DNA from: Verrucomicrobiota bacterium
GTDB taxonomy: Bacteria > Verrucomicrobiota > Verrucomicrobiia > Limisphaerales > J093
DNA length: 64,000 nucleotides
Assembly: GCA_027493615.1 (NCBI GenBank)
Contig: JAOSKK010000012.1
Span: forward strand, 372,001-436,000
Reading direction: 5' to 3'
Positions 1-64,000 of the stretch are shown here, piece by piece; within the stretch, counting starts at the first letter, position 1; each line of letters opens with the position of its first letter. The notes under the pieces were generated by a model. That model was not told where the DNA came from and did not search any database. It saw only the letters and a list, made by a program, of their open reading frames with translations. A program made the translations under genes and the position numbers.

Positions 1-3000
1 GGTTGGCCGGGGCGGCGGGATTTCCGGCCGTGGGGTTGTGCGACCGTGGCAACCTGCACGGTGCGGTTGAGTTTGCGCTGGCGGCGCGAGCGGCCGGGGT
101 AAAGCCCGTGCACGGGATCGAGGTGCGCGTTGGCGAGCAACCGCTGTGGCTGTACGTCGAAAGCCCGGCAGGTTACGCCACGCTGTGCCGGTGGCTCTCC
201 ACGGCGCGGGGGCGAAGACGATGCGCCGGGCCAGGGCGGGTGGGGGCGAGGACGATGGTCGTTCCGGGGAACCGGCACGGAGGCTCAGCGGCACTGCAGA
301 CCAGGGGGCAGGCAGGATGCCCGCCCCACAACGGAGAGCGGGGGGAACGCGGGCACTACCGATGACCTGGAGGACGGGGATGAGGCGGGCGATGCCACGG
401 GCCGGGAAGAGGGAGGACTGCCTGACTTCGGGCGGTTTCTGGGCGGAGGCGGGGAGAGACCGGACACGACGGGCCTGATTGCGGTGGCGGCGGACCCGGG
501 GTTGGCGCGGTACTTCCCGGGCCGCTTTTATCAGGCGATCCGGACACGGGGGAACTGCGGCGGCATGATCGCGTCACAGGGCTACCGGCGGTCCCGGTGT
601 TGCCGGTGCACTACGCGGTGCCGGGGGAGCGTGGGCGGTTGGAGGTGTTGCAGTCGATCCGGACGCGAACGCTGTTGCGGCAGGCGCATCCGGAGAAGCT
701 CGGGCCGGGGCACTATCACTTCCGGACGGCGGCGGAGGTGGCCCGGTTGTTTGCGGGCCGGGAGGACCTGTTAGCGCACACGGTCGAAATCGCGGAGCGC
801 TGCCAGTTCGAGGTGAAGGCGGGGGCGCCGCAGTTCCCGGCGTTTGTGCCACCGGACGGGTCGACGGCGCACGAGTTCCTGCGCCGATTGGTGCTGGCGG
901 GGGCGGCGCGGCGCTATCCGGCGTCCCGGCAGCCGGGGGTGCGGGAGCAAATCGAAGTGGAGCTGGGGATCATCGCGGCGGTGGGGTACGAGGAGTATTT
1001 CCTGATCGTGTGGGATCTGTTGGGGGATTGTCGGGCGCGGGGGATCGAGTGGATCACGCGGGGGTCGGCGGCGGACTCGCTCGTGTGCTATTGCCTGGGC
1101 ATCTCGGACGTGTGTCCGATCCGGTTCGAGCTGTATTTCCGGCGGTTTCTGAACCAGGAGCGGATGGCGCTGAACAAGCTGCCGGACATCGACATTGATT
1201 TCCCGCACGACCGGAAGGACGACGTGGTGGACCTGTTGTTTGCGAAATACGGGCCGGAGCACTGCGCGGTAGTGGGCGGGTTTTCGACGTTTCGCGCGCG
1301 AAGCGCGTTTGCGGAGGTGGCGAAGGTGCTGGGTGTGGCGGAGCGCGAGGTGCGGCGGTTCACCGAGCATTTCCCGTGGAGCAGCGGCGGGCTGGAGGGC
1401 CGGGACCAGGGACCACGGACCGGGGACCACGGACCGGGGACCCCGGGGAAGGGCGAAGGGCGAAGGGCGGAGGGCGGTTGGCGGCATTGCTGCGGGCGCG
1501 ACCGGAGACGAGTGAGTTGCCGGTGGAGGAGGAGCCCTTCCGGACGGCGCTGGCGATGGCGGAATGGCTCGAGGGCAAGCCGCGCTATGCCAAGATGCAT
1601 CCGTGCGGAGTCGTGTTGTCGCGTCAGCCGCTGGACGAACTGACGCCGACGTTCGTTTCCGGCAAAGGCTGGCCGGCGACGGATTTCGACATGGATGCGG
1701 TCGAGGCGATTGGGCTCGTGAAGATGGACATTCTCGCGCAGGGCGGCCTGGCGGTAATGCGTGATACGTGGCGGGCGCTGGCGGAGCGAGAGATGGCAGA
1801 AGAGCGAAGCACCACGTCAAGAGTTCCAAGCTTACGGGAAGCGTCCTGTTCCGGCCGGACCTGCTCAGGGGCCCTGAACCGCGGAGGGTGCAGGCTGGAA
1901 GTCCGCACCCCAGGTTCATGGAGTGGTTCAAAGGACCAAGGGGAGGAACGGGCAGGGGCTTTGGGATTGGCGCCTGGAGCTTCCCTTGGCGCTCTGAGCT
2001 TTGACCTTGGGGCTTCCGCTTCGCTGTTGGTGCGGTCAGAGCCGACGCCGGAGGAGTTCAACGATGCGGCGGTATGGGACTTGATCGCCGCAGGGGACGC
2101 GCGGGCGGTGCACCATATCGAGTCGCCGGCCATGACGTCGCTGTGTCGGATGTGCGGGGTGCGGGACATCGACACGCTGGTGGCGATTGTGAGCGTGATC
2201 CGGCCGGGGGCGGCGAACGAGGACAAGAAGCGGGAGTTCACGCGTCGGTACCAAGGCCTGCGGCCGGTCGAGTACGCGCATCCGTCGCTGGAGCCGGTGT
2301 TGCGGAGCACGTTCGGGCTTGTGGTGTACGAGGAGCACATCCTGCAGATTTGCGAGGTGTTTGCGGGGTTGCCGGGCGGGCGGGCGGACGTGTTGCGGCG
2401 GGCGCTGGTGAAGGAGCAATGGCCGGTGGTGGCCGAGATCCGAAAGGCGTTCTTCGCCTGTGCCGCACAGCGGGGGCGGAGCGAGGCGGAGACGGAGCGG
2501 GTGTGGGAGGTGGTGACAGGGTTCCACGGGTACGCGTTCTGCAAAGCGCACAGCGCGGCGTATGGGGTCGAGGCGTATCAGGCGGCGTGGCTGAAGCGGA
2601 ACCATCCGGCGGAGTTCATGGCGGGGGTGCTGACCCACGGGAAGGGATTCTATCGGCCGCTGGTGTATGTGCTCGAGTGCTGGCGGCTGGGGATCCCGCT
2701 GATGCCACCGTGGGTGAACGAGCCGGGACCCGGGTTCCGGGTGGTGCGGGATCCGGTGCGGGGGTGCCGGCGATCCGCGTGCCGGTGGCGTACGTGGCGG
2801 GCCTGACAGAAGGGTTGAAGGAGCGGATCCAGCGGGAGCGGGACCGGGGTGAGTTCGGGTCGCTGGCGGATTTCTATGTGCGGGTGCAACCGGGGGGAGA
2901 TCGAGGCGCTGTCGCGGGCGGGAGCGCTGGACGGGTTTGGGTCCAGTCGGTGCGAGCAATTTTGGGAGATCCAGGCGTTGAAGGCGCGGTGGGGCGGGGC

Positions 3001-3498
3001 GGCGACGAGGGGACAGGGGTGGCTGATGGCGCCGGGGAGCGGCCGGCCGGGACGATTCCCGAAGGTGCTCGAGGAACCTTCGCGGCTGCAGTGTTTGCAG
3101 TGGGAAACGGAGCTGCTGGGGTTTCCGGCCAGCGGCCATCCACTCGAGCTGCATCCGGAGGTGGCGTGGGGAGACGTATTGCCCGGTCGAGCAATTGCGG
3201 GCATTTGCCGGGCAGGAAGTGACGTTGTGCGGGCTGGTGATCGAGGACCGACTGCATCACCAGGCGGGCGGGGGAGCCGATGAAGTTCCTGACGCTGTGC
3301 GACTGGACGGGGATGGTGGAGACGGAGCTGTTTGCGCGGACGTATCGGAGCTACGGGCGGGCGACCGTCCGGTATCCGGTGCTCGAGGTGACGGGGCGGG
3401 TCGAGCCGTTCGAGAATGGGCGCGGGCAGACGCTGCGAGTGTTGCGGGCGGGAAAGCCGCGGAACCGGCCGGGGGCGGGTGTCAAGGCACGGTCGTGA
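1..3498 (+). CDS. dnaE2: Error-prone DNA polymerase DnaE2 (ImuC), 5'-partial, frameshifted
   Basis: C-family polymerase of the SOS mutasome, which copies damaged DNA together with ImuA/ImuB; the 5' end and any imuA/imuB lie outside the window. PHP-domain sequence is read at 3-215 (CDRGNLHGAVEFALAAR). The palm is at about 597-1400, with RGSAADSLVCYCLGI and the catalytic LPDIDIDFPHDRKDD. Fingers and beyond follow to 2750 (DILAQGGLAVMRDTW, ARAVHHIESPAMTSL, GYAFCKAHSAAYG), and the OB-fold end is at 3195-3498 (MKFLTLCDWTGMVETELFA). The frame changes at least six times (about 220-590, 1400-1490, 2760, 2890, 3180, 3270). Two extra stretches, about 1400-1480 and 1800-2040, are made of the dispersed repeats found elsewhere in this window rather than polymerase sequence. 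Either a decaying gene or a gene with linker insertions plus sequencing errors. The 3' end overlaps the convergent DUF1080 gene by 17 bases. Confidence 0.88.
304..329. repeat. REP-like GC hairpin, copy 1 (diverged)
   Basis: Short imperfect palindrome ending GCCCGCCCCACA. It matches the GTGCAGGC-GGA-GCCCGCACCACA hairpin that recurs about twelve times in the window. It lies within the dnaE2 reading region, in the part where the polymerase frame is lost. Confidence 0.5.
1403..1478. repeat. Two short tandem repeats inside dnaE2
   Basis: A roughly 14-base repeat (GGACCACGGACCGG type, about 1403-1443) is followed by the GGGCGAA heptamer repeated about four times (1447-1478). The heptamer recurs at 4229, 12664 and 62530. 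Seven is not a multiple of three, so every frame reads the same low-complexity peptide (RRAKGEG or, antisense, SPFALRP). It sits at a point where the DnaE2 family has no such sequence. Confidence 0.7.
1832..1920. repeat. Composite dispersed repeat R inside dnaE2
   Basis: Shows the R modules in order: the block GTCCTGTTCC...GGACCTGCTCAGGGG, then CCTGAACCGCGG, then the REP hairpin GGTGCAGGCTGGAAGTCCGC (1886-1913) and GGTTCATGG at 1913-1921. Close relatives are at 12711, 27418, 57263 and 62577. The insertion lies between the DnaE2 segments WRALAERE and PTPEEFNDAAVWD, a linker that is short in the family. Confidence 0.75.
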
Positions 3499-4324
3499 GC
3501 GGGCGGAGGCGGAGGTTGCGGTAGGCCACAGGGCCGTGGTCGCCCTGGAGCATGAGGGGGCCGGTGGGTTTTTCGTCGCGTTCGGATTCCCAGACCGCGG
3601 CGCGGGTGGGGCCGGTGAGGGCGACGTTTTCGTGGATGAGTCGGCCGTTGTGGCGGACCTGAACGAACCGCGCGGGGGCGGTCTTGCGGCCGGTGGCGTC
3701 GAAGCGGGGAGCGGTGAAGGTGATGTCGAAGGTCTGCCACTCGCCGGGGGGCGGCTGGCGTTGACGCGGGGCGAGTGGCCCTCGAATTCGCCGCGGGCCT
3801 CGGTCCAGCGAGGGTAGATGCCGCCGCACTCGATGCCGGGGTAAGGGCTCTGGTCGACGCCAAAGCTGTCGAAGACCTGGACTTCGTAGCGGCCCATCAG
3901 ATAGACGCCGGAGTTGGAGCTGCGAGGGAGGCAGAACTCGACGTGCAGTTCGACGTCGCCCCATTCGGCGGCGGTGATGAGATTGACGGTGCGGCCGGTG
4001 GTGCCGTTGAGGAGGACACCGGTGCCGGGGGTGGAGATGAGCCGTTTCGGGTCGGCGGGATCGAGCCGGACGGCCTGGACCGCCAGCCAGTCGCCCGTGG
4101 GGCCGCGCCAACCGGTGAGGTCACGGCCGTTGAAGAGGGAGATCTCGGGGTGGGTTCGGCGGCTCGGGAAGGAGGGGTGCCGAAGAAGATGCCGGCGAGG
4201 GCGAGCAGGAGGGGTGGGAAGGTCGAAGTACGAAAGGCGAAGGGCGAAGGGCGAAGGGCGAGGGTCGAAGGGCCGGAGGAGACGCCGGAAGGGCGGAAGC
4301 GATGGGGTGAGTGGGCTGGTTCAT
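3482..4324 (-). CDS. 3-keto-disaccharide hydrolase (DUF1080) secreted protein, frameshifted
   Basis: Member of the DUF1080 / 3-keto-disaccharide hydrolase family, concanavalin-like secreted proteins thought to act on glycosides. Family hallmarks are visible in order: SLFNGRDLTGWRGP near the N-terminus (about 4100-4145), MGRYEVQVFDSFGVDQ and GIECGGIYPRW (about 3810-3897), then FVQVRHNGRLIHENVALTG and GPLMLQGDHGPVAYRNLRL at the C-terminus. At least two frame changes (near 3780 and 3900) are needed. The N-terminal 60 codons run through the GGGCGAA heptamer array, so the true start is unclear; the nearest ATG is at 4324. It is convergent with dnaE2, overlapping it by 17 bases. The neighbouring PQQ proteins on the same strand suggest a shared extracytoplasmic role, but that is inference. 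Confidence 0.8.
4229..4272. repeat. GGGCGAA heptamer array
   Basis: Five to six imperfect copies of GGGCGAA. In the antisense direction it reads SPFALRP in the N-terminal region of the DUF1080 gene. The same array is seen at 1447, 12664 and 62530. Confidence 0.75.
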
Positions 4325-4348
4325 GGGGAGGAGGGAGGGCGGGTTGGG

Positions 4349-5919
4349 TTAAGGCGCGGGGTTGTCGGTGCGGCGTGGACGGAGGTCGAAGCAGGTCATT
4401 TCCGAAGCGTTCCGGAGGAGGAGACGGCCGTGGGCGAGGGCGGGGACGTTCCAGGTCTTGCCTTTGAGGGCCGGGAGTTTGTGCTTTTCGTTGAAGGCGC
4501 GCGGGGTGGCTTCGACGAGGGCGAGTTCGCCGTCACCGGCGAGGACGAGCAGGTGTCCCTGGGCGAGGAGGAGCTGGCCGTACTGGTAGCGGCCGTCGCG
4601 CCAGACACGGGCGCCGGAGTCGGCGCTGACGCAGGCGAGGACGCCTTCGTCGAGGCCGTAGAAGTGGCCCTGCCAGAAGACGGAGGTGTTGAACTTGTTC
4701 TTGAGGTTGCGGTTGCGCCAGAGGGTGTCGGCCTCGAAGGCGTTGCCGAGGGCGCGGATTTCGAGGAGGGCGGCGCCGACGCCGTAGCCGGCGGAGAGCA
4801 TGAGCTGGTTGGTGCCGGCGAGGACGGGCATGGCGATGGCATTGTTGTAGGGGACTTCCCAACGGTAGTCCCACAGGACGGCGCGGGTGTCGGGGTCCAG
4901 GCCGAGGACGCGGCGGGCGGTAGTGATGAGAAGCTGGGGGCGACCGGCGAGTTCGACGAGCGCGGGGGAGGCATAGGCCATGGTGTCGCTGAGGGTGGCC
5001 CAGAGGCGATCGCCGGTGAGGGGTGTCGTAGGCGACAACGGCCTGTTCGCTGGCCCCCTGACCGCTGACGACGATGACGCGACGGCCGAGGACGAGGGGG
5101 AGCAGGCAAGGCCATAGGGGGAGGTTCTGGGCGCCGGTTTCTTCGAGGAGGTTGCGGGCGCCAGAGCACGGTGCCAAGCGAGGCGCTGAGGCAGCGGAGT
5201 TCGCCGGCGGCGCCGAGACTGTAGACGAAGCCGTCGTGATAGGTGGGCGTGGCGCGGGGGCCGTCGCCCCCATCCACTCGCTGAAGAGGGCTTCGTAGCT
5301 CGAGGTCCAGACCTCGCGGCCGGTATCGAGCTCATAGGCAACGACCACTTCGCGGTCACGACGCTGTTCGATGGTGAAGGCGAGGCCCTCGGCGACAACG
5401 AAGGAGGCATAGCCGCCGCCGCAGGGCTGGCGCCAGAGGCGGGGCGGTCCGTTGACAGGCCAATCGGTGAGGATGGGGCGTTCGTCGTAGTGACCGTCGC
5501 GGCGCGGCCCGCGGAAGTCGGTCCAGTAGGGGCGGAGCTGGGCGGGCGGCATGTCGGAGGCATGCGCGGGGGGGTGGAGGGTGCGCGGGCAGCGTCTTCG
5601 GCGCGGCGGAGGCGTCGGTCTTCCTCGAGGGCGAGGTAGTCCGGGCCGCTGCGGTGACGGACGATCGAGGGGCGGTCGCCCCTTTGAATTCGAGGTCGAG
5701 GAGGTCGAGACCGATGGCGCCGAGGAAGAGGAGGGCGAGGTAGGGGATGAGCCAGAGGCCGGTGAAGATGCTGATGAAGATCTTGCGACCGCGCGTGCGC
5801 TCGAAGTCCGTCCAGACGAGCAGGAGACCGAGGGGCGGGAGGGCGAGGAGGATCAGGCGCTCGAAGAAGGGCGTGCGGTACCAGGGGATGTCGAGCGTGC
5901 TGAGGGGGTCGTCGGCCAT
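4349..5919 (-). CDS. PQQ-like beta-propeller protein with N-terminal membrane segments, frameshifted
   Basis: Outer-membrane-assembly/PQQ-type beta-propeller. The chosen start (5919, MADDPLSTLDIPWYR) leads into two hydrophobic stretches (LILLALPPLGLLLVW and LWLIPYLALLFLGAIGLDLL). These precede WTDFRGPRRDGHYDE, the usual opening of the family, and repeated propeller strands such as VVAYELDTGREVWT, GLDPDTRAVLWDYRW and VSADSGARVWRDGRYQYG. The propeller domain probably lies outside the cytoplasm, anchored by the N-terminal segments. Substrate or ligand cannot be told. At least three frame changes (near 5650, 5290 and 5030). Same strand and 26 bases from the next, larger PQQ gene, so probably one operon. 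Confidence 0.8.
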
Positions 5920-5945
5920 GGGATGGAGTCGTCGCAGGGCGCGCG

Positions 5946-8768
5946 TTACCGTTCCGCGACCGGCGCGGGGGCGGATTCGGCTTCGAGCCACCACGCCAGT
6001 TTGAGGACGTGATACAGGTCGGCGCGGCACCAAGGCAAGTCAAGTCGTCGGGCCAGTTCGTCGGCAGGGGCGGGGTGGAGCCAGCGGAGGACGCGGAAGG
6101 CGTCGAGGGCGAAGTCGGGCGGGTCCACGAAGTTCTCGCCGAAGTGGATCTGGCGCTCCTCGCCGAGGAGCCACCAAGTGGGGCAGAGCTGGCGGAAGGT
6201 GGTCCAGACGGTGGTCACGGCGTCGGGAGCGGCGGTTTGGAGGCGGGTGGCGACGGCGGGGGTGAGGTCGCGGAAGAGGGCGATCTTGTGGCGGTGGGGA
6301 CGATCTTGAAAGAGAGGGCGTCGCCGGAGCCGATGAAGGGGTCGAGTTGGCGGGTGTCCTGGAAGCGGGTGAGGGTGCCTTCGCGGGCGGCGCGGTGCCA
6401 CCAATTGACGAGTTCGCTGGTGGTGGTTTCGGCGAGGCTCCGGCGGTGTCGGCGAGGGCGGGGTCGTGGGCAGCTTGGGCGAGGTCGGCCAGGGCGAGGA
6501 GGGCGGCGAGGTAGCGATTGGCGTGGAGATCGCCGCGCTGGCCATCGAGTCGCCAACGGAGCTGCTGCCAGTCGGCGAAGCAGGCCTGGAGTTCGGGCCA
6601 GGCGGCGAGGACACGGTGACGTTCGCCCACACGTTCGGCGTAGAGGGCGATGGCGGGCAGGTTACCGAAGGGATGGGGCGGGCGGTCGTGGCCGAGGCGG
6701 GTGAGTTGGTCAGGGGCGACGGCGAAGGCTTCGCGGCGTTTGCCTTCGTTGAGCGGGTAAGCGGTGCGGGGGCTGAAGGGTGGGTGTTGTTCCCACTCGC
6801 GGGCCAGCCACGCCCGGACGCGTGCCTGGAGGGTGGGATCAAGATGAGGATAGGCCCAGGCGAGGGCTTCGAAGGTTTCGCCGCTGTGGGTGAAGAAGAA
6901 CTCGCGACCCGCGAGGCCGGGCTCGACGAGGAGGGGTGCCCAGCGTTGGTCGAGGCATTCGGTGACGAGGTCGGCGAGGTCGCGGGCAACCTGGGCACGC
7001 GGCGGGCAAGCGGGACGGTGGGGTGGAGCTGTGGCGGGGAGGGAATCGGCGCGGATCAACCGGGGCTGTTTCGGGGCAGGTTCGGCGGCGGAGGAAGAGG
7101 GACGGACAGGCGGGACGCCGGTCTCGGCGGGTACAGCTTGAGATTCGAGGCAGAGCACGCGGCTGCCGGTGATCCAGTAGAGGCGGGGGCCATCGACAGC
7201 GACGCCGCCGCGTGCGGGGCCGTGCCATTCGTTGCGCGCCCAGGCGGGGTTGGGGAAGCCGCCGTAGGAGTCGCGTTGGCCGTGGAGCAGGGTGAGCTGG
7301 TGGGAGTCGAGGTGGAAGGCGCTGAGGGTGCCCTGGTGGACGATGAGGGCGGTGCGATCGGCCACGACGAAGTTCTGGGATTCGTCGGCGGTGCCCCAGA
7401 AGGTGTTCCAGGGCGGCTGGGGACCGTGGGCGTGGAAGAGGGGTTCGAGCGCGAAGGGACCGGGAGGGAGGTCCGGGTTCGGGTGCTGGTCTGGGGGTGG
7501 TGGATCGGCGGGGTGCAGGCGGGACGCCCGCACCACAACAGCCGAGTGAACTGCGGGAGCTTGCACCCCAACGGGAGAAGGGAGTGTGGAGGTCTGCGCC
7601 ACGGGGGCGGGGTGGAGGTCGAGCAGGCCGAGGGCGACGAGGGGAGCGACACCGCGGTTCCAATTGCCGTAGGCGCTACGGTGAAAGACGAGGAGACGGC
7701 CGTCGGCAGTGAGGGTGGGCGGGGTCCCGACCCCCTGGCATCCGGCGGCCCAAAGGATGGGGGAGGATCAAGGACCTGACCGGTTGCGGCGTCGAGAACG
7801 AAGAAGGTCTGGGCTTCGGGTTGTTGGCGGAGGGCGGTGGTGATGGCGGCTTGTTCGCGGGCCCAGAGTTCCGGCGTGCCACGGGCGGCGTCGCTGCGGG
7901 TCCAGGCTTCGAGTTCGCGCCAGTCGCGATCGTTGGCGCCGGCCTGGCGGGCGAGGAGGGAGCGGTCGCGGGCGATGCGGTCGGCCATGTTCCGGGTGGG
8001 GTTGGTGCGGATGACTCCCAGGGTGCGACCGCCCGCCTCGGTGACCACCGGGTAATAGTCACGCGCGGTCTGGCCGTGCAGGGGGCGCGGAGGCCCAGAG
8101 GGGGATGCCGGAACGGAGATCAAAGGCACGGACCACGAGATCTTCAGCGGTGACGATGAGGCGATGGCCGGCCAGGGCAGCGGTCTGGCGGATCGGGACG
8201 CCGACGCGGTACTGCCAGCGAGGAGCACCGGTGTCGAGATCCCGGGCGATGACCCAACCGCCGCGGGTGCCGACGCAGACAAGGTTCCCGGCGAGGAGAG
8301 GGGACGCGGAGCATCCGCCGGCGGAGGCGAGGTCGGGTTCGGCCGCGAGCCCGAGGGTCCAGCGCGGGTGGCCGTTGGCGATGTCGAGGGCGAAGAGGCC
8401 GCCGGCGGCATCGGCGGCAACGACGACGTCCGTGGCGGCGGCGGGGGCATGGAGGAAGGGGGCAGGGGAGGTGAAGCGCCAGAGGGCTTCGCCGGAGGTG
8501 GCGTCGAGGGCGTAGAGGTTGCCGTGGTGGGTGGCGATGAAGACGCGGCCACGGGCAACGATGGGTTCGAGGGCGGTGCCGAGGCGTTCCTGGGGGAATT
8601 CGGCGGCCCAGGCCAGGCGATAGGAGGCAGGAGCGGTGTGGGCGTGAACCCCGTGCGTTGGGGGTTGCCGCGGAGGGTGGGCCAGTCGGCGAGCGTCGCG
8701 GGGAGAGTGAGCGCGGCGGCGAGGCTGAGGAAGGAGGGAAGCCTTCGCCGGCCTCGGAATGGTCTCAT
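5946..8768 (-). CDS. Large secreted PQQ-like beta-propeller protein with C-terminal helical domain, frameshifted
   Basis: Start at 8768 gives a signal peptide (LPSFLSLAAALTLPATLA) and then WPTLRGNPQRTGF, the typical first blade of PQQ-repeat proteins. Blades follow (ATHHGNLYALDATSGEALWR, AADAAGGLFALDIANGHPRW, GTRGGWVIARDLDTGAPRW). The second half (about 5950-7000) has few propeller features and looks alpha-helical (THSGETFEALAWAYPHLDP, NRYLAALLALADLAQAA), perhaps a catalytic or toroid-like domain; I do not recognise it. Six or more frame changes, several at G runs. A REP hairpin at 7511-7538 reads in frame as VVVRASRLHPADP, so repeat DNA is part of the coding sequence. Function unknown. Confidence 0.75.
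7511..7538. repeat. REP-like GC hairpin, copy 3
   Basis: GGTGCAGGCGGGACGCCCGC followed by ACCACA, an imperfect palindrome lying inside the large PQQ gene; on the coding strand it encodes VVRASRLHP. Confidence 0.8.
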
Positions 8769-8861
8769 GGGGGCGGTGACGGCGAAGGTCTAGCCCGGAT
8801 GCTTCCGACAAGCCGCAGGCGCCGGCGTGCGGAGGCGTTCCCGGCCGGGGCCATCACCACT

Positions 8862-8893
8862 TCGCCTCCTCACGTCGGCGCCTACGGTCGGTC
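8862..8893. repeat. Fragment of the GTAGGAGTCGA palindromic repeat
   Basis: CGCCTCCTCACGTCGGCGCC followed by TACGG resembles the right arm of the two 60-base repeats upstream of uvrC (31518-31653). It lies between the PQQ gene and the CBS gene. Confidence 0.5.
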
Positions 8894-8900
8894 GGGGGGT

Positions 8901-9351
8901 TCATGCGGGGTAGGCGCCGGCGATGTAGGCCTGGAGCTGGTCGATTTCGGATTTTTGGGCGCGGATGATCCAGTTGACGAGGTCGCCGATGGAGACGATG
9001 CCGACGACCCGGTCGCCCTCCATGACGGGGAGGTGACGAACGCGTTTGGAGCTCATGAGCTCCATGCACTCGCTGACGGTGGTCTGGCGGGTGGCCTGGT
9101 GGACGACGGGGGTGAGGATCTCGCGCACGGCGGTGGTGCGGGGAGTTCTTGCCCAGGAGGGCGACTTTGCGGGTGTAATCGCGTTCGGAAACGATGCCGA
9201 CGAGGCGGTCGTTTTCCATGACGAGGAGGGCCCCCACGTTCTTCTCGGCCATCTCGCGGATGGCGTCGAAGACGGTGGCTTCGGGCGAGACGGACCAGAC
9301 GGCGTGGCCTTTGTGTTTGAGGATGGCGTCGACGGTAACGAGGGCTTCCAT
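8901..9351 (-). CDS. CBS-domain pair protein, one frameshift
   Basis: Stand-alone two-CBS protein of about 150 residues, of the kind that binds adenosine nucleotides. CBS 1 is read from the ATG at 9351 (MEALVTVDAILKHKG, then VGALLVMENDRLVGIVSERD). CBS 2 is in the next frame (MELMSSKRVRHLPVMEGDR, GIVSIGDLVNWIIRAQK), ending IAGAYPA at 8901. The single frame change is near 9140. The start follows the stop of the upstream isomerase gene by 10 bases, so the two are probably co-transcribed. No fused enzyme domain, so a regulatory or sensory role is likely but unproven. Confidence 0.85.
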
Positions 9352-9361
9352 GGGGGTGGGG

Positions 9362-10469
9362 CTAGGTTTTGAGGCCCAGGCCGACGACCTCCTTGCAGTA
9401 GCGGAGGCTGCGTTCGAGCTCGGCCTGTTGGTAGGCCTGTTCGGCCTGACGGCGGTCCTGGCCGTCAGGGGGACGGAAGGGGGGCACAGGTTTGCCGGCC
9501 TTGGCGAGGGCCGTGAAGCGGGCAAAGTCGGCGGCGCGGGCCTTGGGCCAGACGTCCCAGAACTCGGGTTTGAGGTAGGGGAATTCGAGGTTGAAACCGG
9601 AGATGATCTCGGCGTGGACGGCGATGCCGGGGCAGAGCTCGGCGAGTTTGGCGAAGAAGGCGCGGGCGTCGTTGCAGCCCTCGCCGATGGCGGTCCAGGC
9701 GACGCGGGCGCCGTGCTCGGTTTCCCAGATCATCGAATCGCGGATGTGCGTGCAGGCGACGTAGGGGGCGAGCTTGGTGAGGCTGTCGATGGGATCTTCG
9801 AGGGTCCAGGTGACGTTGCCGGAGTCGAAGGTGACGCCGACATAGTCTTTGCCGGCGGCCTCGATGAGGGTGATGAGCTCCCAGGCCTGCATGTCCCCGG
9901 CGTGGTTCTCGATGGCGATCTTGACGCCGGCGTCGAGGGCGCGGGTGCGGACGGCGCGGCAGACTTTGACGGTGTCCTCGATGCGGCGTTCGATGCCCCC
10001 GTCGGTCTGACGGTCTTCGCGGGTGCCAAGGACGCAACGGAAGACGGGGGAGCCGAGGGCCTGGGCAAGGCGCAGGCCGAGGGCGAGGTGTTCCTCGGCG
10101 GTGCCCCCAGGTGTTGCGAAAGGCTTTCGAGGTGGGGCAGATGCTCCAGGAACCCAGGAGGAGTTCGATTCCGTGGTCCTGGGCCCGGGCGCGGACCTCA
10201 CGGAGGTAAGGCGGCTCGAAGCTCTCGAGGGCGTCGAGGTTGGTGATGAAGAGGGAGTCGAGATGCTGGGACGCGGCGTATTCGATGAGGCGGTCAGCCT
10301 TCCAACCGAAGGCGCGAAGCGAGAAGTTGTCGAAGCCCAGGCGGGTCTTGCCGGGGTTGGCGGGGGTGGTTTGGCTGAGAGCGGTCGGAGCGAGGAGGGC
10401 GGCGGCACCGGCGGTGGTGACGGTGTGGAGAAAATCGCGACGGCTCGGGAGTGTCGTGGTCTTATTCAT
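9362..10469 (-). CDS. Tat-exported sugar phosphate isomerase/epimerase (TIM barrel), one frameshift
   Basis: AP-endonuclease-2-type TIM barrel of the xylose-isomerase-like superfamily. The N-terminus has a twin-arginine signal (SRRDFLHTVTTAGAAALLA), so the protein is predicted to be folded before export. Barrel motifs include VKIAIENHAGDMQAWE, YVGVTFDSGNVTWTL, VACTHIRDSMIW and AVHAEIISGFNLEF; Glu in AIENH, Asp in FDSGN and His in THIRD fit the metal-binding positions of the fold. One frame change at a C run near 10112. The Tat signal and this fold together are common in Planctomycetota and Verrucomicrobiota; substrate unknown. Confidence 0.85.
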
Positions 10470-10557
10470 GGCAAAAGCATGGGCTCTTTTCTGCCGCAGG
10501 ATGGGCAGGCGCGCAAGGGGGATGACGGGGTGGGGGTGGAGGAAGGTGCGGGCGGAG

Positions 10558-10942
10558 TCAATCGACGCGGAGGGCCTGTTCGAGGACCTGGTCGAGGTGG
10601 CCGAGGAGGGCGCCTTCGCTGACGACGAGCGTGGCGCCGGCGGTTTGGGCCTGGGTGGTGGCCTGGGCGGCCTGTTTGGCTTGGGGCGGCCGGTGTAGGC
10701 AACGACGGGGATGTGCTGCGTTTCGGGGGCGGCGCGGAGGCTGCGGATGACGGCGGCGACGCGGTCGGTGAGGGCGCCGAGTTCGAGGAGGACGACGAGG
10801 GGGTTTCCCGGGCGGCCTGTTCCTGGAAGGTGGCCAGATCGCTGACGACGAGGGTCCGGTAATCGAGGTCGCTCAGGCGGTTGAGCAACCGATTGCCGGT
10901 CAGGAGGTTTTCATAGAAGATGAGCGCCAGCGCCTTCGTCAT
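10558..10942 (-). CDS. Atypical receiver-like (CheY-fold) small protein, frameshifted
   Basis: About 128 residues beginning MTKALALIFYENLLTGNRLL and continuing LVVLLELGALTDRVAAVIRS, HIPVVAYTG and, near the end, ATLVVSEGALLGHLDQVLEQ. The spacing is that of a receiver domain (beta-alpha repeats, Thr in the VVAYTG strand). However, the usual phospho-acceptor Asp is replaced in LLELG, and the Lys before the last strand is absent. It is therefore probably phosphorylation-independent. Two frame changes (near 10800 and 10665). Its start lies 54 bases from, and divergent to, the ECF sigma gene, so they may share a control region; that is inference. Confidence 0.55.
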
Positions 10943-10995
10943 GGCGAAAACGGTGAAACAGCCGGTCTGCAAAAGCAAAGCCTTTTGCCCGTTCG

Positions 10996-11617
10996 ATGTC
11001 TGAGGCTGAGTCCATCCTGGTGGCGCGGTGCCGCGCGGGGAAGCCTCGGCGTGGGACGAGCTGTTCGGCCAGCAATACGATCCGGTGGGGCGGTTTCTGT
11101 ATCAGCTCTGCCCGGAGTTGACGGCGGAGGACGTGGAGGATTTGTGCCAGGAGGTGTTCCTGTCGGCGGTGCGGAACCTGGCGGCGTTTCAAGGGCGGAG
11201 CGCACTGCAGACCTGGCTGTTTCGCATCGCCATGAACAAGGCGCGGGATTGGATCGAGAAGCGTAATGCCGCAAAGCGGGGCGGCGGGCGGGCGCCGATC
11301 TCCCTGGACGCGCCGGACCCGGAGACCGGACGTCCGGTGGACCGGCCGGGTGAGGCAGAACGACCCGACGAAGTCCTGGACCGGCTGGAAGAAGGCCGGC
11401 AGTTGCGGGCGGCGCTGGATCGGCTCGGCGATCCGTGTCGGGAACTGATCGAGCTGCGATACTTTGGCGACTTGAGCCATGCCGAACTGGCGCGCGAACT
11501 GGGGATCAGCGTGAAGGCGGCGGGGTCACGGCTGCAGACGTGCCGAGCCGGCTGGCCGAGCTGTATCGGGGCACGCTGCCGGTTGGGGAGGGAGGTCCGA
11601 TCCCGTCTAACTCTTGA
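10996..11617 (+). CDS. ECF-family RNA polymerase sigma factor, frameshifted
   Basis: Extracytoplasmic-function sigma-70 of about 200 residues. Region 2 is seen in DLCQEVFLSAVRNLAAFQG and ALQTWLFRIAMNKARDWIEK, with the -10 recognition helix before it. Region 4 has CRELIELRYFGDLSHAELA and the helix-turn-helix RELGISVKAAGSRLQ. The ATG at 10996 (MSEAESILVARCRA) is the likely start and joins the main frame after a slip near 11038. A second slip near 11535 leads to the true C-terminus SRLAELYRGTL and a stop at 11617. The next gene starts 7 bases on and has a single membrane segment, the usual arrangement for a sigma/anti-sigma pair. Confidence 0.88.
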
Positions 11618-11624
11618 ACCGGTC

Positions 11625-12663
11625 ATGAATGACGAGCCTCGCCAACGGATGGAAGCCGTGCTCACGGCGTACGCGGCGCGGCGGCGCCAGGCGCTGGGGA
11701 ACCCGCTTGCGATGCCGGGCCACGTGCGGTCCCGGCTGCAACGGGAAGTCGAGCGCGCGGTGCGGTTGGGCAGGGCGGCCGGGGAAGCGGGCGGCTGGCA
11801 TTGGCTGGCGTTGTTCCGCCGGCCGTGGGTCTGGGCGACGATGGTGGTGGCGCTGGTCGCGGTGGGGTCGTGGTGGTGGCGGGCGAACGAAGTGCGCTTC
11901 GAGGTGGCAGTCAAGCCCTCCACCGCCGCGGAGCCGGGAGCCGCTTCGGGGATCGCTCCGACACCGGCACCCGCCGCGCGAGCGGCGGGGGACGCTTTGG
12001 CTCGCCCCGTGCGGACGGGGAGCTTCTGGGTGCAGGTGGACCGACGGTTGCGTCGTCGCCGACGCCGGTTGCCCCACCGGCCCCGCTGTCAGCACTGAAA
12101 CCAGCGGGTGCAGCCTACCAGGCTGGGGGACCTGATTCACCGGTGCGGGTGCGTTTCAGCCAGCAGGCCACGGCGCCGACGTTGCCGGCACTGAACTCGT
12201 TTCAGTTCGTGCAGACGGGACGGGAGTTGCAGATCGTGGACGAGGACGGCTCGGTGTATCGCGCGGAACTGGCGGTGCCGCAGACGCCGACGGTGGTGCT
12301 GACCCAGGCTCCTCTCCAGCGGTCGGCGCCGACCAGCCCGGGGCCGGCAAGGAGGCGTTGCGGGTGACACGAGCGGCCGTGGGGCGAGAGCAGGAGCATG
12401 CGGGTAGCGCGGGATTGCCGGTGCCGGCGGTGGTGGGGGTGACGGCGCTGGGGACGAATCGGGGCCTCCAACAGCAGGTGCGGGTGACTGGGAATCTGCT
12501 GGTGACCAACTTCGTGGGGGCGCCGGTGCTCGAGCAGCAGGCGGCGCTGTTGACGAATCAGGCGGCGCTCCAGTTCCTGTTCAGCAACGCCCGGTTCGAG
12601 GGGCAGGTGACGGTAGGAGCGACGAACCGGTTTGCGCTGGTCGCGGCGCCGAGGGAGCCGTAG
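11625..12663 (+). CDS. Single-pass membrane protein, probable anti-sigma partner, frameshifted
   Basis: Starts 7 bases after the ECF sigma stop. A cytoplasmic stretch of about 65 residues (MNDEPRQRMEAVLTAYAARR) is followed by one membrane segment (VWATMVVALVAVGSWWW). A long exported Ala/Pro/Gln-rich region follows (SFQFVQTGRELQIVDEDGSV, ALGTNRGLQQQVRVTGNLL), ending APREP. There is no zinc-finger HxxxCxxC motif, so it is not a standard ZAS anti-sigma domain. Position and topology still favour an anti-sigma role. Two frame changes (near 12010 and 12350). Confidence 0.6.
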
Positions 12664-12710
12664 GGGCGAAGGGCGAAGGGCGAAGGGCGAAGGAGGGAGA
12701 AGCTCAAAGC
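12664..12710. repeat. GGGCGAA heptamer array plus AAGCTCA repeat
   Basis: Four GGGCGAA copies are followed by AAGCTCAAAGCTCAAAGCTC, directly abutting the composite repeat R at 12711. The same order (heptamer, AGCTCAA, R) is seen at 62530-62657, and AGCTCAA precedes R at 27410. Confidence 0.8.
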
Positions 12711-12925
12711 TCAAAGCTCAAGGGAAGCGTCCTGTTCCTTTTGGACCTGCTCAGCGCCCATGAACCGCGGGGGTGCAGGCTGGCAGCCCGCACCACAGGT
12801 TCAGGGAGCGCCTCCCTCAGACCCATCCCCGATGTTCGTGATCGGCGGATAAACCAGCACGGGGAGTTCCTCCACCGATTACGAACATCGGGGATTGGGG
12901 AGTGACGGGTCAGGCGGTCCATGGA
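12711..12925. repeat. Composite dispersed repeat R, long form (about 215 bases)
   Basis: Contains AAGGGAAGCGTCCTGTTCC, GGACCTGCTCA, CCATGAACCGCGG and a REP hairpin (12771-12799). A second palindrome follows: CCGATGTTCGTGATCGG at about 12825 against CCGATTACGAACATCGG at about 12876. It ends GGGGAGTGACGGGTC. It aligns along its full length with 27418-27630. No coding sequence is seen. The first IS110 element starts just beyond it, in a further copy of the GGACCTGCTCA...CCATGAACC module. Confidence 0.8.
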
Positions 12926-12967
12926 GAGTTCCTTGTTCCTTTCGGACCTGCTCACCGGCCATGAACC

Positions 12968-13164
12968 TGGCAGCATCGCCAGCGTGCTGCGACACCAAGA
13001 GCAGTGTGACCGTTCGTATCCTTTGGTGCCTTGTGCCCGGTGGAGAGACTGGTTCCGGTGGTGGACTTCTGCGCATTTTGGTGAGGCCTTGTGGGTTTTC
13101 CCGTTGGGAAGATTTGTTTCTCCCAGAACTCCACCGGGCTTGCGGTGTCGGGGCCAGACAACCT
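12968..13164 (+). ncRNA. Candidate bridge RNA region of element A, copy 1
   Basis: Non-coding left end of an IS110-type element. It shares a roughly 90-base block with the left end of element B, although flanking parts differ: GTGACCGT, GGTGCC, TGCCCGGTGG, GACTGGTTCCGG, CTGCGCA and TTTGG occur in the same order and spacing. Conserved scaffold with variable segments is what a bridge RNA should show. RNA status is inferred from knowledge of IS621; no expression evidence is available. Confidence 0.4.
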
Positions 13165-14511
13165 ATGAATCCAGTCCCAACCCTGCCCGTGCTCAATCCG
13201 CTGGCTGCCTTCGTTGATGTCGGCAGTGAGCAGATGTTTGTCTCCATCGGTGGCGGTCCGCCCGAGGTCTTCGGCACCGTTACCTGCCAACTCCACCGAC
13301 TGCGCGACTGGCTGCAGGCGCGCGGCGTCAAGTCCATCGCCATGGAAGCCACCGGCGTCTATTGGCTGCCCCTCTACGGCGTGCTGGAAGCGGCCGGTTT
13401 GGAGGTCCTGATGGTCAACGGTCGGCAGACCCGTAACCTGCCCGGACGCAAGACCGACATGAAGGACTGCCAATGGGGTGCCACGCTCCATGCCCACGGT
13501 CTGTTGCGTGCGGGCTTCGTGCCCCCGGCCGACATCCGCCGCCTGCAGGACTACGTGCGGCTGCGCACCGATCATCTGACCAGCGCGGCGGCGTGCGTGC
13601 AGCATCAGCAGAAGGCCTTGGAACGGATGAACATCAAACTGCACGATGTCATCAGCAGTCTGGTCGGCACCAGCGGGCAGAAGGTGATCGGGGCGATCCT
13701 GGCCGGCGAGCGTGCTCCGGAGCGGTTGCTGGGGCTGTGCGATGTGCAGATTCGGCAGAAGAAGGCCGCTGAGGTGAAGGAGTCGCTGCGCGGAACTTGG
13801 GCCGAGGAACATCTCTTCGCGCTGCAGCAAGCGGTCGAGGACTGGCAACACTTCCAACGCCAGATTGCGGCGTGTGACCGACAGATCGAAGCGGTGCTGC
13901 ACCAGATCCACGGTCCGGCGTGCCCAGCCCCCGCGGCGGGGACCACACCTGTGGCGGTCAAACGTCCGGGGGTGAACGCGCCACAGATCCCGGGACTGCA
14001 CGGCCTGCTGGTCCGCTTGTGCGGCGGCAAGGATCTCACCGTGCTGCCCGCCCACACCGACTACAGTCTCCTGCAACTGATCGCCGAAGTGGGCACCGAT
14101 TTGAGCCGCTGGGCGACGGAGAAACACTTCACCGCCTGGCTGGGACTGGCCCCGGGCAGCCACCAGAGCGGCAAGCGCCACGGGTCGGTGGGGCGCAAGC
14201 GCAACCGGGCCGGGCGGCTGTTCTGCGTGATGGGACGGAGCCTGGCGCGCAGTAAGCATATCGCCCTGGGTGGTTATTACCGTCGCATGGCTGGGCGGCG
14301 CGGTGGCTTGGTGGCTAACATCGCCTTGGCGCGGAAGCTGGCCGAGTGGTTCTGGCGGGTGATGGTCAAAGGGGTGGAGTATGTCGAACGCGGGTTGGCC
14401 CAGTACGAAGAGCAAGTGCTCGAAACCAAGCGCCGGGCCCTGCAACGCTTGGCCAAACAGCTCGGCCGCGTGGTCCTCCCCAGCCTCGCCGAACTCAAGG
14501 CCGAGGGGTAG
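13165..14511 (+). CDS. IS110-family transposase A, copy 1
   Basis: Intact 448-residue DEDD serine recombinase/transposase. The RuvC-like N-terminal domain shows Asp18 (FVDVGSEQ), Glu61 (MEATGVYW) and Asp98/Asp101 (KTDMKDCQW), matching the family DEDD set. A central coiled-coil region follows (HLTSAAACVQHQQKALERMN). The Transposase_20 C-terminal domain has LGLAPGSHQSGKRHGSVG near residue 330, where the conserved Ser lies. ATG at 13165 follows the structured left end. It acts by guide-RNA-directed exchange without target duplication, by analogy with IS621. Identical at protein level to copy 2; clearly related to, but distinct from, transposase B. Confidence 0.95.
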   Translation: MNPVPTLPVLNPLAAFVDVGSEQMFVSIGGGPPEVFGTVTCQLHRLRDWLQARGVKSIAMEATGVYWLPLYGVLEAAGLEVLMVNGRQTRNLPGRKTDMKDCQWGATLHAHGLLRAGFVPPADIRRLQDYVRLRTDHLTSAAACVQHQQKALERMNIKLHDVISSLVGTSGQKVIGAILAGERAPERLLGLCDVQIRQKKAAEVKESLRGTWAEEHLFALQQAVEDWQHFQRQIAACDRQIEAVLHQIHGPACPAPAAGTTPVAVKRPGVNAPQIPGLHGLLVRLCGGKDLTVLPAHTDYSLLQLIAEVGTDLSRWATEKHFTAWLGLAPGSHQSGKRHGSVGRKRNRAGRLFCVMGRSLARSKHIALGGYYRRMAGRRGGLVANIALARKLAEWFWRVMVKGVEYVERGLAQYEEQVLETKRRALQRLAKQLGRVVLPSLAELKAEG

Positions 14512-14562
14512 GTTCATGGGAAGCGTCCTGTTCCTTTTGGACCTGCTCAGAGGCCATGAACC
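14511..14562. repeat. Palindromic spacer between A1 and B1
   Basis: GGTTCATGG and CCATGAACC bracket 34 bases containing CCTGTTCCTTTTGGACCTGC. It is the core module of composite repeat R. Equivalent spacers are at 16159-16210 (B1/A2) and 17755-17806 (A2/B2). Confidence 0.8.
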
Positions 14563-14587
14563 TGGCAGGGTTGGGCGCGCGCGGCAG

Positions 14588-14769
14588 CTCCCGCAGCGTG
14601 ACCGTCGTTAGATGTGGTGCCATCGGATGCCCGGTGGGAAGACTGGTTCCGGAGGCGGACAACTGCGCAGTTTGGCGAGCACCGGCCGGGTGGTCGGTGT
14701 ATCCCGTTGGAGAGGTTTGTCCTTTCAAGGACGCCTTCGGGCGGGGAGGCGGCCGCGACTTGGACCACG
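14588..14769 (+). ncRNA. Candidate bridge RNA region of element B, copy 1
   Basis: Left-end non-coding region sharing the ordered block GTGACCGT, GGTGCC, TGCCCGGTGG, GACTGGTTCCGG, CTGCGCA, TTTGG and CCCGTTGG with element A. The segments between are divergent. RNA status is inferred by analogy with other IS110 elements. Confidence 0.4.
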
Positions 14770-16105
14770 ATGAATACCACCTTGCCCGTGTTGGATTCGC
14801 AGGCTGCCTTCGTGGACGTGGGCAGCGAACACATGCATGTGTCCATTGCCGGAGGACGGCCGGAAGTCTTCGGGGCCGTGACCGGCGAGTTGCACCGGCT
14901 GCGCGACTGGTTGCAGGCGCAGGGTGCGCTCGGTAGCGATGGAAGCTACCGGCGTGTACTGGCTGCCGCTCTACGGGGTTTTGGAGGCGGCCGGCCTGCG
15001 GGTGCTCATGGTCAACGGCAAGCACACGCGCAACCTGCCCGGGCGCAAGACCGACATGCAGGATTGCCAGTGGGGTGCGACGTTGCATGCCCACGGGTTG
15101 TTGCGGGGCGGCTTTGTGCCGCCGGCGCACATCCGCCGGCTGCAGGACTACCTGCGGTTGCGGCAGGACCATCTGACGCTGGCCGCCAGCCATGTGCAGC
15201 ACATGCAGAAGGCGCTGGAACGGATGAACGTCAAGCTCCACGACGTGATCAGCAACCTGGTGGGCGTCAGCGGGCGGGCAGTGATCGAAGCCATCCTGGC
15301 GGGCGAGCGCCAACCGCTGCGTTTGCTGGCGTTGTGCGATGCGCAAATCCAGAAGCGCAAGGCCGAGCGGGTGCAGGAAGCCCTGCGCGGGACCTGGGCC
15401 GAGGAGCACCTCTTCGCCCTGCGCCAAGCCTGGGAGAGCTGGAAGCACTACCAGGGTCAGATCGCGGCTTGCGACGCGCAGATCCACCAGGTGCTGCAGG
15501 CACTGCAAGCGACCCTCCCCGGTGCGAAGGACCCGGACTCCGGTTCTCCGGGACCGGTCGCTCGCAAGCGACCGGGTCTCCACGCGCCGGTCATCCCGGG
15601 CCTGGACGAGTTGATCCGGCGTTTGTGTGGAGGGCGGGATCTCACCGTCCTGCCGGCCTGCACCTCCTACAGCGTACTGCAGTTGATCGGGGAGATCGGC
15701 CTGGATCTCAAAGCCTGGGCCACGGCCAAGCACTTTACCTCCTGGCTGGGGCTGGCTCCGGGCAGCCACCAGAGTGGCAAACGCCACCGGGGACCGGACG
15801 CAAACGCAACCGGGCGGGGGCGCCTGTTGTGTGTCATGGCCCGCAGCCTGGCCCGGAGCAAGAACATGGCCTTGGGCGGCTTCTACCGCCGCATGGCCGC
15901 CCGCCGTGGTGGGTTGGTGGCGATCATCGCCACGGCACGCAAGCTGGCGGTGTTCATCTGGCAGACGATGGTTAAGGGCCTGGACTTCGTTGAGGCGGGG
16001 CTCGCCCGCTACGAGGCCCGCGTGCTCGAGACCAAGCAGCGCACGCTGCACCGCCTGGCCAAGCAGCTCGGCCTTACGGTGCTGCCCGCCCCCAAGGCCC
16101 AGTAA
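14770..16105 (+). pseudogene. IS110-family transposase B, copy 1 (frameshifted)
   Basis: Same protein as the intact copy at 18013-19350 but interrupted. Two G are missing near 14927 (after residue 54, before the catalytic Glu), one G is missing near 15794 and one G is gained near 15817. The last two cancel, leaving 7-8 altered residues beside the conserved SGKRHRG. Every difference is in a G run, so sequencing error is as likely as real decay. The DEDD residues are otherwise present. Confidence 0.85.
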
Positions 16106-16158
16106 GCGAAGGGGATCAGTCATGACTCCGACGCTGCCGCGCGCGCCCAACCCTGCCA

Positions 16159-16210
16159 GGTTCATGGAGAGTTCCTTGTTCCTTTCGGACCTGCTCACCG
16201 GCCATGAACC
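16159..16210. repeat. Palindromic spacer between B1 and A2
   Basis: GGTTCATGGAGAG, then TTCCTTTCGGACCTGCTCAC and CCATGAACC. It matches the sequence just before element A copy 1 (12920-12967). Confidence 0.8.
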
Positions 16211-17763
16211 TGGCAGCATCGCCAGCGTGCTGCGACACCAAGAGCAGTGTGACCGTTCGTATCCTTTGGTGCCTTGTGCCCGGTGGAGAGACTGGTTCCG
16301 GTGGTGGACTTCTGCGCATTTTGGTGAGGCCCTTGTGGGTTTTCCCGTTGGGAAGATTTGTTTCTCCCAGAACTCCACCGGGCTTGCGGTGTCGGGGCCA
16401 GACAACCTATGAATCCAGTCCCAACCCTGCCCGTGCTCAATCCGCTGGCTGCCTTCGTTGATGTCGGCAGTGAGCAGATGTTTGTCTCCATCGGTGGCGG
16501 TCCGCCCGAGGTCTTCGGCACCGTTACCTGCCAACTCCACCGACTGCGCGACTGGCTGCAGGCGCGCGGCGTCAAGTCCATCGCCATGGAAGCCACCGGC
16601 GTCTATTGGCTGCCCCTCTACGGCGTGCTGGAAGCGGCCGGTTTGGAGGTCCTGATGGTCAACGGTCGGCAGACCCGTAACCTGCCCGGACGCAAGACCG
16701 ACATGAAGGACTGCCAATGGGGTGCCACGCTCCATGCCCACGGTCTGTTGCGTGCGGGCTTCGTGCCCCCGGCCGACATCCGCCGCCTGCAGGACTACGT
16801 GCGGCTGCGCACCGATCATCTGACCAGCGCGGCGGCGTGCGTGCAGCATCAGCAGAAGGCCTTGGAACGGATGAACATCAAACTGCACGATGTCATCAGC
16901 AGTCTGGTCGGCACCAGCGGGCAGAAGGTGATCGGGGCGATCCTGGCCGGCGAGCGTGCTCCGGAGCGGTTGCTGGGGCTGTGCGATGTGCAGATTCGGC
17001 AGAAGAAGGCCGCTGAGGTGAAGGAGTCGCTGCGCGGAACTTGGGCCGAGGAACATCTCTTCGCGCTGCAGCAAGCGGTCGAGGACTGGCAACACTTCCA
17101 ACGCCAGATTGCGGCGTGTGACCGACAGATCGAAGCGGTGCTGCACCAGATCCACGGTCCGGCGTGCCCAGCCCCCGCGGCGGGGACCACACCTGTGGCG
17201 GTCAAACGTCCGGGGGTGAACGCGCCACAGATCCCGGGACTGCACGGCCTGCTGGTCCGCTTGTGCGGCGGCAAGGATCTCACCGTGCTGCCCGCCCACA
17301 CCGACTACAGTCTCCTGCAACTGATCGCCGAAGTGGGCACCGATTTGAGCCGCTGGGCGACGGAGAAACACTTCACCGCCTGGCTGGGACTGGCCCCGGG
17401 CAGCCACCAGAGCGGCAAGCGCCACGGGTCGGTGGGGCGCAAGCGCAACCGGGCCGGGCGGCTGTTCTGCGTGATGGGACGGAGCCTGGCGCGCAGTAAG
17501 CATATCGCCCTGGGTGGTTATTACCGTCGCATGGCTGGGCGGCGCGGTGGCTTGGTGGCTAACATCGCCTTGGCGCGGAAGCTGGCCGAGTGGTTCTGGC
17601 GGGTGATGGTCAAAGGGGTGGAGTATGTCGAACGCGGGTTGGCCCAGTACGAAGAGCAAGTGCTCGAAACCAAGCGCCGGGCCCTGCAACGCTTGGCCAA
17701 ACAGCTCGGCCGCGTGGTCCTCCCCAGCCTCGCCGAACTCAAGGCCGAGGGGTAGGTTCATGG
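16202..17763 (+). mobile_element. IS110-family element A, copy 2
   Basis: Second copy of element A, offset 3243-3244 from the first, with one extra C at about 16331 in the left end. Boundaries are CCATGAACC (16202-16210) and GGTTCATGG (17755-17763). Confidence 0.8.
16409..17755 (+). CDS. IS110-family transposase A, copy 2
   Basis: Intact 448 residues, identical to the copy at 13165-14511 as far as read, with the same DEDD residues and C-terminal Ser motif. Its left non-coding region (16211-16408) is the second candidate bridge RNA locus of this type. Confidence 0.95.
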   Translation: MNPVPTLPVLNPLAAFVDVGSEQMFVSIGGGPPEVFGTVTCQLHRLRDWLQARGVKSIAMEATGVYWLPLYGVLEAAGLEVLMVNGRQTRNLPGRKTDMKDCQWGATLHAHGLLRAGFVPPADIRRLQDYVRLRTDHLTSAAACVQHQQKALERMNIKLHDVISSLVGTSGQKVIGAILAGERAPERLLGLCDVQIRQKKAAEVKESLRGTWAEEHLFALQQAVEDWQHFQRQIAACDRQIEAVLHQIHGPACPAPAAGTTPVAVKRPGVNAPQIPGLHGLLVRLCGGKDLTVLPAHTDYSLLQLIAEVGTDLSRWATEKHFTAWLGLAPGSHQSGKRHGSVGRKRNRAGRLFCVMGRSLARSKHIALGGYYRRMAGRRGGLVANIALARKLAEWFWRVMVKGVEYVERGLAQYEEQVLETKRRALQRLAKQLGRVVLPSLAELKAEG

Positions 17764-17806
17764 GAAGCGGCCTGTTCCTTTTGGACCTGCTCAGAGGCCA
17801 TGAACC
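17755..17806. repeat. Palindromic spacer between A2 and B2
   Basis: As at 14511-14562 but with GCGGCCTG in place of GCGTCCTG, the only substitution noticed between the two tandem units. Confidence 0.8.
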
Positions 17807-19412
17807 TGGCAGGGTTGGGCGCGCGCGGCAGCTCCCGCAGCGTGACCGTCGTTAGATGTGGTGCCATCGGATGCCCGGTGGGAAGACTGGTTCCGGAGGC
17901 GGACAACTGCGCAGTTTGGCGAGCACCGGCCGGGTGGTCGGTGTATCCCGTTGGAGAGGTTTGTCCTTTCAAGGACGCCTTCGGGCGGGAGGCGGCCGCG
18001 ACTTGGACCACGATGAATACCACCTTGCCCGTGTTGGATTCGCAGGCTGCCTTCGTGGACGTGGGCAGCGAACACATGCATGTGTCCATTGCCGGAGGAC
18101 GGCCGGAAGTCTTCGGGGCCGTGACCGGCGAGTTGCACCGGCTGCGCGACTGGTTGCAGGCGCAGGGGGTGCGCTCGGTAGCGATGGAAGCTACCGGCGT
18201 GTACTGGCTGCCGCTCTACGGGGTTTTGGAGGCGGCCGGCCTGCGGGTGCTCATGGTCAACGGCAAGCACACGCGCAACCTGCCCGGGCGCAAGACCGAC
18301 ATGCAGGATTGCCAGTGGGGTGCGACGTTGCATGCCCACGGGTTGTTGCGGGGCGGCTTTGTGCCGCCGGCGCACATCCGCCGGCTGCAGGACTACCTGC
18401 GGTTGCGGCAGGACCATCTGACGCTGGCCGCCAGCCATGTGCAGCACATGCAGAAGGCGCTGGAACGGATGAACGTCAAGCTCCACGACGTGATCAGCAA
18501 CCTGGTGGGCGTCAGCGGGCGGGCAGTGATCGAAGCCATCCTGGCGGGCGAGCGCCAACCGCTGCGTTTGCTGGCGTTGTGCGATGCGCAAATCCAGAAG
18601 CGCAAGGCCGAGCGGGTGCAGGAAGCCCTGCGCGGGACCTGGGCCGAGGAGCACCTCTTCGCCCTGCGCCAAGCCTGGGAGAGCTGGAAGCACTACCAGG
18701 GTCAGATCGCGGCTTGCGACGCGCAGATCCACCAGGTGCTGCAGGCACTGCAAGCGACCCTCCCCGGTGCGAAGGACCCGGACTCCGGTTCTCCGGGACC
18801 GGTCGCTCGCAAGCGACCGGGTCTCCACGCGCCGGTCATCCCGGGCCTGGACGAGTTGATCCGGCGTTTGTGTGGAGGGCGGGATCTCACCGTCCTGCCG
18901 GCCTGCACCTCCTACAGCGTACTGCAGTTGATCGGGGAGATCGGCCTGGATCTCAAAGCCTGGGCCACGGCCAAGCACTTTACCTCCTGGCTGGGGCTGG
19001 CTCCGGGCAGCCACCAGAGTGGCAAACGCCACCGGGGGACCGGACGCAAACGCAACCGGGCGGGGCGCCTGTTGTGTGTCATGGCCCGCAGCCTGGCCCG
19101 GAGCAAGAACATGGCCTTGGGCGGCTTCTACCGCCGCATGGCCGCCCGCCGTGGTGGGTTGGTGGCGATCATCGCCACGGCACGCAAGCTGGCGGTGTTC
19201 ATCTGGCAGACGATGGTTAAGGGCCTGGACTTCGTTGAGGCGGGGCTCGCCCGCTACGAGGCCCGCGTGCTCGAGACCAAGCAGCGCACGCTGCACCGCC
19301 TGGCCAAGCAGCTCGGCCTTACGGTGCTGCCCGCCCCCAAGGCCCAGTAAGCGAAGGGGATCAGTCATGACTCCGACGCTGCCGCGCGCGCCCAACCCTG
19401 CCAGGTTCATGG
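17798..19412 (+). mobile_element. IS110-family element B, copy 2
   Basis: Perfect 34-base inverted repeats at 17798-17831 and 19379-19412, around the intact transposase B. Beyond the right end the sequence changes to GAAGGGGCCACGAACC and then the 3' end of lnt. Confidence 0.88.
18013..19350 (+). CDS. IS110-family transposase B, copy 2 (intact)
   Basis: 445 residues. RuvC-like DEDD residues are Asp16 (FVDVGSEH), Glu59 (MEATGVYW) and Asp96/Asp99 (KTDMQDCQW). The C-terminal LGLAPGSHQSGKRHRGTG carries the conserved Ser. Strongly similar to transposase A through the N-terminal half and more different in the middle (LPGAKDPDSGSPGPVARK) and C-terminus. A and B are therefore separate elements of one subfamily rather than copies. 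Candidate bridge RNA lies at 17832-18012. Confidence 0.95.
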   Translation: MNTTLPVLDSQAAFVDVGSEHMHVSIAGGRPEVFGAVTGELHRLRDWLQAQGVRSVAMEATGVYWLPLYGVLEAAGLRVLMVNGKHTRNLPGRKTDMQDCQWGATLHAHGLLRGGFVPPAHIRRLQDYLRLRQDHLTLAASHVQHMQKALERMNVKLHDVISNLVGVSGRAVIEAILAGERQPLRLLALCDAQIQKRKAERVQEALRGTWAEEHLFALRQAWESWKHYQGQIAACDAQIHQVLQALQATLPGAKDPDSGSPGPVARKRPGLHAPVIPGLDELIRRLCGGRDLTVLPACTSYSVLQLIGEIGLDLKAWATAKHFTSWLGLAPGSHQSGKRHRGTGRKRNRAGRLLCVMARSLARSKNMALGGFYRRMAARRGGLVAIIATARKLAVFIWQTMVKGLDFVEAGLARYEARVLETKQRTLHRLAKQLGLTVLPAPKAQ

Positions 19413-19491
19413 GAAGGGGCCACGAACCACCAGGCGGGAGGCCCCATTGGCGTTTTTCATTCTTCCTTCTGCCTTCCGCGTCGTGCGCCGC

Positions 19492-21288
19492 TCACGTGCG
19501 GCGGCGGGGGCGGAGGCGGGCGACGAGGCCAAAGGCGACGAGGGCGGTGCAGGTCCAGCCGAAGACATCGCCGTGACGCCGGTAGAAGGTCGGGGGCGTG
19601 CGCGGTCCGGCGGCCCAAGGGGCAGGCGGACGCTGAGAAAACCGGGGGCGTAGATGTTGCCGTCGGGCCAGCCGAGGGCTTGGCGGAGGCGGCCGCGCTC
19701 GTCGATCCAGCAGGTGAGACCGTTGTTGGCGCAGCGCACGAGAGGCACACCGTTCTCGATGGCGCGGAAGACGGCGTTGGCGGCGTGCTGGTATTGGGCG
19801 GCGCTTTCCCCGAACCAGCCGTTGTTCGTGAGGTTGAGGAGGAAGTCGGTATCCGGGGTGACATGGAGGCGGGTGTCCCGGGCGAAGACGTCCTCGAAGC
19901 AGATGAGGACGGAGAGGTTGACGGGGGGGTTGGTGAGGACGAACGGGACGGGGCCGGGGCCGGGGGTGAAGCTGCCTTCGATGGGGGTGAAGTGCTTCAG
20001 GAACGGCAACCAACGTTCGAGGGGGATGTACTCGCCGAAGATCACGAGGCGCTGTTTGCGATAGGTGGTGCGGTAATGGCCCGTGGGATCGAAGAGAAAG
20101 GCGCTGTTGTAGGCGTCGAAGCCGCCCTCGGGACGTCGCTCCGCGTCATCGGCGCCGAGGATCATCCAGATGCGGTGATGGGCGATGAGGTCGATGAGTG
20201 CGCGGTAGTCGGCGTCGCTGAGGTTGGGGAGGGAGGCTTCGGGCCAGACGAGGAGGTGGGGTTGGGCGGCGAGGGCGAGGGAGCTGAGGTCGAGGAGCTG
20301 ACGGAAGCGGTTGGTGGCTTCGCGGTCGTCCCAGAGGAGGCGTTGCGGGATGCTGGGCTGGACGAGGGCAAGGCGTAGTTCGCGGGGGGTGGTCGACGGG
20401 GCTGACCAGTTGGCGGGCGCCCCAGAACGTGACGGTGAGGACGGCGAGCAGCGGCAGGCCGAGGTCGGTGAACATCGGCAGCCGCAACGAGGCCAGGGGG
20501 CCACCCGAGGTGGGGGCGAGCGCGGGCGGGAGCAGGGCGCGCGGCTGACTCGAAGGGAAGCCAGGCGAGGAAGGGGCGGCGACACGGAAGGCGAGACGCA
20601 CCGAGGCGAGCAACAACGCCACGGAGGACCAGACGACGAGAAAGGACACACCGGGAACGCCGGTGACCGACGCGATCTGGAGGAGGGGGTGAGCTGGTGC
20701 TGCGAGACCCCCAGCGGCTTCCAGGGAAACCGCTGAAGAGGTGGTCCGTGATCATGTCGGTGGTGACCCACGCGGCGGCACAGAACAGCCCCCAAAGAAG
20801 GCGGGAAACCCAGGGGAGCATGGCGACCGACTGAAGAGGAGCCAACCAGCGTGGCAGGTCGTCCGCGGGCGTTGGGGCCGGCGAGGCGGGGGAAACCCGT
20901 GGCGCGGGAAGAACCGCCAGCACAGCCAGACCCATAGGGCGGGGTAGAGGGCGAGGTACGCGCTGAGGGCCAGCCAGCCGGCCACCGCGCCGGCGGGGAA
21001 AGGGATGTGCAGCAGCCAGCGCAGGGCGATGAAGTTGTGGCAGAGACCGGCGAGGTAGCCCAGGCGGAAGACGTGCCCACCGCGAGTGCCGGCGGTTGCG
21101 AGGAGGAGGAGGCCGGGGGCAACCCAAGCCAGCCCGGCCCAGCCCGGCAAGGGAAAAGCCAGGGCCAGGGCCGTGCCGGCGGCGGCGGCGAGTAGGGCGC
21201 GACCGGTGCACCATGCATTGCGAACCCAGCGCAGCAAGGGCGAAGCTTGGCGCAGCACGAAGCCAAGGCAAGCCGTGAAAGGCGGCAC
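19492..21288 (-). CDS. lnt: Apolipoprotein N-acyltransferase, frameshifted
   Basis: Inner-membrane enzyme that adds the third acyl chain to lipoproteins. The N-terminal half is a run of membrane segments (ALLAAAAGTALALAFPLPGW, LAWVAPGLLLLATAG, FLVVWSSVALLLASVRLAF). The C-terminal half is a nitrilase domain with LLVWPEASLPN (catalytic Glu), TYRKQRLVIFGEYIPLERWL (Lys), SVLICFEDVFARD (catalytic Cys) and LLNLTNNGWFG. The GTG at 21288 is the likely start, 59 bases after the macB permease stop. Frame changes near 20860, 20700, 20390 and 19610. It terminates 80 bases from the IS array. Last gene of the tolC-macAB-lnt run. Confidence 0.9.
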
Positions 21289-21346
21289 GCGGCTGGCCCC
21301 GGCCGATGGACGGGGATCCTCGGGGCGTGGGGCGGCCGGGCTCGTG

Positions 21347-22634
21347 CTACTCGTGGCGGAGGGCCTCGATGGGATCGAGGTTGGCGGCGGCGCGGGCCGG
21401 GTAGAGACCGAAGACGATGCCGACGGCACCCGAGATGCCGAAGGCGAGCAGCACGGACCAGGGCGTGACGATGGTGGGCATCTTGGTGAGATGCGTCACC
21501 ACCACCGGGGTCACGACGCCGACGAGGACGCCGATCAGCCGCCGCCGACGGAGAGGACGACGGTCTCGACGAGGAACTGGGTGACGATGTCGCGCTTCTT
21601 GGCGCCGAGGGCACGGCGCACGCCGATCTCGCGGGTGCGCTCGGTGACGGTGGCCAGCATGATGTTCATGATGCCGATGCCGCCGACGAGCAGCGAGATG
21701 GCGGCGATGGAGCCCAGCACGATGTTGAACGTGCGCTTGGTTTCCTCGGCGGCACGGAGCAGTTCGAGGGGTACGATGACCTCGTAGTCGTTCTGGTCGT
21801 GGAAGCGGTCCAGGACCGTCTTGATCTGGGGATCAGCGGTTTCGACGGCGGCGAGGTCCTGCATCTGCACGATGATGCGGTGCAGCTCCACTTTCTCGGC
21901 CTGGAAACTGCCGGCGGAACGGCGGATCAGGACTTCGCCGAACCGGACGCGCGAAGTGGAAAGCGGGATATAGACGTTGTTGTCGAGGGCTCGCCCTCCA
22001 TCTGGCCGGTCTGGGGTCGCTGGTCGGACGCGCTGGTCTCCTGGATGATGCCGACGACGCGGTAGTAGAACTCGCCGATCTTCACGGCGTGGAGAAGCGG
22101 ATCCTGGTAGGGGAAGAGACGGCGCGAAAGGCCGGCGGTGATGACGCAGACGTTGTTCTGCCAGGTCTCGTCCATCTGGCAGAGAAAGCGGCCGCGGAGG
22201 AGATCGATGCGGGTGACCTCGGGGTAGAAGGGGAGCGTGCCGATGACCTGGCAGGGAACCTCGTTGCGACTGAAGCGCACGCTTTCGCGGATGATGCGCA
22301 TCGGCAGGACGCGCCGCACGCCGGGGATGGTGGACTGGAGGCGGGCGCCGTCCTTGTAGGTGAGGCCGTAGTCGATCTGGAAGCTGCGCATGGAGGCGCC
22401 GGACTGCGCGGCCTCGGCGGCCGGTTTGAGGCTGTTGATGAGGACGTTGTTGCTGCCGAGCTTCTTGATGCGTTCCTGGGCCTCGTAGGAGGCGCCTTCA
22501 CCGATGGCGAGCATGGCGATGACCGAGCAGACGCCGAAGATGATGCCGAGCATGGTCAGCACCGAGCGCAGCTTGTGGAGCAGCAGGCTCTTGAAGCCGA
22601 GCTTGACGGTGCTGATGAACTGGATGCGCAGCAT
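21347..22634 (-). CDS. macB: MacB-type ABC transporter permease, frameshifted
   Basis: FtsX/MacB-fold permease. The first membrane segment follows the N-terminal cytoplasmic helix ([20 protein letters not shown]). A large periplasmic MacB-PCD domain comes next ([20 protein letters not shown]), then three C-terminal segments beginning [20 protein letters not shown]. The classic [20 protein letters not shown] follows, and the end is DPIEALRHE. Two frame changes (near 21960 and 21537). It follows the ATPase gene by 3 bases. Partner of the adaptor and outer-membrane channel upstream, forming a tripartite macrolide/lipopeptide-type efflux pump; substrate unknown. Confidence 0.9.
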
Positions 22635-22637
22635 GGG

Positions 22638-23365
22638 TCAGGCAGAAACGGGGGCGGCGCGATTGACCACCTCGCGGTCAATCAGGCCGTCCTTCATGTG
22701 AATCACGCGGTGGGCGCGGGACGCGACCTCATCGCCGTGGGTGACGAGGATGATGGTCTTGCCGCTTCGGTTGAGGTGGTCAATGAGGTCGAGCACTTCG
22801 GCGCCGGTGCGGGAGTCGAGGTTGCCGGTGGGTTCATCGGCGAGAATGATCAGGGATCGTTCACCAGGGAGCGGGCGATGGCGACGCGCTGCTGCTGGCC
22901 GCCGGAGAGCTGGTTGGGACGGTGGTCGAGGCGGTCGCCGAGGCCGACGAGGTTGGCAAGCTCCACGCAGTGCTCGTGGGTATGGGCCAGGTTGCGGCCC
23001 TGGTAGAACAGGGGCACCTGGATGTTCTCGAGGACGGTGAGCTGAGCAATGAGGTTATAGGACTGGAAGATGAAACCGATGCGGCGGCCGCGCACCTCAG
23101 ACAGCGCGTCGTCGTCCATCCGGGACACGTCCTGGTCGCCCAGGAAGTACTGGCCGGCGGAGGGCCGGTCCAGGCAGCCGAGCAGGTTGAGAATCGTGGA
23201 CTTGCCTGAGCCGGAGGGGCCCATGATGGCCACGTAGGAGCCCTGGGTGATCTCGAGGTCCACGCCGCGCAGGGCGCGGACGATGTTCTCGGCGCTGAGC
23301 ACGTAGGTCTTTTCGAGACCCAGGGTCCGAATCATCGGGCGGGGGGCTGGGGTCGAGCCGTTCAC
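22638..23365 (-). CDS. MacB/LolD-type ABC transporter ATPase, one frameshift
   Basis: ATP-binding subunit. Walker A is MGPSGSGKSTILN, the Q-loop is IGFIFQSYNLIAQLTV, the signature is QLSGGQQQRVAIARSLVN. After a slip near 22852, Walker B/D-loop is ILADEPTGNLDSRTG and the H-loop is TIILVTHGDEVA. Separate ATPase and permease genes, as in LolCD-like and many MacB-like systems, rather than the fused E. coli MacB. Starts 23 bases after the adaptor gene ends. Confidence 0.92.
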
Positions 23366-23388
23366 GGGAGCAGGGTATGGGGCGCCGG

Positions 23389-25425
23389 CTACTCGGACTG
23401 CGGACGACCGCGACTGGCCCTGGGCTCGGCACCCGCACCGCCTTCACCGCCGCCAAATCCTCCGCCCTGGCGGTTGCCGCGGCCACCGCCCTGGTCACCG
23501 ATGCCGCCTCCAGCGCCCGGACCACCGGGACCCCCTGGTCCTCCCTGCCCACTGAAGCGCTGGCGCATGGCTTCGCGCATGGCCTGCTGCTCCTCGTCGT
23601 TGAGCTGGCCGTCGCCGTCCTTGTCGAACTGCCGGGTCATGGCCTCGCGATCAAAGCCGGCACCACCGCGCTGGCCGCCACGGCGGCCGGCTCCCGCAGC
23701 GTCGGGCGCGGCACCGTCCGGGACGGCAGTGGCGCTGGGCGGGGTATTGCCGGCGAAGGCGGGGGTGCGAAGCCGCCTGCAGTGGGGGAGCCGGCGACAC
23801 CGCCGGGTCCGCCGGCAGACTGCGGTCCGCGGGTGGCTGCCAAATCCGGCGCGCCGATGGGACCGGCTCGACTGGTGGTGGCGGGCGGCGCGTTGGTGGC
23901 GGTGACGCGGGCGCGGTCCTCGGCGGTCAGGACCGTGCCTTCGAGGTCGCGCTGTTCGGCGTCGAAGGGCGGCGAGAGGAGCACGCGATCGCCTTCGTTG
24001 AGGCCGGAGACGATCTGGATGAAGCGGGTATTGAACAGGCCAACCTCGACGGGGACAGGTTTGGGCTGACCCCCTTCAAGGCGGTAACAGACCTGTTTTC
24101 CCTTCAAGGTGGTGACGGCCTGAATGGGAACGGAGAGGGCATCGGCGATGGTGGTGATGATGATTTCCGCGCGGGCGGAGACGCCGGGTTTGACGTCGGG
24201 CAGATGGTCGTCGATGTGGATTTCGGTGTTGTAGACCTTGAGGTTGGGGTTGCCGAAGCGGCTGGTGGTGTCGGGCAGGAGGGCGACGCGTTCGACGCGA
24301 GCGCGGAAGGCCTGGTCGGGCATGGAATCGAGGACAACGAAGGCGGGCTGGTTGGGGCGGACCATGTTGACGGTGGACTCATGGACCTTGACGGTGACCT
24401 TCATGCGGGAGACATCGGGGAGTTTGATGAGCTCCTGGCGATTGCGGACGGTGGCGCCCTCCTCGACCATGGCGTCGCTGCGGAAGCGCATGTCGTCGGA
24501 CATGGGGTGGACGACGAGGCCTTCCTGGGGGCGTAGATGCGGCAGGCCTCGAGGTTTTTCCGGTCGCGTTCGAGCTTGCGGGCATTGAGGACGAGGGTGT
24601 TGGACTGGGTGAGCAGGTCAGCGACGTACTGGGCGATGCGGCGTTCGCTGGTGGCCACGACGCGGTCGAGTTCCTTGCGGGCCTCCTCGACGTCGGAGCG
24701 GTACTGGCGGCGAGTTTCTCGTGTTCGAACTGGGTGAGGATGAAGATGGAGTTGGTGGCACTGATGAGCGAGTTCTGGCTGCTCATGACCTTGAGGCGGT
24801 CCTGGTCCTCGCGCTGTTTGGTTTCGTAGCCCTTGGCGGTCAGGTTGGTGGTATTCATGTAGTCCTCGAGGCTGATGGCGAGGTTGGCCTCGGCCTGGAG
24901 GACCTTGTTGCTGGCCTCGATGAACTCGACGGAGCGCTGTCCCTGTTCGAACTTCTTGAGGTCCAGCTCCGCGAAGTAGAGTTTGAGCTTGGCGGCGCTG
25001 ATGTCGCTGTTGGTCTGGCTGCGCTGGATGTCGAGGGTCAACTGGGCGGCGATCAGGGCGTTGGTGGCCTTTTCGAAGTTGATTTCCTGCTGGTTGACCT
25101 GGTCTTGAGCCTGGGCGGAATCCAGCTCGACGAGGAGGTCGCCCTTCTTCACGTAGGTTCCCTCCTTGGCGATATAGATGATGCGGGCGGTGCCTTCGAC
25201 CTCATTGCGGATACTGATTTCGCTGACGGCGGCGAGGGTGCCGCCTTCGACGATGGAGACGGTGAAGTCGCCGCGTTTGACGGTGTGGAAGGCGGTGGCG
25301 GTGGTAGTGGTGGCGGAGGAGCGGAAGAGGAGCAGGAGCAGGAAGCCGAGGGCGACCACAGCCACGCCCAGCAACCACGGGCGCTCGCGCAGGGGCGCGG
25401 GGAGTTTTTGCAGGAAGGGGTTCAT
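23389..25425 (-). CDS. macA: MacA-type periplasmic adaptor with Gly-rich C-terminal EF-hand tail, frameshifted
   Basis: Membrane-fusion protein. An N-terminal anchor (WLLGVAVVALGFLLLLLF) is followed by barrel and lipoyl parts (IVEGGTLAAVSEISIRNEVE, KGDLLVELDSAQAQDQVNQQ) and a long coiled hairpin. The second beta-barrel half follows (VTVKVHESTVNMVRPNQPAF, VKPGVSARAEIIITTIADAL). The last about 120 residues are unusual for MacA. A Pro/Ala/Gly linker leads to GAGFDREAMTRQ and the canonical EF-hand loop DKDGDGQLNDEE, then a Gly-rich tail ending RPQSE. Frame changes near 24715, 24540 and 23740. The EF-hand frame joins the adaptor frame through PDAAGAGRRGGQRGG, so the fusion needs one slip and should be verified. 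Confidence 0.85.
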
Positions 25426-25446
25426 AGGACGGGTTCGAGGAATTGG

Positions 25447-27198
25447 TCAGGGGGATGAGGGTGTCCTCGGGCATTTCGAGGGGGGGCGGCCGCGCTGGCT
25501 GTCGAGGAGCACGCCGGCGAGGGGATCGCTGAGCCAGAAGCGGTCGCGTTCGGCGATCAGCAGGCCGAGGTCCAGGAGGAGGGCCAGGCGGTTGTTCTGG
25601 TAGGCGACGATGGCGTCGGTGATGGCGTTCTGGGCGGCGATGAGGTCGTCCTGGGACTGACGCAGGTTGATGATCTGCAGGCGCCCGGCGCGGAAGAGCA
25701 ACTGGTCGTTGTCGGCGCGCCGCTCGGCGACGCGGAGGGCTTCCTGGCGGCTGACGTAGTTGAGGCGCTCGCGTTCGAGGTTGCGCAGGCCCGTCTCGAT
25801 GCGGTCGCGGAAGTTGTCGAGGGTGGTGACGAGGCTGCGCAACTGGGACTCGAAGGAGATGAGGGTGGAGCGGTAGGAGTTGCGTTCGCGCAAGCGGTCC
25901 AGGGGCAGGTCGAGGGAGAGGCCGGCCGACCAGCGCAACTTGTCGGGATCAAAGTCGGTGTAGTCGTAGGCCTCCTCGAACTGCCAGTCGCCCCGGCCGG
26001 TGATGTTCAGGCCGGCCCGCAACTGGTCGGCGGCGAGGCGGACCTTACGTTTGCTGTCCTCGAAGCGGTCGATGGCGTTGAGGATGTCCATGTGCTTTTC
26101 CACGGCCATGCGGAAGGCGGCATCCTGGCTGATGTCCACCCGGATCAACCCCGCCTCCTCGAGTTCACCCAAGTCCGCGTCCTCCAGCGCGAGGACCTCG
26201 GTGATGGGGAGGCCCAGGCGGATCTTGAAGGCATCGAGGGCATTGAGGTAATTGGCGACGGAGTTAACGTAGCCGATGCGGGCGCTCAGTTCGGAATTGC
26301 GCATCTCATCGACCCGGCTGCGGCTTTCGCGGTCGACGGACCGGGCCTCGACGTACTCGCGGGTTTCCACGCGGCGGAGGTAGTTGGTGTAGTTGTTGCG
26401 GACGTTGCGCTTCTGACCCAGAAGGGCGAAGTAGGCGCTCACGGTGTTGGCGGCGAACTGGTTCTGGTACAGGCTGAAGCTGCGGACGGCGTAGACGACG
26501 TTGCGCTCGGCCTGTGTCAGGGCCTCGACCGTCGGATCATTCTTGCCGAAGCCGCGGAGCAGCGGCTGCGCCAGGTTGACCGAGAGGAGGCTGATGGCCG
26601 AGTCATTGCCGACCGCCACGGGCGGATTGCCGGCGAAGAACGGTCGCGTGAAGAGCCGCACCAGATCGTTGCCCAGGGCCAGGCTGAGCCGCCCACCACT
26701 CTTGAGCAATTGGCTGACCCCCACGCTGCTGCGGAGGGAAGCCTGTTCGGCGGTACCTTCCGTTCCCGAGATGTTCGCGGTGGATTGCGCCACAAACTGC
26801 GGGGAAAAGGCGTACCGGGCGCCGGTGAGGCTCAGAGCGCTGAGGTACAGTTGCTCGCGTTGGGTCTGGTACTCCCGGCTGTAAGTCTTGGCCAGCCGGA
26901 GGGCCTCTTCGACGTTGATCAACCGCCGGTTGGTCGCCTGACGATCCTCGATCAACTCCGCCGGCAACACCGACTTCGGGTCCCGACCCGAGTAGGGCGT
27001 GTCGATGGTGAACTTGTTGGTATGCCCGAAGACCGCCCGGTCGAAGTCCTCGATGAGGCGGTAGACGTCAGCGTCCGCGGACTTCCGGTAGTGCGCACTC
27101 GAGCAGCCGGCGAGGGTCGCAACCAAGCCAGATAGCAACAGAACCGGCCATCGGAGCCGGTTCTGCCCTTTCGTGGTGACTTTGAGCATGTGGGCCAA
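25447..27198 (-). CDS. TolC-like outer membrane efflux lipoprotein
   Basis: Intact 583 residues, first gene of the efflux operon. The signal peptide ends in a lipobox (LVATLAGC, Cys at about residue 32), so it is probably lipid-anchored. OEP-family helices and repeats follow (LINVEEALRLAKTYSREYQT, DADLGELEEAGLIRVDISQD, LSLDLPLDRLRERNSYRST). The typical last helix pair is QIINLRQSQDDLIAAQN. It provides the outer-membrane channel for the MacA/MacB parts encoded downstream; 21 bases separate it from macA. Starts at 27198 or 27189 (MLKVTTKGQ) are both possible. One of few genes here with no frame change. Confidence 0.92.
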   Translation of the reverse strand: MAHMLKVTTKGQNRLRWPVLLLSGLVATLAGCSSAHYRKSADADVYRLIEDFDRAVFGHTNKFTIDTPYSGRDPKSVLPAELIEDRQATNRRLINVEEALRLAKTYSREYQTQREQLYLSALSLTGARYAFSPQFVAQSTANISGTEGTAEQASLRSSVGVSQLLKSGGRLSLALGNDLVRLFTRPFFAGNPPVAVGNDSAISLLSVNLAQPLLRGFGKNDPTVEALTQAERNVVYAVRSFSLYQNQFAANTVSAYFALLGQKRNVRNNYTNYLRRVETREYVEARSVDRESRSRVDEMRNSELSARIGYVNSVANYLNALDAFKIRLGLPITEVLALEDADLGELEEAGLIRVDISQDAAFRMAVEKHMDILNAIDRFEDSKRKVRLAADQLRAGLNITGRGDWQFEEAYDYTDFDPDKLRWSAGLSLDLPLDRLRERNSYRSTLISFESQLRSLVTTLDNFRDRIETGLRNLERERLNYVSRQEALRVAERRADNDQLLFRAGRLQIINLRQSQDDLIAAQNAITDAIVAYQNNRLALLLDLGLLIAERDRFWLSDPLAGVLLDSQRGRPPSKCPRTPSSP

Positions 27199-27417
27199 GT
27201 CCAGCCTCTTGTGACGTCCACGGGCGCGGGATGGTTACACAGGGCCACCTCACACGACTCCCCGCTTCCCCAGGTGGTCGATTCACGCGTGCCGGTCACT
27301 GGCGGGCTGACGGCGCGGATTCTTGCCTTCCCCCGGAGTCTTCTGCAAGCCGCAGGAAGCTGTCTGGCTCTTCGCGACCCTGGCTTGGGCTATGAAAAGA
27401 AGCGGTAGTCCAAAGCT

Positions 27418-27630
27418 GAAAGCTCAAGGGAAGCGTTCTGTTCCGGCCGGACCTGCTCACGGGCCATGAACCGCGGGGGTGCAGGCTGGAAGCCCGCACC
27501 ACAGGCTCAGGGAGCGCCTCCCTCAGCCCAATCCCCGATGTTCGTCATCGGCGGAGAATCCAAGACGGGGCGTCCCTCCACTGATTCCGAACCTCGGGGA
27601 TTGGGGAGTGACGGGTCGGGTGGTTCATAC
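27418..27630. repeat. Composite dispersed repeat R, long form, second copy
   Basis: Aligns with 12711-12925 over its length: GTTCTGTTCC, GGACCTGCTCA, CCATGAACCGCGG, REP hairpin (27477-27504), the GATGTTCGTCATCGG palindrome, GGGGAGTGACGGGTC and GGTTCAT. Base changes at scattered positions show it is an older copy. No insertion sequence here. Confidence 0.8.
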
Positions 27631-27708
27631 GAAGCTCCAAGCCACGTGTTTGGGGCGAATCTCGGCGCATTTTGGGGGAACGCGTCGGTTCCCGAATCCG
27701 ACAAGCGA

Positions 27709-27915
27709 CGCGTGGCTCCTGCTCTTGCTCTTGCTCTTGCTTTCCACCCCGGCCTTGGTCGGTCGTAAGTTGTCCCTGGCCACCTGCACGTCGAAATAGG
27801 CCGGACACCCACACGCAGAGCCGTGCGCCGCATCGAAGCAACGGCGGTAGTCCGGAGTTCTGAGGTGGGTTCAGGCGGGATGCGACTCGAGCAAGAGCAA
27901 GGGCAAGAGCAAGAA
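27709..27915. repeat. Inverted arms of CTCTTG hexamer repeats
   Basis: CTGCTCTTGCTCTTGCTCTT at 27719-27742 is complementary to GAGCAAGAGCAAGGGCAAGA at about 27885-27905, about 140 bases apart. The two arms could pair into a long stem. Both lie in non-coding DNA. Confidence 0.55.
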
Positions 27916-28031
27916 GAAGTTGTGGCGGAGGAGTATGGCCCGAATCTCGCCCATGACTTGGCGAGCATGGAATTGCCGGCGATCGGGCCGGCGGCCCCTG
28001 CCCTGCGCCTGGCGCGCTGCTTGAGGCCCGG

Positions 28032-31000
28032 TCAACGCCACTCGATCCGGAGGATTCCGTAGTCGCCGAGGGGGAGGAAGACGTGCGGGCCCGTGAGGGC
28101 GACGCCGGCCGACAGGTCGGGGTAAAGGCATCCGTCCGGTACGGCGCTGCCGAGGCGGGTCAGGCGGGCGGGGTCGGTGGCGTCGTAGACACTGACTTCC
28201 TGGGCGGTGTTCAGGAGCAGGAGGGGGCTGCGTGGAGCAAGCGGTTCGGGTAGCCAGGCTGCTTGGCGAGGCCGACCTTCGTGAGAACGCCGGGGTCGGT
28301 GAGCCGCCAGGTCTCGAGGACCGTGGTCTGCTGGGTCGACTCGTAGCGGGCAAGGACGAGGTGGTCGCCGATGGCGACAGACTGGACGGCGCCGTCGGAG
28401 CCGAGTTTCAGGCTGGTGATGAGGGAAGCTTGAACGCCATCGTAGGCGAGGGCATCGAGGAACTGGGTCCAGTCGGTCTGTCCCTGGCGGTCCCAATGCG
28501 GGCCAGTCGTGTAGAGAACGGCGCCGCGGTGGCTCAGGGCGGCGAGCTGGCCCGGCAGGTTGGCGGGAGGGCGGACGGTGGGGAAGAAGGGGTCCGTGAA
28601 GTCGAGCACGCTCAGGTAGTAACGGCTGATCCACTGGCCGCGGATTTGATCGGGGCTGGCGCCCGGCGGATGCCAGGACTCGATGAAGTCGGAACGTTGA
28701 TGGCTGACAAACAGGAGTTCGCCCGCCTGGTGGACGGCGCTGAAACCCCAGGCGTCGGCATCCTCGGCCAGCCGCGTCAGGGAGGCAAAGCGCGGGGCGG
28801 TCGGGTCGTGGATGTCGAAGGCGAAGAACTGGCCCCCGGCTCCCCCACCCCACCAGGGCCACAGACCGCGGGCGTCGAGCGCGACGCCCCCAGCCACGGC
28901 CCGCGCCACCAGCCGGAGGCACCGCCGGCCCAAACCAGCACGTCCGGGCGGGGGTTGAACGCCTGCAAATCACTGAGCCAGCCCATGTTCTCAAGCGCGA
29001 CCTCGGCCGTTCCCACGACGCTCAGGGCGGGGAGAGCGGCGAGGTCGAGCACGGTGAGGAAGAGGTTAGGGACGGGCGCAGGCGGCTGGTCGGCGTTCTC
29101 ACCACCTTCGGGGACGGGGGAGGAACCAGGACGTGGCCTGTGCCTGGAGCACGTGGAGGTAGCGGCCGATGCGCGTGGCACCCACGACGCTCTCGGGCCG
29201 GGGCAGGGCCAGACGAGCCAGGATCGTTTCGGGATCTGCGGTCGCCACGACGCGGACGGTGGGAGTCGGTTCGTAGGCCCAGGAGAGACCGCGCTCGATT
29301 TCGACGAGGTGATCGTCGACGGCGAAGAGGCGGTCGACGGGCCAGGCCAGTTCGGTGGTGTGGGTAACTCCGGGGTGATCCCGGTCGGTGGCGTCCACGA
29401 CGAGCAGTTCGCGGCCGGACAGGGACAGGATGCGTTCGCCGTGGAGGGTGGCGCGGCGAGGTTGGAGGGCGTGCTCGATGACGCCGCGGGCGGTAAGAGT
29501 GTCGGAGGTCAACTCGATCAACTGCACGCGGGAGGCGTAGCCCTGCTGCGTGTAGCCTTGGTAGGGCACGAGGATGAGGCCAGCGTCCGGGAGCACGGTG
29601 AACGCCTTTTCGTCGTAGTTGGCTTCGCTCCAGGAGTGGTTCTCACCAAGGGGGACCTTGGCGAGGAGGGCCGGGTGGGCGGGGTCGCGCACGTCGAAAA
29701 GGGAGACGGCGACCTGCCAGTTGGTTTCGGAAGCGATGCCGACGGTGACGAGGCGGTCGCCGAGCGGCTGGATGTAGGTCGACCAGCCGGGGACCTCGAG
29801 TTCGCCCAGCAAGCGCGGGTTGGCCGGGTCGCGGAGGTCCACGATCCAGAGCGGGTCGATGCGTTCGAAGGTCACCAGGTAGGCGCGGTCGCCATCGAAC
29901 CGGGTGGCAAAGAGCGCTTCGCCCCGTCCGACGCGGATTTCGCCGAGGCGACGCGGTTGGGCGGCATCGGCGAGCGAGAAGGTCTCGAGGACGCTCACGG
30001 TTTCGTCGCGGCCACCCCAGCGCCAGACGTGGGAGATCACGGTGAACACGTCCCCGTTGAGGTTCAGCTTGAACTTGTCGGCGACGCGGCCGGCCGGGCG
30101 GACGGTGGCGGTGGGGACCATGGTGCCGTCCGGGGACGCGATGTCGAGGAGTCGGATCTCGGTTTGCCACCAGTCGTTCGGCGCCTGGAGACCGACGAAG
30201 AGCAAACGATCGGTGGCAGCGACGACGTGCCCGTAGCCGGGATACCAGAAGGTGCTGCGCGCGACGGGAGCCGCCGGGTCGCTCAGGTCGAAGGACGAGA
30301 TCTGGGAGCCGTACTCCCAGGTCTCGCTGCCGGTGGCCCGACCGTTATCCGGGTCCGGCGGGAGCGTCACAGCGCGGTAGGTCTGCGAGGCGACGTAGAG
30401 GGCGGAGCCCACGAGGCGGCTTTCCTGGATGTGGCCGGGGATGGGCAGCGATCGGAGCAGACGCGGCTGGCCCGCGACGACTTCGAGGAGGAGGACCTGA
30501 CTGCCCTGGTCCGGGCCCCAGGTGCAGCCGGCCCGAGCCAGCAGCGCCACGTGCCGCTCGCCCAGGAGGTACATCTGCTCGCCCGCGGCCGGCAGCGGGA
30601 ACCTGCCGGTCACCACCGGGTGGTCGGGTGTGGTGAGATCGATGATCTGCAGGCCCCGGTACTGGTTGAAGAAGTACAGCGTTTGATCGCGGATTACCCA
30701 GATGTCTGATTCCACGACCTCGCGTGCGGCGGTTCCGCCGCCGCCCGCTTCCGGTGCCGCCGGGCCGTTGGCGTCCAACATCCGCCAGGTGGCGAAGGGC
30801 GACTGGCTGGCGGTTCCTTCGCTGGTCTGGCCGTTGAAGGTCGTGGGGCCGGCGTAATAGCCGGCAGGCAAGGGCTCTTCGGCATCACCGCGGACACGCA
30901 GCAGTTCCAGGGCGGCCGAGCGGGCGAGCCGGAACACGAGTTGACCGCCCTGGCCCTCGAGGCGTTGCACGGCGCGCGGGGTCCAGTTGCCGGCGCCGAG

Positions 31001-31222
31001 ACGCGGGCGGGATTCGAGGGTGACCTTCCGCACGCCCTCCGGCACCTGGACGGTCACGATGACTTCGAAGCTGTCGAGCTGGATTGACGCGATGCGGGGC
31101 CGGGCCTCGGGAGCGGGGGCGGCGTTGGCCGTTCGCCCGCCCGGCGAGGTGGCGAGCAGGACGCTGGTGAGGGTCACGAGCCCAAACCAATTGCAGCAGC
31201 GAATCCTCTTCATAGCCGTCAA
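28032..31222 (-). CDS. Secreted beta-propeller protein, frameshifted at 3' half
   Basis: Predicted about 1060 residues. A signal peptide is followed by a beta-sandwich-like N-terminal part (IASIQLDSFEVIVTVQVPEG). A propeller of the family seen in archaeal and bacterial secreted 'beta-propeller domain' proteins comes next (DIWVIRDQTLYFFNQYRGLQ, LGWST-type repeats such as LGELEVPGWSTYIQPLGDRL, VTFERIDPLWIVDLRDPANP). The first 700 residues (31222-29099) are in one frame. The rest needs three slips (near 29100, 28910 and 28230), reading FDIHDPTAPRFASLTRLAED and ending LPLGDYGILRIEWR. Function unknown; probably a periplasmic or surface protein. Confidence 0.8.
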
Positions 31223-31517
31223 GCATCCAGCCGGGTCGCCGGTTCCTGGCGGCAGGCGGCGCCCAGCTCTAAACCGTTTAGACCATTGAATCGAAGTGTT
31301 GGGAAAGCAAGTGGGTTTCTCGGGAGGGCGTATCCCGGGAGGAACCCGTGGGGTTGGCCGACGGGCAAGGGGCGGTTGGCGTCCGGGGACGGTGGTGGGG
31401 ATGCGATTGTCGTGGGGAGGTTCAGCAGGCGGGTGGGGACGGGGGGACGAGGGAGGTGAGTGCCCAGGTTGACCGGCTGCGGGTGCGGCGGCATGCTGCC
31501 GTCCGGGGGCGGACGAA

Positions 31518-31653
31518 GTAGGAGTCGAGGTGACGAGACTCTGCTCCGAGGTTGAGCCTCCTGACGTCGGCTCCTACGGGGGAGGCGGGCGCGGTAGGAG
31601 TCGAGGTGACGAGACTCTGCTCCGAGGTTGAGCCTCCTGACGTCGACTCCTAC
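31518..31653. repeat. Two direct copies of a 60-base imperfect palindrome
   Basis: Copies at 31518-31577 and 31594-31653, each beginning GTAGGAGTCGAGGTGACGAG and ending with the complementary CGACTCCTAC (CGGCTCCTAC in copy 1). They differ at one position noticed and are separated by 16 bases. They occupy the region just upstream of uvrC. A fragment of the same family is at 8862. The rest of 31223-31677 shows nothing else recognisable. Confidence 0.8.
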
Positions 31654-31677
31654 GGAGGGCTGGGCAGGTGAGGGAAG

Positions 31678-33386
31678 ATGTCGGTTAGCGAGCACATACG
31701 CAGCAAGCTGTCGCAGGTGTCCCACCGGCCGGGCGTGTACCTGATGAAGGACCGGTTCGGGACGGTGATCTACGTGGGGAAAGCGCGCGACCTGCGGCGG
31801 CGGGTAAGCCAGTACTTCCAGCCGTCGCGACGCCGGGGATGGGATCTGAAATTCCGGGCGTTGGTCGAGGCGATTCACGATTTCGACGTCCACATGGTGA
31901 AGAGCGACGCGGAGTCGGTGCTGCTCGAGGGGCGGCTGATCAAGGAGTTCCGCCCGCGTTACAACATCAGCTTCCGCGACGACAAGCGGTTTCTGCTGGT
32001 GAAAGTGAACCTGAACGATCCGATCCCGCGATTCACGCTCACGCGGCTGGAAACCGACGATGGTGCGCGCTACTTCGGGCCCTTTGCGAGCGGCGGCTCG
32101 GCGCGGCGGACGCTGGCCCTGATCCGGCACCGGTTCAACTTGCGGGGCTGTCGGCCGCTGACGCCGACCGAGGCCGATTACCGGCACTGTCTCTACGCCC
32201 ATCTCAAGGTGTGCACGGCGCCCTGCATCGGGAACGTCACCCTCGAGCAGTATCGGATGCAGGTGTGTGCGGCGGTGGATTTCCTTGCGGGCCAGTGCGG
32301 GGAGATGGCCGCCGAACTCGAGGCCCGCATGAAGGAGGCCGCGGCGGCTCTCGATTTCGAACAGGCCGCGCGGTTCCGCGATTTATTGGCGGACCTGCAA
32401 CGGACGACGCAGCGCACCGCCAAGTTCGAGCGCGTCCCGTACACCCTGCCGGTCACCCTCAATCCGGAGGCCGAACTCAAGGCGTTGGCCACGGCCCTTG
32501 GACTGCCGCGCCCGCCGGACCGCATCGAGGGCTTCGACATTTCCAACATCAGCGGCACGTTCAAAGTGGCCAGCCTGGTCAGCTTCTGGAGGGGCCGGCC
32601 GGACCGGGCGAACTATCGCCGTTACCGGATCAAGTCGGTGGCCGGCCAGGATGACTGTGCGTGCGTGGCAGAGACCATTCAGCGGCGGTACCGGCGGTTG
32701 CTGACCGATCTGGCGGGGCGCGGGGGGCCGTCGGTGCCCCCGGGCAACGGGGAAGAGGCACGGGCCCCGGAAGCGGGGGGCGGCGAGTCCCGGGGATCTT
32801 CAGCGCGCGATGGACGATGTGAGTGCCCGGTTTCAAGGTCGCCGACCCCGGCGCGACGAGGACGCGGCCGCCAGCAAGTCGGGACCGGCACGCCCGGGGT
32901 TGCCGGATCTCATTCTGATCGACGGAGGCAAAAGGGCAGTTGAACGCCGCCTGTGCGGAACTGGCGCGGTTGGGGCTGACGGAGGTCCCGGTGATCGGGT
33001 TGGCCAAGGAATACGAGGAGATCTACCGCCCCGGCGACCGCGAACCCTTGCGGCTGGGCTTGGACCATCCGGCGGTGAAGTTGCTCCAGCGGGTGCGCGA
33101 TGAATCGCATCGCGTCGCGAACAGCTTCAATGCGCAACTCCGGCTGCGGCGCATCAGCGAGAGTGTCCTGGATGAGTTTCCCGGGATCGGGGGGACGCGC
33201 AAGGCGGCGCTGCTGCAGCGGTTCGGTTCGGTGCAACGTCTCAAGCTGGCGACGGTCGAGCAGATCGCCGAGGTGCCTGGTTTTGGCGGCGAGATGGCCG
33301 GGAAGCTGAAGGCGTTCCTCGAGGCGCGGTCGCGACCGGCGGGGCCTGCGGGCCCAGCAGTGGCCGCCGACGCGCCGACGTCCTGA
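31678..33386 (+). CDS. uvrC: Excinuclease ABC subunit C, frameshifted near the middle
   Basis: Nucleotide-excision repair endonuclease that makes both incisions in the UvrB-DNA complex. The GIY-YIG domain is at residues 15-95 (RPGVYLMKDRFGTVIYVGKA). The UvrB-binding UVR motif is around residue 205-240 (ARMKEAAAALDFEQAARFRD). The UvrC RNase-H-like domain begins IEGFDISNISGTFKVASLVS, containing the conserved Asp. After a scrambled stretch (32775-32930, two slips) it continues LARLGLTEVPVIGLAKEYEE and ends in two helix-hairpin-helix motifs (LDEFPGIGGTRKAALLQRFG). Usual length is about 600 residues; this one is about 569. ATG 31678 follows AGGTGAGGGAAG. Confidence 0.92.
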
Positions 33387-33398
33387 ACGCGTGAACGA

Positions 33399-33440
33399 AA
33401 AGCGCCGCTGGAAGCCGGCGCACTCCAAACGCTTCGCGCC
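33399..33440. repeat. AGCGCCGC...ACTCCAAACGC dispersed repeat, copy 1
   Basis: AAAAGCGCCGCTGGAAGCCG is followed by GCGCACTCCAAACGCTTCGC. It resembles, in inverted orientation, the repeat at 52991-53085. It lies just after uvrC. Confidence 0.5.
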
Positions 33441-33514
33441 TGCCCGGCGGGGGGCCGCGCGGCATCGTCCGGCGTGCGAGCGGGTTGCCTGTGCTTCCCT
33501 CTGGGCGGCCCAAC

Positions 33515-33543
33515 AAAAGGCCGGCCTGCAGGGCAGGCCGGCC
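33515..33543 (-). terminator. Intrinsic terminator of PEP-CTERM gene 1
   Basis: A perfect 11-base stem GGCCGGCCTGC/GCAGGCCGGCC (33519-33529 with 33533-33543) is followed on the minus strand by TTTT. It lies 30 bases after the stop. Confidence 0.8.
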
Positions 33544-33572
33544 GGTGAGAGGTCGAGCGGGTTGAACCCCGA

Positions 33573-34205
33573 TCAGGAGCGCAGGCGGCGATAAGCGGCG
33601 AAGCCCGCCAAGCCGAGCGCGAACAAGCCGACGTAGGTGGTCGGTTCAGGGATGGGAACCAGGGCGATCACTTCCTCGGACGTGGTCCCCACGGCGGTGA
33701 CGGTCTTCAGCGTCCACGCGGTGAAGGGGGTTTGGACGGCGTGCCAGGAGCTGATCTGGGTTTCGAAGACCGGGCTGAGGCTCCAGAAGAAGGAGATCGC
33801 CGAACCGGCATTGACGCCCAAGCCGGAGAGGGCACCGGTGCCGGCGGCTTGGTCCACAGCGACAGGCCCAGCAGAGGGCACGGGAACACCGAGTGCGATC
33901 AACGGGACGCCGTCGGGCGTCTGGTCGATGTTGGCGATGCGGTACCAGAAGGTAAGCGCGTTCGCGCCGAAGCTGTTACCGACGGTAACCGCCGAATCCA
34001 CCTGGGCGGTGAAGTTCCCGGCGTCATCCGGGGTGGCGGCCGAACTGTAGAACTGAATGGGATCGCCCGAAGGGCCGGCCGGCAGCGTGGACGGCATGGC
34101 TCCGGGGGCGTCCCCAGGATTTAACAGGAGCGCGGCACTGACAACGGCGGGCGCCCCGAGGGCCCACGCGATGCCGAAGAGGGTGCTACGTGATGGTACT
34201 TTCAT
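33573..34205 (-). CDS. PEP-CTERM sorted exported protein 1
   Basis: 210 residues. Signal peptide (LFGIAWALGAPAVVSAALLL), a mature domain without known family, and the C-terminal exosortase signal: VPIPEPTTY, a hydrophobic stretch VGLFALGLAGFAAY and the basic end RRLRS. The mature part contains FTAQVDSAVTVGNSFGANAL and TFWYRIANIDQTPDG, shared with the next two genes. Predicted to be cleaved by an exosortase at the PEP box and released or attached to surface polymer. Start ATG 34205 chosen because it gives a signal peptide and aligns with the paralogues. Confidence 0.9.
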   Translation of the reverse strand: MKVPSRSTLFGIAWALGAPAVVSAALLLNPGDAPGAMPSTLPAGPSGDPIQFYSSAATPDDAGNFTAQVDSAVTVGNSFGANALTFWYRIANIDQTPDGVPLIALGVPVPSAGPVAVDQAAGTGALSGLGVNAGSAISFFWSLSPVFETQISSWHAVQTPFTAWTLKTVTAVGTTSEEVIALVPIPEPTTYVGLFALGLAGFAAYRRLRS

Positions 34206-34256
34206 GGTGCTTACGTACTTTTCTGCTCTTGAGTATTTGGACTCCGCGATTCTCGG

Positions 34257-34272
34257 AACCGTGCGCCGGCAG
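34257..34272 (-). promoter_or_regulatory. Motif shared upstream of PEP-CTERM genes (gene 1)
   Basis: AACCGTGCGCCGGCAG (plus-strand reading), 52-67 bases before the start. It matches GACTGTGCGAGGGCAC and GACTGTGCACGGACAC before genes 2 and 3. Possible operator or promoter part; unverified. Confidence 0.35.
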
Positions 34273-34528
34273 GATACTGCGGATCGGCCGGATGTCAAGG
34301 GGCCGGAGTCACTTGAGCCTGTGGATCCAACAACGGCCTCGAATCCACAGCATGCGGACGTTCGATGGACGCCGGCCGCGGGGGGCATGCGCAACATTGG
34401 TTAGCCGGGCCGCGTGTTTTGCGGACAGGCCGCGCCGGCAGCGTGTCGGGCTGTCGATGCCCCAGGGCGCGGCCGGGGGGGTGCATGCGGGGCGCCGCCG
34501 CAGGCGTGGAGTCGGGCGCGGGAAAGCG

Positions 34529-34559
34529 AACGGCCGGTCTGCGGGGCAGACCGGCCGTT
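34529..34559 (-). terminator. Hairpin terminator of PEP-CTERM gene 2
   Basis: A perfect 14-base stem AACGGCCGGTCTGC/GCAGACCGGCCGTT with a GGG loop, 32 bases after the stop. The T tract is weak. Confidence 0.7.
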
Positions 34560-34590
34560 GCGGAGGGAGTGAGTCCGGCGCGCAACCGGC

Positions 34591-35232
34591 TCAGGCGCGG
34601 AGGCGGCGGTAAGCCGCGAAACCGGCGAGGCCGAGCGCGAAGATCCCGGCGTAGGTGCTGGGCTCGGGCACGGCGGGAATCAGCGCCGCGACATCCTCCG
34701 AGGTGCCGTCAATGGCGCCGACCGTCTTGAGCACCCAATATTGATACGGTGTTTCGATGGCCTGCCACGCGCTGACCTGGTTTTCCTGGATCGGGCTGGT
34801 GGTCCAGAACAGCGAGACGAAGCCACCGGCGTTCATCGCGAGCCCCGACAGGTTGCCCGTGCCGATGACCTGGTCCACGGACACCGAAGTGCTGCCGGGG
34901 AGCGGCACGCCCATGCCGACGAGCGGGAACCCGTTCGGGGTCTGATCCACGTTCATCATGCGATACCAGAACGTGAGCGCGTTGGCGCCGAAGCTGTTGC
35001 CCTTCGTGACGGCGGAGTCGAGCTGGGCGGTGAAGTTGCCATCGTCATCGGGTGTTGGAACCGAGCTGTAGAAGACAACCGAAGGACCACCCGGTCCGCT
35101 GCCGAGCGAAGCCGGCATGGCTCCGGCAGGTCCGCCGGGGGTCAACAACATGGCGGCGCTGACGGTGGCTGGCGCACAGATCGCCAACGCGATACCCATC
35201 CCTAATGCCCTAGAGGGCGTTGGTAGTTTCAT
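34591..35232 (-). CDS. PEP-CTERM sorted exported protein 2
   Basis: 213 residues, paralogue of gene 1. Signal peptide (GIALAICAPATVSAAMLL) and a mature domain with FTAQLDSAVTKGNSFGANAL and TFWYRMMNVDQTPNG. The C-terminal sorting signal is VPEPSTYAGIFALGLAGFAA followed by YRRLRA. Followed by its own hairpin, so probably transcribed alone. Exosortase is not in the window. Confidence 0.9.
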   Translation of the reverse strand: MKLPTPSRALGMGIALAICAPATVSAAMLLTPGGPAGAMPASLGSGPGGPSVVFYSSVPTPDDDGNFTAQLDSAVTKGNSFGANALTFWYRMMNVDQTPNGFPLVGMGVPLPGSTSVSVDQVIGTGNLSGLAMNAGGFVSLFWTTSPIQENQVSAWQAIETPYQYWVLKTVGAIDGTSEDVAALIPAVPEPSTYAGIFALGLAGFAAYRRLRA

Positions 35233-35267
35233 AGTGCTTTACTGTCCCTTGGTAAGGACCCTTTCTC

Positions 35268-35283
35268 GACTGTGCGAGGGCAC
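35268..35283 (-). promoter_or_regulatory. Motif shared upstream of PEP-CTERM genes (gene 2)
   Basis: GACTGTGCGAGGGCAC, 36-51 bases before the start; on the coding strand GTGCCCTCGCAC is an imperfect palindrome. Confidence 0.4.
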
Positions 35284-35370
35284 TCTAAAAAGGAGAGGAA
35301 ACGCTGTCAAAGAAAATCCCCGTTAGGAGAGTAACTCTGTTAGCTAGTTTGCAGTGCGTAGCCTTCCCCG

Positions 35371-35408
35371 AAAAAGAGGGGCCGGTCTGCGCGGACCGCA
35401 GACCGGCC
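35371..35408 (-). terminator. Intrinsic terminator of PEP-CTERM gene 3
   Basis: A 12-base stem GGCCGGTCTGCG/CGCAGACCGGCC (35380-35391 with 35397-35408) is followed on the minus strand by CCTCTTTTT. Its stem sequence is nearly the same as those of genes 1 and 2. Confidence 0.8.
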
Positions 35409-35444
35409 GATGACAGAACTCTTGGCTGTGCGGGTGCCCGGGAC

Positions 35445-36077
35445 TCAGGCGCGGAAGCGGCGGAACGCCGCGAAGCCGGCGAGGCCCAGGGCGACGAGCC
35501 CGGCGTACGTGGACGGCTCAGGGATCGGCACCAGGGCAGCAACATCCTCGGCCGTGCCGTCGATGACACCGACGGTCTTCAGCACATAGGAGGTGAACGG
35601 CGTCTCGATGGCTTGCCAGGCACTGACATAGCCCTCCTTGACGGGATTCTGCGTCCAGAAGAACGAGATGGCCCCGCCGGTGTTCATGCCGAGGGCGGAC
35701 AGCACGCCGGTGCCGGCGGCCTGGTCCACCCTGACCGGACCGGGTTGCCACATGGGCACGCCGAGCGAGACAATGTCGAGACCGTCCGGCGTCTGGTCAG
35801 CGTTGAACACGCGATACCAGAACGTCATGGCCCCTGCGCCGAAGCTGTTGCCGACGGTGACGGCGGAGTCCACCTGGGCGGTGAAATTGCCGTCGTTATC
35901 CGGGGTGGCAGGCGAGCTGTGGTACGCGATCGCGGCACCGCCCGGACCGGTCGGCAGCGCGAAGGGCATGGCTCCCGCGGGATCACCGGGATTGAGTAAT
36001 AGGCTGGCGTTGAGGGTTACTGACGCACCCATCGCCAGTGCGATCCCAAAGGCCTTAAGAGGCGTTGGCACTTTCAT
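35445..36077 (-). CDS. PEP-CTERM sorted exported protein 3
   Basis: 210 residues, third paralogue. Signal peptide (AFGIALAMGASVTLNASLLL) and conserved FTAQVDSAVTVGNSFGAGAM and TFWYRVFNADQTPDG. The C-terminal signal is IPEPSTYAGLVALGLAGFAA followed by FRRFRA. ATG 36077 is preceded by AAGGAGCAAGGAAG, a clear ribosome-binding site. Together the three genes form a tandem family that probably arose by duplication. Confidence 0.9.
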   Translation of the reverse strand: MKVPTPLKAFGIALAMGASVTLNASLLLNPGDPAGAMPFALPTGPGGAAIAYHSSPATPDNDGNFTAQVDSAVTVGNSFGAGAMTFWYRVFNADQTPDGLDIVSLGVPMWQPGPVRVDQAAGTGVLSALGMNTGGAISFFWTQNPVKEGYVSAWQAIETPFTSYVLKTVGVIDGTAEDVAALVPIPEPSTYAGLVALGLAGFAAFRRFRA

Positions 36078-36113
36078 GGTTCTTCCTTGCTCCTTGTTTC
36101 GTCTCTCCTTACA

Positions 36114-36129
36114 GACTGTGCACGGACAC
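36114..36129 (-). promoter_or_regulatory. Motif shared upstream of PEP-CTERM genes (gene 3)
   Basis: GACTGTGCACGGACAC, 37-52 bases before the start, same distance as in gene 2. The rest of 36130-36358 shows nothing recognisable. Confidence 0.4.
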
Positions 36130-36358
36130 CCTAGCCAAAGCGCGGAAAGTGTCAAGAGGTATTTTCAGAAAAGTGAGAGTGTCAGAGAAGAGGAAATGAC
36201 CAGGGCAGGATAGGGAAACTCGCAAGGAAACGGCGTAAGGAGAGTGCTGAGATGATATGAGAGAAGCCGCCTAAGAAGCATCGGCTAGCCGCTTCAGGAA
36301 TCAGAACGCCGAAGGGAGAAGGCCGCATGCAGCCGCAACCGGTGCCTCGTCCGGTTCA

Positions 36359-36771
36359 TCAGGCGCCGGCGGCGGCGGTTGGGTCGGCCCCGACAGCCGG
36401 GGTGTGGGCGAGGGTCGGGACGGGGCGCGCGATGGCTTCCTTCCCGAGCCAGTCGGCGAGGAGGTCCTCCAGGGCCTGCTCAAGAGGCGGCGAGGCTGGC
36501 GGTCATCGCCTCGAGCTGCGGCGGGTGGGCGGGCGGCTGGCCGAGGGGCTCGATCCGGTTGAGGATCTGGTGGAGGGCGAGGAACCTGCTTTGGGTGGGG
36601 TGGCTGCGTGCGGGGTCTCGTTCGCCCCGGGGGCGCCAGACAGCCAGGCGGCATTTGTTGGTGCCCTCGACGCCGGTGTGCAGGCGGGTGAGGTCGGGCA
36701 CGCGCTCGGCCAGAATGGAGACGGGGGCCGGGGGAGGGGCGGGCGGGCAGGAAAGCGATGTGCCGGGTCAC
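36359..36771 (-). CDS. Small hypothetical protein at the end of the regulator operon, frameshifted
   Basis: About 137 residues. The ATG at 36771 overlaps the stop of the sigma-54 regulator by four bases (ATGA). Best reading: [11 protein letters not shown], then [56 protein letters not shown] and, near the end, [20 protein letters not shown]. Two slips needed. No family recognised. Translational coupling suggests it belongs to the same flagellar/chemotaxis regulatory set. Confidence 0.5.
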
Positions 36772-38183
36772 GGCGCCCCGGCGGGTGGTGGGGGCGCGTG
36801 GTTGTACTCGTGGAGCTTGTTGCGGAGGGTGCGGATGCTGATGTCGAGCAAGCGGGCGGCCTGGGTCCGGTTGTTGTGGCAGCGTTCGAGGACGGCGAGG
36901 ATGTGCTGGCGTTCGAGTTCACCCAGCGTGAGCGGCGGGGCATCGGGGGCCGGCACGACGGGGTCTGTGGGAGGGGGAAGCCGGGGAGAGCGGGGCGGGG
37001 GGGTGTCGGCGGGGCGCGGGGGGGTGAGGGTGAGGTGGTCGGGTTCGAGCAGGGCGGAGTCGTCGCAAAGGATGACAGCGCGCTCGATGACGTTTTGGAG
37101 TTCGCGGACGTTGCCGGGCCAGTCGTGGTGGTGGAGGGCCTGGAGGCAGGCGTCGCTGAGGCCGGTGACGCGGACGCCGTGCTTGCGGGCGAAGCGCTGG
37201 AGGAAGTGGCGGGCGAGGTAGGCGACATCCTCGCGGCGGTCGCGGAGGGGGGGACGTGGATGGGGACGACGTTGAGGCGGAAGAAGAGGTCCTGGCGGAA
37301 CTCCTTGCGGGCGACGCTTTGTTCGAGCTGGCGGTTGGTGGTGGCGAGGACGCGGACATCGACCTTGATGGTGCGGGTGCCGCCGACGCGTTCGAATTCG
37401 CGTTCCTGGAGGACGCGGAGGAGCTTGGCCTGGACGACCGGGGAGATCTCGCTGATTTCGTCGAGGAGGAGGGTGCCGCCGTGGGCGAGCTCGAACCGGC
37501 CTTCGCGTTTGGAGAGGGCGCCGGTGAAGGCGCCCTTTTCATGGCCGAAGAACTCGCTCTCGATGAGGTTTTCAGGGACGGCAGCGCAATTGAGGGTGAT
37601 GAAGGCGCCGGAGTTGCGGGGGCTTTCGCGGTAGAGGGTGCGGGCAACGAGTTCCCTTGCCGGTGCCGCTTTCGCCCTGGATGAGGACGGTGGCGTCGGT
37701 GCGGGCGACGCGGCGGAGGAGGGTGCGGAGTTTCTCCATCGCGGGGCTTGGGCCGAGGAGGTCGGTGCCGGTGTCTTCGGGGTCCTGGCTGAGGAGGCGG
37801 TTGACCTTGACGAGATGGGTGTACTCGGCGGCCTTCTTGAGGACGAAATCGATCTGGTCGGGCGAGAAGGGTTTGATGAGGTAGTCGAAGGCGCCCTTGC
37901 GCATGCAATCGACGGCGGACTCGACGGAGCCGAAGCCGGTGATGATGACGACGAGGGGGCGTTGGGCGCGGGCGGCGACGGCTTTGAGGAGGTCGGTGCC
38001 TTCGCCGTCCGGGAGGCGGACATCGACGAAGAGGAGGTCGAAGGAATCGCGGGCGAGGCACTCCTGGGCCTGGGCGAGGGTGGCGACGGCGGCGACCTCG
38101 TAGTGGCGGAAGCGGAGTTGTTGTTCGAGGTTCTTGCGGACGATGAGGTCGTCTTCGAGAACGAGGATGCGCTCGAGGGGCAT
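36768..38183 (-). CDS. Sigma-54-dependent response regulator (NtrC/FlrC type), frameshifted
   Basis: 471 residues. Receiver domain at residues 1-120 with the acidic pair in [10 protein letters not shown], phospho-Asp in [11 protein letters not shown], Thr in VVIITGFGS and Lys in [10 protein letters not shown]. The AAA+ domain has Walker A GESGTGKG, the sigma-54 contact loop GAFTGA in [15 protein letters not shown], and Walker [11 protein letters not shown]. The C-terminal Fis-type helix-turn-helix is [20 protein letters not shown], then [18 protein letters not shown]. Slips near 37660 and 37240. Position after a FlgN-like gene and a CheX-like gene suggests a flagellar class-II activator. Its closeness to PEP-CTERM genes also leaves PrsR-like control possible. 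Confidence 0.88.
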
Positions 38184-38194
38184 GGGGGACCCGA

Positions 38195-38629
38195 TCAGGC
38201 GGAGGGGTTGGGGCGGTAGGCCCGGGCGACGAGGTGCGGGTGCTGGCGCTGCGAGGGGGGAGGAAGCGGGACTGAGCAGGCCGCGACGGAGGAGGGTCTG
38301 CTCGTTTTCGCGATCGAGGACCATGATCCGCATGATGAGTTCCTGGTTGCGTTGCATGAGGGTGTCGGCCTCGGGGCAGCGGGGCGCGGTGGCAGCCGGA
38401 GCGCGGCCCAGGCGGTACGACTTCGACTGAGGGATTGTAGAGATTGAGTAAGGCGGGGAAGCAAGGCATTTCGCCGGCGGGCGAAGGCGGGACCGGGAAA
38501 GGCGTCGGGGCCTTGGAGGGCTTCGGTCTCGGCGGTGACGAGTTCGAGGACCTCGTGGCAGAGGGCGAGATGGGTGGTGAGATCGGCGAGGAGGGTCTGG
38601 GGGACGGCGGGTGCGGGGGTGGTGTTCAT
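38195..38629 (-). CDS. FlgN/FliT-like flagellar chaperone candidate, frameshifted
   Basis: About 145 residues, all helical: MNTTPAPAVPQTLLADLTTH, LALCHEVLELVTAETEALQG, LLPRLTQSLQSLSRSR and MQRNQELIMRIMVLDRENEQ. The heptad leucines, the glutamate-rich final helix and the neighbouring regulator fit the FlgN/FliT class; sequence alone is weak. Slips near 38410 and 38250. Starts four bases inside the end of the TPR gene (ATGA overlap) and ends 11 bases before the regulator start. Confidence 0.5.
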   Translation of the reverse strand: MNTTPAPAVPQTLLADLTTHLALCHEVLELVTAETEALQGPDAFPGPAFARRRNALLPRLTQSLQSLSRSRTAWAALRLPPRPAAPRPTPSCNATRNSSCGSWSSIAKTSRPSSVAACSVPLPPPSQRQHPHLVARAYRPNPSA

Positions 38630-40131
38630 GGATGGGAGGCGGTGGGGGGCGTGACCGGCGGTGGCGGCGGGGAAAGGAGGTTGGCGCCGGCGCGGAGTTC
38701 GTGATGGGCGATCTGGGTTTGGGAACGCCAGGTGAGGAAGTCGCGGCGCCACCGGGCCATGTCGACGAGGGCGACGAGGCTGGGCGGGGCGTTGGGGTCG
38801 GGCTGGGGCTGTCGGGCGAGGAGGTCGTCGTAGGAACTGATGGCGCGGGCGGGCTGTTCGAGGCGTTCGTAGACGAGGCCGATCTGGTAGAGGACGGGGA
38901 GCTGCCAGGCGGGGGTGGGGCTGAGGGGGAGGAGGTTGAGGTAGAGATCGAGGGCGTGGAGGAAATCGCCTTCCTGGTAGAGGCGGTTGGCGATCTCATT
39001 GCCCGCGCGCTGCTGCCAGTAGGCGAGGGTGGCGGGGTCGGTGTGGGCGAGGGTTTGTTGGGACTGGAGGAGGAGGAGGACCTGGCGGAGGGCGTCGTCG
39101 TTGCGGCCGAGTTTCTTCAAGGTGGTGGCGAGGAGGAAGCGGAGTTCGGCCTGTTCAGGGGCATTGGGATGGTGGACGAGGAAGTCCTGGCCTGGGCGGC
39201 GGCCTCGGCGTGGCGGCCCTGGGCTTCGAGGGCGAGGACGTAGCGGTAGTGGACGCGGGGGCGGTTGAGGGCGGGGATTCCTCCTTGAGGAGGCGGGCAG
39301 AAGGCCTCGGCGGCCTCGGCGTGGCGGTTTTGGAGGGCGAGGGTTTCGGCGACCTCGGCCTGGGATTGGAGGACGAGTTTGCGGTAGTAATCGAAGTGGT
39401 TGTTTCTGAGGACGAGCGCCGTGGTCATGGTGGCGTAGAACTTGGTGAGGGCGAGTTCGTGGAGGCCGAGCTGGCGGTAGAGGAGGCCCTGGCGGAGGAG
39501 GATCTCCGGGGCGCTGGGGTCCTGGGGCCAGCGGGTGAGGTACTGGGAGAGGATCTGGAGGGCGCGGGTCCACTGTTGTTCCTCCTGGGCGATAAGGGCG
39601 AGCTCGAGGAGGGCGGTGCGGTGGAGTTCCTCGGGGGCATGGCGGGAGAGGACGGCGACGAAATGGGGGGTGGCTTCCTGGTAGAGTTTGGCGAGGCGCA
39701 GGCGGCGGCCGGTATCGAGCTGGCGGTTGAGGGCGGCGATGGTGGCGGCCTGAGCGCGAGCTTGCGCGTCAGGATCGCCGGACTGGACGAGGTTGGTGGA
39801 GGCGAAAAGCAAGTTCGGGCTGGCGAGTCCGGGGAAGGCCAGGGGGCCTCGGGAGCAAGTCAGAGTCGGCGACCCACGCGGGAACAGGAGGCGCGAACGC
39901 GGTGTCAGAATGCAGGCTGGAAGCCTGCACCACAGAGCTTCCGGGCAGACTGGAAGCCGGCACCGCCGAGCTGGCTGGCGGAGGCGGAGGGGGCCACACG
40001 GACGCCGAAGGCACGGCCGGGGGCTCCACCGCGAGGCTGCCGGTCGAGACCCGAAGGAGGAGGGCAAGGACCACGAACCCGTGGCGGACCGGGGGGGCGA
40101 AGCGGAGGCAAAAGGGTGGGCAGGCGGGCAT
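38626..40131 (-). CDS. Exported tetratricopeptide-repeat protein, frameshifted
   Basis: About 500 residues. A signal peptide is read from ATG 40131 (VRHGFVVLALLLRVSTGSLA), followed by at least eight TPR-like units such as HRTALLELALIAQEEQQWTR, ILLRQGLLYRQLGLHELALT, FLLATTLKKLGRNDDALRQV and VLYQIGLVYERLEQPARAIS. Two REP hairpins near 39911-39960 are read in frame as VVQASSLH and related sequence in the linker after the signal peptide. Slips near 39800 and 39190. Overlaps its upstream neighbour (TGATG) and its downstream neighbour (ATGA). Probably a periplasmic scaffold for the envelope part of the motility system; inference. Confidence 0.75.
39911..39958. repeat. REP-like GC hairpin pair, copy 6
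   Basis: TGCAGGCTGGAAGCCTGCAC followed by CACA, then a diverged second unit GACTGGAAGCCGGCACCG. Both are inside the coding region of the TPR protein. Confidence 0.8.
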
Positions 40132-40732
40132 CAGGGCGATCGGTAGGTGGCCGAACTCTGGGGGCGGGGGCGGGACGGGCGGGACGAAGACGGGGATGGA
40201 CCAGGCGCCGTTGACGTAGTTGCTGCCGATCGGCCGGAAGTACTGGAGCAGCATCTGGGGGTGACGATCGGAGCCGCGGACGGCGCCGCTGGGCCGGCGG
40301 GCAAGGGCGCAGGGACGGACGGCGGCCAGGAAGGGCTTCGGACGCGCTGGCGGGATCGGCGGGCCCGGCGGTCAGTTCCTGGGTCGCGGTGGGGGAAGCC
40401 CGGCAAGGACGGCGTCGGTGGGAAGGAGCGGAGGGACGCTGGCAGCCTCCGTGGGGAGGTTGGTGGTGGGATCGGGAGCGGGCGCTGGATCGTCACCGGA
40501 AGCCCGTTCGGCGGTGGTCGGATCGGTAAGGGAGGAGGGGCGGCAGGGAGGCGGACGCGGGGGGCGGGAGGCGACGTGTGAGGCGCAGGGGGCGGGGCCG
40601 ACGACCGGGAGATAGCCAGTGGAGCCGGGCGCGGCACTGACGGGGGCCGCGACAAGGAGGAGGAGGGCAAGACCTGTGACCGGGTGAAGTCCCCCGGGGA
40701 GGTGCCAGCGAGGAAGGCGAGCGCTTCTTCAC
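40131..40732 (-). CDS. Hypothetical exported proline-rich protein, frameshifted
   Basis: About 200 residues. The GTG start at 40732 overlaps the stop of the CheX-like gene. A hydrophobic signal (VTGLALLLLLVAAPVSAAPG) is followed by STGYLPVVGPAP, a Pro/Ala-rich middle, and the better conserved-looking end MLLQYFRPIGSNYVNGAWSI followed by PVFVPPVPPPPP. Three slips are needed. No family recognised. The stop overlaps the ATG of the TPR gene (TGATG), so the two are probably made together. Confidence 0.5.
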
Positions 40733-40969
40733 AGGATCCGAGCCGTTACCAGTCCTTGGTTTCCTTGCAGTTCTTGCACCCGGCGCTGACGGGGCTCGAT
40801 GCCGAACTGGTGGCCGCGGACAATGGAGGGGATGGTCAGGACGCAGGGGATGCCACGGTCGGCGAGGCGGGACCTGAAGTGCCCGACGACCATGCAGGTC
40901 GAGGCCGACCATGGTGGAGAAGACCTCGTTGACCGCCGTGCGGAGGAGCACGTCGAAAGGCTCGATCAT
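40729..40969 (-). CDS. CheX-like protein, apparently internally deleted
   Basis: N-terminal MIEPFDVLLRTAVNEVFSTM and C-terminal GIPCVLTIPSIVRGHQFGIE match the beginning and end of the CheX phosphatase family. The central segment with the ExxNM signature is missing, leaving about 80 residues rather than about 150. One slip near 40890 joins the two parts. It is the first gene of a six-gene overlapping operon, preceded by a sigma-28-type promoter whose -10 box ends 9 bases before the ATG. If truly deleted, it cannot dephosphorylate CheY; an assembly deletion is the alternative. Confidence 0.5.
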
Positions 40970-40978
40970 CGGCAGGGA

Positions 40979-41005
40979 ATATCGGCAGTTGGCGCGGGGG
41001 CTTTA
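40979..41005 (-). promoter_or_regulatory. Sigma-28 (FliA) promoter of the CheX-like operon
   Basis: On the minus strand TAAA (41005-41002), 15 bases, GCCGATAT (40986-40979). This is the enterobacterial FliA consensus TAAA-N15-GCCGATAA with one change. The start of transcription would fall about 3 bases before the ATG at 40969. Confidence 0.75.
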
Positions 41006-41046
41006 GCCGGAAGGGGGCGGGGATGCAGGACACCGCGGGTTGGGGT

Positions 41047-41073
41047 TCAACTTTCCGCCGGGGCAGCCGATAT
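41047..41073 (+). promoter_or_regulatory. Sigma-28-like promoter of the HDOD gene
   Basis: TCAA (41047-41050), 15 bases, GCCGATAT (41066-41073). The -10 box ends 9 bases before ATG 41083. Divergent from the CheX-like operon promoter 41 bases away. Confidence 0.6.
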
Positions 41074-41082
41074 CCGACAGGA

Positions 41083-42117
41083 ATGGGCACCTGGGAAGAA
41101 CCCTTGGGCGGGCGCTCGGCCGCCGGGACCCTGTCTCCCGAGGCGGCAGGCGGGGGCGCGGGGTCTGAGGGTTGGTGGGGGGCGGCGGGGCGGTGGGGCG
41201 GCCGGGTCGGGCGGGGCCGGAAGGAAAAGAGGGTGCGGCGGCTGGAGGGGCGGGAGATCGAGCAGCGGGTGGCGGGGTGCGCGCTGCTGCCCTCGTTAAG
41301 CAGCATCCACAGCGTGCTGCGGGAGCTGCTGAATGCAGAGCAGCGGTACACGGCGCAGATCTCGGAGGTGATCCGGCGGGATCCGAGCATGACGGCACGG
41401 ATGCTGCGGCTGGTGAACTCGGTGTACTACGGGCTGAGCACGCCGGTGACGAGCATGGAGGAGGCGGTGTTCTACCTGGGGATCCGACAGGTGCGGCAAC
41501 TGGCGATGTCGACACCGATCATCGAGGAGCTGGGGCGGCTGTCACCGCGCCAGGCGGTGTCGTGGCGGCGGTTCTGGCAGCACTGCATCGGGACGGCGAT
41601 CCTGACGCGGGAGATCCTGGGGCGCTGCAGCCGGTGCAGGATGAGGTCGAGTATGTGGCGGGACTGCTGCATGACGTGGGGCGGATCGTGATGGCGGCGG
41701 AGTTTCCGGGGCATTTTGGGGTGATCAGCGAGGCATGTGCGCAGGCGCGACGGGAGGTGCGGGAGGTGGAGGTGGAAGTGCTGGGGATGGACCACTGCGA
41801 GGTGGGGGGCGCTGTACCTGGAGCACCATCATCTGCCGGGGGCGATCGTGTCGGCGGCGCGCCACCATGCCGCGCCGGAGCGCGCCGGGGAGCATGCGCC
41901 GCTGGTGGCGGCGGTGCAGTTGGCGAACGGGTTGGTCCGGTGGAGCGGGATCGGGGACAGCGGAAATCCGGCACCGGCGGACGAGGCGGGGTGGCTGGGG
42001 CTGAGCGGGTGGGAGATCCTGTTTCCGCGGCGAAAAGAGGAAGAGCAGGCGCTCTTGCGGGCGAGCCTGCGGCGAAGCCTGGAGCGGCTGCCGCAGATTC
42101 TGGACGGGTTGATTTGA
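41083..42117 (+). CDS. HDOD-domain signalling protein, frameshifted
   Basis: About 345 residues. The HDOD domain starts at residue ~65: ALLPSLSSIHSVLRELLNAE, then VIRRDPSMTARMLRLVNSVY, VTSMEEAVFYLGIRQVRQLA and LLHDVGRIVMAAEFPG. The C-terminal LEHHHLPGAIVSAARHHAA leads to a helical tail (EEQALLRASLRRSLERLPQI). HDOD proteins are HD-like, usually non-enzymatic, and often act in motility, c-di-GMP or stress circuits. Slips near 41635 and 41808. Start choice: ATG 41083 fits the sigma-28-like promoter; GTG 41233, after AAGGAAAAGA, would remove a low-complexity 50-residue leader and is the alternative. Confidence 0.8.
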
Positions 42118-42169
42118 GGGAGGGCATGAGGGGCGGACGAGGAGGCCCACAGGGCGCGGGAGATGCAGC

Positions 42170-42237
42170 CGGTTCCACTTGGACCTGTTTGAGCGCCAGG
42201 AACCAGGGACGCTGCGGGCGGGACGCCTGCACCACAA
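42170..42237. repeat. Diverged composite repeat R with REP hairpin, copy 7
   Basis: GTTCCACTTGGACCTGTTTG, then CAGGAACC and CGGGCGGGACGCCTGCACCA, recognisable modules of R. It lies between the two HDOD genes. Confidence 0.6.
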
Positions 42238-42241
42238 ATCG

Positions 42242-42717
42242 ATGTTTGTGGACACGGGACTGCCGCAGTTGTTCGAAGAGGTGTTCGGACAAGCGGCAGA
42301 GACGGCTTTATGGAGACTCTTGTGCACAGTCTGGACGGCTACATCGACCGGCTGACGACGCTGCCGCCGGCACCGGTGGTGTTGCCGCGGTTGCCGCAAC
42401 TGTTGGGCCCGTCGGAGGTGGACAGTGGCCGCGTGGTGGAGGTGTTGGGCTGCGACCCCAACCTGACGGCGGCGGTCTGGAACCACCACAACCCGGCAGC
42501 GGCGATTGGCCATGAACAGACCAGCGCGCTGGTGTACCTGGGGAACCTGGTGGCGTACTTCATGGGTTTCGGGTACGGGCATCAGGCCCTCGCCTTGCGA
42601 GGACGCGAGGATGCGCCGGAGCTGGCGGGGTTGGAAGCGCGTGATCTGCCGCGGTGCATGATCGCGACCTTCGACGAGTTCCGTGCGCTGGAAGGGACCG
42701 TGGCAGTTCAGCCGTGA
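42242..42717 (+). CDS. Second HDOD-like protein, lacking the domain centre
   Basis: Main frame from ATG 42310 (METLVHSLDGYIDRLTTLPP), possibly starting at 42242 (MFVDTGLPQLFEEVFGQAAE) with one slip in the CTTTA run. It has the opening of an HDOD domain (PVVLPRLPQLLGPSEVDSG, VLGCDPNLTA) joined directly to the closing part (AVWNHHNPAAAIGHEQTSA, then LVYLGNLVAYFMGFGYG). About 150 residues containing the HD residues are absent. Short C-terminal tail ends EGTVAVQP. Either a deletion derivative of a longer gene or an assembly collapse. Confidence 0.5.
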
Positions 42718-43075
42718 GAAGGTGCATGCCGGTGCGCAGGACGAGGCGAGCTGGGTGGTGTTCGGCACGCCCTGGCAGGCGATTCGCAGGGGGGGCGGGG
42801 CGGCGACGTACGGTTCGGCGGGCCGAGTCGAAGGCACCCAGGGGGTGGCAGAGGTCCGGGGTCAGGGCGTCCGGCATCCCTCCGGGAGGCGCTGGCGCGC
42901 ACACGACCGCCTCCGGGGCTTGCTCGCGAACTCGCTCGGCCCCCGGCCATGGCCTGGCGCGCCACGATCGGGGATGCCTGCACACCAGGATTGCGCGAAG
43001 CGGGGGGGAGGCAGCACACTGGGGGCGGCGGCGGAGGGAATGGGCAGCGACGGCGGCCGAAGCCATGGAACCGGG
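42718..43075. other. Unassigned 358-base stretch
   Basis: Open in two forward frames but with low-complexity Arg/Gly-rich translation and no recognisable family, signal or promoter. It may hold the remnant of a frameshifted small gene upstream of the kinase. Confidence 0.3.
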
Positions 43076-45053
43076 ATGAGCGTCGGGGCATCAACAGCGG
43101 CAGAGCAGTCGGCGACCGTGGCCCGCGTCGGGCGCGGCGCGGGAACGGCGGCGGAGCCGCCGGTGTGCTGGGTTGAGGGAGGGGTGGCGTTGCTGGACGC
43201 GGGGCGGCGGATCGAGCGGGTGAATCCGAGCCTGGGCCGGTGGTTGCGGGCGATGGGCTGCGACCCGGTGGGCCGGCGGTTCGAGGAGTTGCTCGAGGTC
43301 CTGGGCCCGGAGTGGGAGTCGGTGTTCGCACCGGTATGGGAGGGCACGGAGGAGCGTTTCTACCATGCGCAGCTTCGGACGAGCCCGGCGGGACGCACGG
43401 CGTGGTATGAGGTGGAGGCGACGCGGCACACGCACGGGTGGGTGGTGCGAGTGCAGTCGGTGCTGCCGCCGCTGGCGGAGCTGGCCGAGACGCCTTGGAA
43501 CGGGCCTCTGGCGGGGGAATGGGAGCAGCGGCGGATGTTCATGCGGCTGCTGCGGGCGGAGGCGCAGTTGAGTCACCTGATGCGCTCGCTGCCGGGGGTG
43601 ATTTTCAGCCAGCGGGCGGATTTTGCGTTTCAGTTTGTGAGCCCGCGTGTGGGCGAGCTGACGGGGGTGTCGGCCGAGGAGTGGCTGGGGCAGGCGCGGA
43701 GCTTCTGGGAAGTGGTGCACGAGGCGGACGCGGAGGAACTGCAGCAGCAGTGTCGCCAGGCCGTGCGGGGGCGGGAGGGGGTGGCGACGGAATTCCGGGT
43801 GCGGAACGTGAGGACGGGGCAGATCGCGCACGTGCTGGAGCACCGGGAGGCGGTGGTGAGCGCGGCGGGGCTGGTGATCGGGTACGAGGGGTTCTGGCTG
43901 GACGTGACGCGGCAGAAGCTGGCGGAGCGGCGGTTGTCGTCGGCGGCGTGGAAGGAGACGCTGGCGACGCTGACGATGGGGCTGGCGCATGACTTCAGCA
44001 ACATTCTGGCGGGGATCCTGTCGCTGGCAGACACGTTCCGGGCGCAGGTGGACGGGGAACATCCGTTTGCGGAGGGGTTGGGCTTGATCCGGCAGAACGC
44101 GTGGCAGGCGTGCCAGTTGGTTCAGCGGATGATGAATCTGCACCGGTGCACGACGGGCGAGATGGGGTATCACGATTTGAACGCGACGGTGACGGAGCTG
44201 GTGGAGTTGGTGCAGCGGGTGTTGCCGCGGCGGATCCGGATTGAGACGGACCTGGCGGCGCAGGCGTTGCCGCTGTACGTGGACGGGGTGGAGCTACGGC
44301 AGGTGATCCTGAACCTGGCGTTGAACGCGGCGGAGGCGATGCCGCAGCGGGGGCGGTTGCGTTTCGAGACGCGGCTGTGCGAGGCGGCGACACTGCCGGC
44401 GCACGCGCACGGGGCGTTGCCGGCCCTGCCGTGCGTGTGTCTGTGCACGCGGGACAGCGGGCACGGGATCGCGGCGCGGCACCTGCCGCACATCTTCGAC
44501 GCGTTCTTCACGACCAAGCCGGTGAACAAAGGATCGGGGCTGGGCCTGTACAACGCGCGGATGTTCGTCGAGCGGCACCGGGGCGCGATCGCGGTCGAGA
44601 CGCGCGAAGGCGAGGGAACGGTGTTCAGCCTGTGGCTGCCGCGGGCGGATTTCTCGGAGGCGGAGCGGGTGGAGAACGCGGTGGTGCCGCGGCGTCCGAG
44701 CCTGCTGCTGGTGGGGGAGCCGGGGATGCTGCACGACAGCACGGCGGAGTGCCTGCGGGTGCAGGGCTACTACGTGCGCCAGGCGTTTGCGCCGGACCGG
44801 GCGCGGGATGCGTTGCTGGCAGAGGAGCATCCATTCCGGGCGGTGCTGATTCTGGCGGGGCCGGCCGAGCCGGCGTTTCTGGGGCTGGCGGGCGAGCTGC
44901 GGACCCTGCGCCCGGCGGTGAAGCTGGTGCTGCAGGTGGTGGGGGGAGGCGGACCGGGTGCCGGAGGAGGTACGGCGGCGGATGGATCTGGTGATCACGA
45001 ACGAAATGAACGAAGAGACCATGCTGAAGCGCCTGCGGCAGCTTTGCGAATGA
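43076..45053 (+). CDS. PAS histidine kinase with C-terminal pseudo-receiver
   Basis: About 659 residues, cytoplasmic. An N-terminal PAS-like domain (GGVALLDAGRRIERVNPSLG) precedes a second PAS with PAC (SLPGVIFSQRADFAFQFVSP, VIGYEGFWLDVTRQKLAERR). HisKA H-box LTMGLAHDFSNILAGILSL carries the phospho-His. HATPase boxes are LNLALNAAEAMP, DSGHGI and FTTKPVNKGSGLGLYNARMF. The last about 110 residues (PSLLLVGEPGMLHDSTAECL) have receiver-like order but lack the phospho-Asp (VLILAGPAEP). One slip near 44945 restores LVITNEMNEETMLKRLRQLC and the stop at 45053. Eight bases separate it from the HD-GYP regulator, its likely phosphotransfer partner. Confidence 0.88.
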
Positions 45054-45061
45054 GGGGTATC

Positions 45062-46318
45062 ATGTCAGCGACCCACGACCTTCCTGAGGGGCGGCACCGG
45101 ATCCTGATCCTCGACGATGAGGAGATCGTGCTGGCGGCCTTGCGCGAGACCTTGAAGCGCGAGGGGTACGAGCTGGTGACGTTGTCCAATCCGCTGGACG
45201 GGCTGGAGCTGATCCGGCGGCAGTCGTTCAGCGTGATCCTGACCGACCAGCAGATGCCGCAGTTGGCGGGGCTGGAATTCCTGGCCGAGGCGCGGCATCT
45301 GCAGCCGGACGCGACGCGCATTCTGATCACGGCGGTGCTGAGCCTGAACGTGGCGATTGACGCGATCAACCAGGGGGAGATTTACCGGTTCATCGTCAAG
45401 CCGTGGCTGCGGGAGGAGCTGCTGGTGACGATGAAGAACGCGGTGCAGCGGTACGAGCTGATCCGGTCGAACGCGGCGTTGCTCGAGCAGACGCGGGCGA
45501 TGAACGTGGAGCTGTCCGCGCAGGTGGCGCGGATTGCGGAGCAGAACCAGCAACTGGACCGGCTGAACCAGGCGTTGCAGCAGAACCTGCAGCGCTCCAT
45601 CCAGCTCAGCGTGAAGACGCTCGAGACGTTCAACCCGGTGCTGGCGAACCAGGCGCGGCGGGCCTACGAACTGTGCAAGGCGATGTGCAGCCGGCTCGAG
45701 CTCTCGCCCGACGACCAGCAGGTGCTCGAGATCAGCGCGTGGCTGCATGACATCGGACTGGTGGGGGCGTCGCGGACGCTGATCCGGAAGTGGCAGACGG
45801 CCCCGGAGCTGCTGGGGGAGGCGGAGCGGGTGCTGATTGAAAACCATCCGGTGGTGGGCGAGACGCTGGCGAACTTCGCGCACAATCTCGAGGGCGTGGG
45901 CAAGGTGATCCGGGCGCACCACGAGCGGTTTGACGGGACGGGGTATCCGGACCGGCTGCGGCAGGAGCAGATTCCGTGGCTGGCGCGGCTGCTGGCAGTG
46001 GCGGTGGCCTACGCGGCGTGTCCGGCGGAGGGCGAGCTGGCGGTGGAAATCATCCGGAGCGGGAGCGGCACGGCGTTTGACCCGGAGGCGGTGCGGGCGT
46101 TCGCGCGGTGCTTGCCCCACGCGGTGTTGCCGCGGCGGCAGCGGGAGGTGCTGGTGTCGGAGCTGCAACCGGGGATGGTGCTGGCCAGCGGGATCTACAC
46201 GGCGAACGGGGTGCTGCTGATCCCGGCGGGGCAGACGCTGAGCGCACCGCACATCGACAAGCTGCGAAACCACAACCTGGTGAGCGACCTCACGCAGTCG
46301 CTGCTGGTGTATTGCTGA
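45062..46318 (+). CDS. HD-GYP response regulator (predicted c-di-GMP phosphodiesterase)
   Basis: Intact 418 residues. Receiver at 1-125 (RILILDDEEIV, phospho-Asp in VILTDQQMPQLAG, Lys in RFIVKPW). A coiled-coil linker of about 60 residues follows (LEQTRAMNVELSAQVARIAE). The HD-GYP-type domain has HD in ISAWLHDIGLVG, HH in RAHHERFDGTGYPDRLRQEQ and GYP retained. The C-terminal part is VLVSELQPGMVLASGIYTAN. Such proteins degrade c-di-GMP and commonly favour swimming. Same frame and 8 bases after the kinase, so a two-component pair. Confidence 0.9.
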   Translation: MSATHDLPEGRHRILILDDEEIVLAALRETLKREGYELVTLSNPLDGLELIRRQSFSVILTDQQMPQLAGLEFLAEARHLQPDATRILITAVLSLNVAIDAINQGEIYRFIVKPWLREELLVTMKNAVQRYELIRSNAALLEQTRAMNVELSAQVARIAEQNQQLDRLNQALQQNLQRSIQLSVKTLETFNPVLANQARRAYELCKAMCSRLELSPDDQQVLEISAWLHDIGLVGASRTLIRKWQTAPELLGEAERVLIENHPVVGETLANFAHNLEGVGKVIRAHHERFDGTGYPDRLRQEQIPWLARLLAVAVAYAACPAEGELAVEIIRSGSGTAFDPEAVRAFARCLPHAVLPRRQREVLVSELQPGMVLASGIYTANGVLLIPAGQTLSAPHIDKLRNHNLVSDLTQSLLVYC

Positions 46319-47492
46319 GGGGCGCGGGGGCAGGCGGGGAGGACGCGGCCAGCTCGAGGGCCTGGCGAAGGAGGGTTTCCACGCGGCGGCCGGCTTCCTC
46401 GCGCTCGCGGTGGAGCCGTTCGGCGGTGGTGAGGCGCGCTTGAAGGGTTGCCACCTCGGCCTGGGCGGCGGTGGCCTGGGCCTGCCAGAGGTCGCGTTCC
46501 CGACGGAGGGTTTCGACGACGACGCGGGCGGCGGCCAACTCGCGGCTGATGTCGGTGGTGGTGGTGGCGAGGGCCCGGGATTCCTGCTCGGTGCGGGTGT
46601 GGGCGTGCCGCAGTTCGAGGAGCTCCCGGGAGAGCTGCTGGCGTTCGGCCTGTCCACTTTCGGTCTCCCGCCGGGCGGCGGCGAGGGCCTGGGCGTGCGT
46701 GGTGCACTCGCGTTCCAGGGCCTCGGCGTGGGTGCGAGCCTGGGCTTCGCGGCCTTGCCAGGCATCTCGCTCATGCTGGAGGGTGGTCACGACGACACGG
46801 GCGGCGGCGAGTTCCTGGCTGACCGAGGTGACGGCGGCGCGAAGGGCTTCGGCCTCGTGCTGACAATAGAGGGCGTGGGCGCGCTCGCGGGCGGTGAGCG
46901 AGGGCTCGTTGGCAGGCACGAGGGGCGGGGCGGCTTCGAGGTCGGAAGAACGGCGGAGGACGAGGGCGACCTCGCGTTCGGCACCGCCGCCCGGTTCGCG
47001 CGCGACGAACTGCAGAGGGAAGCGGCGGCCGTCCTTGCTGCGGCCGATGACCCACTCCTCGCAGTCGCCGGCGGGGTGCGTGCCGGAGGCAGCGGCTTCG
47101 CTTTGGGCGGCGAGGCCGTGCGGGATGAGAGTATGGACGGGCTGGCCGAGGAGTTCGGCGGGGGTATAGCCGAAGACAGCGGCGGCGGCGGGGCCGATGG
47201 CGCAGATGCGCCAGTCGCGATCGAGGGCAATCCCGTCGGGCGTTCCGGAGGAGAGTGGGGGCAGGGGGTCCGGCTCCGGGGACGTTCCGGCCGGCGCGGG
47301 GGCGGCACGTTCCAGGGTTCTGCATGGCGGCGAGAGTCGGGCAGGGCGCGGGCGGGAGGCAAGTGTGGAGTGGGCACGGGAAGCGGGCGCGGGGCGGACT
47401 AAAGTATTCGGGCGGGCGGCCGATAGGAGGGGTGCAGGGCGGCCGGCGGCCGTGAAAGGCCGGCGAGGAGCACGGTGGACGACCTCTGACAC
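46290..47492 (-). CDS. PAS-domain protein with long coiled coil
   Basis: 400 residues at most, one frame. PAS domain at about residues 85-175 (DGIALDRDWRICAIGPAAAA, VFGYTPAELLGQPVHTLIPH, GRSKDGRRFPLQFVAREPGG). From residue 200 to 380 there is an almost unbroken coiled coil rich in Ala, Glu, Gln and Arg (SVSQELAAARVVVTTLQHER, LREREEAGRR-type heptads) with two internal repeats (ELAAARVVV). No kinase or output domain. The first 80 residues are low complexity and overlap the fliC promoter, so the real start may be further in. Its 3' end overlaps the HD-GYP gene by 29 bases (convergent). Confidence 0.7.
   Translation of the reverse strand: MSEVVHRAPRRPFTAAGRPAPLLSAARPNTLVRPAPASRAHSTLASRPRPARLSPPCRTLERAAPAPAGTSPEPDPLPPLSSGTPDGIALDRDWRICAIGPAAAAVFGYTPAELLGQPVHTLIPHGLAAQSEAAASGTHPAGDCEEWVIGRSKDGRRFPLQFVAREPGGGAEREVALVLRRSSDLEAAPPLVPANEPSLTARERAHALYCQHEAEALRAAVTSVSQELAAARVVVTTLQHERDAWQGREAQARTHAEALERECTTHAQALAAARRETESGQAERQQLSRELLELRHAHTRTEQESRALATTTTDISRELAAARVVVETLRRERDLWQAQATAAQAEVATLQARLTTAERLHREREEAGRRVETLLRQALELAASSPPAPAPLSNTPAATA
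47400..47426 (+). promoter_or_regulatory. Sigma-28 (FliA) promoter of fliC
   Basis: TAAA (47400-47403), 15 bases, GCCGATAG (47419-47426): exact spacing and all but the last base of the FliA consensus. Leaves a leader of about 130 bases before ATG 47567. Confidence 0.85.
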
Positions 47493-47520
47493 GTCTGCCT
47501 CGCGGCAAGGAAGCCGTTAA

Positions 47521-47566
47521 AGGAAACAAAGCCCCGCCCGGGGTGACTCAAGGAGAGAGTGTAGTT
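47521..47566 (+). promoter_or_regulatory. fliC leader: hairpin between two GGA motifs (candidate CsrA site)
   Basis: AGGAAAC (GGA at 47522) and AAGGAGAG (GGA at 47551, the ribosome-binding site) flank a GCCCCGCCCGGGGT hairpin. Two GGA sites, one in the Shine-Dalgarno, is the pattern of the CsrA-repressed flagellin leader in Bacillus. csrA and fliW are in this window. Confidence 0.5.
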
Positions 47567-48367
47567 ATGGTTATCAACACGAATGTATCGGCCCAACAGA
47601 GCGCACAGGTGTTTGCCGAATCGTCCGCGCGTTTGGCCAAATCGCTGACGCGGTTGTCTTCGGGATCGAAGATCACGTCGCCGGAAGATGACGCCGCCGG
47701 GTTGGCGGTGTCGCTGCGGTTTGACGCGCAGATCAACCGCATCAACGCGACGACCAACAACCTCAGCAACGCGGCGTCGTTCACCCAGACGCAGGACGGG
47801 TTCCTGAAGAAGGCCCAGAAGGCGTTGGACCGGATGAGCGAGCTGGCGGTGCTGGCGCAGGACGTAACGAAGACCGAGGCCGACAAGGAGCTCTACGACA
47901 AGGAGTATCAGGAGCTGGGCAAGTACATCGACGACATCGCGAAGAAGGACTTCAACGGGGTGAGCCTGTTCACGAGCTCGGCGCAGAACGTGACGATCGA
48001 CAGCGATGCGAACACGTGGAGCATGAAGAACGTGGACCTGGGGGCCGCGGCCTACACGAACGCGACGCAGGGGCAGAATCTGACCAGCGGGGCGGTGACC
48101 GCGTTGACCAACGTGAAGGCGGCCATCACGCAACTGACGTCGGATCGCGCTCAGATCGGGGCGAACCTCACCCGGTTGAACTTCACGAACGAGCAACTGG
48201 CGGTGCAGAAGACGAACCTCGCGGCGGCGAACAGCCGGATCAAGGACGTCGACGTGGCGGCGGAAAGCACCGAATACGCGCGGTACAACATCCTGGTGCA
48301 GTCGGGCACCGCGATGTTGGCGCAGGCCAACATGCTGCCCACGGCGGCGCTGCGGCTGTTGGGCTGA
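47567..48367 (+). CDS. fliC: Flagellin 1
   Basis: Intact 266-residue flagellin, only the conserved D0/D1 parts. N-terminal MVINTNVSAQQSAQVFAESS, the D1 helix AKSLTRLSSGSKITSPEDDA, and [21 protein letters not shown]-terminal IKDVDVAAESTEYARYNILV and QANMLPTAALRLLG. The variable D2/D3 region is reduced to about 60 residues, so the filament should be thin and plain. ATG 47567 follows AAGGAGAGAG. Driven by the sigma-28 promoter at 47400 and followed by a hairpin terminator. Likely controlled after transcription by CsrA/FliW. Confidence 0.97.
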   Translation: MVINTNVSAQQSAQVFAESSARLAKSLTRLSSGSKITSPEDDAAGLAVSLRFDAQINRINATTNNLSNAASFTQTQDGFLKKAQKALDRMSELAVLAQDVTKTEADKELYDKEYQELGKYIDDIAKKDFNGVSLFTSSAQNVTIDSDANTWSMKNVDLGAAAYTNATQGQNLTSGAVTALTNVKAAITQLTSDRAQIGANLTRLNFTNEQLAVQKTNLAAANSRIKDVDVAAESTEYARYNILVQSGTAMLAQANMLPTAALRLLG

Positions 48368-48401
48368 GCCGCGAAGCCGGGGTCGTTCCCGGCGGTCTGG
48401 T

Positions 48402-48437
48402 CCACCCCGGACGGCGTGGAGGCGTCGTCCGGGGTGG
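48402..48437 (+). terminator. Hairpin terminator after fliC
   Basis: A perfect 12-base stem CCACCCCGGACG/CGTCCGGGGTGG (48402-48413 with 48426-48437) is followed by TGTGTTT. No strong T tract. Confidence 0.65.
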
Positions 48438-48468
48438 TGTGTTTGGGGGGGGCGTGGGGCGGCCCGGC

Positions 48469-48495
48469 TCAAGCGGGCCGGGCTCGTGCCGATAA
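48469..48495 (+). promoter_or_regulatory. Sigma-28-like promoter of the lipoprotein gene
   Basis: TCAA (48469-48472), 15 bases, perfect GCCGATAA (48488-48495), whose end is 10 bases before ATG 48506. The ribosome-binding-like AAGGGAAGGG (48494-48503) overlaps the expected start of transcription. Confidence 0.55.
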
Positions 48496-48505
48496 GGGAA
48501 GGGTG

Positions 48506-49225
48506 ATGACACGATGGGGAGCAGTGTGGCTGGGCCTGGTGCTGGGGCTCGGCGCGGGGTGCGCGGAGAACGCGGCGTGGCGACGGCGCCTGGCCACGCC
48601 GTACGAGCCGGCCAACGTCCATCGGCAAACGCCCACGCTCCCGGCCAGCCTGCGGCGGGTGGCCCTGCTGCCCGTGACCGCCGCGCCGGAAGCGACGGCG
48701 CAGAGCGGGGTGCGAACGCTCGAGCCGGTGCTGGAGGCGGAATTGCGGAAGCAGGGGTTGTTCGAGGTGGTGGCCGTGTCGCGGGCCGAGCTGCGGGAAT
48801 GGACGGGACGTGAGAGCTGGCGGCGGGAAGAGCGTCTGCCTTCGGACCTGCTGGCGTCGGTGCGGGAGCAGACGGGGTGTGACGCGGTGCTGTTCAGTGA
48901 GTTGTCCGTGTACCAGCCGTATCCGCCGCTGATGGTGGGCTGGCATTTGAGCCTGGTGGAAGTGTGGACGCACGCCGCGTACTGGACGGTGGATGAGGTC
49001 TTCGACGCCGGTTCGCCGGAGGTGACCGCCGCGGCGCAGGCCTACTACCGCGGCGGGCTCAACCAGCCGTCGGTGCAGTTGGACAGCAGCGCGATCCTCA
49101 ACTCACCGCGGCGGTTCGGCCAGTACAGCGCAGCGGCCGCCGTGGGGACGCTGCCGCGACGGGGGACACCGCCTAAAGGGGGGCGGATTCTGTCGATAAG
49201 TAAGTTGTCTGGTGGCGGTTCCTGA
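48506..49225 (+). CDS. Lipoprotein of the flagellar locus
   Basis: 239 residues. Short signal with lipobox (VWLGLVLGLGAGC, Cys19). The body reads SLRRVALLPVTAAPEATAQS, VLEAELRKQGLFEVVAVSRA, LLASVREQTGCDAVLFSELS and PPLMVGWHLSLVEVW. This layout resembles the nucleoside-diphosphate-type/TolB-N-like fold of small outer-membrane lipoproteins such as FlgT/LpoB relatives, but I cannot name the family. It lies between fliC and flgM-fliS on the same strand. Triacylation would be done by Lnt, also encoded here. Confidence 0.7.
   Translation: MTRWGAVWLGLVLGLGAGCAENAAWRRRLATPYEPANVHRQTPTLPASLRRVALLPVTAAPEATAQSGVRTLEPVLEAELRKQGLFEVVAVSRAELREWTGRESWRREERLPSDLLASVREQTGCDAVLFSELSVYQPYPPLMVGWHLSLVEVWTHAAYWTVDEVFDAGSPEVTAAAQAYYRGGLNQPSVQLDSSAILNSPRRFGQYSAAAAVGTLPRRGTPPKGGRILSISKLSGGGS
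49174..49199 (+). promoter_or_regulatory. Near-consensus sigma-28 promoter before flgM-like/fliS
   Basis: TAAA (49174-49177), 14 bases, GTCGATAA (49192-49199). One base short in spacing, but the spacer has a seven-G run whose length is uncertain, and one change in the -10. It lies inside the 3' end of the lipoprotein gene, 51 bases before ATG 49251. Confidence 0.5.
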
Positions 49226-49250
49226 GGCGGTTCCCGACCAGACCCTTGAT

Positions 49251-49545
49251 ATGGAAATCAAAGCGAACAGCAGCGTGGGCGCCGTCCCTCCGGGGGCCGT
49301 GGCCGACGGCGCCTCGGGTCCGGCGGGTGGACCCTGAGGCGGGCGACTTCCAGGGCACGGAAGCTCTGGAGCGCGCCATGGCGCAGACACCGGAGGTCCG
49401 TCCCGAGGCGGTGGCGCGGGGCCGGGCGCTGGTGGCGTCAGATGACTACCCGCCGCCGGACGTGCCGCGGCCGCTGGCGGTGGCGTTTGTGGCGGCCTTC
49501 AGCCATCGGGGGCTGGCGGGTGAGGGGCCGGCAGAGGCGAGCTGA
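49251..49545 (+). CDS. FlgM-like anti-sigma-28 factor candidate, one frameshift
   Basis: About 98 residues: MEIKANSSVGAVPPGAVADG, then ALERAMAQTPEVRPEAVARG, RALVASDDYPPPDVPRPLAV and AFVAAF. The N-terminal flexible stretch followed by a helix, G-x-x-x-x-x-DDY-PPPDV and a last helix follows the FlgM pattern (V..G.Y..d...iA..l). The position directly before fliS and after a sigma-28 promoter supports it. A slip is needed near 49320. Sequence identity to known FlgM is low, so this is a contextual call. Confidence 0.5.
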
Positions 49546-49579
49546 TCAGCATGCGTGCCCACGGCACGATTCGCGACGC

Positions 49580-50017
49580 ATGAGTTACGCGCAACCCTGG
49601 ACTTCCTACCGGCAAACGAGCACGCAGACGGCTTCGCCGGGCCAACTGGTACTGATGCTGTATGACGGCGCCCTGCGTTTTCTGGCGCAGGCGCTCGAGG
49701 GGTTCCGGCAGGAGGACCCGCTGGCCTTCAACCAGACGATCAACAACAACGTGCTGCGGGCACAGAGCATTCTGGGCGAACTGAACAGCACGCTGGACAT
49801 GGACCGAGGGGGGGCCCTGGCCCGGACGCTCCGGGCCTTGTACGACTATCTGGATGACCGGTTGACCGAGAGCAATCTCGGGAAGCGGGCGGACGGGATC
49901 CAGGACGTCATCCGGCGGCTGACGGTGCTGCGCGACGCGTGGGCGGAGATGCTGCGCGGGCAGGCGGAGCGCACGGACGCTGACGTGATGCCGGGTTCGC
50001 TGTGTGTCTCTGGCTGA
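49580..50017 (+). CDS. fliS: Flagellin export chaperone FliS
   Basis: Intact 145 residues. Binds the flagellin C-terminus and prevents premature polymerisation. Family features: SYRQTSTQTASPGQLVLMLY, DGALRFLAQALEGF, NNNVLRAQSILGELNSTLDM, LARTLRALYDYLDDRLTESN and a last helix VIRRLTVLRDAWAEMLRG. The start ATG 49580 aligns with the family N-terminus. Three bases separate it from the next gene. Confidence 0.95.
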   Translation: MSYAQPWTSYRQTSTQTASPGQLVLMLYDGALRFLAQALEGFRQEDPLAFNQTINNNVLRAQSILGELNSTLDMDRGGALARTLRALYDYLDDRLTESNLGKRADGIQDVIRRLTVLRDAWAEMLRGQAERTDADVMPGSLCVSG

Positions 50018-50020
50018 GCC

Positions 50021-50415
50021 ATGGCCGCGAGCGCCCGCCATCGTTTGCTGGGTCTGTACGCCGAGTGGCGGCGGCTCACGGAGTTGGAGGGGCAGCGATC
50101 GGGCGCGACGAGTGGCCGACCGTGGCACGGCAACAGGCGCTCAAGCGGGAACTGCAGGTGCGGATCGTGGAAGCGACGGAAGTCTGGCGCCGGGAGGCGG
50201 AGGCCGGCGGCGAGTGGGCGCGGTTCGAGCGGGAGTTGCGGCCGGTGGTGGCGGACCTGATCCAGTTGGAATCGCGGAACCACGCGCGGCTGTGTGAGCG
50301 GCGCGAGCAAGCGCAGGTGGCACTGGCTTCGCTGGACCGGTCGGCAGCGCAATTGCGGGGCATCCAGCGGGCCTACGGACCGGGGGCGGGTTCGTGCTGG
50401 CAGTCGTACTCGTGA
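50021..50415 (+). CDS. FliT-like flagellar chaperone candidate, one frameshift
   Basis: About 130 residues, all helical: MAASARHRLLGLYAEWRRLT, QALKRELQVRIVEATEVWRR, FERELRPVVADLIQLESRNH and, at the end, AQLRGIQRAYGPGAG. The slip is near 50100. The order fliC-fliS-this gene is the usual place of fliT, and the closing LxxIxxAYG motif is frequent in this group. Function inferred from context. Confidence 0.55.
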
Positions 50416-50477
50416 GCCGCCGCGTGGGGGTACGCGGCCTGCCGCGGCCGCCGCCGTGAGGTGGGCACAGGGGTGAG

Positions 50478-50502
50478 CGGCGGGCGAGACGCCCGCACCA
50501 CC
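50478..50502. repeat. REP-like GC hairpin, copy 8
   Basis: CGGCGGGCGAGACGCCCGCA followed by CCACC, between the convergent fliT-like gene and sensor kinase. Confidence 0.65.
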
Positions 50503-50532
50503 GGGAGGACGTCAGCGTGGCGGGCGGGATGG

Positions 50533-52804
50533 CTACGGTTCGGGCGGAGCGGGCGGCGGCGCGTTGAGGATATCCTGCAAGAGGCGGAGGAGTTCCTCAC
50601 CCGCGAAAGGCTTTTCCAGGAAACGCAGGCCGGGACCGCCCGCTTCTTCGGCGGCCTGACGCTGGCCAGGGATGCCACTCATGGCAATGATGGGGATGTC
50701 CGGGCGGATGCGACGCAAGGTCCGGATGAAGGGGGCGCCGTCGAGTCCGGGCATGACCATGTCGGTGAGGACGAGGCGGAGGCGGGCCTGGTGTTGGAGG
50801 AAGCGGGTGATGGCTTCGACACCGTCGCGGGCGGTGAGGAGGGAGTAGCCACATTGCGCCAGGTAGTGGCGGGTGGCTTCGCAAAGGGCCTGTTCGTCGT
50901 CCACGATGAGGACGAGTTCGCCCTGGCCGGGCGGCAGGGTGGGGGCGGGGTAGCTGGTGGTGGGGGACGAAGTCTCGCGGGCGATGGCCGGGAGGTAGAC
51001 GCGGAAGCGGGTGCCCTCGCCGACGCGGGAGTGGAGCTCGAGGAAACCGCGGTGGGACTTCAGGATGGTCCGGACGGTGGGGAGGCCGAGGCCGGTGCCC
51101 TGGCCGGGGGGTTTGGTGGTGAAGCCGGGGTCGAAAATTTTTCTCGCGGAGCTCCTCCGGGATGCCGGTGCCGGCGTCGGTGATGTCGAAGCGGACGTAG
51201 GGGCCGGGGGTGGCGTCGGAGTTCATGCGACAGAAGACCTCGTCGGCCTGGAAGTTGCGGGCCTCGAGGGTGAGAGGGCCGCCTTGAGGCATGGCGTCGC
51301 GGGCGTTGAGGCAGAGGTTGAGGAGGAGTTGGTGGATCTGAGTGGGGTCGCCGATAACCGGCCAGAGGTCGCGATCGTGGTGGGTGGTGAACTGGATGTT
51401 GCGAGGGAAGGTCTCGCGCCCCAGCGCTGCATGTCCTTGAGCAGGTGACCAAGGGGGAGTTCGACGAGGGAAGGGCCGGGCCCGCGGCCGAAGGCGAGCA
51501 GTTGCCTGACGATGCTCGAACCCCGGGTGGCGCTGTCGCGGATCATGCGGACGAGGCTGGTGCTGGAGGAGTCGGGGAGGCGGTCGGCGAGGATGTCGGT
51601 GGCAATGAGGATGGGGGAGAAGACGTTGTTGAGGTCGTGGGCCAGGCCGCTGGCGAGGGCGCCGACACACTCCATGCGCTGGGCCCGGAGGAACTGATCC
51701 TCGAGCCGTTTCCGTTCGGTGAGGTCGGTGCTGAGGATGAGGATGGAGCGGGGTTTGCCGGCGGGGTCGCGGACGAGGCTGAAGCGACAGAGGGCGGTGA
51801 GGGTGCGGCCCTCCTTGGCGGCCTGGGTGAGTTCACCGTGCCAGGAGCCGTCCCGGAGGAGATCGGCGCGGGCCTGGAGGAGTTCGGGGCTGACGCGGGC
51901 GAAGAGGCGTTCGTCGACGTGGGCGCCGAGCGCTTCGTCGCGCGTCCAGCCGTAGAGGCGTTCAGCGGCGGGGTTCCAGAACTCGATGTGCCCCTGGAGG
52001 TCCTGGACGCAAATGGCGTCGTGCGCAATTTCGAGGAGGGCGGCCTGCTCGCGGAGCTGGTTCGCGGCGCGGCGTTGTTCGGTGATGTTCTGGACCTGGG
52101 CGGCGAGAAGCTGCGGTTGACCGGCGGGGTCGCGCAGGAGCGTGAGGGTGAGTCCGCCCCAGACCTCGGGGTCGTGTGGGTGGAGGTAACGGCACTCGGT
52201 CTGGCTGCTGGTGAGGTGGCCGGCGAGCAGGCGTTCGAGGCGGGCGCTTTCGGCGGCGCGGTGGTCCGGGTGAACGAGTTCGACAAGCGCGCGGCCGAGC
52301 AGGGCCTCGCGGGGATGGCCGACCAGTTGGCAGAAGGCGGGGTTGATCTCGACGATGCGGGTGTCGAGGGTGGCCAGGGCCATGCCGATGGGAGAGGCTT
52401 GGAAGGTGTCCCGGAAGCGCTGCTCGGCGGCGGCGCGCGCCTGGAGGGCGGCCGAGGCGGTGACACCCTGCCGGCGAAGATCGACGATCCCGCGCCAGAG
52501 GCCCGCGAGCCCGAGGCACCAGAGCGCGGTGAGCCCAGGTCTTGGCGACGGCTTTGAGTCGGGTGGGCGAGGCAGCGGCGTGATCGAGGGACGCGGTGAG
52601 GACAGAGCCGTCGAAGGGGTTTGCGGGAAACGGGGCGGAAGCGCCGGGAGAATCCTCGGTGGCTGGAGCGGTCTCTTCGAGCGCGAGCCAGGCGAGGCCC
52701 CAGGCGAGGGTCCAGAGGACGGCAAGAAACACGAGGAAACGGCGGGATCGCGCCCGGGCGGGCGGAGGTTCGGGCGTCGGGTTTGTTGGACGGGTCGCGA
52801 CCAC
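50533..52804 (-). CDS. Membrane PAS-PAS hybrid sensor histidine kinase, frameshifted
   Basis: About 755 residues. Two membrane segments (FLVFLAVLWTLAWGLAWLAL and LTALWCLGLAGLW) enclose a short periplasmic loop. Two PAS domains follow (FRDTFQASPIGMALATLDTR and LLEIAHDAICVQDLQGHIEF). HisKA is ECVGALASGLAHDLNNVFSP and HATPase is LLLNLCLNARDAMPQGG and DITDAGTGIPEELREK. The C-terminal receiver has DDEQALCEAT, LVLTDMVMPGLDG and FLEKPFAG with its phospho-Asp intact. Slips near 52540, 51430, 51145 and 50930. No partner regulator is adjacent; the gene lies between flagellar blocks. Confidence 0.88.
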
Positions 52805-52990
52805 GAGCGGGAGGTTTGGAGAGGAGCGGCGCGAAGATCAAGCCTGGGATGGAGGCGGACACAGAAATTCCTCTTAGCTGGAAGTGCTTAGTGGGCATTG
52901 ACATGGAGAGGGTCCAGACCTTGCGGTGCCGCGCTCCGGGCTTGAGCCAGGAACCGGACAAGGGGACGGGGGAGGATGTAACACGGCGCT

Positions 52991-53085
52991 GAAGCGCTCG
53001 CACTCCATGCGCTTCGCGACTCCCAGACCGCCGGGCACGCGCAACGCGTTTGGAGTGCGTCGCGCTTGAGCGCCGCTTTGGAGGG
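52991..53085. repeat. Palindromic ACTCCAAACGC repeat, copy 2
   Basis: GAAGCGCTCGCACTCCATGC and, in opposite orientation, GCGTTTGGAGTGCGTCGCGC then TTGAGCGCCGCTTT form an imperfect inverted repeat. Related to 33399-33440. The rest of 52805-53094 shows nothing recognisable. Confidence 0.55.
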
Positions 53086-53094
53086 GGCGGAGGG

Positions 53095-55160
53095 TCAGGG
53101 GCTGGCGGCGGCTTCGGCGAGGGCGGTTCCAAGAAGGCGGGCGGCGGGCGGCAGGACGCGAGCGAGGGATTCGAGGCGCGCGTTGAGCTGCTGCACCATG
53201 TTCCCGGCACCGAACTCGAGGAGGCGTCGGTACCAACGAACGAACTCCGTGGTGATGGCGGACGCGAGGGAGGCAGGCGGGTGGTACTGGTGATCGGCGA
53301 GGACGGTTTCGCAGACGACGAGGGCGGCGAGGGCGGGCGGGTGAGCGCGGTCTTCCACACGTCGCCACAGAGGCAGCGCGGAGGCGGGCTGGCCGGTGAG
53401 GGTGAGGGCCTCGGCGCGCTGGGTGAGGATGGTGGGGTCGTCCGGGAAGTGGCGCTGGGCTTCAGCAGTCCAGTCGTTGGCGACGTCGAGGAAATCGGGG
53501 TGCCTGAGGGCGATGGCACCGCCTCGCTGCCACGCGGCGGCGAGGGAAGGCTGGGCGGTGACGAGTTGGTGCAGGAGTTCGAGGGCTTCGACCGAGTGCC
53601 CGCGGTCATGAAGGAAGCGGGCGTAATCGAGCCGGACAGGCGCAGAGTCCGGAGTCGTCGGTGAGGGCGAGGCGGAACTCGCGGTCGGCGGCAGGGTGGT
53701 CGCCGGCTTCGAGGAGGCAGCGGGCGAGGCAATGGCGGGGACCGGCGCGGCGGACCTCGGGGTGGTGGGGGGCAAGGGAGGGCGGTCGCGCCGGGCCAGG
53801 CAAAGGCGCATCTGCTCGGCGGCGGCGGGGAATTGTCGCCGTTCGAGGTAGGCGAGGCCGAGAGTGAAATGGAGGGAAGCGGTGAGGCCGCCGTGGCGGG
53901 TGGCGAGGGGCGAGGTAAGGGCGTCGATGAGTTCGGCGTGGCGACCGGCGGCGAGCAGTTGAGAGGAGAACTGGGTGAGGAGCATCTCGCGGGTTTCGGG
54001 CACGAGGCGGGCGGGGGGGCTGGGCGGCCATGGCTGCGAAGGCGGCGCGGTATTGATCGAGCCCCTCGGCGGCGCGGCCCGAGCGGGTGAGTTCGAGGCC
54101 GAGGTTCATGGAGGAGGTTGGGTTCGCCGGGGAGTTCGAGGACGGCTTGTTCGAGGAGGCGGAGGTTGCGGGCGACCTTGCCACGTGCCTGGGTGATTTC
54201 CGGGGTGTAGCCATGGTGGCGGAGGCGGGACCGACCGAGGCGGGTTTCGAGTCCCCACTCGGCGCGGCGGACCTCGATGCTGGTGAAGACCTGTTCGTGG
54301 ACGCGGCCGACGTAGAAGAGGCCCGGGGCATTGCGGAAAAGCCGGGGACGTAGCTGCAGCCGTCCTGCTCGCGACCGACATCCTCGAGGGGCAGGCGCCA
54401 GGCGATGACACGGCCGGGGTTCAGGGCCTGGCGAAGGGCGTCGTGCTGGTCGGGCGGGGAGTTCTTCGTCGGCGTCGAGCATGAGGACCCAGTCGCCGGT
54501 GGCGTGCTCGAGGGCGGCGTTGCGCGCGGCACTGAAGTCGTCGTTCCAGGGAAGACATGGACTTCGGCGCCGTGGGCGCGGGCGATCTCCACGGTGCGGT
54601 CGGTCGAGCCGGTATCGACGACGACCCGTTGGTCGGCGAGGCCCTTGATGGACGTGAGGCACTGGTCGAGGAAGCGCGCCTCGTTCTTGACGATGAGGCA
54701 GACGGAGAGGCGGGGGCGCGGCGTCGGGGTGTCGAAGGCAAGCGGGGCGGGCAGGACGAGCCAGGGGGACGGGCGCTGCCGCGGAGGCGGCCCTTGAGGA
54801 AGCGGGCGGCGGGTTTGAACCCGGGGCGAGCTCGCGGGCGCGATGGGCACAGCGACGGGCGGTGACCGAATCGCCGGCGGCCCGGGCGATCTCGGCGAGG
54901 AGCAGCCAGGCCTCGGGATGAAAGGGGCGCTCGGCCATCGCCGCGAGCGTGGCGGTCCAAGCCGCGGCCTGTTGGCGGCGTTGGAAGAGGGTGCGCGCGT
55001 TGCCGAGGTGACCACGGAGGGCGCAGGGCGGCAGGGTGAGCGGGGGCGGGGTTGGACGGAGCGGACGGGCGGGTGGGGACGACGGGTTAGCCGCGGGCGC
55101 GCGGGATGGCGGGTTCGTGGGGGCGCCGGGCGTCGGTGCTCGTGCGGGCGGCGCGTTCAC
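53095..55160 (-). CDS. Glycosyltransferase family 2 with flanking TPR regions, frameshifted
   Basis: About 690 residues. N-terminal TPR-like part (AERPFHPEAWLLLAEIARAA, GDSVTARRCAHRARELAPG). GT2 domain of the SunS/TPR-GT type (LSVCLIVKNEARFLDQCLTS, VVVDTGSTDRTVEIARAHGA, FPWNDDFSAARNAALEHATG) with the DxD-like motif in DWVLMLDADEELP. C-terminal TPR part (YARFLHDRGHSVEALELLHQ, RAEALTLTGQPASALPLWRR). Slips near 54780, 54560, 54450, 54010 and 53660. It lies next to flagellin 2, so flagellin glycosylation is a reasonable guess. The start is uncertain; the first 40 residues are Pro/Ala-rich. Confidence 0.75.
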
Positions 55161-55413
55161 GGTTGCGGTGTTCGACGCTGGAGGGGGATTCGAGGTAGAG
55201 GCCGAGGGTTTGGGGGACGTGCAGGGAGCGGTGGTGGGCGGCGAGCCGGAGCCAGAACTCGTAGTCGCCGGCAGGGACCATCGTGGCGTCGAAGCGGCCG
55301 TGCTGCTGGTGGAGATCGCGCCGCCACATGGGTTGCGGGCCGACGAAGCAGCCTCGGCGGAGGAGGGCGAGTGGATCGAAGTCGAGCCGCTCGAGGCGGC
55401 GGGACGGGCGCGA
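55087..55413 (-). pseudogene. Remnant of a second family-2 glycosyltransferase
   Basis: Reads LDFDPLALLRRGCFVGPQPM, WRRDLHQQHGRFDATMVPAG, DYEFWLRLAAHHRSLHVPQT and LGLYLESPSSVEHRN. This is the usual C-terminal part of GT2 enzymes (FxGPxPMWRR, AGDYEFWLRLA). The N-terminal sugar-nucleotide-binding half is absent; the sequence upstream is flagellin 2. It overlaps the first codons of the downstream TPR glycosyltransferase. Either a deletion relic or part of a longer glycosyltransferase broken by frameshifts and an assembly gap. Confidence 0.55.
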
Positions 55414-55415
55414 GC

Positions 55416-56225
55416 CTACTGGAGGAGGCGAAGGACGGTTTGGGGGATCTGGTTGGCCTGGGCGAGCATGGCGGTGCCGGACTGGACGAGGATGGTGGCC
55501 TTGGCGTACTCGGTGGATTCGTCGGCGACGTCGACGTCCTTGATGCAGGGAGGTGGCGGCCATGAGGTTTTCCCTGCTGATGGCGAGCTGATCGCCGCTG
55601 TAGGCGAGGCGGGCCTGGTAGGCGCCGATGGTGGCGCGGTCGTTGGCGAGTTGGCTGATGGCGGCCTTGATGTTGGTGAGGGCGGCCTGGGCCTGGGGGA
55701 CGGTGGAAACGCCGGCGGCGGCGTCGATGGCGGCGGCATAGGGGGAGGCGCCCATGTTGATGCCGACCATGGTGAAGGCGCCGCCTTCGGAATCGACGGT
55801 GACGCTGAGGGCGTTGCTCGAGAAGAGGCTGACGCCATTGAATTCCTTGGTGCTGGCGGTGTTGATGTACGCCTTGAGCTCGGTGAATTCCTTGTTGTAG
55901 AGCGTGCGGTCGTTGTCGGACTTGGTGGCGTCCTGGGCGAGGATGGAGAGCTCACTCATGCGGTCGAGGGCCTGGCCGATCTTCTTGAGGTAGCCGTCCT
56001 GGGTTTGGACGAAGGAAGTGGCGTTGGAGACATTGGCGCGGGCACCCTGGATGCGGTGGATCTGGGCGTCGAGCTTGGTGCTGACGGCGAGGCCGGCGGC
56101 ATCGTCGGCGGGCTGCATGATGCGCGAGCCCGAGCTGAGGCGGGAGATGGACTGCGCCAGGCGGGGTGGCTGGTGTTGAGGTGATGGCTGCTGGATTGGG
56201 CGGCCAGGTTGGTGTTGATGACCAT
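55416..56225 (-). CDS. Flagellin 2, frameshifted
   Basis: About 270 residues, similar in length and plan to flagellin 1. [20 protein letters not shown], then [40 protein letters not shown] and [21 protein letters not shown]-terminal [20 protein letters not shown] and [14 protein letters not shown]. Slips near 56160 and 55555. Middle region short, as in flagellin 1. No sigma-28 promoter is seen directly upstream; it follows csrA by 12 bases and may be read from the fliW-csrA transcript. Confidence 0.9.
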
Positions 56226-56237
56226 AGGGTGAGCTTT

Positions 56238-56515
56238 CTATTCCGGGTTTGCTTGCTGAAAGGGGGCGGGCGGATCGAGAGGGGGGAGAGGAGACACGGG
56301 CGACGCGCGGGAGGGCGGGGGCGGCGGCGCGATCGCGGGTGAGGGCCTGCTGGTTGCTGCGCTGGATTTCCTCGTAGAGCTCCTGGCGGTGGACAGGGAC
56401 GTTCGGGGGCGGCGATGCCGAGCTTGACGACCTCGCCCTCGACCCGGAGCACCTTCACGGTGATGCGGCCGTCAATGACGATGCTCTCGTTCAGTTTGCG
56501 GGAGAGGATGAGCAC
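56238..56515 (-). CDS. csrA: Carbon storage regulator CsrA, frameshifted
   Basis: RNA-binding translational regulator that represses flagellin in FliW-CsrA systems. N-terminal MLILSRKLNESIVIDGRITV and KVLRVEGEVVKLGIAAP are canonical. After a slip in a C run near 56410 it reads NVPVHRQELYEEIQRSNQQA. A tail of about 35 residues leads to a stop near 56238, giving about 92 residues against the usual 60-75. The exact C-terminus depends on another C run (about 56280). Confidence 0.92.
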
Positions 56516-56539
56516 GGGAGGGGGAAGGCCGGGGTGGAG

Positions 56540-56977
56540 TCAGGCGCGGGCGAGCGCCAGCGGATGCTCGACGGAGAACTCGGCGGCGTTGGTGGGGATG
56601 ACCTGGCGACCGACCTTCGTGCGGCGGTTGACGATGATGGGTCCCTTCAGGTTCATCGTGGCCTCGTGTGGGCCGCGGATCGTCACGATGCACAGGACCG
56701 AGGCGTCCTCGGCTCGTTCCAGGGCGAGACTGCGGACGTCGTCGTCGGAAAGCTCGGGGCGGTACTGCGGGAGGAGGGACAGGGGAGGGACGACGAGGAA
56801 GGCGAGGCGGGGGTCGTCGAGGACCTGCAACCAGAGGAAGGGGGCCTCGGCGGGGTCGGCCAGGAGCACGTAGGAGCGGAGGTGCTCGAAGCCGAGGAGC
56901 CCGGACGGCAGATGGATGACTTCGGCCGGGTTCACGGTCAACCGCACCGTCGGCTCAAGGGTCACATCACAGTTCAT
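56540..56977 (-). CDS. fliW: Flagellar assembly factor FliW
   Basis: Intact 145 residues. FliW binds CsrA and releases flagellin mRNA from repression, and itself is titrated by flagellin. Family features: VIHLPSGLLGFEHLRSYVLL, PFLWLQVLDDPRLAFLVVPP, LCIVTIRGPHEATMNLKGPI and IVNRRTKVGRQVI. Immediately upstream of csrA (24 bases), the common gene pair. Confidence 0.95.
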   Translation of the reverse strand: MNCDVTLEPTVRLTVNPAEVIHLPSGLLGFEHLRSYVLLADPAEAPFLWLQVLDDPRLAFLVVPPLSLLPQYRPELSDDDVRSLALERAEDASVLCIVTIRGPHEATMNLKGPIIVNRRTKVGRQVIPTNAAEFSVEHPLALARA

Positions 56978-57365
56978 TCAGAGAGGGGTAGAGCAGCGGA
57001 CATGCCACACGGTTCTGGTGGGCATTCGGCATGCGGAAAGGGCAGGGAAAGGGGGCGAAAACCGGGCGGGCCAAGGGCAAGAAGGGGCGGCAAGGCAAGA
57101 GGGGACGAAGCAGGTAGGCAATAAGGTTCCAGTGGAGGAGGACGAGATTGCCCGCGAAAAACGCCAAAGGACGCGAAAGGAGAGGTGTACCGGTTCACGC
57201 CGGAGGCGTCCCAGAAGGTGGCCGGAGGTCGCCGCGGGGCGTGGGCTCGCGTTCCGGACCCAGGTTCATGGGGAGCGGGCTGTTCCTGCCGGACCTGCTC
57301 CGGGGCCATGAAACGCAGAGGGTGCAGGCTGAAGGCCCGCACCACAGGTTGAGCGCGAGCCGCGG
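56978..57365. other. Intergenic region between fliW and flgL
   Basis: 56978-57260 holds nothing recognisable. 57263-57348 is a copy of composite repeat R. Confidence 0.5.
57263..57348. repeat. Composite dispersed repeat R with REP hairpin, copy 9
   Basis: GGTTCATGGGGAGCGGGCTG, then TTCCTGCCGGACCTGCTCCG, CCATGAAACGC and the hairpin GGTGCAGGCTGAAGGCCCGC (57320-57348). Lies just after the flgL stop. Confidence 0.75.
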
Positions 57366-58298
57366 TCAGCGGAGGTAATCGAGGAGGGAGGTGTTGAGGA
57401 GGGTGGCGCCGGATTGGAGGGCGGCGCGGTAGGCGTTCTGGTGGTGGAAAGCTCCACGAGTGTCGCGGCGAGGTCGGCGTCGGTGTGGCGGAGACGGTCT
57501 TCTGCAGCGCCAACGCGCGTTGGGAAGCGGCGGCAGCGGCCGCATCGAGGCGGGCCTGCGTGGCGCCACCGGCGGCGATGTGATGAAGCAGGGCGTCTTC
57601 GTCGCGGGCCAGGGCGGCGCGGTCGGTGTCGGCGATGGCGCGAGTGTCGCCGGCGAGGAGGTGATCGCGAAGGGCGATGAGATGGGCGAAGAGGTCGGCG
57701 CCGGAACGGGGGTCGGCAAGGGCGCCGCGCGGGCCGGTGGAAGCGGGGTTGGCGCCGGGGACCTGCGCGGTGAGGGTGGTGCCGGGCGCCACTTCGAGTT
57801 CGGGGACGGCGGCGTTGCCGCGGTAGGTGACGGTCGTAGCCTGGCCGGCGGCGTTTTCGGTGAGGACGAAGGGAGGCTGGTCGGTGCGGGTGCCGGCGAG
57901 GAGGTAGTCGGCGCCGTGGCGGGAGTTGGCGACCTGGACGGCGTGGCGGAGAAGTTGGTCGACTTCGCTGGCGTAGGCCTGCAGTTCGGCGGGCGAACGG
58001 GTGCCGTCGGCGAGGGTGGCGAGTTCGGCGGCGCGATCGACGACGCGTTGGAGGCCCTGGAGGGTGTCGAGGAAAGGGTGGAGCGTTCGCGGAGGAACGC
58101 GATGTTCTGCTGGTACTGGGCCTGGGCGCGGTTCTCGGCCTGGGCGTCGAGGGCCTGGCGCATGGCGACGGGGTCGTCGGCGGCGGACTGGACGCGTTGA
58201 CCGGAGGAGGCCTGTTCGAGGAGGCGATGCTGGCGGGCGTTGAGCTGGGTGAGCTGCGTGATCAGCGAGTCCGGGATGGCGGAGGAAGCGACGCGCAT
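57366..58298 (-). CDS. flgL: Flagellar hook-filament junction protein FlgL, frameshifted
   Basis: About 311 residues. N-terminal SLITQLTQLNARQHRLLEQA, SSGQRVQSAADDPVAMRQAL and the coiled IAFLRERSTL. The middle has RHGADYLLAGTRTDQPPFVL and AAVPELEVAPGTTLTAQVPG. The end, NAYRAALQSGATLLNTSLLD, is typical. Slips near 58075 and 57480. Forms the second junction ring between hook and filament. 35 bases after flgK. Confidence 0.92.
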   Translation of the reverse strand: MRVASSAIPDSLITQLTQLNARQHRLLEQASSGQRVQSAADDPVAMRQALDAQAENRAQAQYQQNIAFLRERSTLSSTPSRASNASSIAPPNSPPSPTAPVRPPNCRPTPAKSTNFSATPSRSPTPATAPTTSSPAPAPTSLPSSSPKTPPARLRPSPTAATPPSPNSKWRPAPPSPRRSPAPTPLPPARAAPLPTPVPAPTSSPISSPFAITSSPATLAPSPTPTAPPWPATKTPCFITSPPVAPRRPASMRPLPPLPNARWRCRRPSPPHRRRPRRDTRGAFHHQNAYRAALQSGATLLNTSLLDYLR

Positions 58299-58333
58299 GG
58301 GGTGGATGGCGGGGCGGGTTGGAGGCGGCCTCG

Positions 58334-59763
58334 CTAGCGTTTGAGGTTGATGACCTCGTCGAGCATCTCGTCGACGGTGGTGATGATGCGGGCGGAGGCC
58401 TGGAAGGCCTTCTGGAATTTCACGAGGTCGGTCATTTCCTCGTCGATGGAGACGCCGCTGACGGAGGAGCGCTGGCCGGCGAGGAAGGAGGCAAGGAGCT
58501 TCTGGTCTTCGACCTGGTGGTTGGCGTGGGCGAGGGCTTCGCCGAGGGAGGTGACGATGTGGGAATAGCGGGAGGCGAAGGTCTGATTGCCGAGATTGGC
58601 GTGGGATTGCTGCGCCAGTTGGGCGAGGGCGAGCGCGACCTGGTTGTCGCCGGAAGCGCCGGCGGTGCCGCTGGCCTGGAGGAGAGCCGGATCAGCGAGG
58701 AGCGCGGGGGCGACGCGGATGGAGGCGGCGTCGGTGCCCGCGAAGAAATCGGCGCCGGTCTGGCCGTTCAGGTTGAAGCCGGGGCGATGGAGGGCGTTGA
58801 CCTCGCGGATGAGGGTGGCGGCGAGGGTATCGAGGTCGGTGCGGAGGGTGGCGAGGGGACCGTCGCGGGCGTCGATGGCGCCGGCGAGGCGGCCGGCGGT
58901 GAGGGTGAGGGGGTGGCGGTCGTGGTGGTGCGGACGAGGTGCTGGCCGTTGGCGTCGTTGGAAGTGGCGAGGGTGTCGAGGACGTTGCGGCCAGCGACGA
59001 GCTGGACACCGCCGACGGCGAGGGTGAACTGGCCGTCGGGGGTTTCGGCAGTATCGACGTTGGCGAGGGTGGCGAGGGATTCGAGTTTCTGGCGGCGGAG
59101 GTCGCGGAGGTCGTTGGCGGAGCCGGGCCGGCCGAGTTCGGCGCGGCGGATTTGCTCGTTGAGTCGGGCGATGGCGGTGAGGAGTTCGTTGGCCTGGGCG
59201 ACGTCGGTGTCGACGGACGCGTTCAACTGGGCGTTGAGCTGGCCGAGGCGGGCGTCGGTTTGCTGGAACTGAGCGGCGAGGGACTGGGCGCGGGCGAGGA
59301 GGGTGCTGCGTTGGGCGAGGGAAGCGGGGGTGGCGGCGAGGTTCTGCCACTCGTTGAAGAAAGCGGACAGCTCACTAGCGAGGGTGGAAGCGGCGCCGGC
59401 TTCACCGGCGGCGGCGGTGCCGGCGGCGGTTTGGGTGCGGCTGTTGAAGCTCTCGGCGAGATGGGCCTGGGCGAGTTCGAGCGCCGTGCGGTGGGCTTCC
59501 CAGAATCCGGAGACGCTGGTTTCGGACTGGATTTGGCGGTCGAGCAGGGAGCTGAGGACCTGCTGGATGGCCTGGGCGCCGACGCCGGTTCCCTGGGAGC
59601 CGAAGACACCTTGGAGCGGGGTGGTGGTCTGGAGGAGGAGCCGTTGGCGGGTGTAAGCGGGGTTGTGGACGTTGGCGAGGTTCTGGCCGGCGACGGCGAG
59701 GCCCTGGCTCTGGGTTTGGAGCGACCGGACGCCGAGGTTCAGGGTGCCGTGGAGGCCGAGCAT
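58334..59763 (-). CDS. flgK: Flagellar hook-associated protein FlgK, frameshifted
   Basis: About 476 residues. N-terminal LGLHGTLNLGVRSLQTQSQG and LAVAGQNLANVHNPAYTRQR, the rod/hook-family signature. The long helical domain follows (ALELAQAHLAESFNSRTQTA, LLARAQSLAAQFQQTDARLG). The C-terminal VSGVSIDEEMTDLVKFQKAF and IITTVDEMLDEVINLKR are the conserved flagellar C-terminal motif. One slip near 58915. Eight bases after flgN. Confidence 0.95.
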
Positions 59764-59771
59764 GGGAGAGG

Positions 59772-60264
59772 TCAGCCGAGAGCTTCGTAAAGGGCGACAT
59801 CGCGGGAGGCGGCGGCCTGGGAGGCCGCCGGCGCCGTCGTAGACCGCGGGGCCGGTGGGGGCGAGGGTTTGGAGGAACTGGTCGAGGAGTTCGAGCGAGC
59901 GGCGGAGGAGGAGGTGGTTTTGGTGGGCGCGCTGGCGGACGCGGCGCAGGAGCTGGTGGTTCTCCTGGACGAGGGCCTCGAGGAGGGGCCGGTAATCGGG
60001 CGGCAGGAGGGTGAGGGCGCGGAGTGACGGGTCGGTGGCGGCGGGCAGGGCAGCGGCGAGTTCGCGTTGGATGGCCTCGCGTTCGCGGCGGGCGGCCTGG
60101 ATGGCGGCGCCTTGTTCCTGGATGGCGGCGGTGGCGTCGAGAAGGGATTCGTTCTGGCGGCGGATGATGCCTTCCTGCTGTTCGTCAAGGAGGAGGAGCA
60201 GGTGACCGTACTGCTTGAGCTCCTCGCGGAGGGACTCGATGAGGCGAGGGAGGGTGTCGTTCAT
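59772..60264 (-). CDS. flgN: Flagellar chaperone FlgN, one frameshift
   Basis: About 164 residues. Helical: RLIESLREELKQYGHLLLLL, DEQQEGIIRRQNESLLDATA, LLEALVQENHQLLRRVRQRA and LLRRSLELLDQFLQTLAP. The FlgN pattern (E..L..LL..E...I.......L) and position before flgK and flgL, its export clients, support the call. One slip near 59820 gives the end AAASRDVALYEALG. Confidence 0.85.
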
Positions 60265-60290
60265 CGGGGGTCCCCTGGGTGGCGGGAGCG

Positions 60291-60737
60291 TCAGGGAAGA
60301 GGAAAGAGGAAGGCGGGGAAGCGGGCGCAGGCTGGAAGCCTGCACCACAACGGGGGTGGACGAGGCGTCAGAACCCTCGGAGGCAGTTCGGGAAGTGGGG
60401 GGGCCGCGTCGCTGGGAGGTGACGCGGAGGCGGTCTGGTGTTGCCAGGCGGACTCGAGGCTTCGGGCGAGGCCGAACTGGCCGGAGCGGGCGATGCCGTC
60501 GGCGAGCTGGGAGGTGAGGAGGTCGCGGTAGATCGCCTTGGCGGAGGTTTCGGGGCTGAGGGCGGAGGACAGGACAGGTTTCTGGGCGTCGGCGAGGATT
60601 TGGCGGAGGAGGACGGCCTCGAAGGCGCGGGCGGCGGCGCGGCGTTTGTCGGGTTCGGAGACGTTGGGGTTATGGGCGAGGCGATCGAGGGGAAGGTCGA
60701 AGACGTTGACGCGGCGCTGGAGGGGGTCGGTGTGCAT
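60291..60737 (-). CDS. flgJ: Rod-binding protein FlgJ (N-terminal domain only)
   Basis: 148 residues, one frame. The rod-binding domain is RRAAARAFEAVLLRQILADA, then YRDLLTSQLADGIARSGQFG and LARSLESAWQHQ. The muramidase domain of enterobacterial FlgJ is absent, as in many other phyla, so another enzyme must open the wall. The last about 40 codons run through a REP hairpin (60327-60350, read as PPLWCRLPACARFP) and are probably not part of the ancestral protein. Confidence 0.9.
   Translation of the reverse strand: MHTDPLQRRVNVFDLPLDRLAHNPNVSEPDKRRAAARAFEAVLLRQILADAQKPVLSSALSPETSAKAIYRDLLTSQLADGIARSGQFGLARSLESAWQHQTASASPPSDAAPPLPELPPRVLTPRPPPLWCRLPACARFPAFLFPLP
60327..60350. repeat. REP-like GC hairpin, copy 10
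   Basis: GCGCAGGCTGGAAGCCTGCA followed by CCACA, within the 3' end of flgJ. Confidence 0.8.
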
Positions 60738-60740
60738 GGG

Positions 60741-61846
60741 CTAGCGGATGAGGAGCTCGGCCTGGAGGGCGCCGGCCTGTTTCATGGCCTGGAAAATGGC
60801 CATCATGTCGCGGGGGTAACGCCGAGGGTGTTGAGGGCGGCGGCGACTTTTTCGACGGTAGGGAGCTCGGGCAGGGGCGACCATGGCGGCGCGGTTCTCG
60901 GCGACGTCGGTGGTGGTGCTGGGGAGGATGGCGGTGCGACCGGTGCTGCTGAAGGGCGTGGGCTGGGAAGCGGTGAGAGTGGAGGCAATGGAGAGGGTGA
61001 GGTTGCCCTGGGAGACGGCACAGTTGGAGATGCGGATGCTGGCGGTGGCGACGATGGTGCCGGTGCGTTCGTTGATAATGATGCGGGCGGGGGTGGCGGG
61101 TTCGAGTTCGACGGATTCGAGGCGGGCGACGAAGTCGACTTCGCGGCCGTCGAGGCCGCCGGGGAGGCGGACCTTGACGGAAGTGGAGTCGACGGCCTGG
61201 GCGCTGGCGGGGAAGAGCTCGTTGATGGCGGCGGCCATGCGGGCGGCGGAGGTGAAACTGGGCTCGCGGAGGAGGAGTTCGATGGACTGGTCGTGGACGA
61301 TGGACGCAGGGATCTCGCGTTCGACGAGGGCGCCGTTGACGATGGTGCCGACGGTGGGGTGGTTCTTGGTGACGGTGGCGCCGCCGGCACCGCCGACGCC
61401 GGCGGTGAAGCCGCCGACGGCGATGGGGGCCCTGGGCGACGGCATAGACGCGGCGGTCGGCGCCGAAGAGAGGGGGTTTGGAGGAGGACACCGCCCTGAG
61501 GGACTTGGCATCGCCCATGGACGCGACGTGGACATCGAGGCGGGCGCCGTTCTTGACGAACGCGGGGATTTCGGCGGTGACCATGACAACGGCGATGTTT
61601 TTGGAGGAAAGGGTCGTGGGGGGCAGGTTGATGCCGTAATGCTGGAGGATGTTGGCGAGGGTTTGCTTGGTGTAGACCGGGTCCTGTCGCCGTCGCCGGC
61701 GAGGCCGGCGACGAGGCCGTAGCCGACGAGCTGGTTATCGCGGGCGCCGGCGACGACGGCGAGGTCGCGGATGCGGACGCCGGTGCCGGCGGCGAGGGTG
61801 AGGGGGCCAGGCAGGCGAGCAGGGCGAGCGCGAGCGGGCAGTTCAT
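60741..61846 (-). CDS. flgI: Flagellar P-ring protein FlgI, frameshifted
   Basis: About 368 residues, periplasmic P-ring subunit. A signal peptide (PLALALLACL) precedes the conserved start TGVRIRDLAVVAGARDNQLV, GYGLVAGLAGDGD. The body has NIAVVMVTAEIPAFVKNGAR, LDVHVASMGDAKSL, KNHPTVGTIVNGALVEREIP and RIIINERTGTIVATASIRIS. The end is MMAIFQAMKQAGALQAELLI. Slips near 61690, 61440 and 60870. Three bases after the flgJ start in the opposite order of the operon (flgI ends 3 bases before flgJ begins). Confidence 0.93.
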
Positions 61847-61878
61847 GATGCAGACGCGCGGCGGGGATCCTCGGCTGG

Positions 61879-62493
61879 CTAGAAGGGGGTGACCTTGTCC
61901 CAGATCTTGTTGAACCAACCCTTGCGTTCGGAGTCGGTGAGGGTGCCCTTGGAGACGAAGCGGATGGTGGCGTCAGCGATGTTGTAGCTGTAAACGCTGT
62001 TGCCAGGGGTGATGTCATCGGGCCGCACGACGCCGCGGAGGACGATGGTCTGTTGCTCGCCGGAGAAGGCGGACTCGCGGGTCCCTTCGATCACCAGGTT
62101 GCGATTGGGGAGGACGTCGATGACGCGGACGCCGAAGCGGGCCACGATGGCTTCGGAGCTGTTGATGGTGCCGCCGCCGTTGAAGGCGTTTTCGGAGGAG
62201 TACTTGAGGGCGGGCATCTGGCCGCCCTTGGTGAGGGCGCCGCTGGCGGCGGGGCTGTAGAAGAAGGTGGCGATGCTGGCGTCCATGCCGGAGCTCTTCT
62301 CGGTCTTGGTGTTCTTCTTCTTGGAGGCGGAGTTGTTCTCCTGGACGATGACGGTGAGGATGTCGCCGATGTGGACGGCCCGTTTGTCGGCGAACATGGG
62401 CCGCGCGATGTCGTCCTGCCAGAGGGACTCGGCATGGAGGCGGGAAGAGGGGAGAAGGCAAGCGAAGGCGAGGAAGAGAGTGGAGAGCGCCAC
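61879..62493 (-). CDS. flgH: Flagellar L-ring protein FlgH
   Basis: Outer-membrane L-ring subunit, intact in one frame. Conserved SLWQDDIARPMFADKRAVHI, GDILTVIVQENNSASKKKNT, INSSEAIVARFGVRVIDVLP, NLVIEGTRESAFSGEQQTIV and LRGVVRPDDITPGNSVYSYN. GTG 62493 (VALSTLFLAFACLL) is preferred because it gives a signal peptide and full family length (about 205 residues). The frame stays open upstream to an ATG at 62682, but only through repeat DNA. No lipobox, unlike proteobacterial FlgH. Confidence 0.93.
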   Translation of the reverse strand: MALSTLFLAFACLLPSSRLHAESLWQDDIARPMFADKRAVHIGDILTVIVQENNSASKKKNTKTEKSSGMDASIATFFYSPAASGALTKGGQMPALKYSSENAFNGGGTINSSEAIVARFGVRVIDVLPNRNLVIEGTRESAFSGEQQTIVLRGVVRPDDITPGNSVYSYNIADATIRFVSKGTLTDSERKGWFNKIWDKVTPF

Positions 62494-62529
62494 GGTTGTT
62501 CCGGACGTGGTTCGCCGGCCGGAGGTCGG

Positions 62530-62657
62530 GGGGGCGAAGGGCGAGGGGCGAAGCTCAACGTTCAAAGCGCGAAGCTCAAGGGAAGCGTCCAGTTCCGGCC
62601 GGACCTGCCCAGGGGCTCTGAACCGCGGAGGGTGCAGGCTGGAAGCCCGCACCACCG
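62530..62657. repeat. Heptamer array plus composite repeat R with REP hairpin, copy 11
   Basis: GGGCGAA copies (62530-62552), AAGCTCAACG, AAGGGAAGCGTCCAGTTCCG, GGACCTGCCCAGGGG, TGAACCGCGG, hairpin 62630-62657, then GGTGCATGG. Same module order as 12664-12799. Lies between flgA and flgH. Confidence 0.8.
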
Positions 62658-62777
62658 GTGCATGGAGAGTTCCAAGGTTCAACGGGGTCGAACGGGCGCG
62701 GGTTTTGCCAGCCTGGCAGGCGGCACAGGCGGGAGGGGGGAGTGGCTTGGTTTCCTTTGGCCCGTTGGGGAGGGACG

Positions 62778-62912
62778 GTGCAGGCGGGACGCCCGCACCA
62801 CAGGTTCATGACAGGCGCGGTTGACGATGACGCCATGTCAGGGGCCCATGAACCGACCCGGACGGATGCCCTTCTGCATTCTGCATTCTTCCTTCTGAAT
62901 TCCGGTTCATGG
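62778..62912. repeat. REP hairpin copy 12 and a CCATGAACC...GGTTCATGG palindrome
   Basis: Hairpin GGTGCAGGCGGGACGCCCGC at 62778-62803 is followed by ACAGGTTCATG. A 60-base segment at 62849-62912 is bracketed by CCATGAACC and GGTTCATGG and contains TTCTGCATTCTTCCTTCTG. Similar TCATTCTTCCTTCTGCCTTC sequence lies at 19458, beside the right end of the IS array. The whole 62494-62923 gap is repeat DNA. Confidence 0.7.
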
Positions 62913-62923
62913 AGGGTCGGGGA

Positions 62924-63884
62924 TCAGATGCCGAGGAGGATGGTGTTCTCATCTTGGACTTTGCCTTTGAGTTCGCGACGGGAGGCGGGGTTGCGGAGGC
63001 GGATGATCTGGCCGGGGGCACCGTCTTCGAGGACTTCGACACGGAGGACGAGGCTGAGGGCGCCGTCTTCGAGCAGGGCGTCGGCGGTCTGGCCGCGGCG
63101 GACGACGGGGCGGAGGCGGAGGTGGCGTTGATAGAGGGTGGCGCCGGCGGTGAGGTTCTCGGTGAATTCGAGGCCGGTTTCGTCGCCGCTGAGGCTGGCG
63201 AGCGGTTCACGGAGGGTGAGGACATCGCGGCGTTCGCGGGCGAGGGCGGTCGGGTCGAAGGGGTGACCGCGACGGAGAGCGGTGCGGGTGATCCAGACCT
63301 CGCGCCAGATGCGGAGCTGGAGGAGGACTTGCCAGGTGCCGACGCTTTCGTCGCCGGTGAGGAGTTCGAGGCGGACGAGGAGGAGGGGGGCTGAGGCCGC
63401 TGGCGGGGACGTCGAGGAGGCGGAGGGAAAGGGGATCATCCGGGACCTGAACAGGGGTCCAGGGCGGGCGAGGCGGGAGGTCGAGGTCGCCGCGGTCGGC
63501 CACCCAGCCGGACTGGAGGGCGGCGAGGAGGAGGTCGCGGACTTCGGCTTCGCCGAGCGGACGGGTGCGGCGGGTGATGCGGATGCGGTCGGCCCCGGAC
63601 CAGTTGGTGACCGTGAGGCCGAGGTCGGGATGGGCGAGGAGTTCCTGGACGCGGGTGCGGGTGAGGACGAGCGGGGGTGCCGGGGGCGGGAGCGGGGAGG
63701 AGGCGGAGATGGGGAGGGAACCGCCGTCGGGGTGCCGGGCGATCTGGGAGAAGAAGACGCCCTCGCGATCCACCTGGATTTCGGTGAGGAGCACCGCTCC
63801 AGAAAGGCCGGCGTCCGTGGCTGGGTCGGCGAGAACCCGAGTCAGGGCGACGCACAGGATCGCGAGGGCGTTGGGGGGACGCAT
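62924..63884 (-). CDS. flgA: Flagellar basal body P-ring assembly chaperone FlgA, one frameshift
   Basis: About 320 residues, exported (LAILCVALTRVLA). The C-terminal SAF domain: RRDVLTLREPLASLSGDETG, ENLTAGATLYQRHLRLRPVV, RRGQTADALLEDGALSLVLR, and NPASRRELKGKVQDENTILL, the typical FlgA ending. The slip is near 63380. The N-terminal 200 residues are longer than in enterobacterial FlgA (about 140) and include TRTRPLGEAEVRDLLLAALQ. Eight bases after flgG. Confidence 0.9.
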
Positions 63885-63892
63885 GGCGGGAT

Positions 63893-64000
63893 TTACCGGC
63901 GGAGGTTAGCGCTGAGGCGCAAATTTTCGTCGGCGGCCTGGATGGACTTGGAGTTCACCTCGTAGGCGCGCTGGGCCATGATGAGTTTGACCATTTCCTC
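63893..64000 (-). CDS. flgG: Flagellar distal rod protein FlgG, 3' end only
   Basis: The last 35 codons: [20 protein letters not shown] and [15 protein letters not shown]. The VNSK-I-Q-ADE motif is that of FlgG, the distal rod protein. The rest lies beyond the window and presumably starts this flg operon segment or continues it upstream. Confidence 0.9.

What the first reader, a model, noticed from the sequence alone, without database searches (positions are those of the whole stretch)
12968..13164. Left ends of A and B look like two versions of one bridge RNA scaffold
The non-coding left ends of A (12968-13164) and B (14588-14769) share an ordered block (GTGACCGT, GGTGCC, TGCCCGGTGG, GACTGGTTCCGG, CTGCGCA, TTTGG, CCCGTTGG) with divergent stretches between. 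IS110-group bridge RNAs combine a conserved fold with variable target and donor loops. Comparing two sister elements in the same target gives a direct way to see which loop bases matter.
Basis: partly seen in the sequence, partly recalled or inferred. Interest (0 to 1): 0.7.

Follow-up and report, generated by a model that had tools for sequence, protein, structure and literature searches.

The report
Two jumping genes that target each other
Two related mobile DNA elements sit head-to-tail, and each carries a small guide RNA whose address label matches the tail end of the other, which would explain why they are stacked alternately and gives a natural test of how these RNA-guided elements choose where to land.

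Summary
The shared blocks are real, and the left ends of A and B very probably encode IS110-type bridge RNAs. Twenty-six related left ends share one covarying fold of two adjacent stem-loops. A starts at 12929 and B at 14524; both end in GGTTCATGG+NNAG. Loop 1 holds a 7-nt target guide equal to the left flank in 19 of 23 elements (1.1 when permuted). Loop 2 holds a donor guide whose last four bases equal the element's own right end in 19 of 20. Empty sites in Cupriavidus place the crossover at or just after AG.

A and B carry swapped guides: A's target guide TGGAGAG is B's right end, and B's target guide TGGGAAG is A's right end. They do not share a target; each is addressed to the other's tail, which fits the A-B-A-B array. 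Nine of 11 A copies sit on right ends of B or of miniature elements with B-type ends, one of which lies just left of A1. Both guides lie 3' of the inner hairpin, the reverse of IS621. Right-hand guides, transcription and activity are not shown. Bridge RNA is known; I found no report of mutual addressing.

The parts
12728..12928 (+). 201-bp miniature element without a gene, with B-type ends: left flank GGGAAG, first bases CGTCCTGTTCC, right end CCATGGAGAG, which is the target A1 landed on
   Evidence: 10 complete copies parsed in the genome: left flank GGGAAG 10/10, CGTCCTGTTC start 8/10, right-end tetrad AGAG 4/10; mobilisation not tested
12922..12928 (+). target half-site of A1 (TGGAGAG, left of the crossover)
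   Evidence: equals target guide of A at 13041-13047
12929..14523 (+). element A1
   Evidence: ends fixed by comparing 11 A copies at different sites
12999..13147 (+). bridge RNA region of A1
   Evidence: covariance model R1 hit, 129 bits; fold supported by covariation
13041..13047 (+). target guide of A, TGGAGAG
13100..13111 (+). donor guide of A, CCCGTTGGGAAG
   Evidence: tetrad equals A right end
13165..14511 (+). IS110 recombinase gene of A, 448 aa
   Evidence: PF01548 + PF02371; NF033542
14511..14523 (+). right end of A1, GGTTCATGGGAAG; also the target of B1
14524..16171 (+). element B1 (recombinase frame broken by small indels in G runs)
14593..14750 (+). bridge RNA region of B1
14635..14641 (+). 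target guide of B, TGGGAAG
14703..14714 (+). donor guide of B, CCCGTTGGAGAG
   Evidence: tetrad equals right ends of B1 and of the B copies on C2 and C39
16159..16171 (+). right end of B1, GGTTCATGGAGAG; also the target of A2
16172..17767 (+). element A2 (target guide 16284-16290, donor guide 16344-16355)
   Evidence: one base different from A1
17768..19416 (+). element B2 with intact recombinase 18013-19350 (target guide 17879-17885, donor guide 17947-17958); its right end reads GAAG, not AGAG

Best explanation
A and B are two IS110-family insertion sequences whose non-coding left ends encode bridge RNAs. Each RNA has a target-binding stem-loop and a donor-binding stem-loop. A 7-nt target guide (N5AG) directs the element to the matching sequence ending at an AG core; a donor guide (TTGG+NNAG) recognises the element's own right end GGTTCATGG+NNAG. 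In A and B the guides are swapped: A targets TGGAGAG and ends in TGGGAAG, B targets TGGGAAG and ends in TGGAGAG, so each is addressed to the other's right end. Alternating insertion, possibly helped by tandem duplication, built A-B-A-B. Miniature elements with B-type ends, presumably moved in trans by B, supply most other A targets. Shown by sequence: element ends, fold covariation, guide matches, swap, junctions, empty sites in one relative. Inferred: transcription, binding to the recombinase, strand pairing, activity, order of insertions, trans mobilisation. Not shown: right target and right donor guides.
For: Recombinase family. Element ends from 11 A copies and B copies at different sites. 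Fold: 32 pairs, 94.8% of cells paired, 18 pairs with double changes, no shuffle of 500 reaching any measure, sliding drops pairing to 34-50%. Target guide equals own left flank in 19 of 23 elements, permuted mean 1.1, maximum 6. Donor guide tetrad equals own right end in 19 of 20, permuted mean 6.8, maximum 15. Ten of ten empty Cupriavidus sites read GCGGGAGAG|GGGCAGGG. Array junctions A1-B1, B1-A2, A2-B2 and B-A on C39 match the swapped guides. 9 of 11 A copies on B-type right ends, no A-A junction.
Against: No transcript, binding or activity data. Sigma-70 scan of the region found nothing. Right-hand guides not detectable. B2 carries A's tetrad at its right end. All copies are nearly identical, so a tandem duplication of one A-B pair is possible. 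The two A copies outside repeats (L006, L010) show that A also lands elsewhere.
Confidence: 0.85

Rival explanations
1. The crossover lies upstream, at GG, so that AGAG belongs to A's left end and GAAG to its target; loop 1 would then read the element and loop 2 the target.
For: Fits the A copies taken alone, and the GAAG after B2.
Against: In Cupriavidus, ten of ten empty sites read GCGGGAGAG|GGGCAGGG while the occupied site reads GCGGGAGAG|element|GGTTCATGGAAAG|GGGCAGGG, so the tetrad on the left is target. Relatives with quite different target guides keep the same right end GTTCATGGNNAG.
Confidence: 0.04
2. The bridge RNAs and guides are as described, but the reciprocity is coincidence: right-end tetrads are few, both elements happen to prefer GGNNAG sites, and the array is a tandem duplication by homologous recombination rather than alternating insertion.
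For: Right-end tetrads are mostly AAAG, AGAG, GAAG. A1/A2 are nearly identical, and so are B1/B2. Self-stacked copies exist in Chlorobiaceae and Caballeronia.
Against: 5 of 24 target guides are TGGNNAG against about 0.4 expected; alternation recurs at other loci with miniature elements (C23, C12) and as B-A on C39; no A-A junction seen.
Confidence: 0.3
3. The conserved left ends are only mRNA leaders or recombinase-binding DNA, not guide RNAs.
For: The left end of the IS110-family element ISPpu9 was studied as a regulator of transposase expression (PMC8450116, abstract only). No transcript evidence here.
Against: Stems covary while the loops track left flank and right end element by element, which a passive leader or a fixed binding site would not do.
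Confidence: 0.03

Closest known systems
IS621 bridge RNA and recombinase, IS110 group (PMC11208160, PMC11208158)
   Same: RNA encoded in the long left end; target-binding stem-loop followed by donor-binding stem-loop; left guides match the top strand of target and donor up to a dinucleotide core; DEDD plus Transposase_20 recombinase; scarless insertion between core sites.
   Different: Core AG instead of CT; left guides lie 3' of the inner hairpin in both loops, where IS621 has them 5'; left target guide 7 nt instead of 9; no right target guide detected; recombinase about 448 aa.
IS1111 group and its seekRNA (PMC11187229)
   Same: Bottom-strand match on the 3' side of the loop, the order reported for IS1111 seekRNAs; inverted repeats near the ends (GGTTCATGG / CCATGAACC).
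   Different: RNA upstream of the gene, not downstream; repeats set in asymmetrically, about 4 bp from the right end and about 30 bp from the left, not 3 and 7 bp.
[quoted passage not shown]
   Same: A member of the wider family uses the end of another mobile element as its target.
   Different: One-way, and the victim is a different type of transposon; here two sister elements are addressed to each other's right end.
ISEc11/ISXne4, natural reprogramming (PMC11187229)
   Same: Related elements that differ in the guide segments and in the target accordingly.
   Different: No exchange of target and donor guides between the two is described there.

Membership tests
IS110 family | Recombinase with N-terminal DEDD domain (PF01548) and C-terminal Transposase_20 (PF02371) | tested here: met
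   both domains above the gathering score in A and B; NF033542 'IS110 family RNA-guided transposase' above cut-off
IS110 family | C-terminal motif G--P----SG with the conserved serine | tested here: met
   GLAPGSHQSG in both proteins (read)
IS110 family | Insertion without target duplication or loss | tested here: met
   Cupriavidus occupied site L181 against ten empty sites; not tested for A and B themselves
IS110 group (as against IS1111) | Long left non-coding end that carries the RNA, short right end | tested here: met
   left end about 236-245 bp, right end 12 bp (A) and 66 bp (B) after the stop codon
Bridge RNA, general | Two internal loops, one matching the target and one matching the element's own ends | tested here: met
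   left-side guides only:
Bridge RNA, general | Right target guide and right donor guide | tested here: inconclusive
   no significant covariation; weak cluster for the right target at alignment columns 24-26, z about 2
IS621-type bridge RNA | Left guide on the 5' side of the inner stem-loop in each loop | tested here: not met
   left guides lie 3' of hairpins P2 and P4
IS621-type bridge RNA | CT core dinucleotide | tested here: not met
   guides and ends share AG at the boundary
IS1111 group | RNA downstream of the gene; subterminal inverted repeats with 7 and 3 bp extensions | tested here: not met
   RNA upstream; repeats about 30 and 4 bp from the ends
Bridge RNA, general | Transcribed RNA that binds the recombinase and is required for recombination | not testable with these tools
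   needs RNA sequencing and a recombination assay
Miniature element mobilised by an IS110-family element | Short element without a gene that has the ends and the target of the partner element | tested here: met
   201-bp repeat: left flank GGGAAG 10/10, start CGTCCTGTTC 8/10, right-end tetrad AGAG 4/10; movement itself not tested

The most novel reading that the evidence does not exclude
A and B form a mutually addressed pair kept by selection: each target guide equals the other's donor end and differs by two bases from its own, so the two elements and B's miniature derivatives serve as landing pads for one another while avoiding self-insertion. The RNA would also be a left-end bridge RNA with reversed guide order and a one-sided 7-nt address.
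Probability: 0.45. Interest if true: 0.78.

Novelty: new variant of a known kind. Interest (0 to 1): 0.62.

Why it matters
It is a ready natural experiment on bridge RNA addressing: two RNAs on one scaffold with target and donor guides exchanged, in one genome, with many occupied sites. It suggests a 7-nt left guide with an AG core and little right-side specificity, a reversed guide order inside the loops, and a way in which alternating arrays and miniature elements arise. It makes testable whether IS110 elements can be addressed to each other's ends, and whether one element can move another's gene-less derivatives.

Tried and rejected
Rfam search of the window: no hit at gathering threshold. 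My first reading (crossover at GG, loops reading right-hand sequence) was dropped after relatives and empty sites. Single-sequence folding was uninformative, z about -1.4. Covariation scan for right target and right donor guides was not significant; apparent matches of A (GAACT) and B (GGACGC) to their own first bases did not generalise. Sigma-70 scan: nothing. No solved relative found by sequence with one protein as query. Viral contigs gave only four relatives. A search of 299 genomes in the family of the Cupriavidus genome found the RNA model in only 4. Searches for tandem or reciprocal IS110 elements and for IS110 miniature elements found no such report in the held library, judged from titles and abstracts; the library is incomplete.

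Full report
What is there. The window holds four IS110-family elements head to tail: A1 12929-14523, B1 14524-16171, A2 16172-17767, B2 17768-19416. The recombinases (448 and 445 aa, 74% identical) match PF01548 and PF02371 and NCBI's 'IS110 family RNA-guided transposase'. The genome has 11 near-complete A copies and four B copies; the left part of the B copy on contig C39 is unreadable.

Element ends. Comparing A copies at different sites shows constant sequence from TTCCTTGTTCC to GGTTCATGGGAAG, with variable DNA outside. A B copy on contig C2, at a non-repeat site, runs from CGTCCTGTTCC to GGTTCATGGAGAG.

Where the crossover is. A copies alone allow two readings of the tetrad before the boundary. 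Relatives decide it. A Cupriavidus element sits in the palindromic repeat CCCTCTCCCGC..GCGGGAGAG|GGGCAGGG, and all ten empty copies matching TGCGGGNNAGGGGCAGGG in that genome read AGAG. So the left flank runs through AG, and AG is the likely core. My earlier reading, with the crossover at GG, is rejected.

Fold. Twenty-six left ends (A, B and 24 relatives, some of them close to one another) were aligned. RNAalifold proposed two adjacent stem-loops, with 13 of 26 pairs changed on both sides. I refined the hairpins by eye and counted 32 pairs: 94.8% of cells pair, 18 pairs have double changes (8.6 in shuffles), no shuffle of 500 reached any of the five measures, and sliding the partners drops pairing to 34-50%. 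The refinement used the same alignment, so the percentage leans towards it; the double changes are the stronger evidence. The covariance model finds exactly the A and B copies in the genome and matches in all 22 relatives' genomes or records, as expected since most of them trained it.

Guides. Loop 1, 3' of hairpin P2, holds N5AG. Its last 7 bases occur in the element's own left flank in 19 of 23 distinct elements, against a permuted mean of 1.1 and maximum of 6; with 8 bases only 3 match. The four misses are near matches or, in L081, an element whose left end is interrupted and whose guide matches further upstream. Loop 2, 3' of hairpin P4, holds CCCG[CT]TGG+NNAG. Its tetrad equals that of the right end GTTCATGGNNAG in 19 of 20 elements; permuted mean 6.8, maximum 15. 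Two single copies, B2 and Cupriavidus L181, whose right end differs from that of sister copies, were left out of that count and are discussed below. By analogy with IS621 (PMC11208160, PMC11208158) these are the left target guide and left donor guide, which pair with bottom strands. In IS621 the left guide precedes the inner stem-loop; here it follows it. That is the order reported for IS1111 RNAs (PMC11187229), although the RNA lies upstream of the gene as in IS110. No right guide could be shown.

Reciprocity. A has target guide TGGAGAG and a donor guide ending GGGAAG; B has target guide TGGGAAG and a donor guide ending GGAGAG. Each target guide equals the other's right end and differs from the element's own by two bases. 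The array joins accordingly: A1's GGGAAG is B1's left flank, B1's GGAGAG is A2's, and A2's GGGAAG is B2's. Contig C39 shows B then A. Of 11 A copies, two sit on B right ends, four on right ends of a 201-bp miniature element, two on a 92-bp one and one on an 86-bp one; two sit elsewhere. The 201-bp element has B's left flank (GGGAAG, 10/10) and mostly B's first bases (8/10), while its right-end tetrad is AGAG in 4/10. The copy in the window, 12728-12928, is what A1 landed on. C23 carries miniature-A-miniature-A, and C12 miniature-A-miniature, there with an altered A right end. No A-A junction was seen.

Chance or not. Right-end tetrads are few, so a match between two TGGNNAG guides is not very improbable once both are of that form. 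But 5 of 24 target guides are TGGNNAG against about 0.4 expected. In Cupriavidus one element (guide TGGGTAG) sits on another's right end CATGGGTAG. In Chlorobiaceae L066 and Caballeronia L131 the same element is stacked on its own right end. Targeting right ends of the same group is thus recurrent; the exact exchange seen in A and B is the special case. Copies are nearly identical, so tandem duplication of an A-B pair cannot be excluded for this array.

Unexplained. B2 ends in GAAG although its donor guide reads AGAG. The Cupriavidus copy L181 ends in AAAG, the tetrad of its partner element, although its donor guide reads GTAG. Both could be scars of losing a downstream partner between two GGTTCATGG copies; this is a guess.

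Novelty. Bridge RNAs, their left-end location and targeting of repeats are known, and family members that target another transposon's ends are known (IS4321/IS5075, cited in PMC11187229). I found no report in the held library of two IS110 elements with exchanged guides, nor of IS110 miniature elements like these, but coverage is partial and I judged from titles and abstracts. Durrant et al. show diverse bridge RNA structures in a figure I could not see, so the reversed guide order may already be known. I file it as a new variant of a known kind.

Noticed in passing
window 12728-12928; contigs C23, C12 and many further places in the genome: Dispersed miniature elements (201, about 92 and about 86 bp) with B-type ends. 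94 places match GGACCTGCNCANNNNCCATGAACC with up to one mismatch, including the A and B left ends.
   Followed up: partly
window 19404-19416; L181: Right ends that carry the partner element's tetrad instead of the one in the own donor guide (B2 in the window, a lone copy in Cupriavidus).
   Followed up: partly
L182 (Cupriavidus), L066/L183 (Chlorobiaceae), L131 (Caballeronia plasmid): Stacking of related elements right end to left end in other genomes: one element on another's right end, or on its own.
   Followed up: partly
window 14524-16171: B1's recombinase frame is broken by small indels in G runs that B2 and the C2 copy lack; could be assembly errors or decay.
   Followed up: no
G000 contig C39, about 41.2-41.5 kb (L016 1240-1500): Long poly-G stretch before a B copy, probably an assembly fault; it hides that copy's left end.
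   Followed up: no
window 19407-21614, minus strand: The array's right edge abuts the 3' end of a long ORF that looks like apolipoprotein N-acyltransferase (lnt; judged by eye, not searched).
   Followed up: no
left ends of relatives, e.g. L064 2215-2265: Conserved motif C[TC]GCNCACGGACC[AT]TGAAC..GGTA, about 30 bases, upstream of the RNA in nearly all relatives; could be its promoter or a recombinase site.
   Followed up: no
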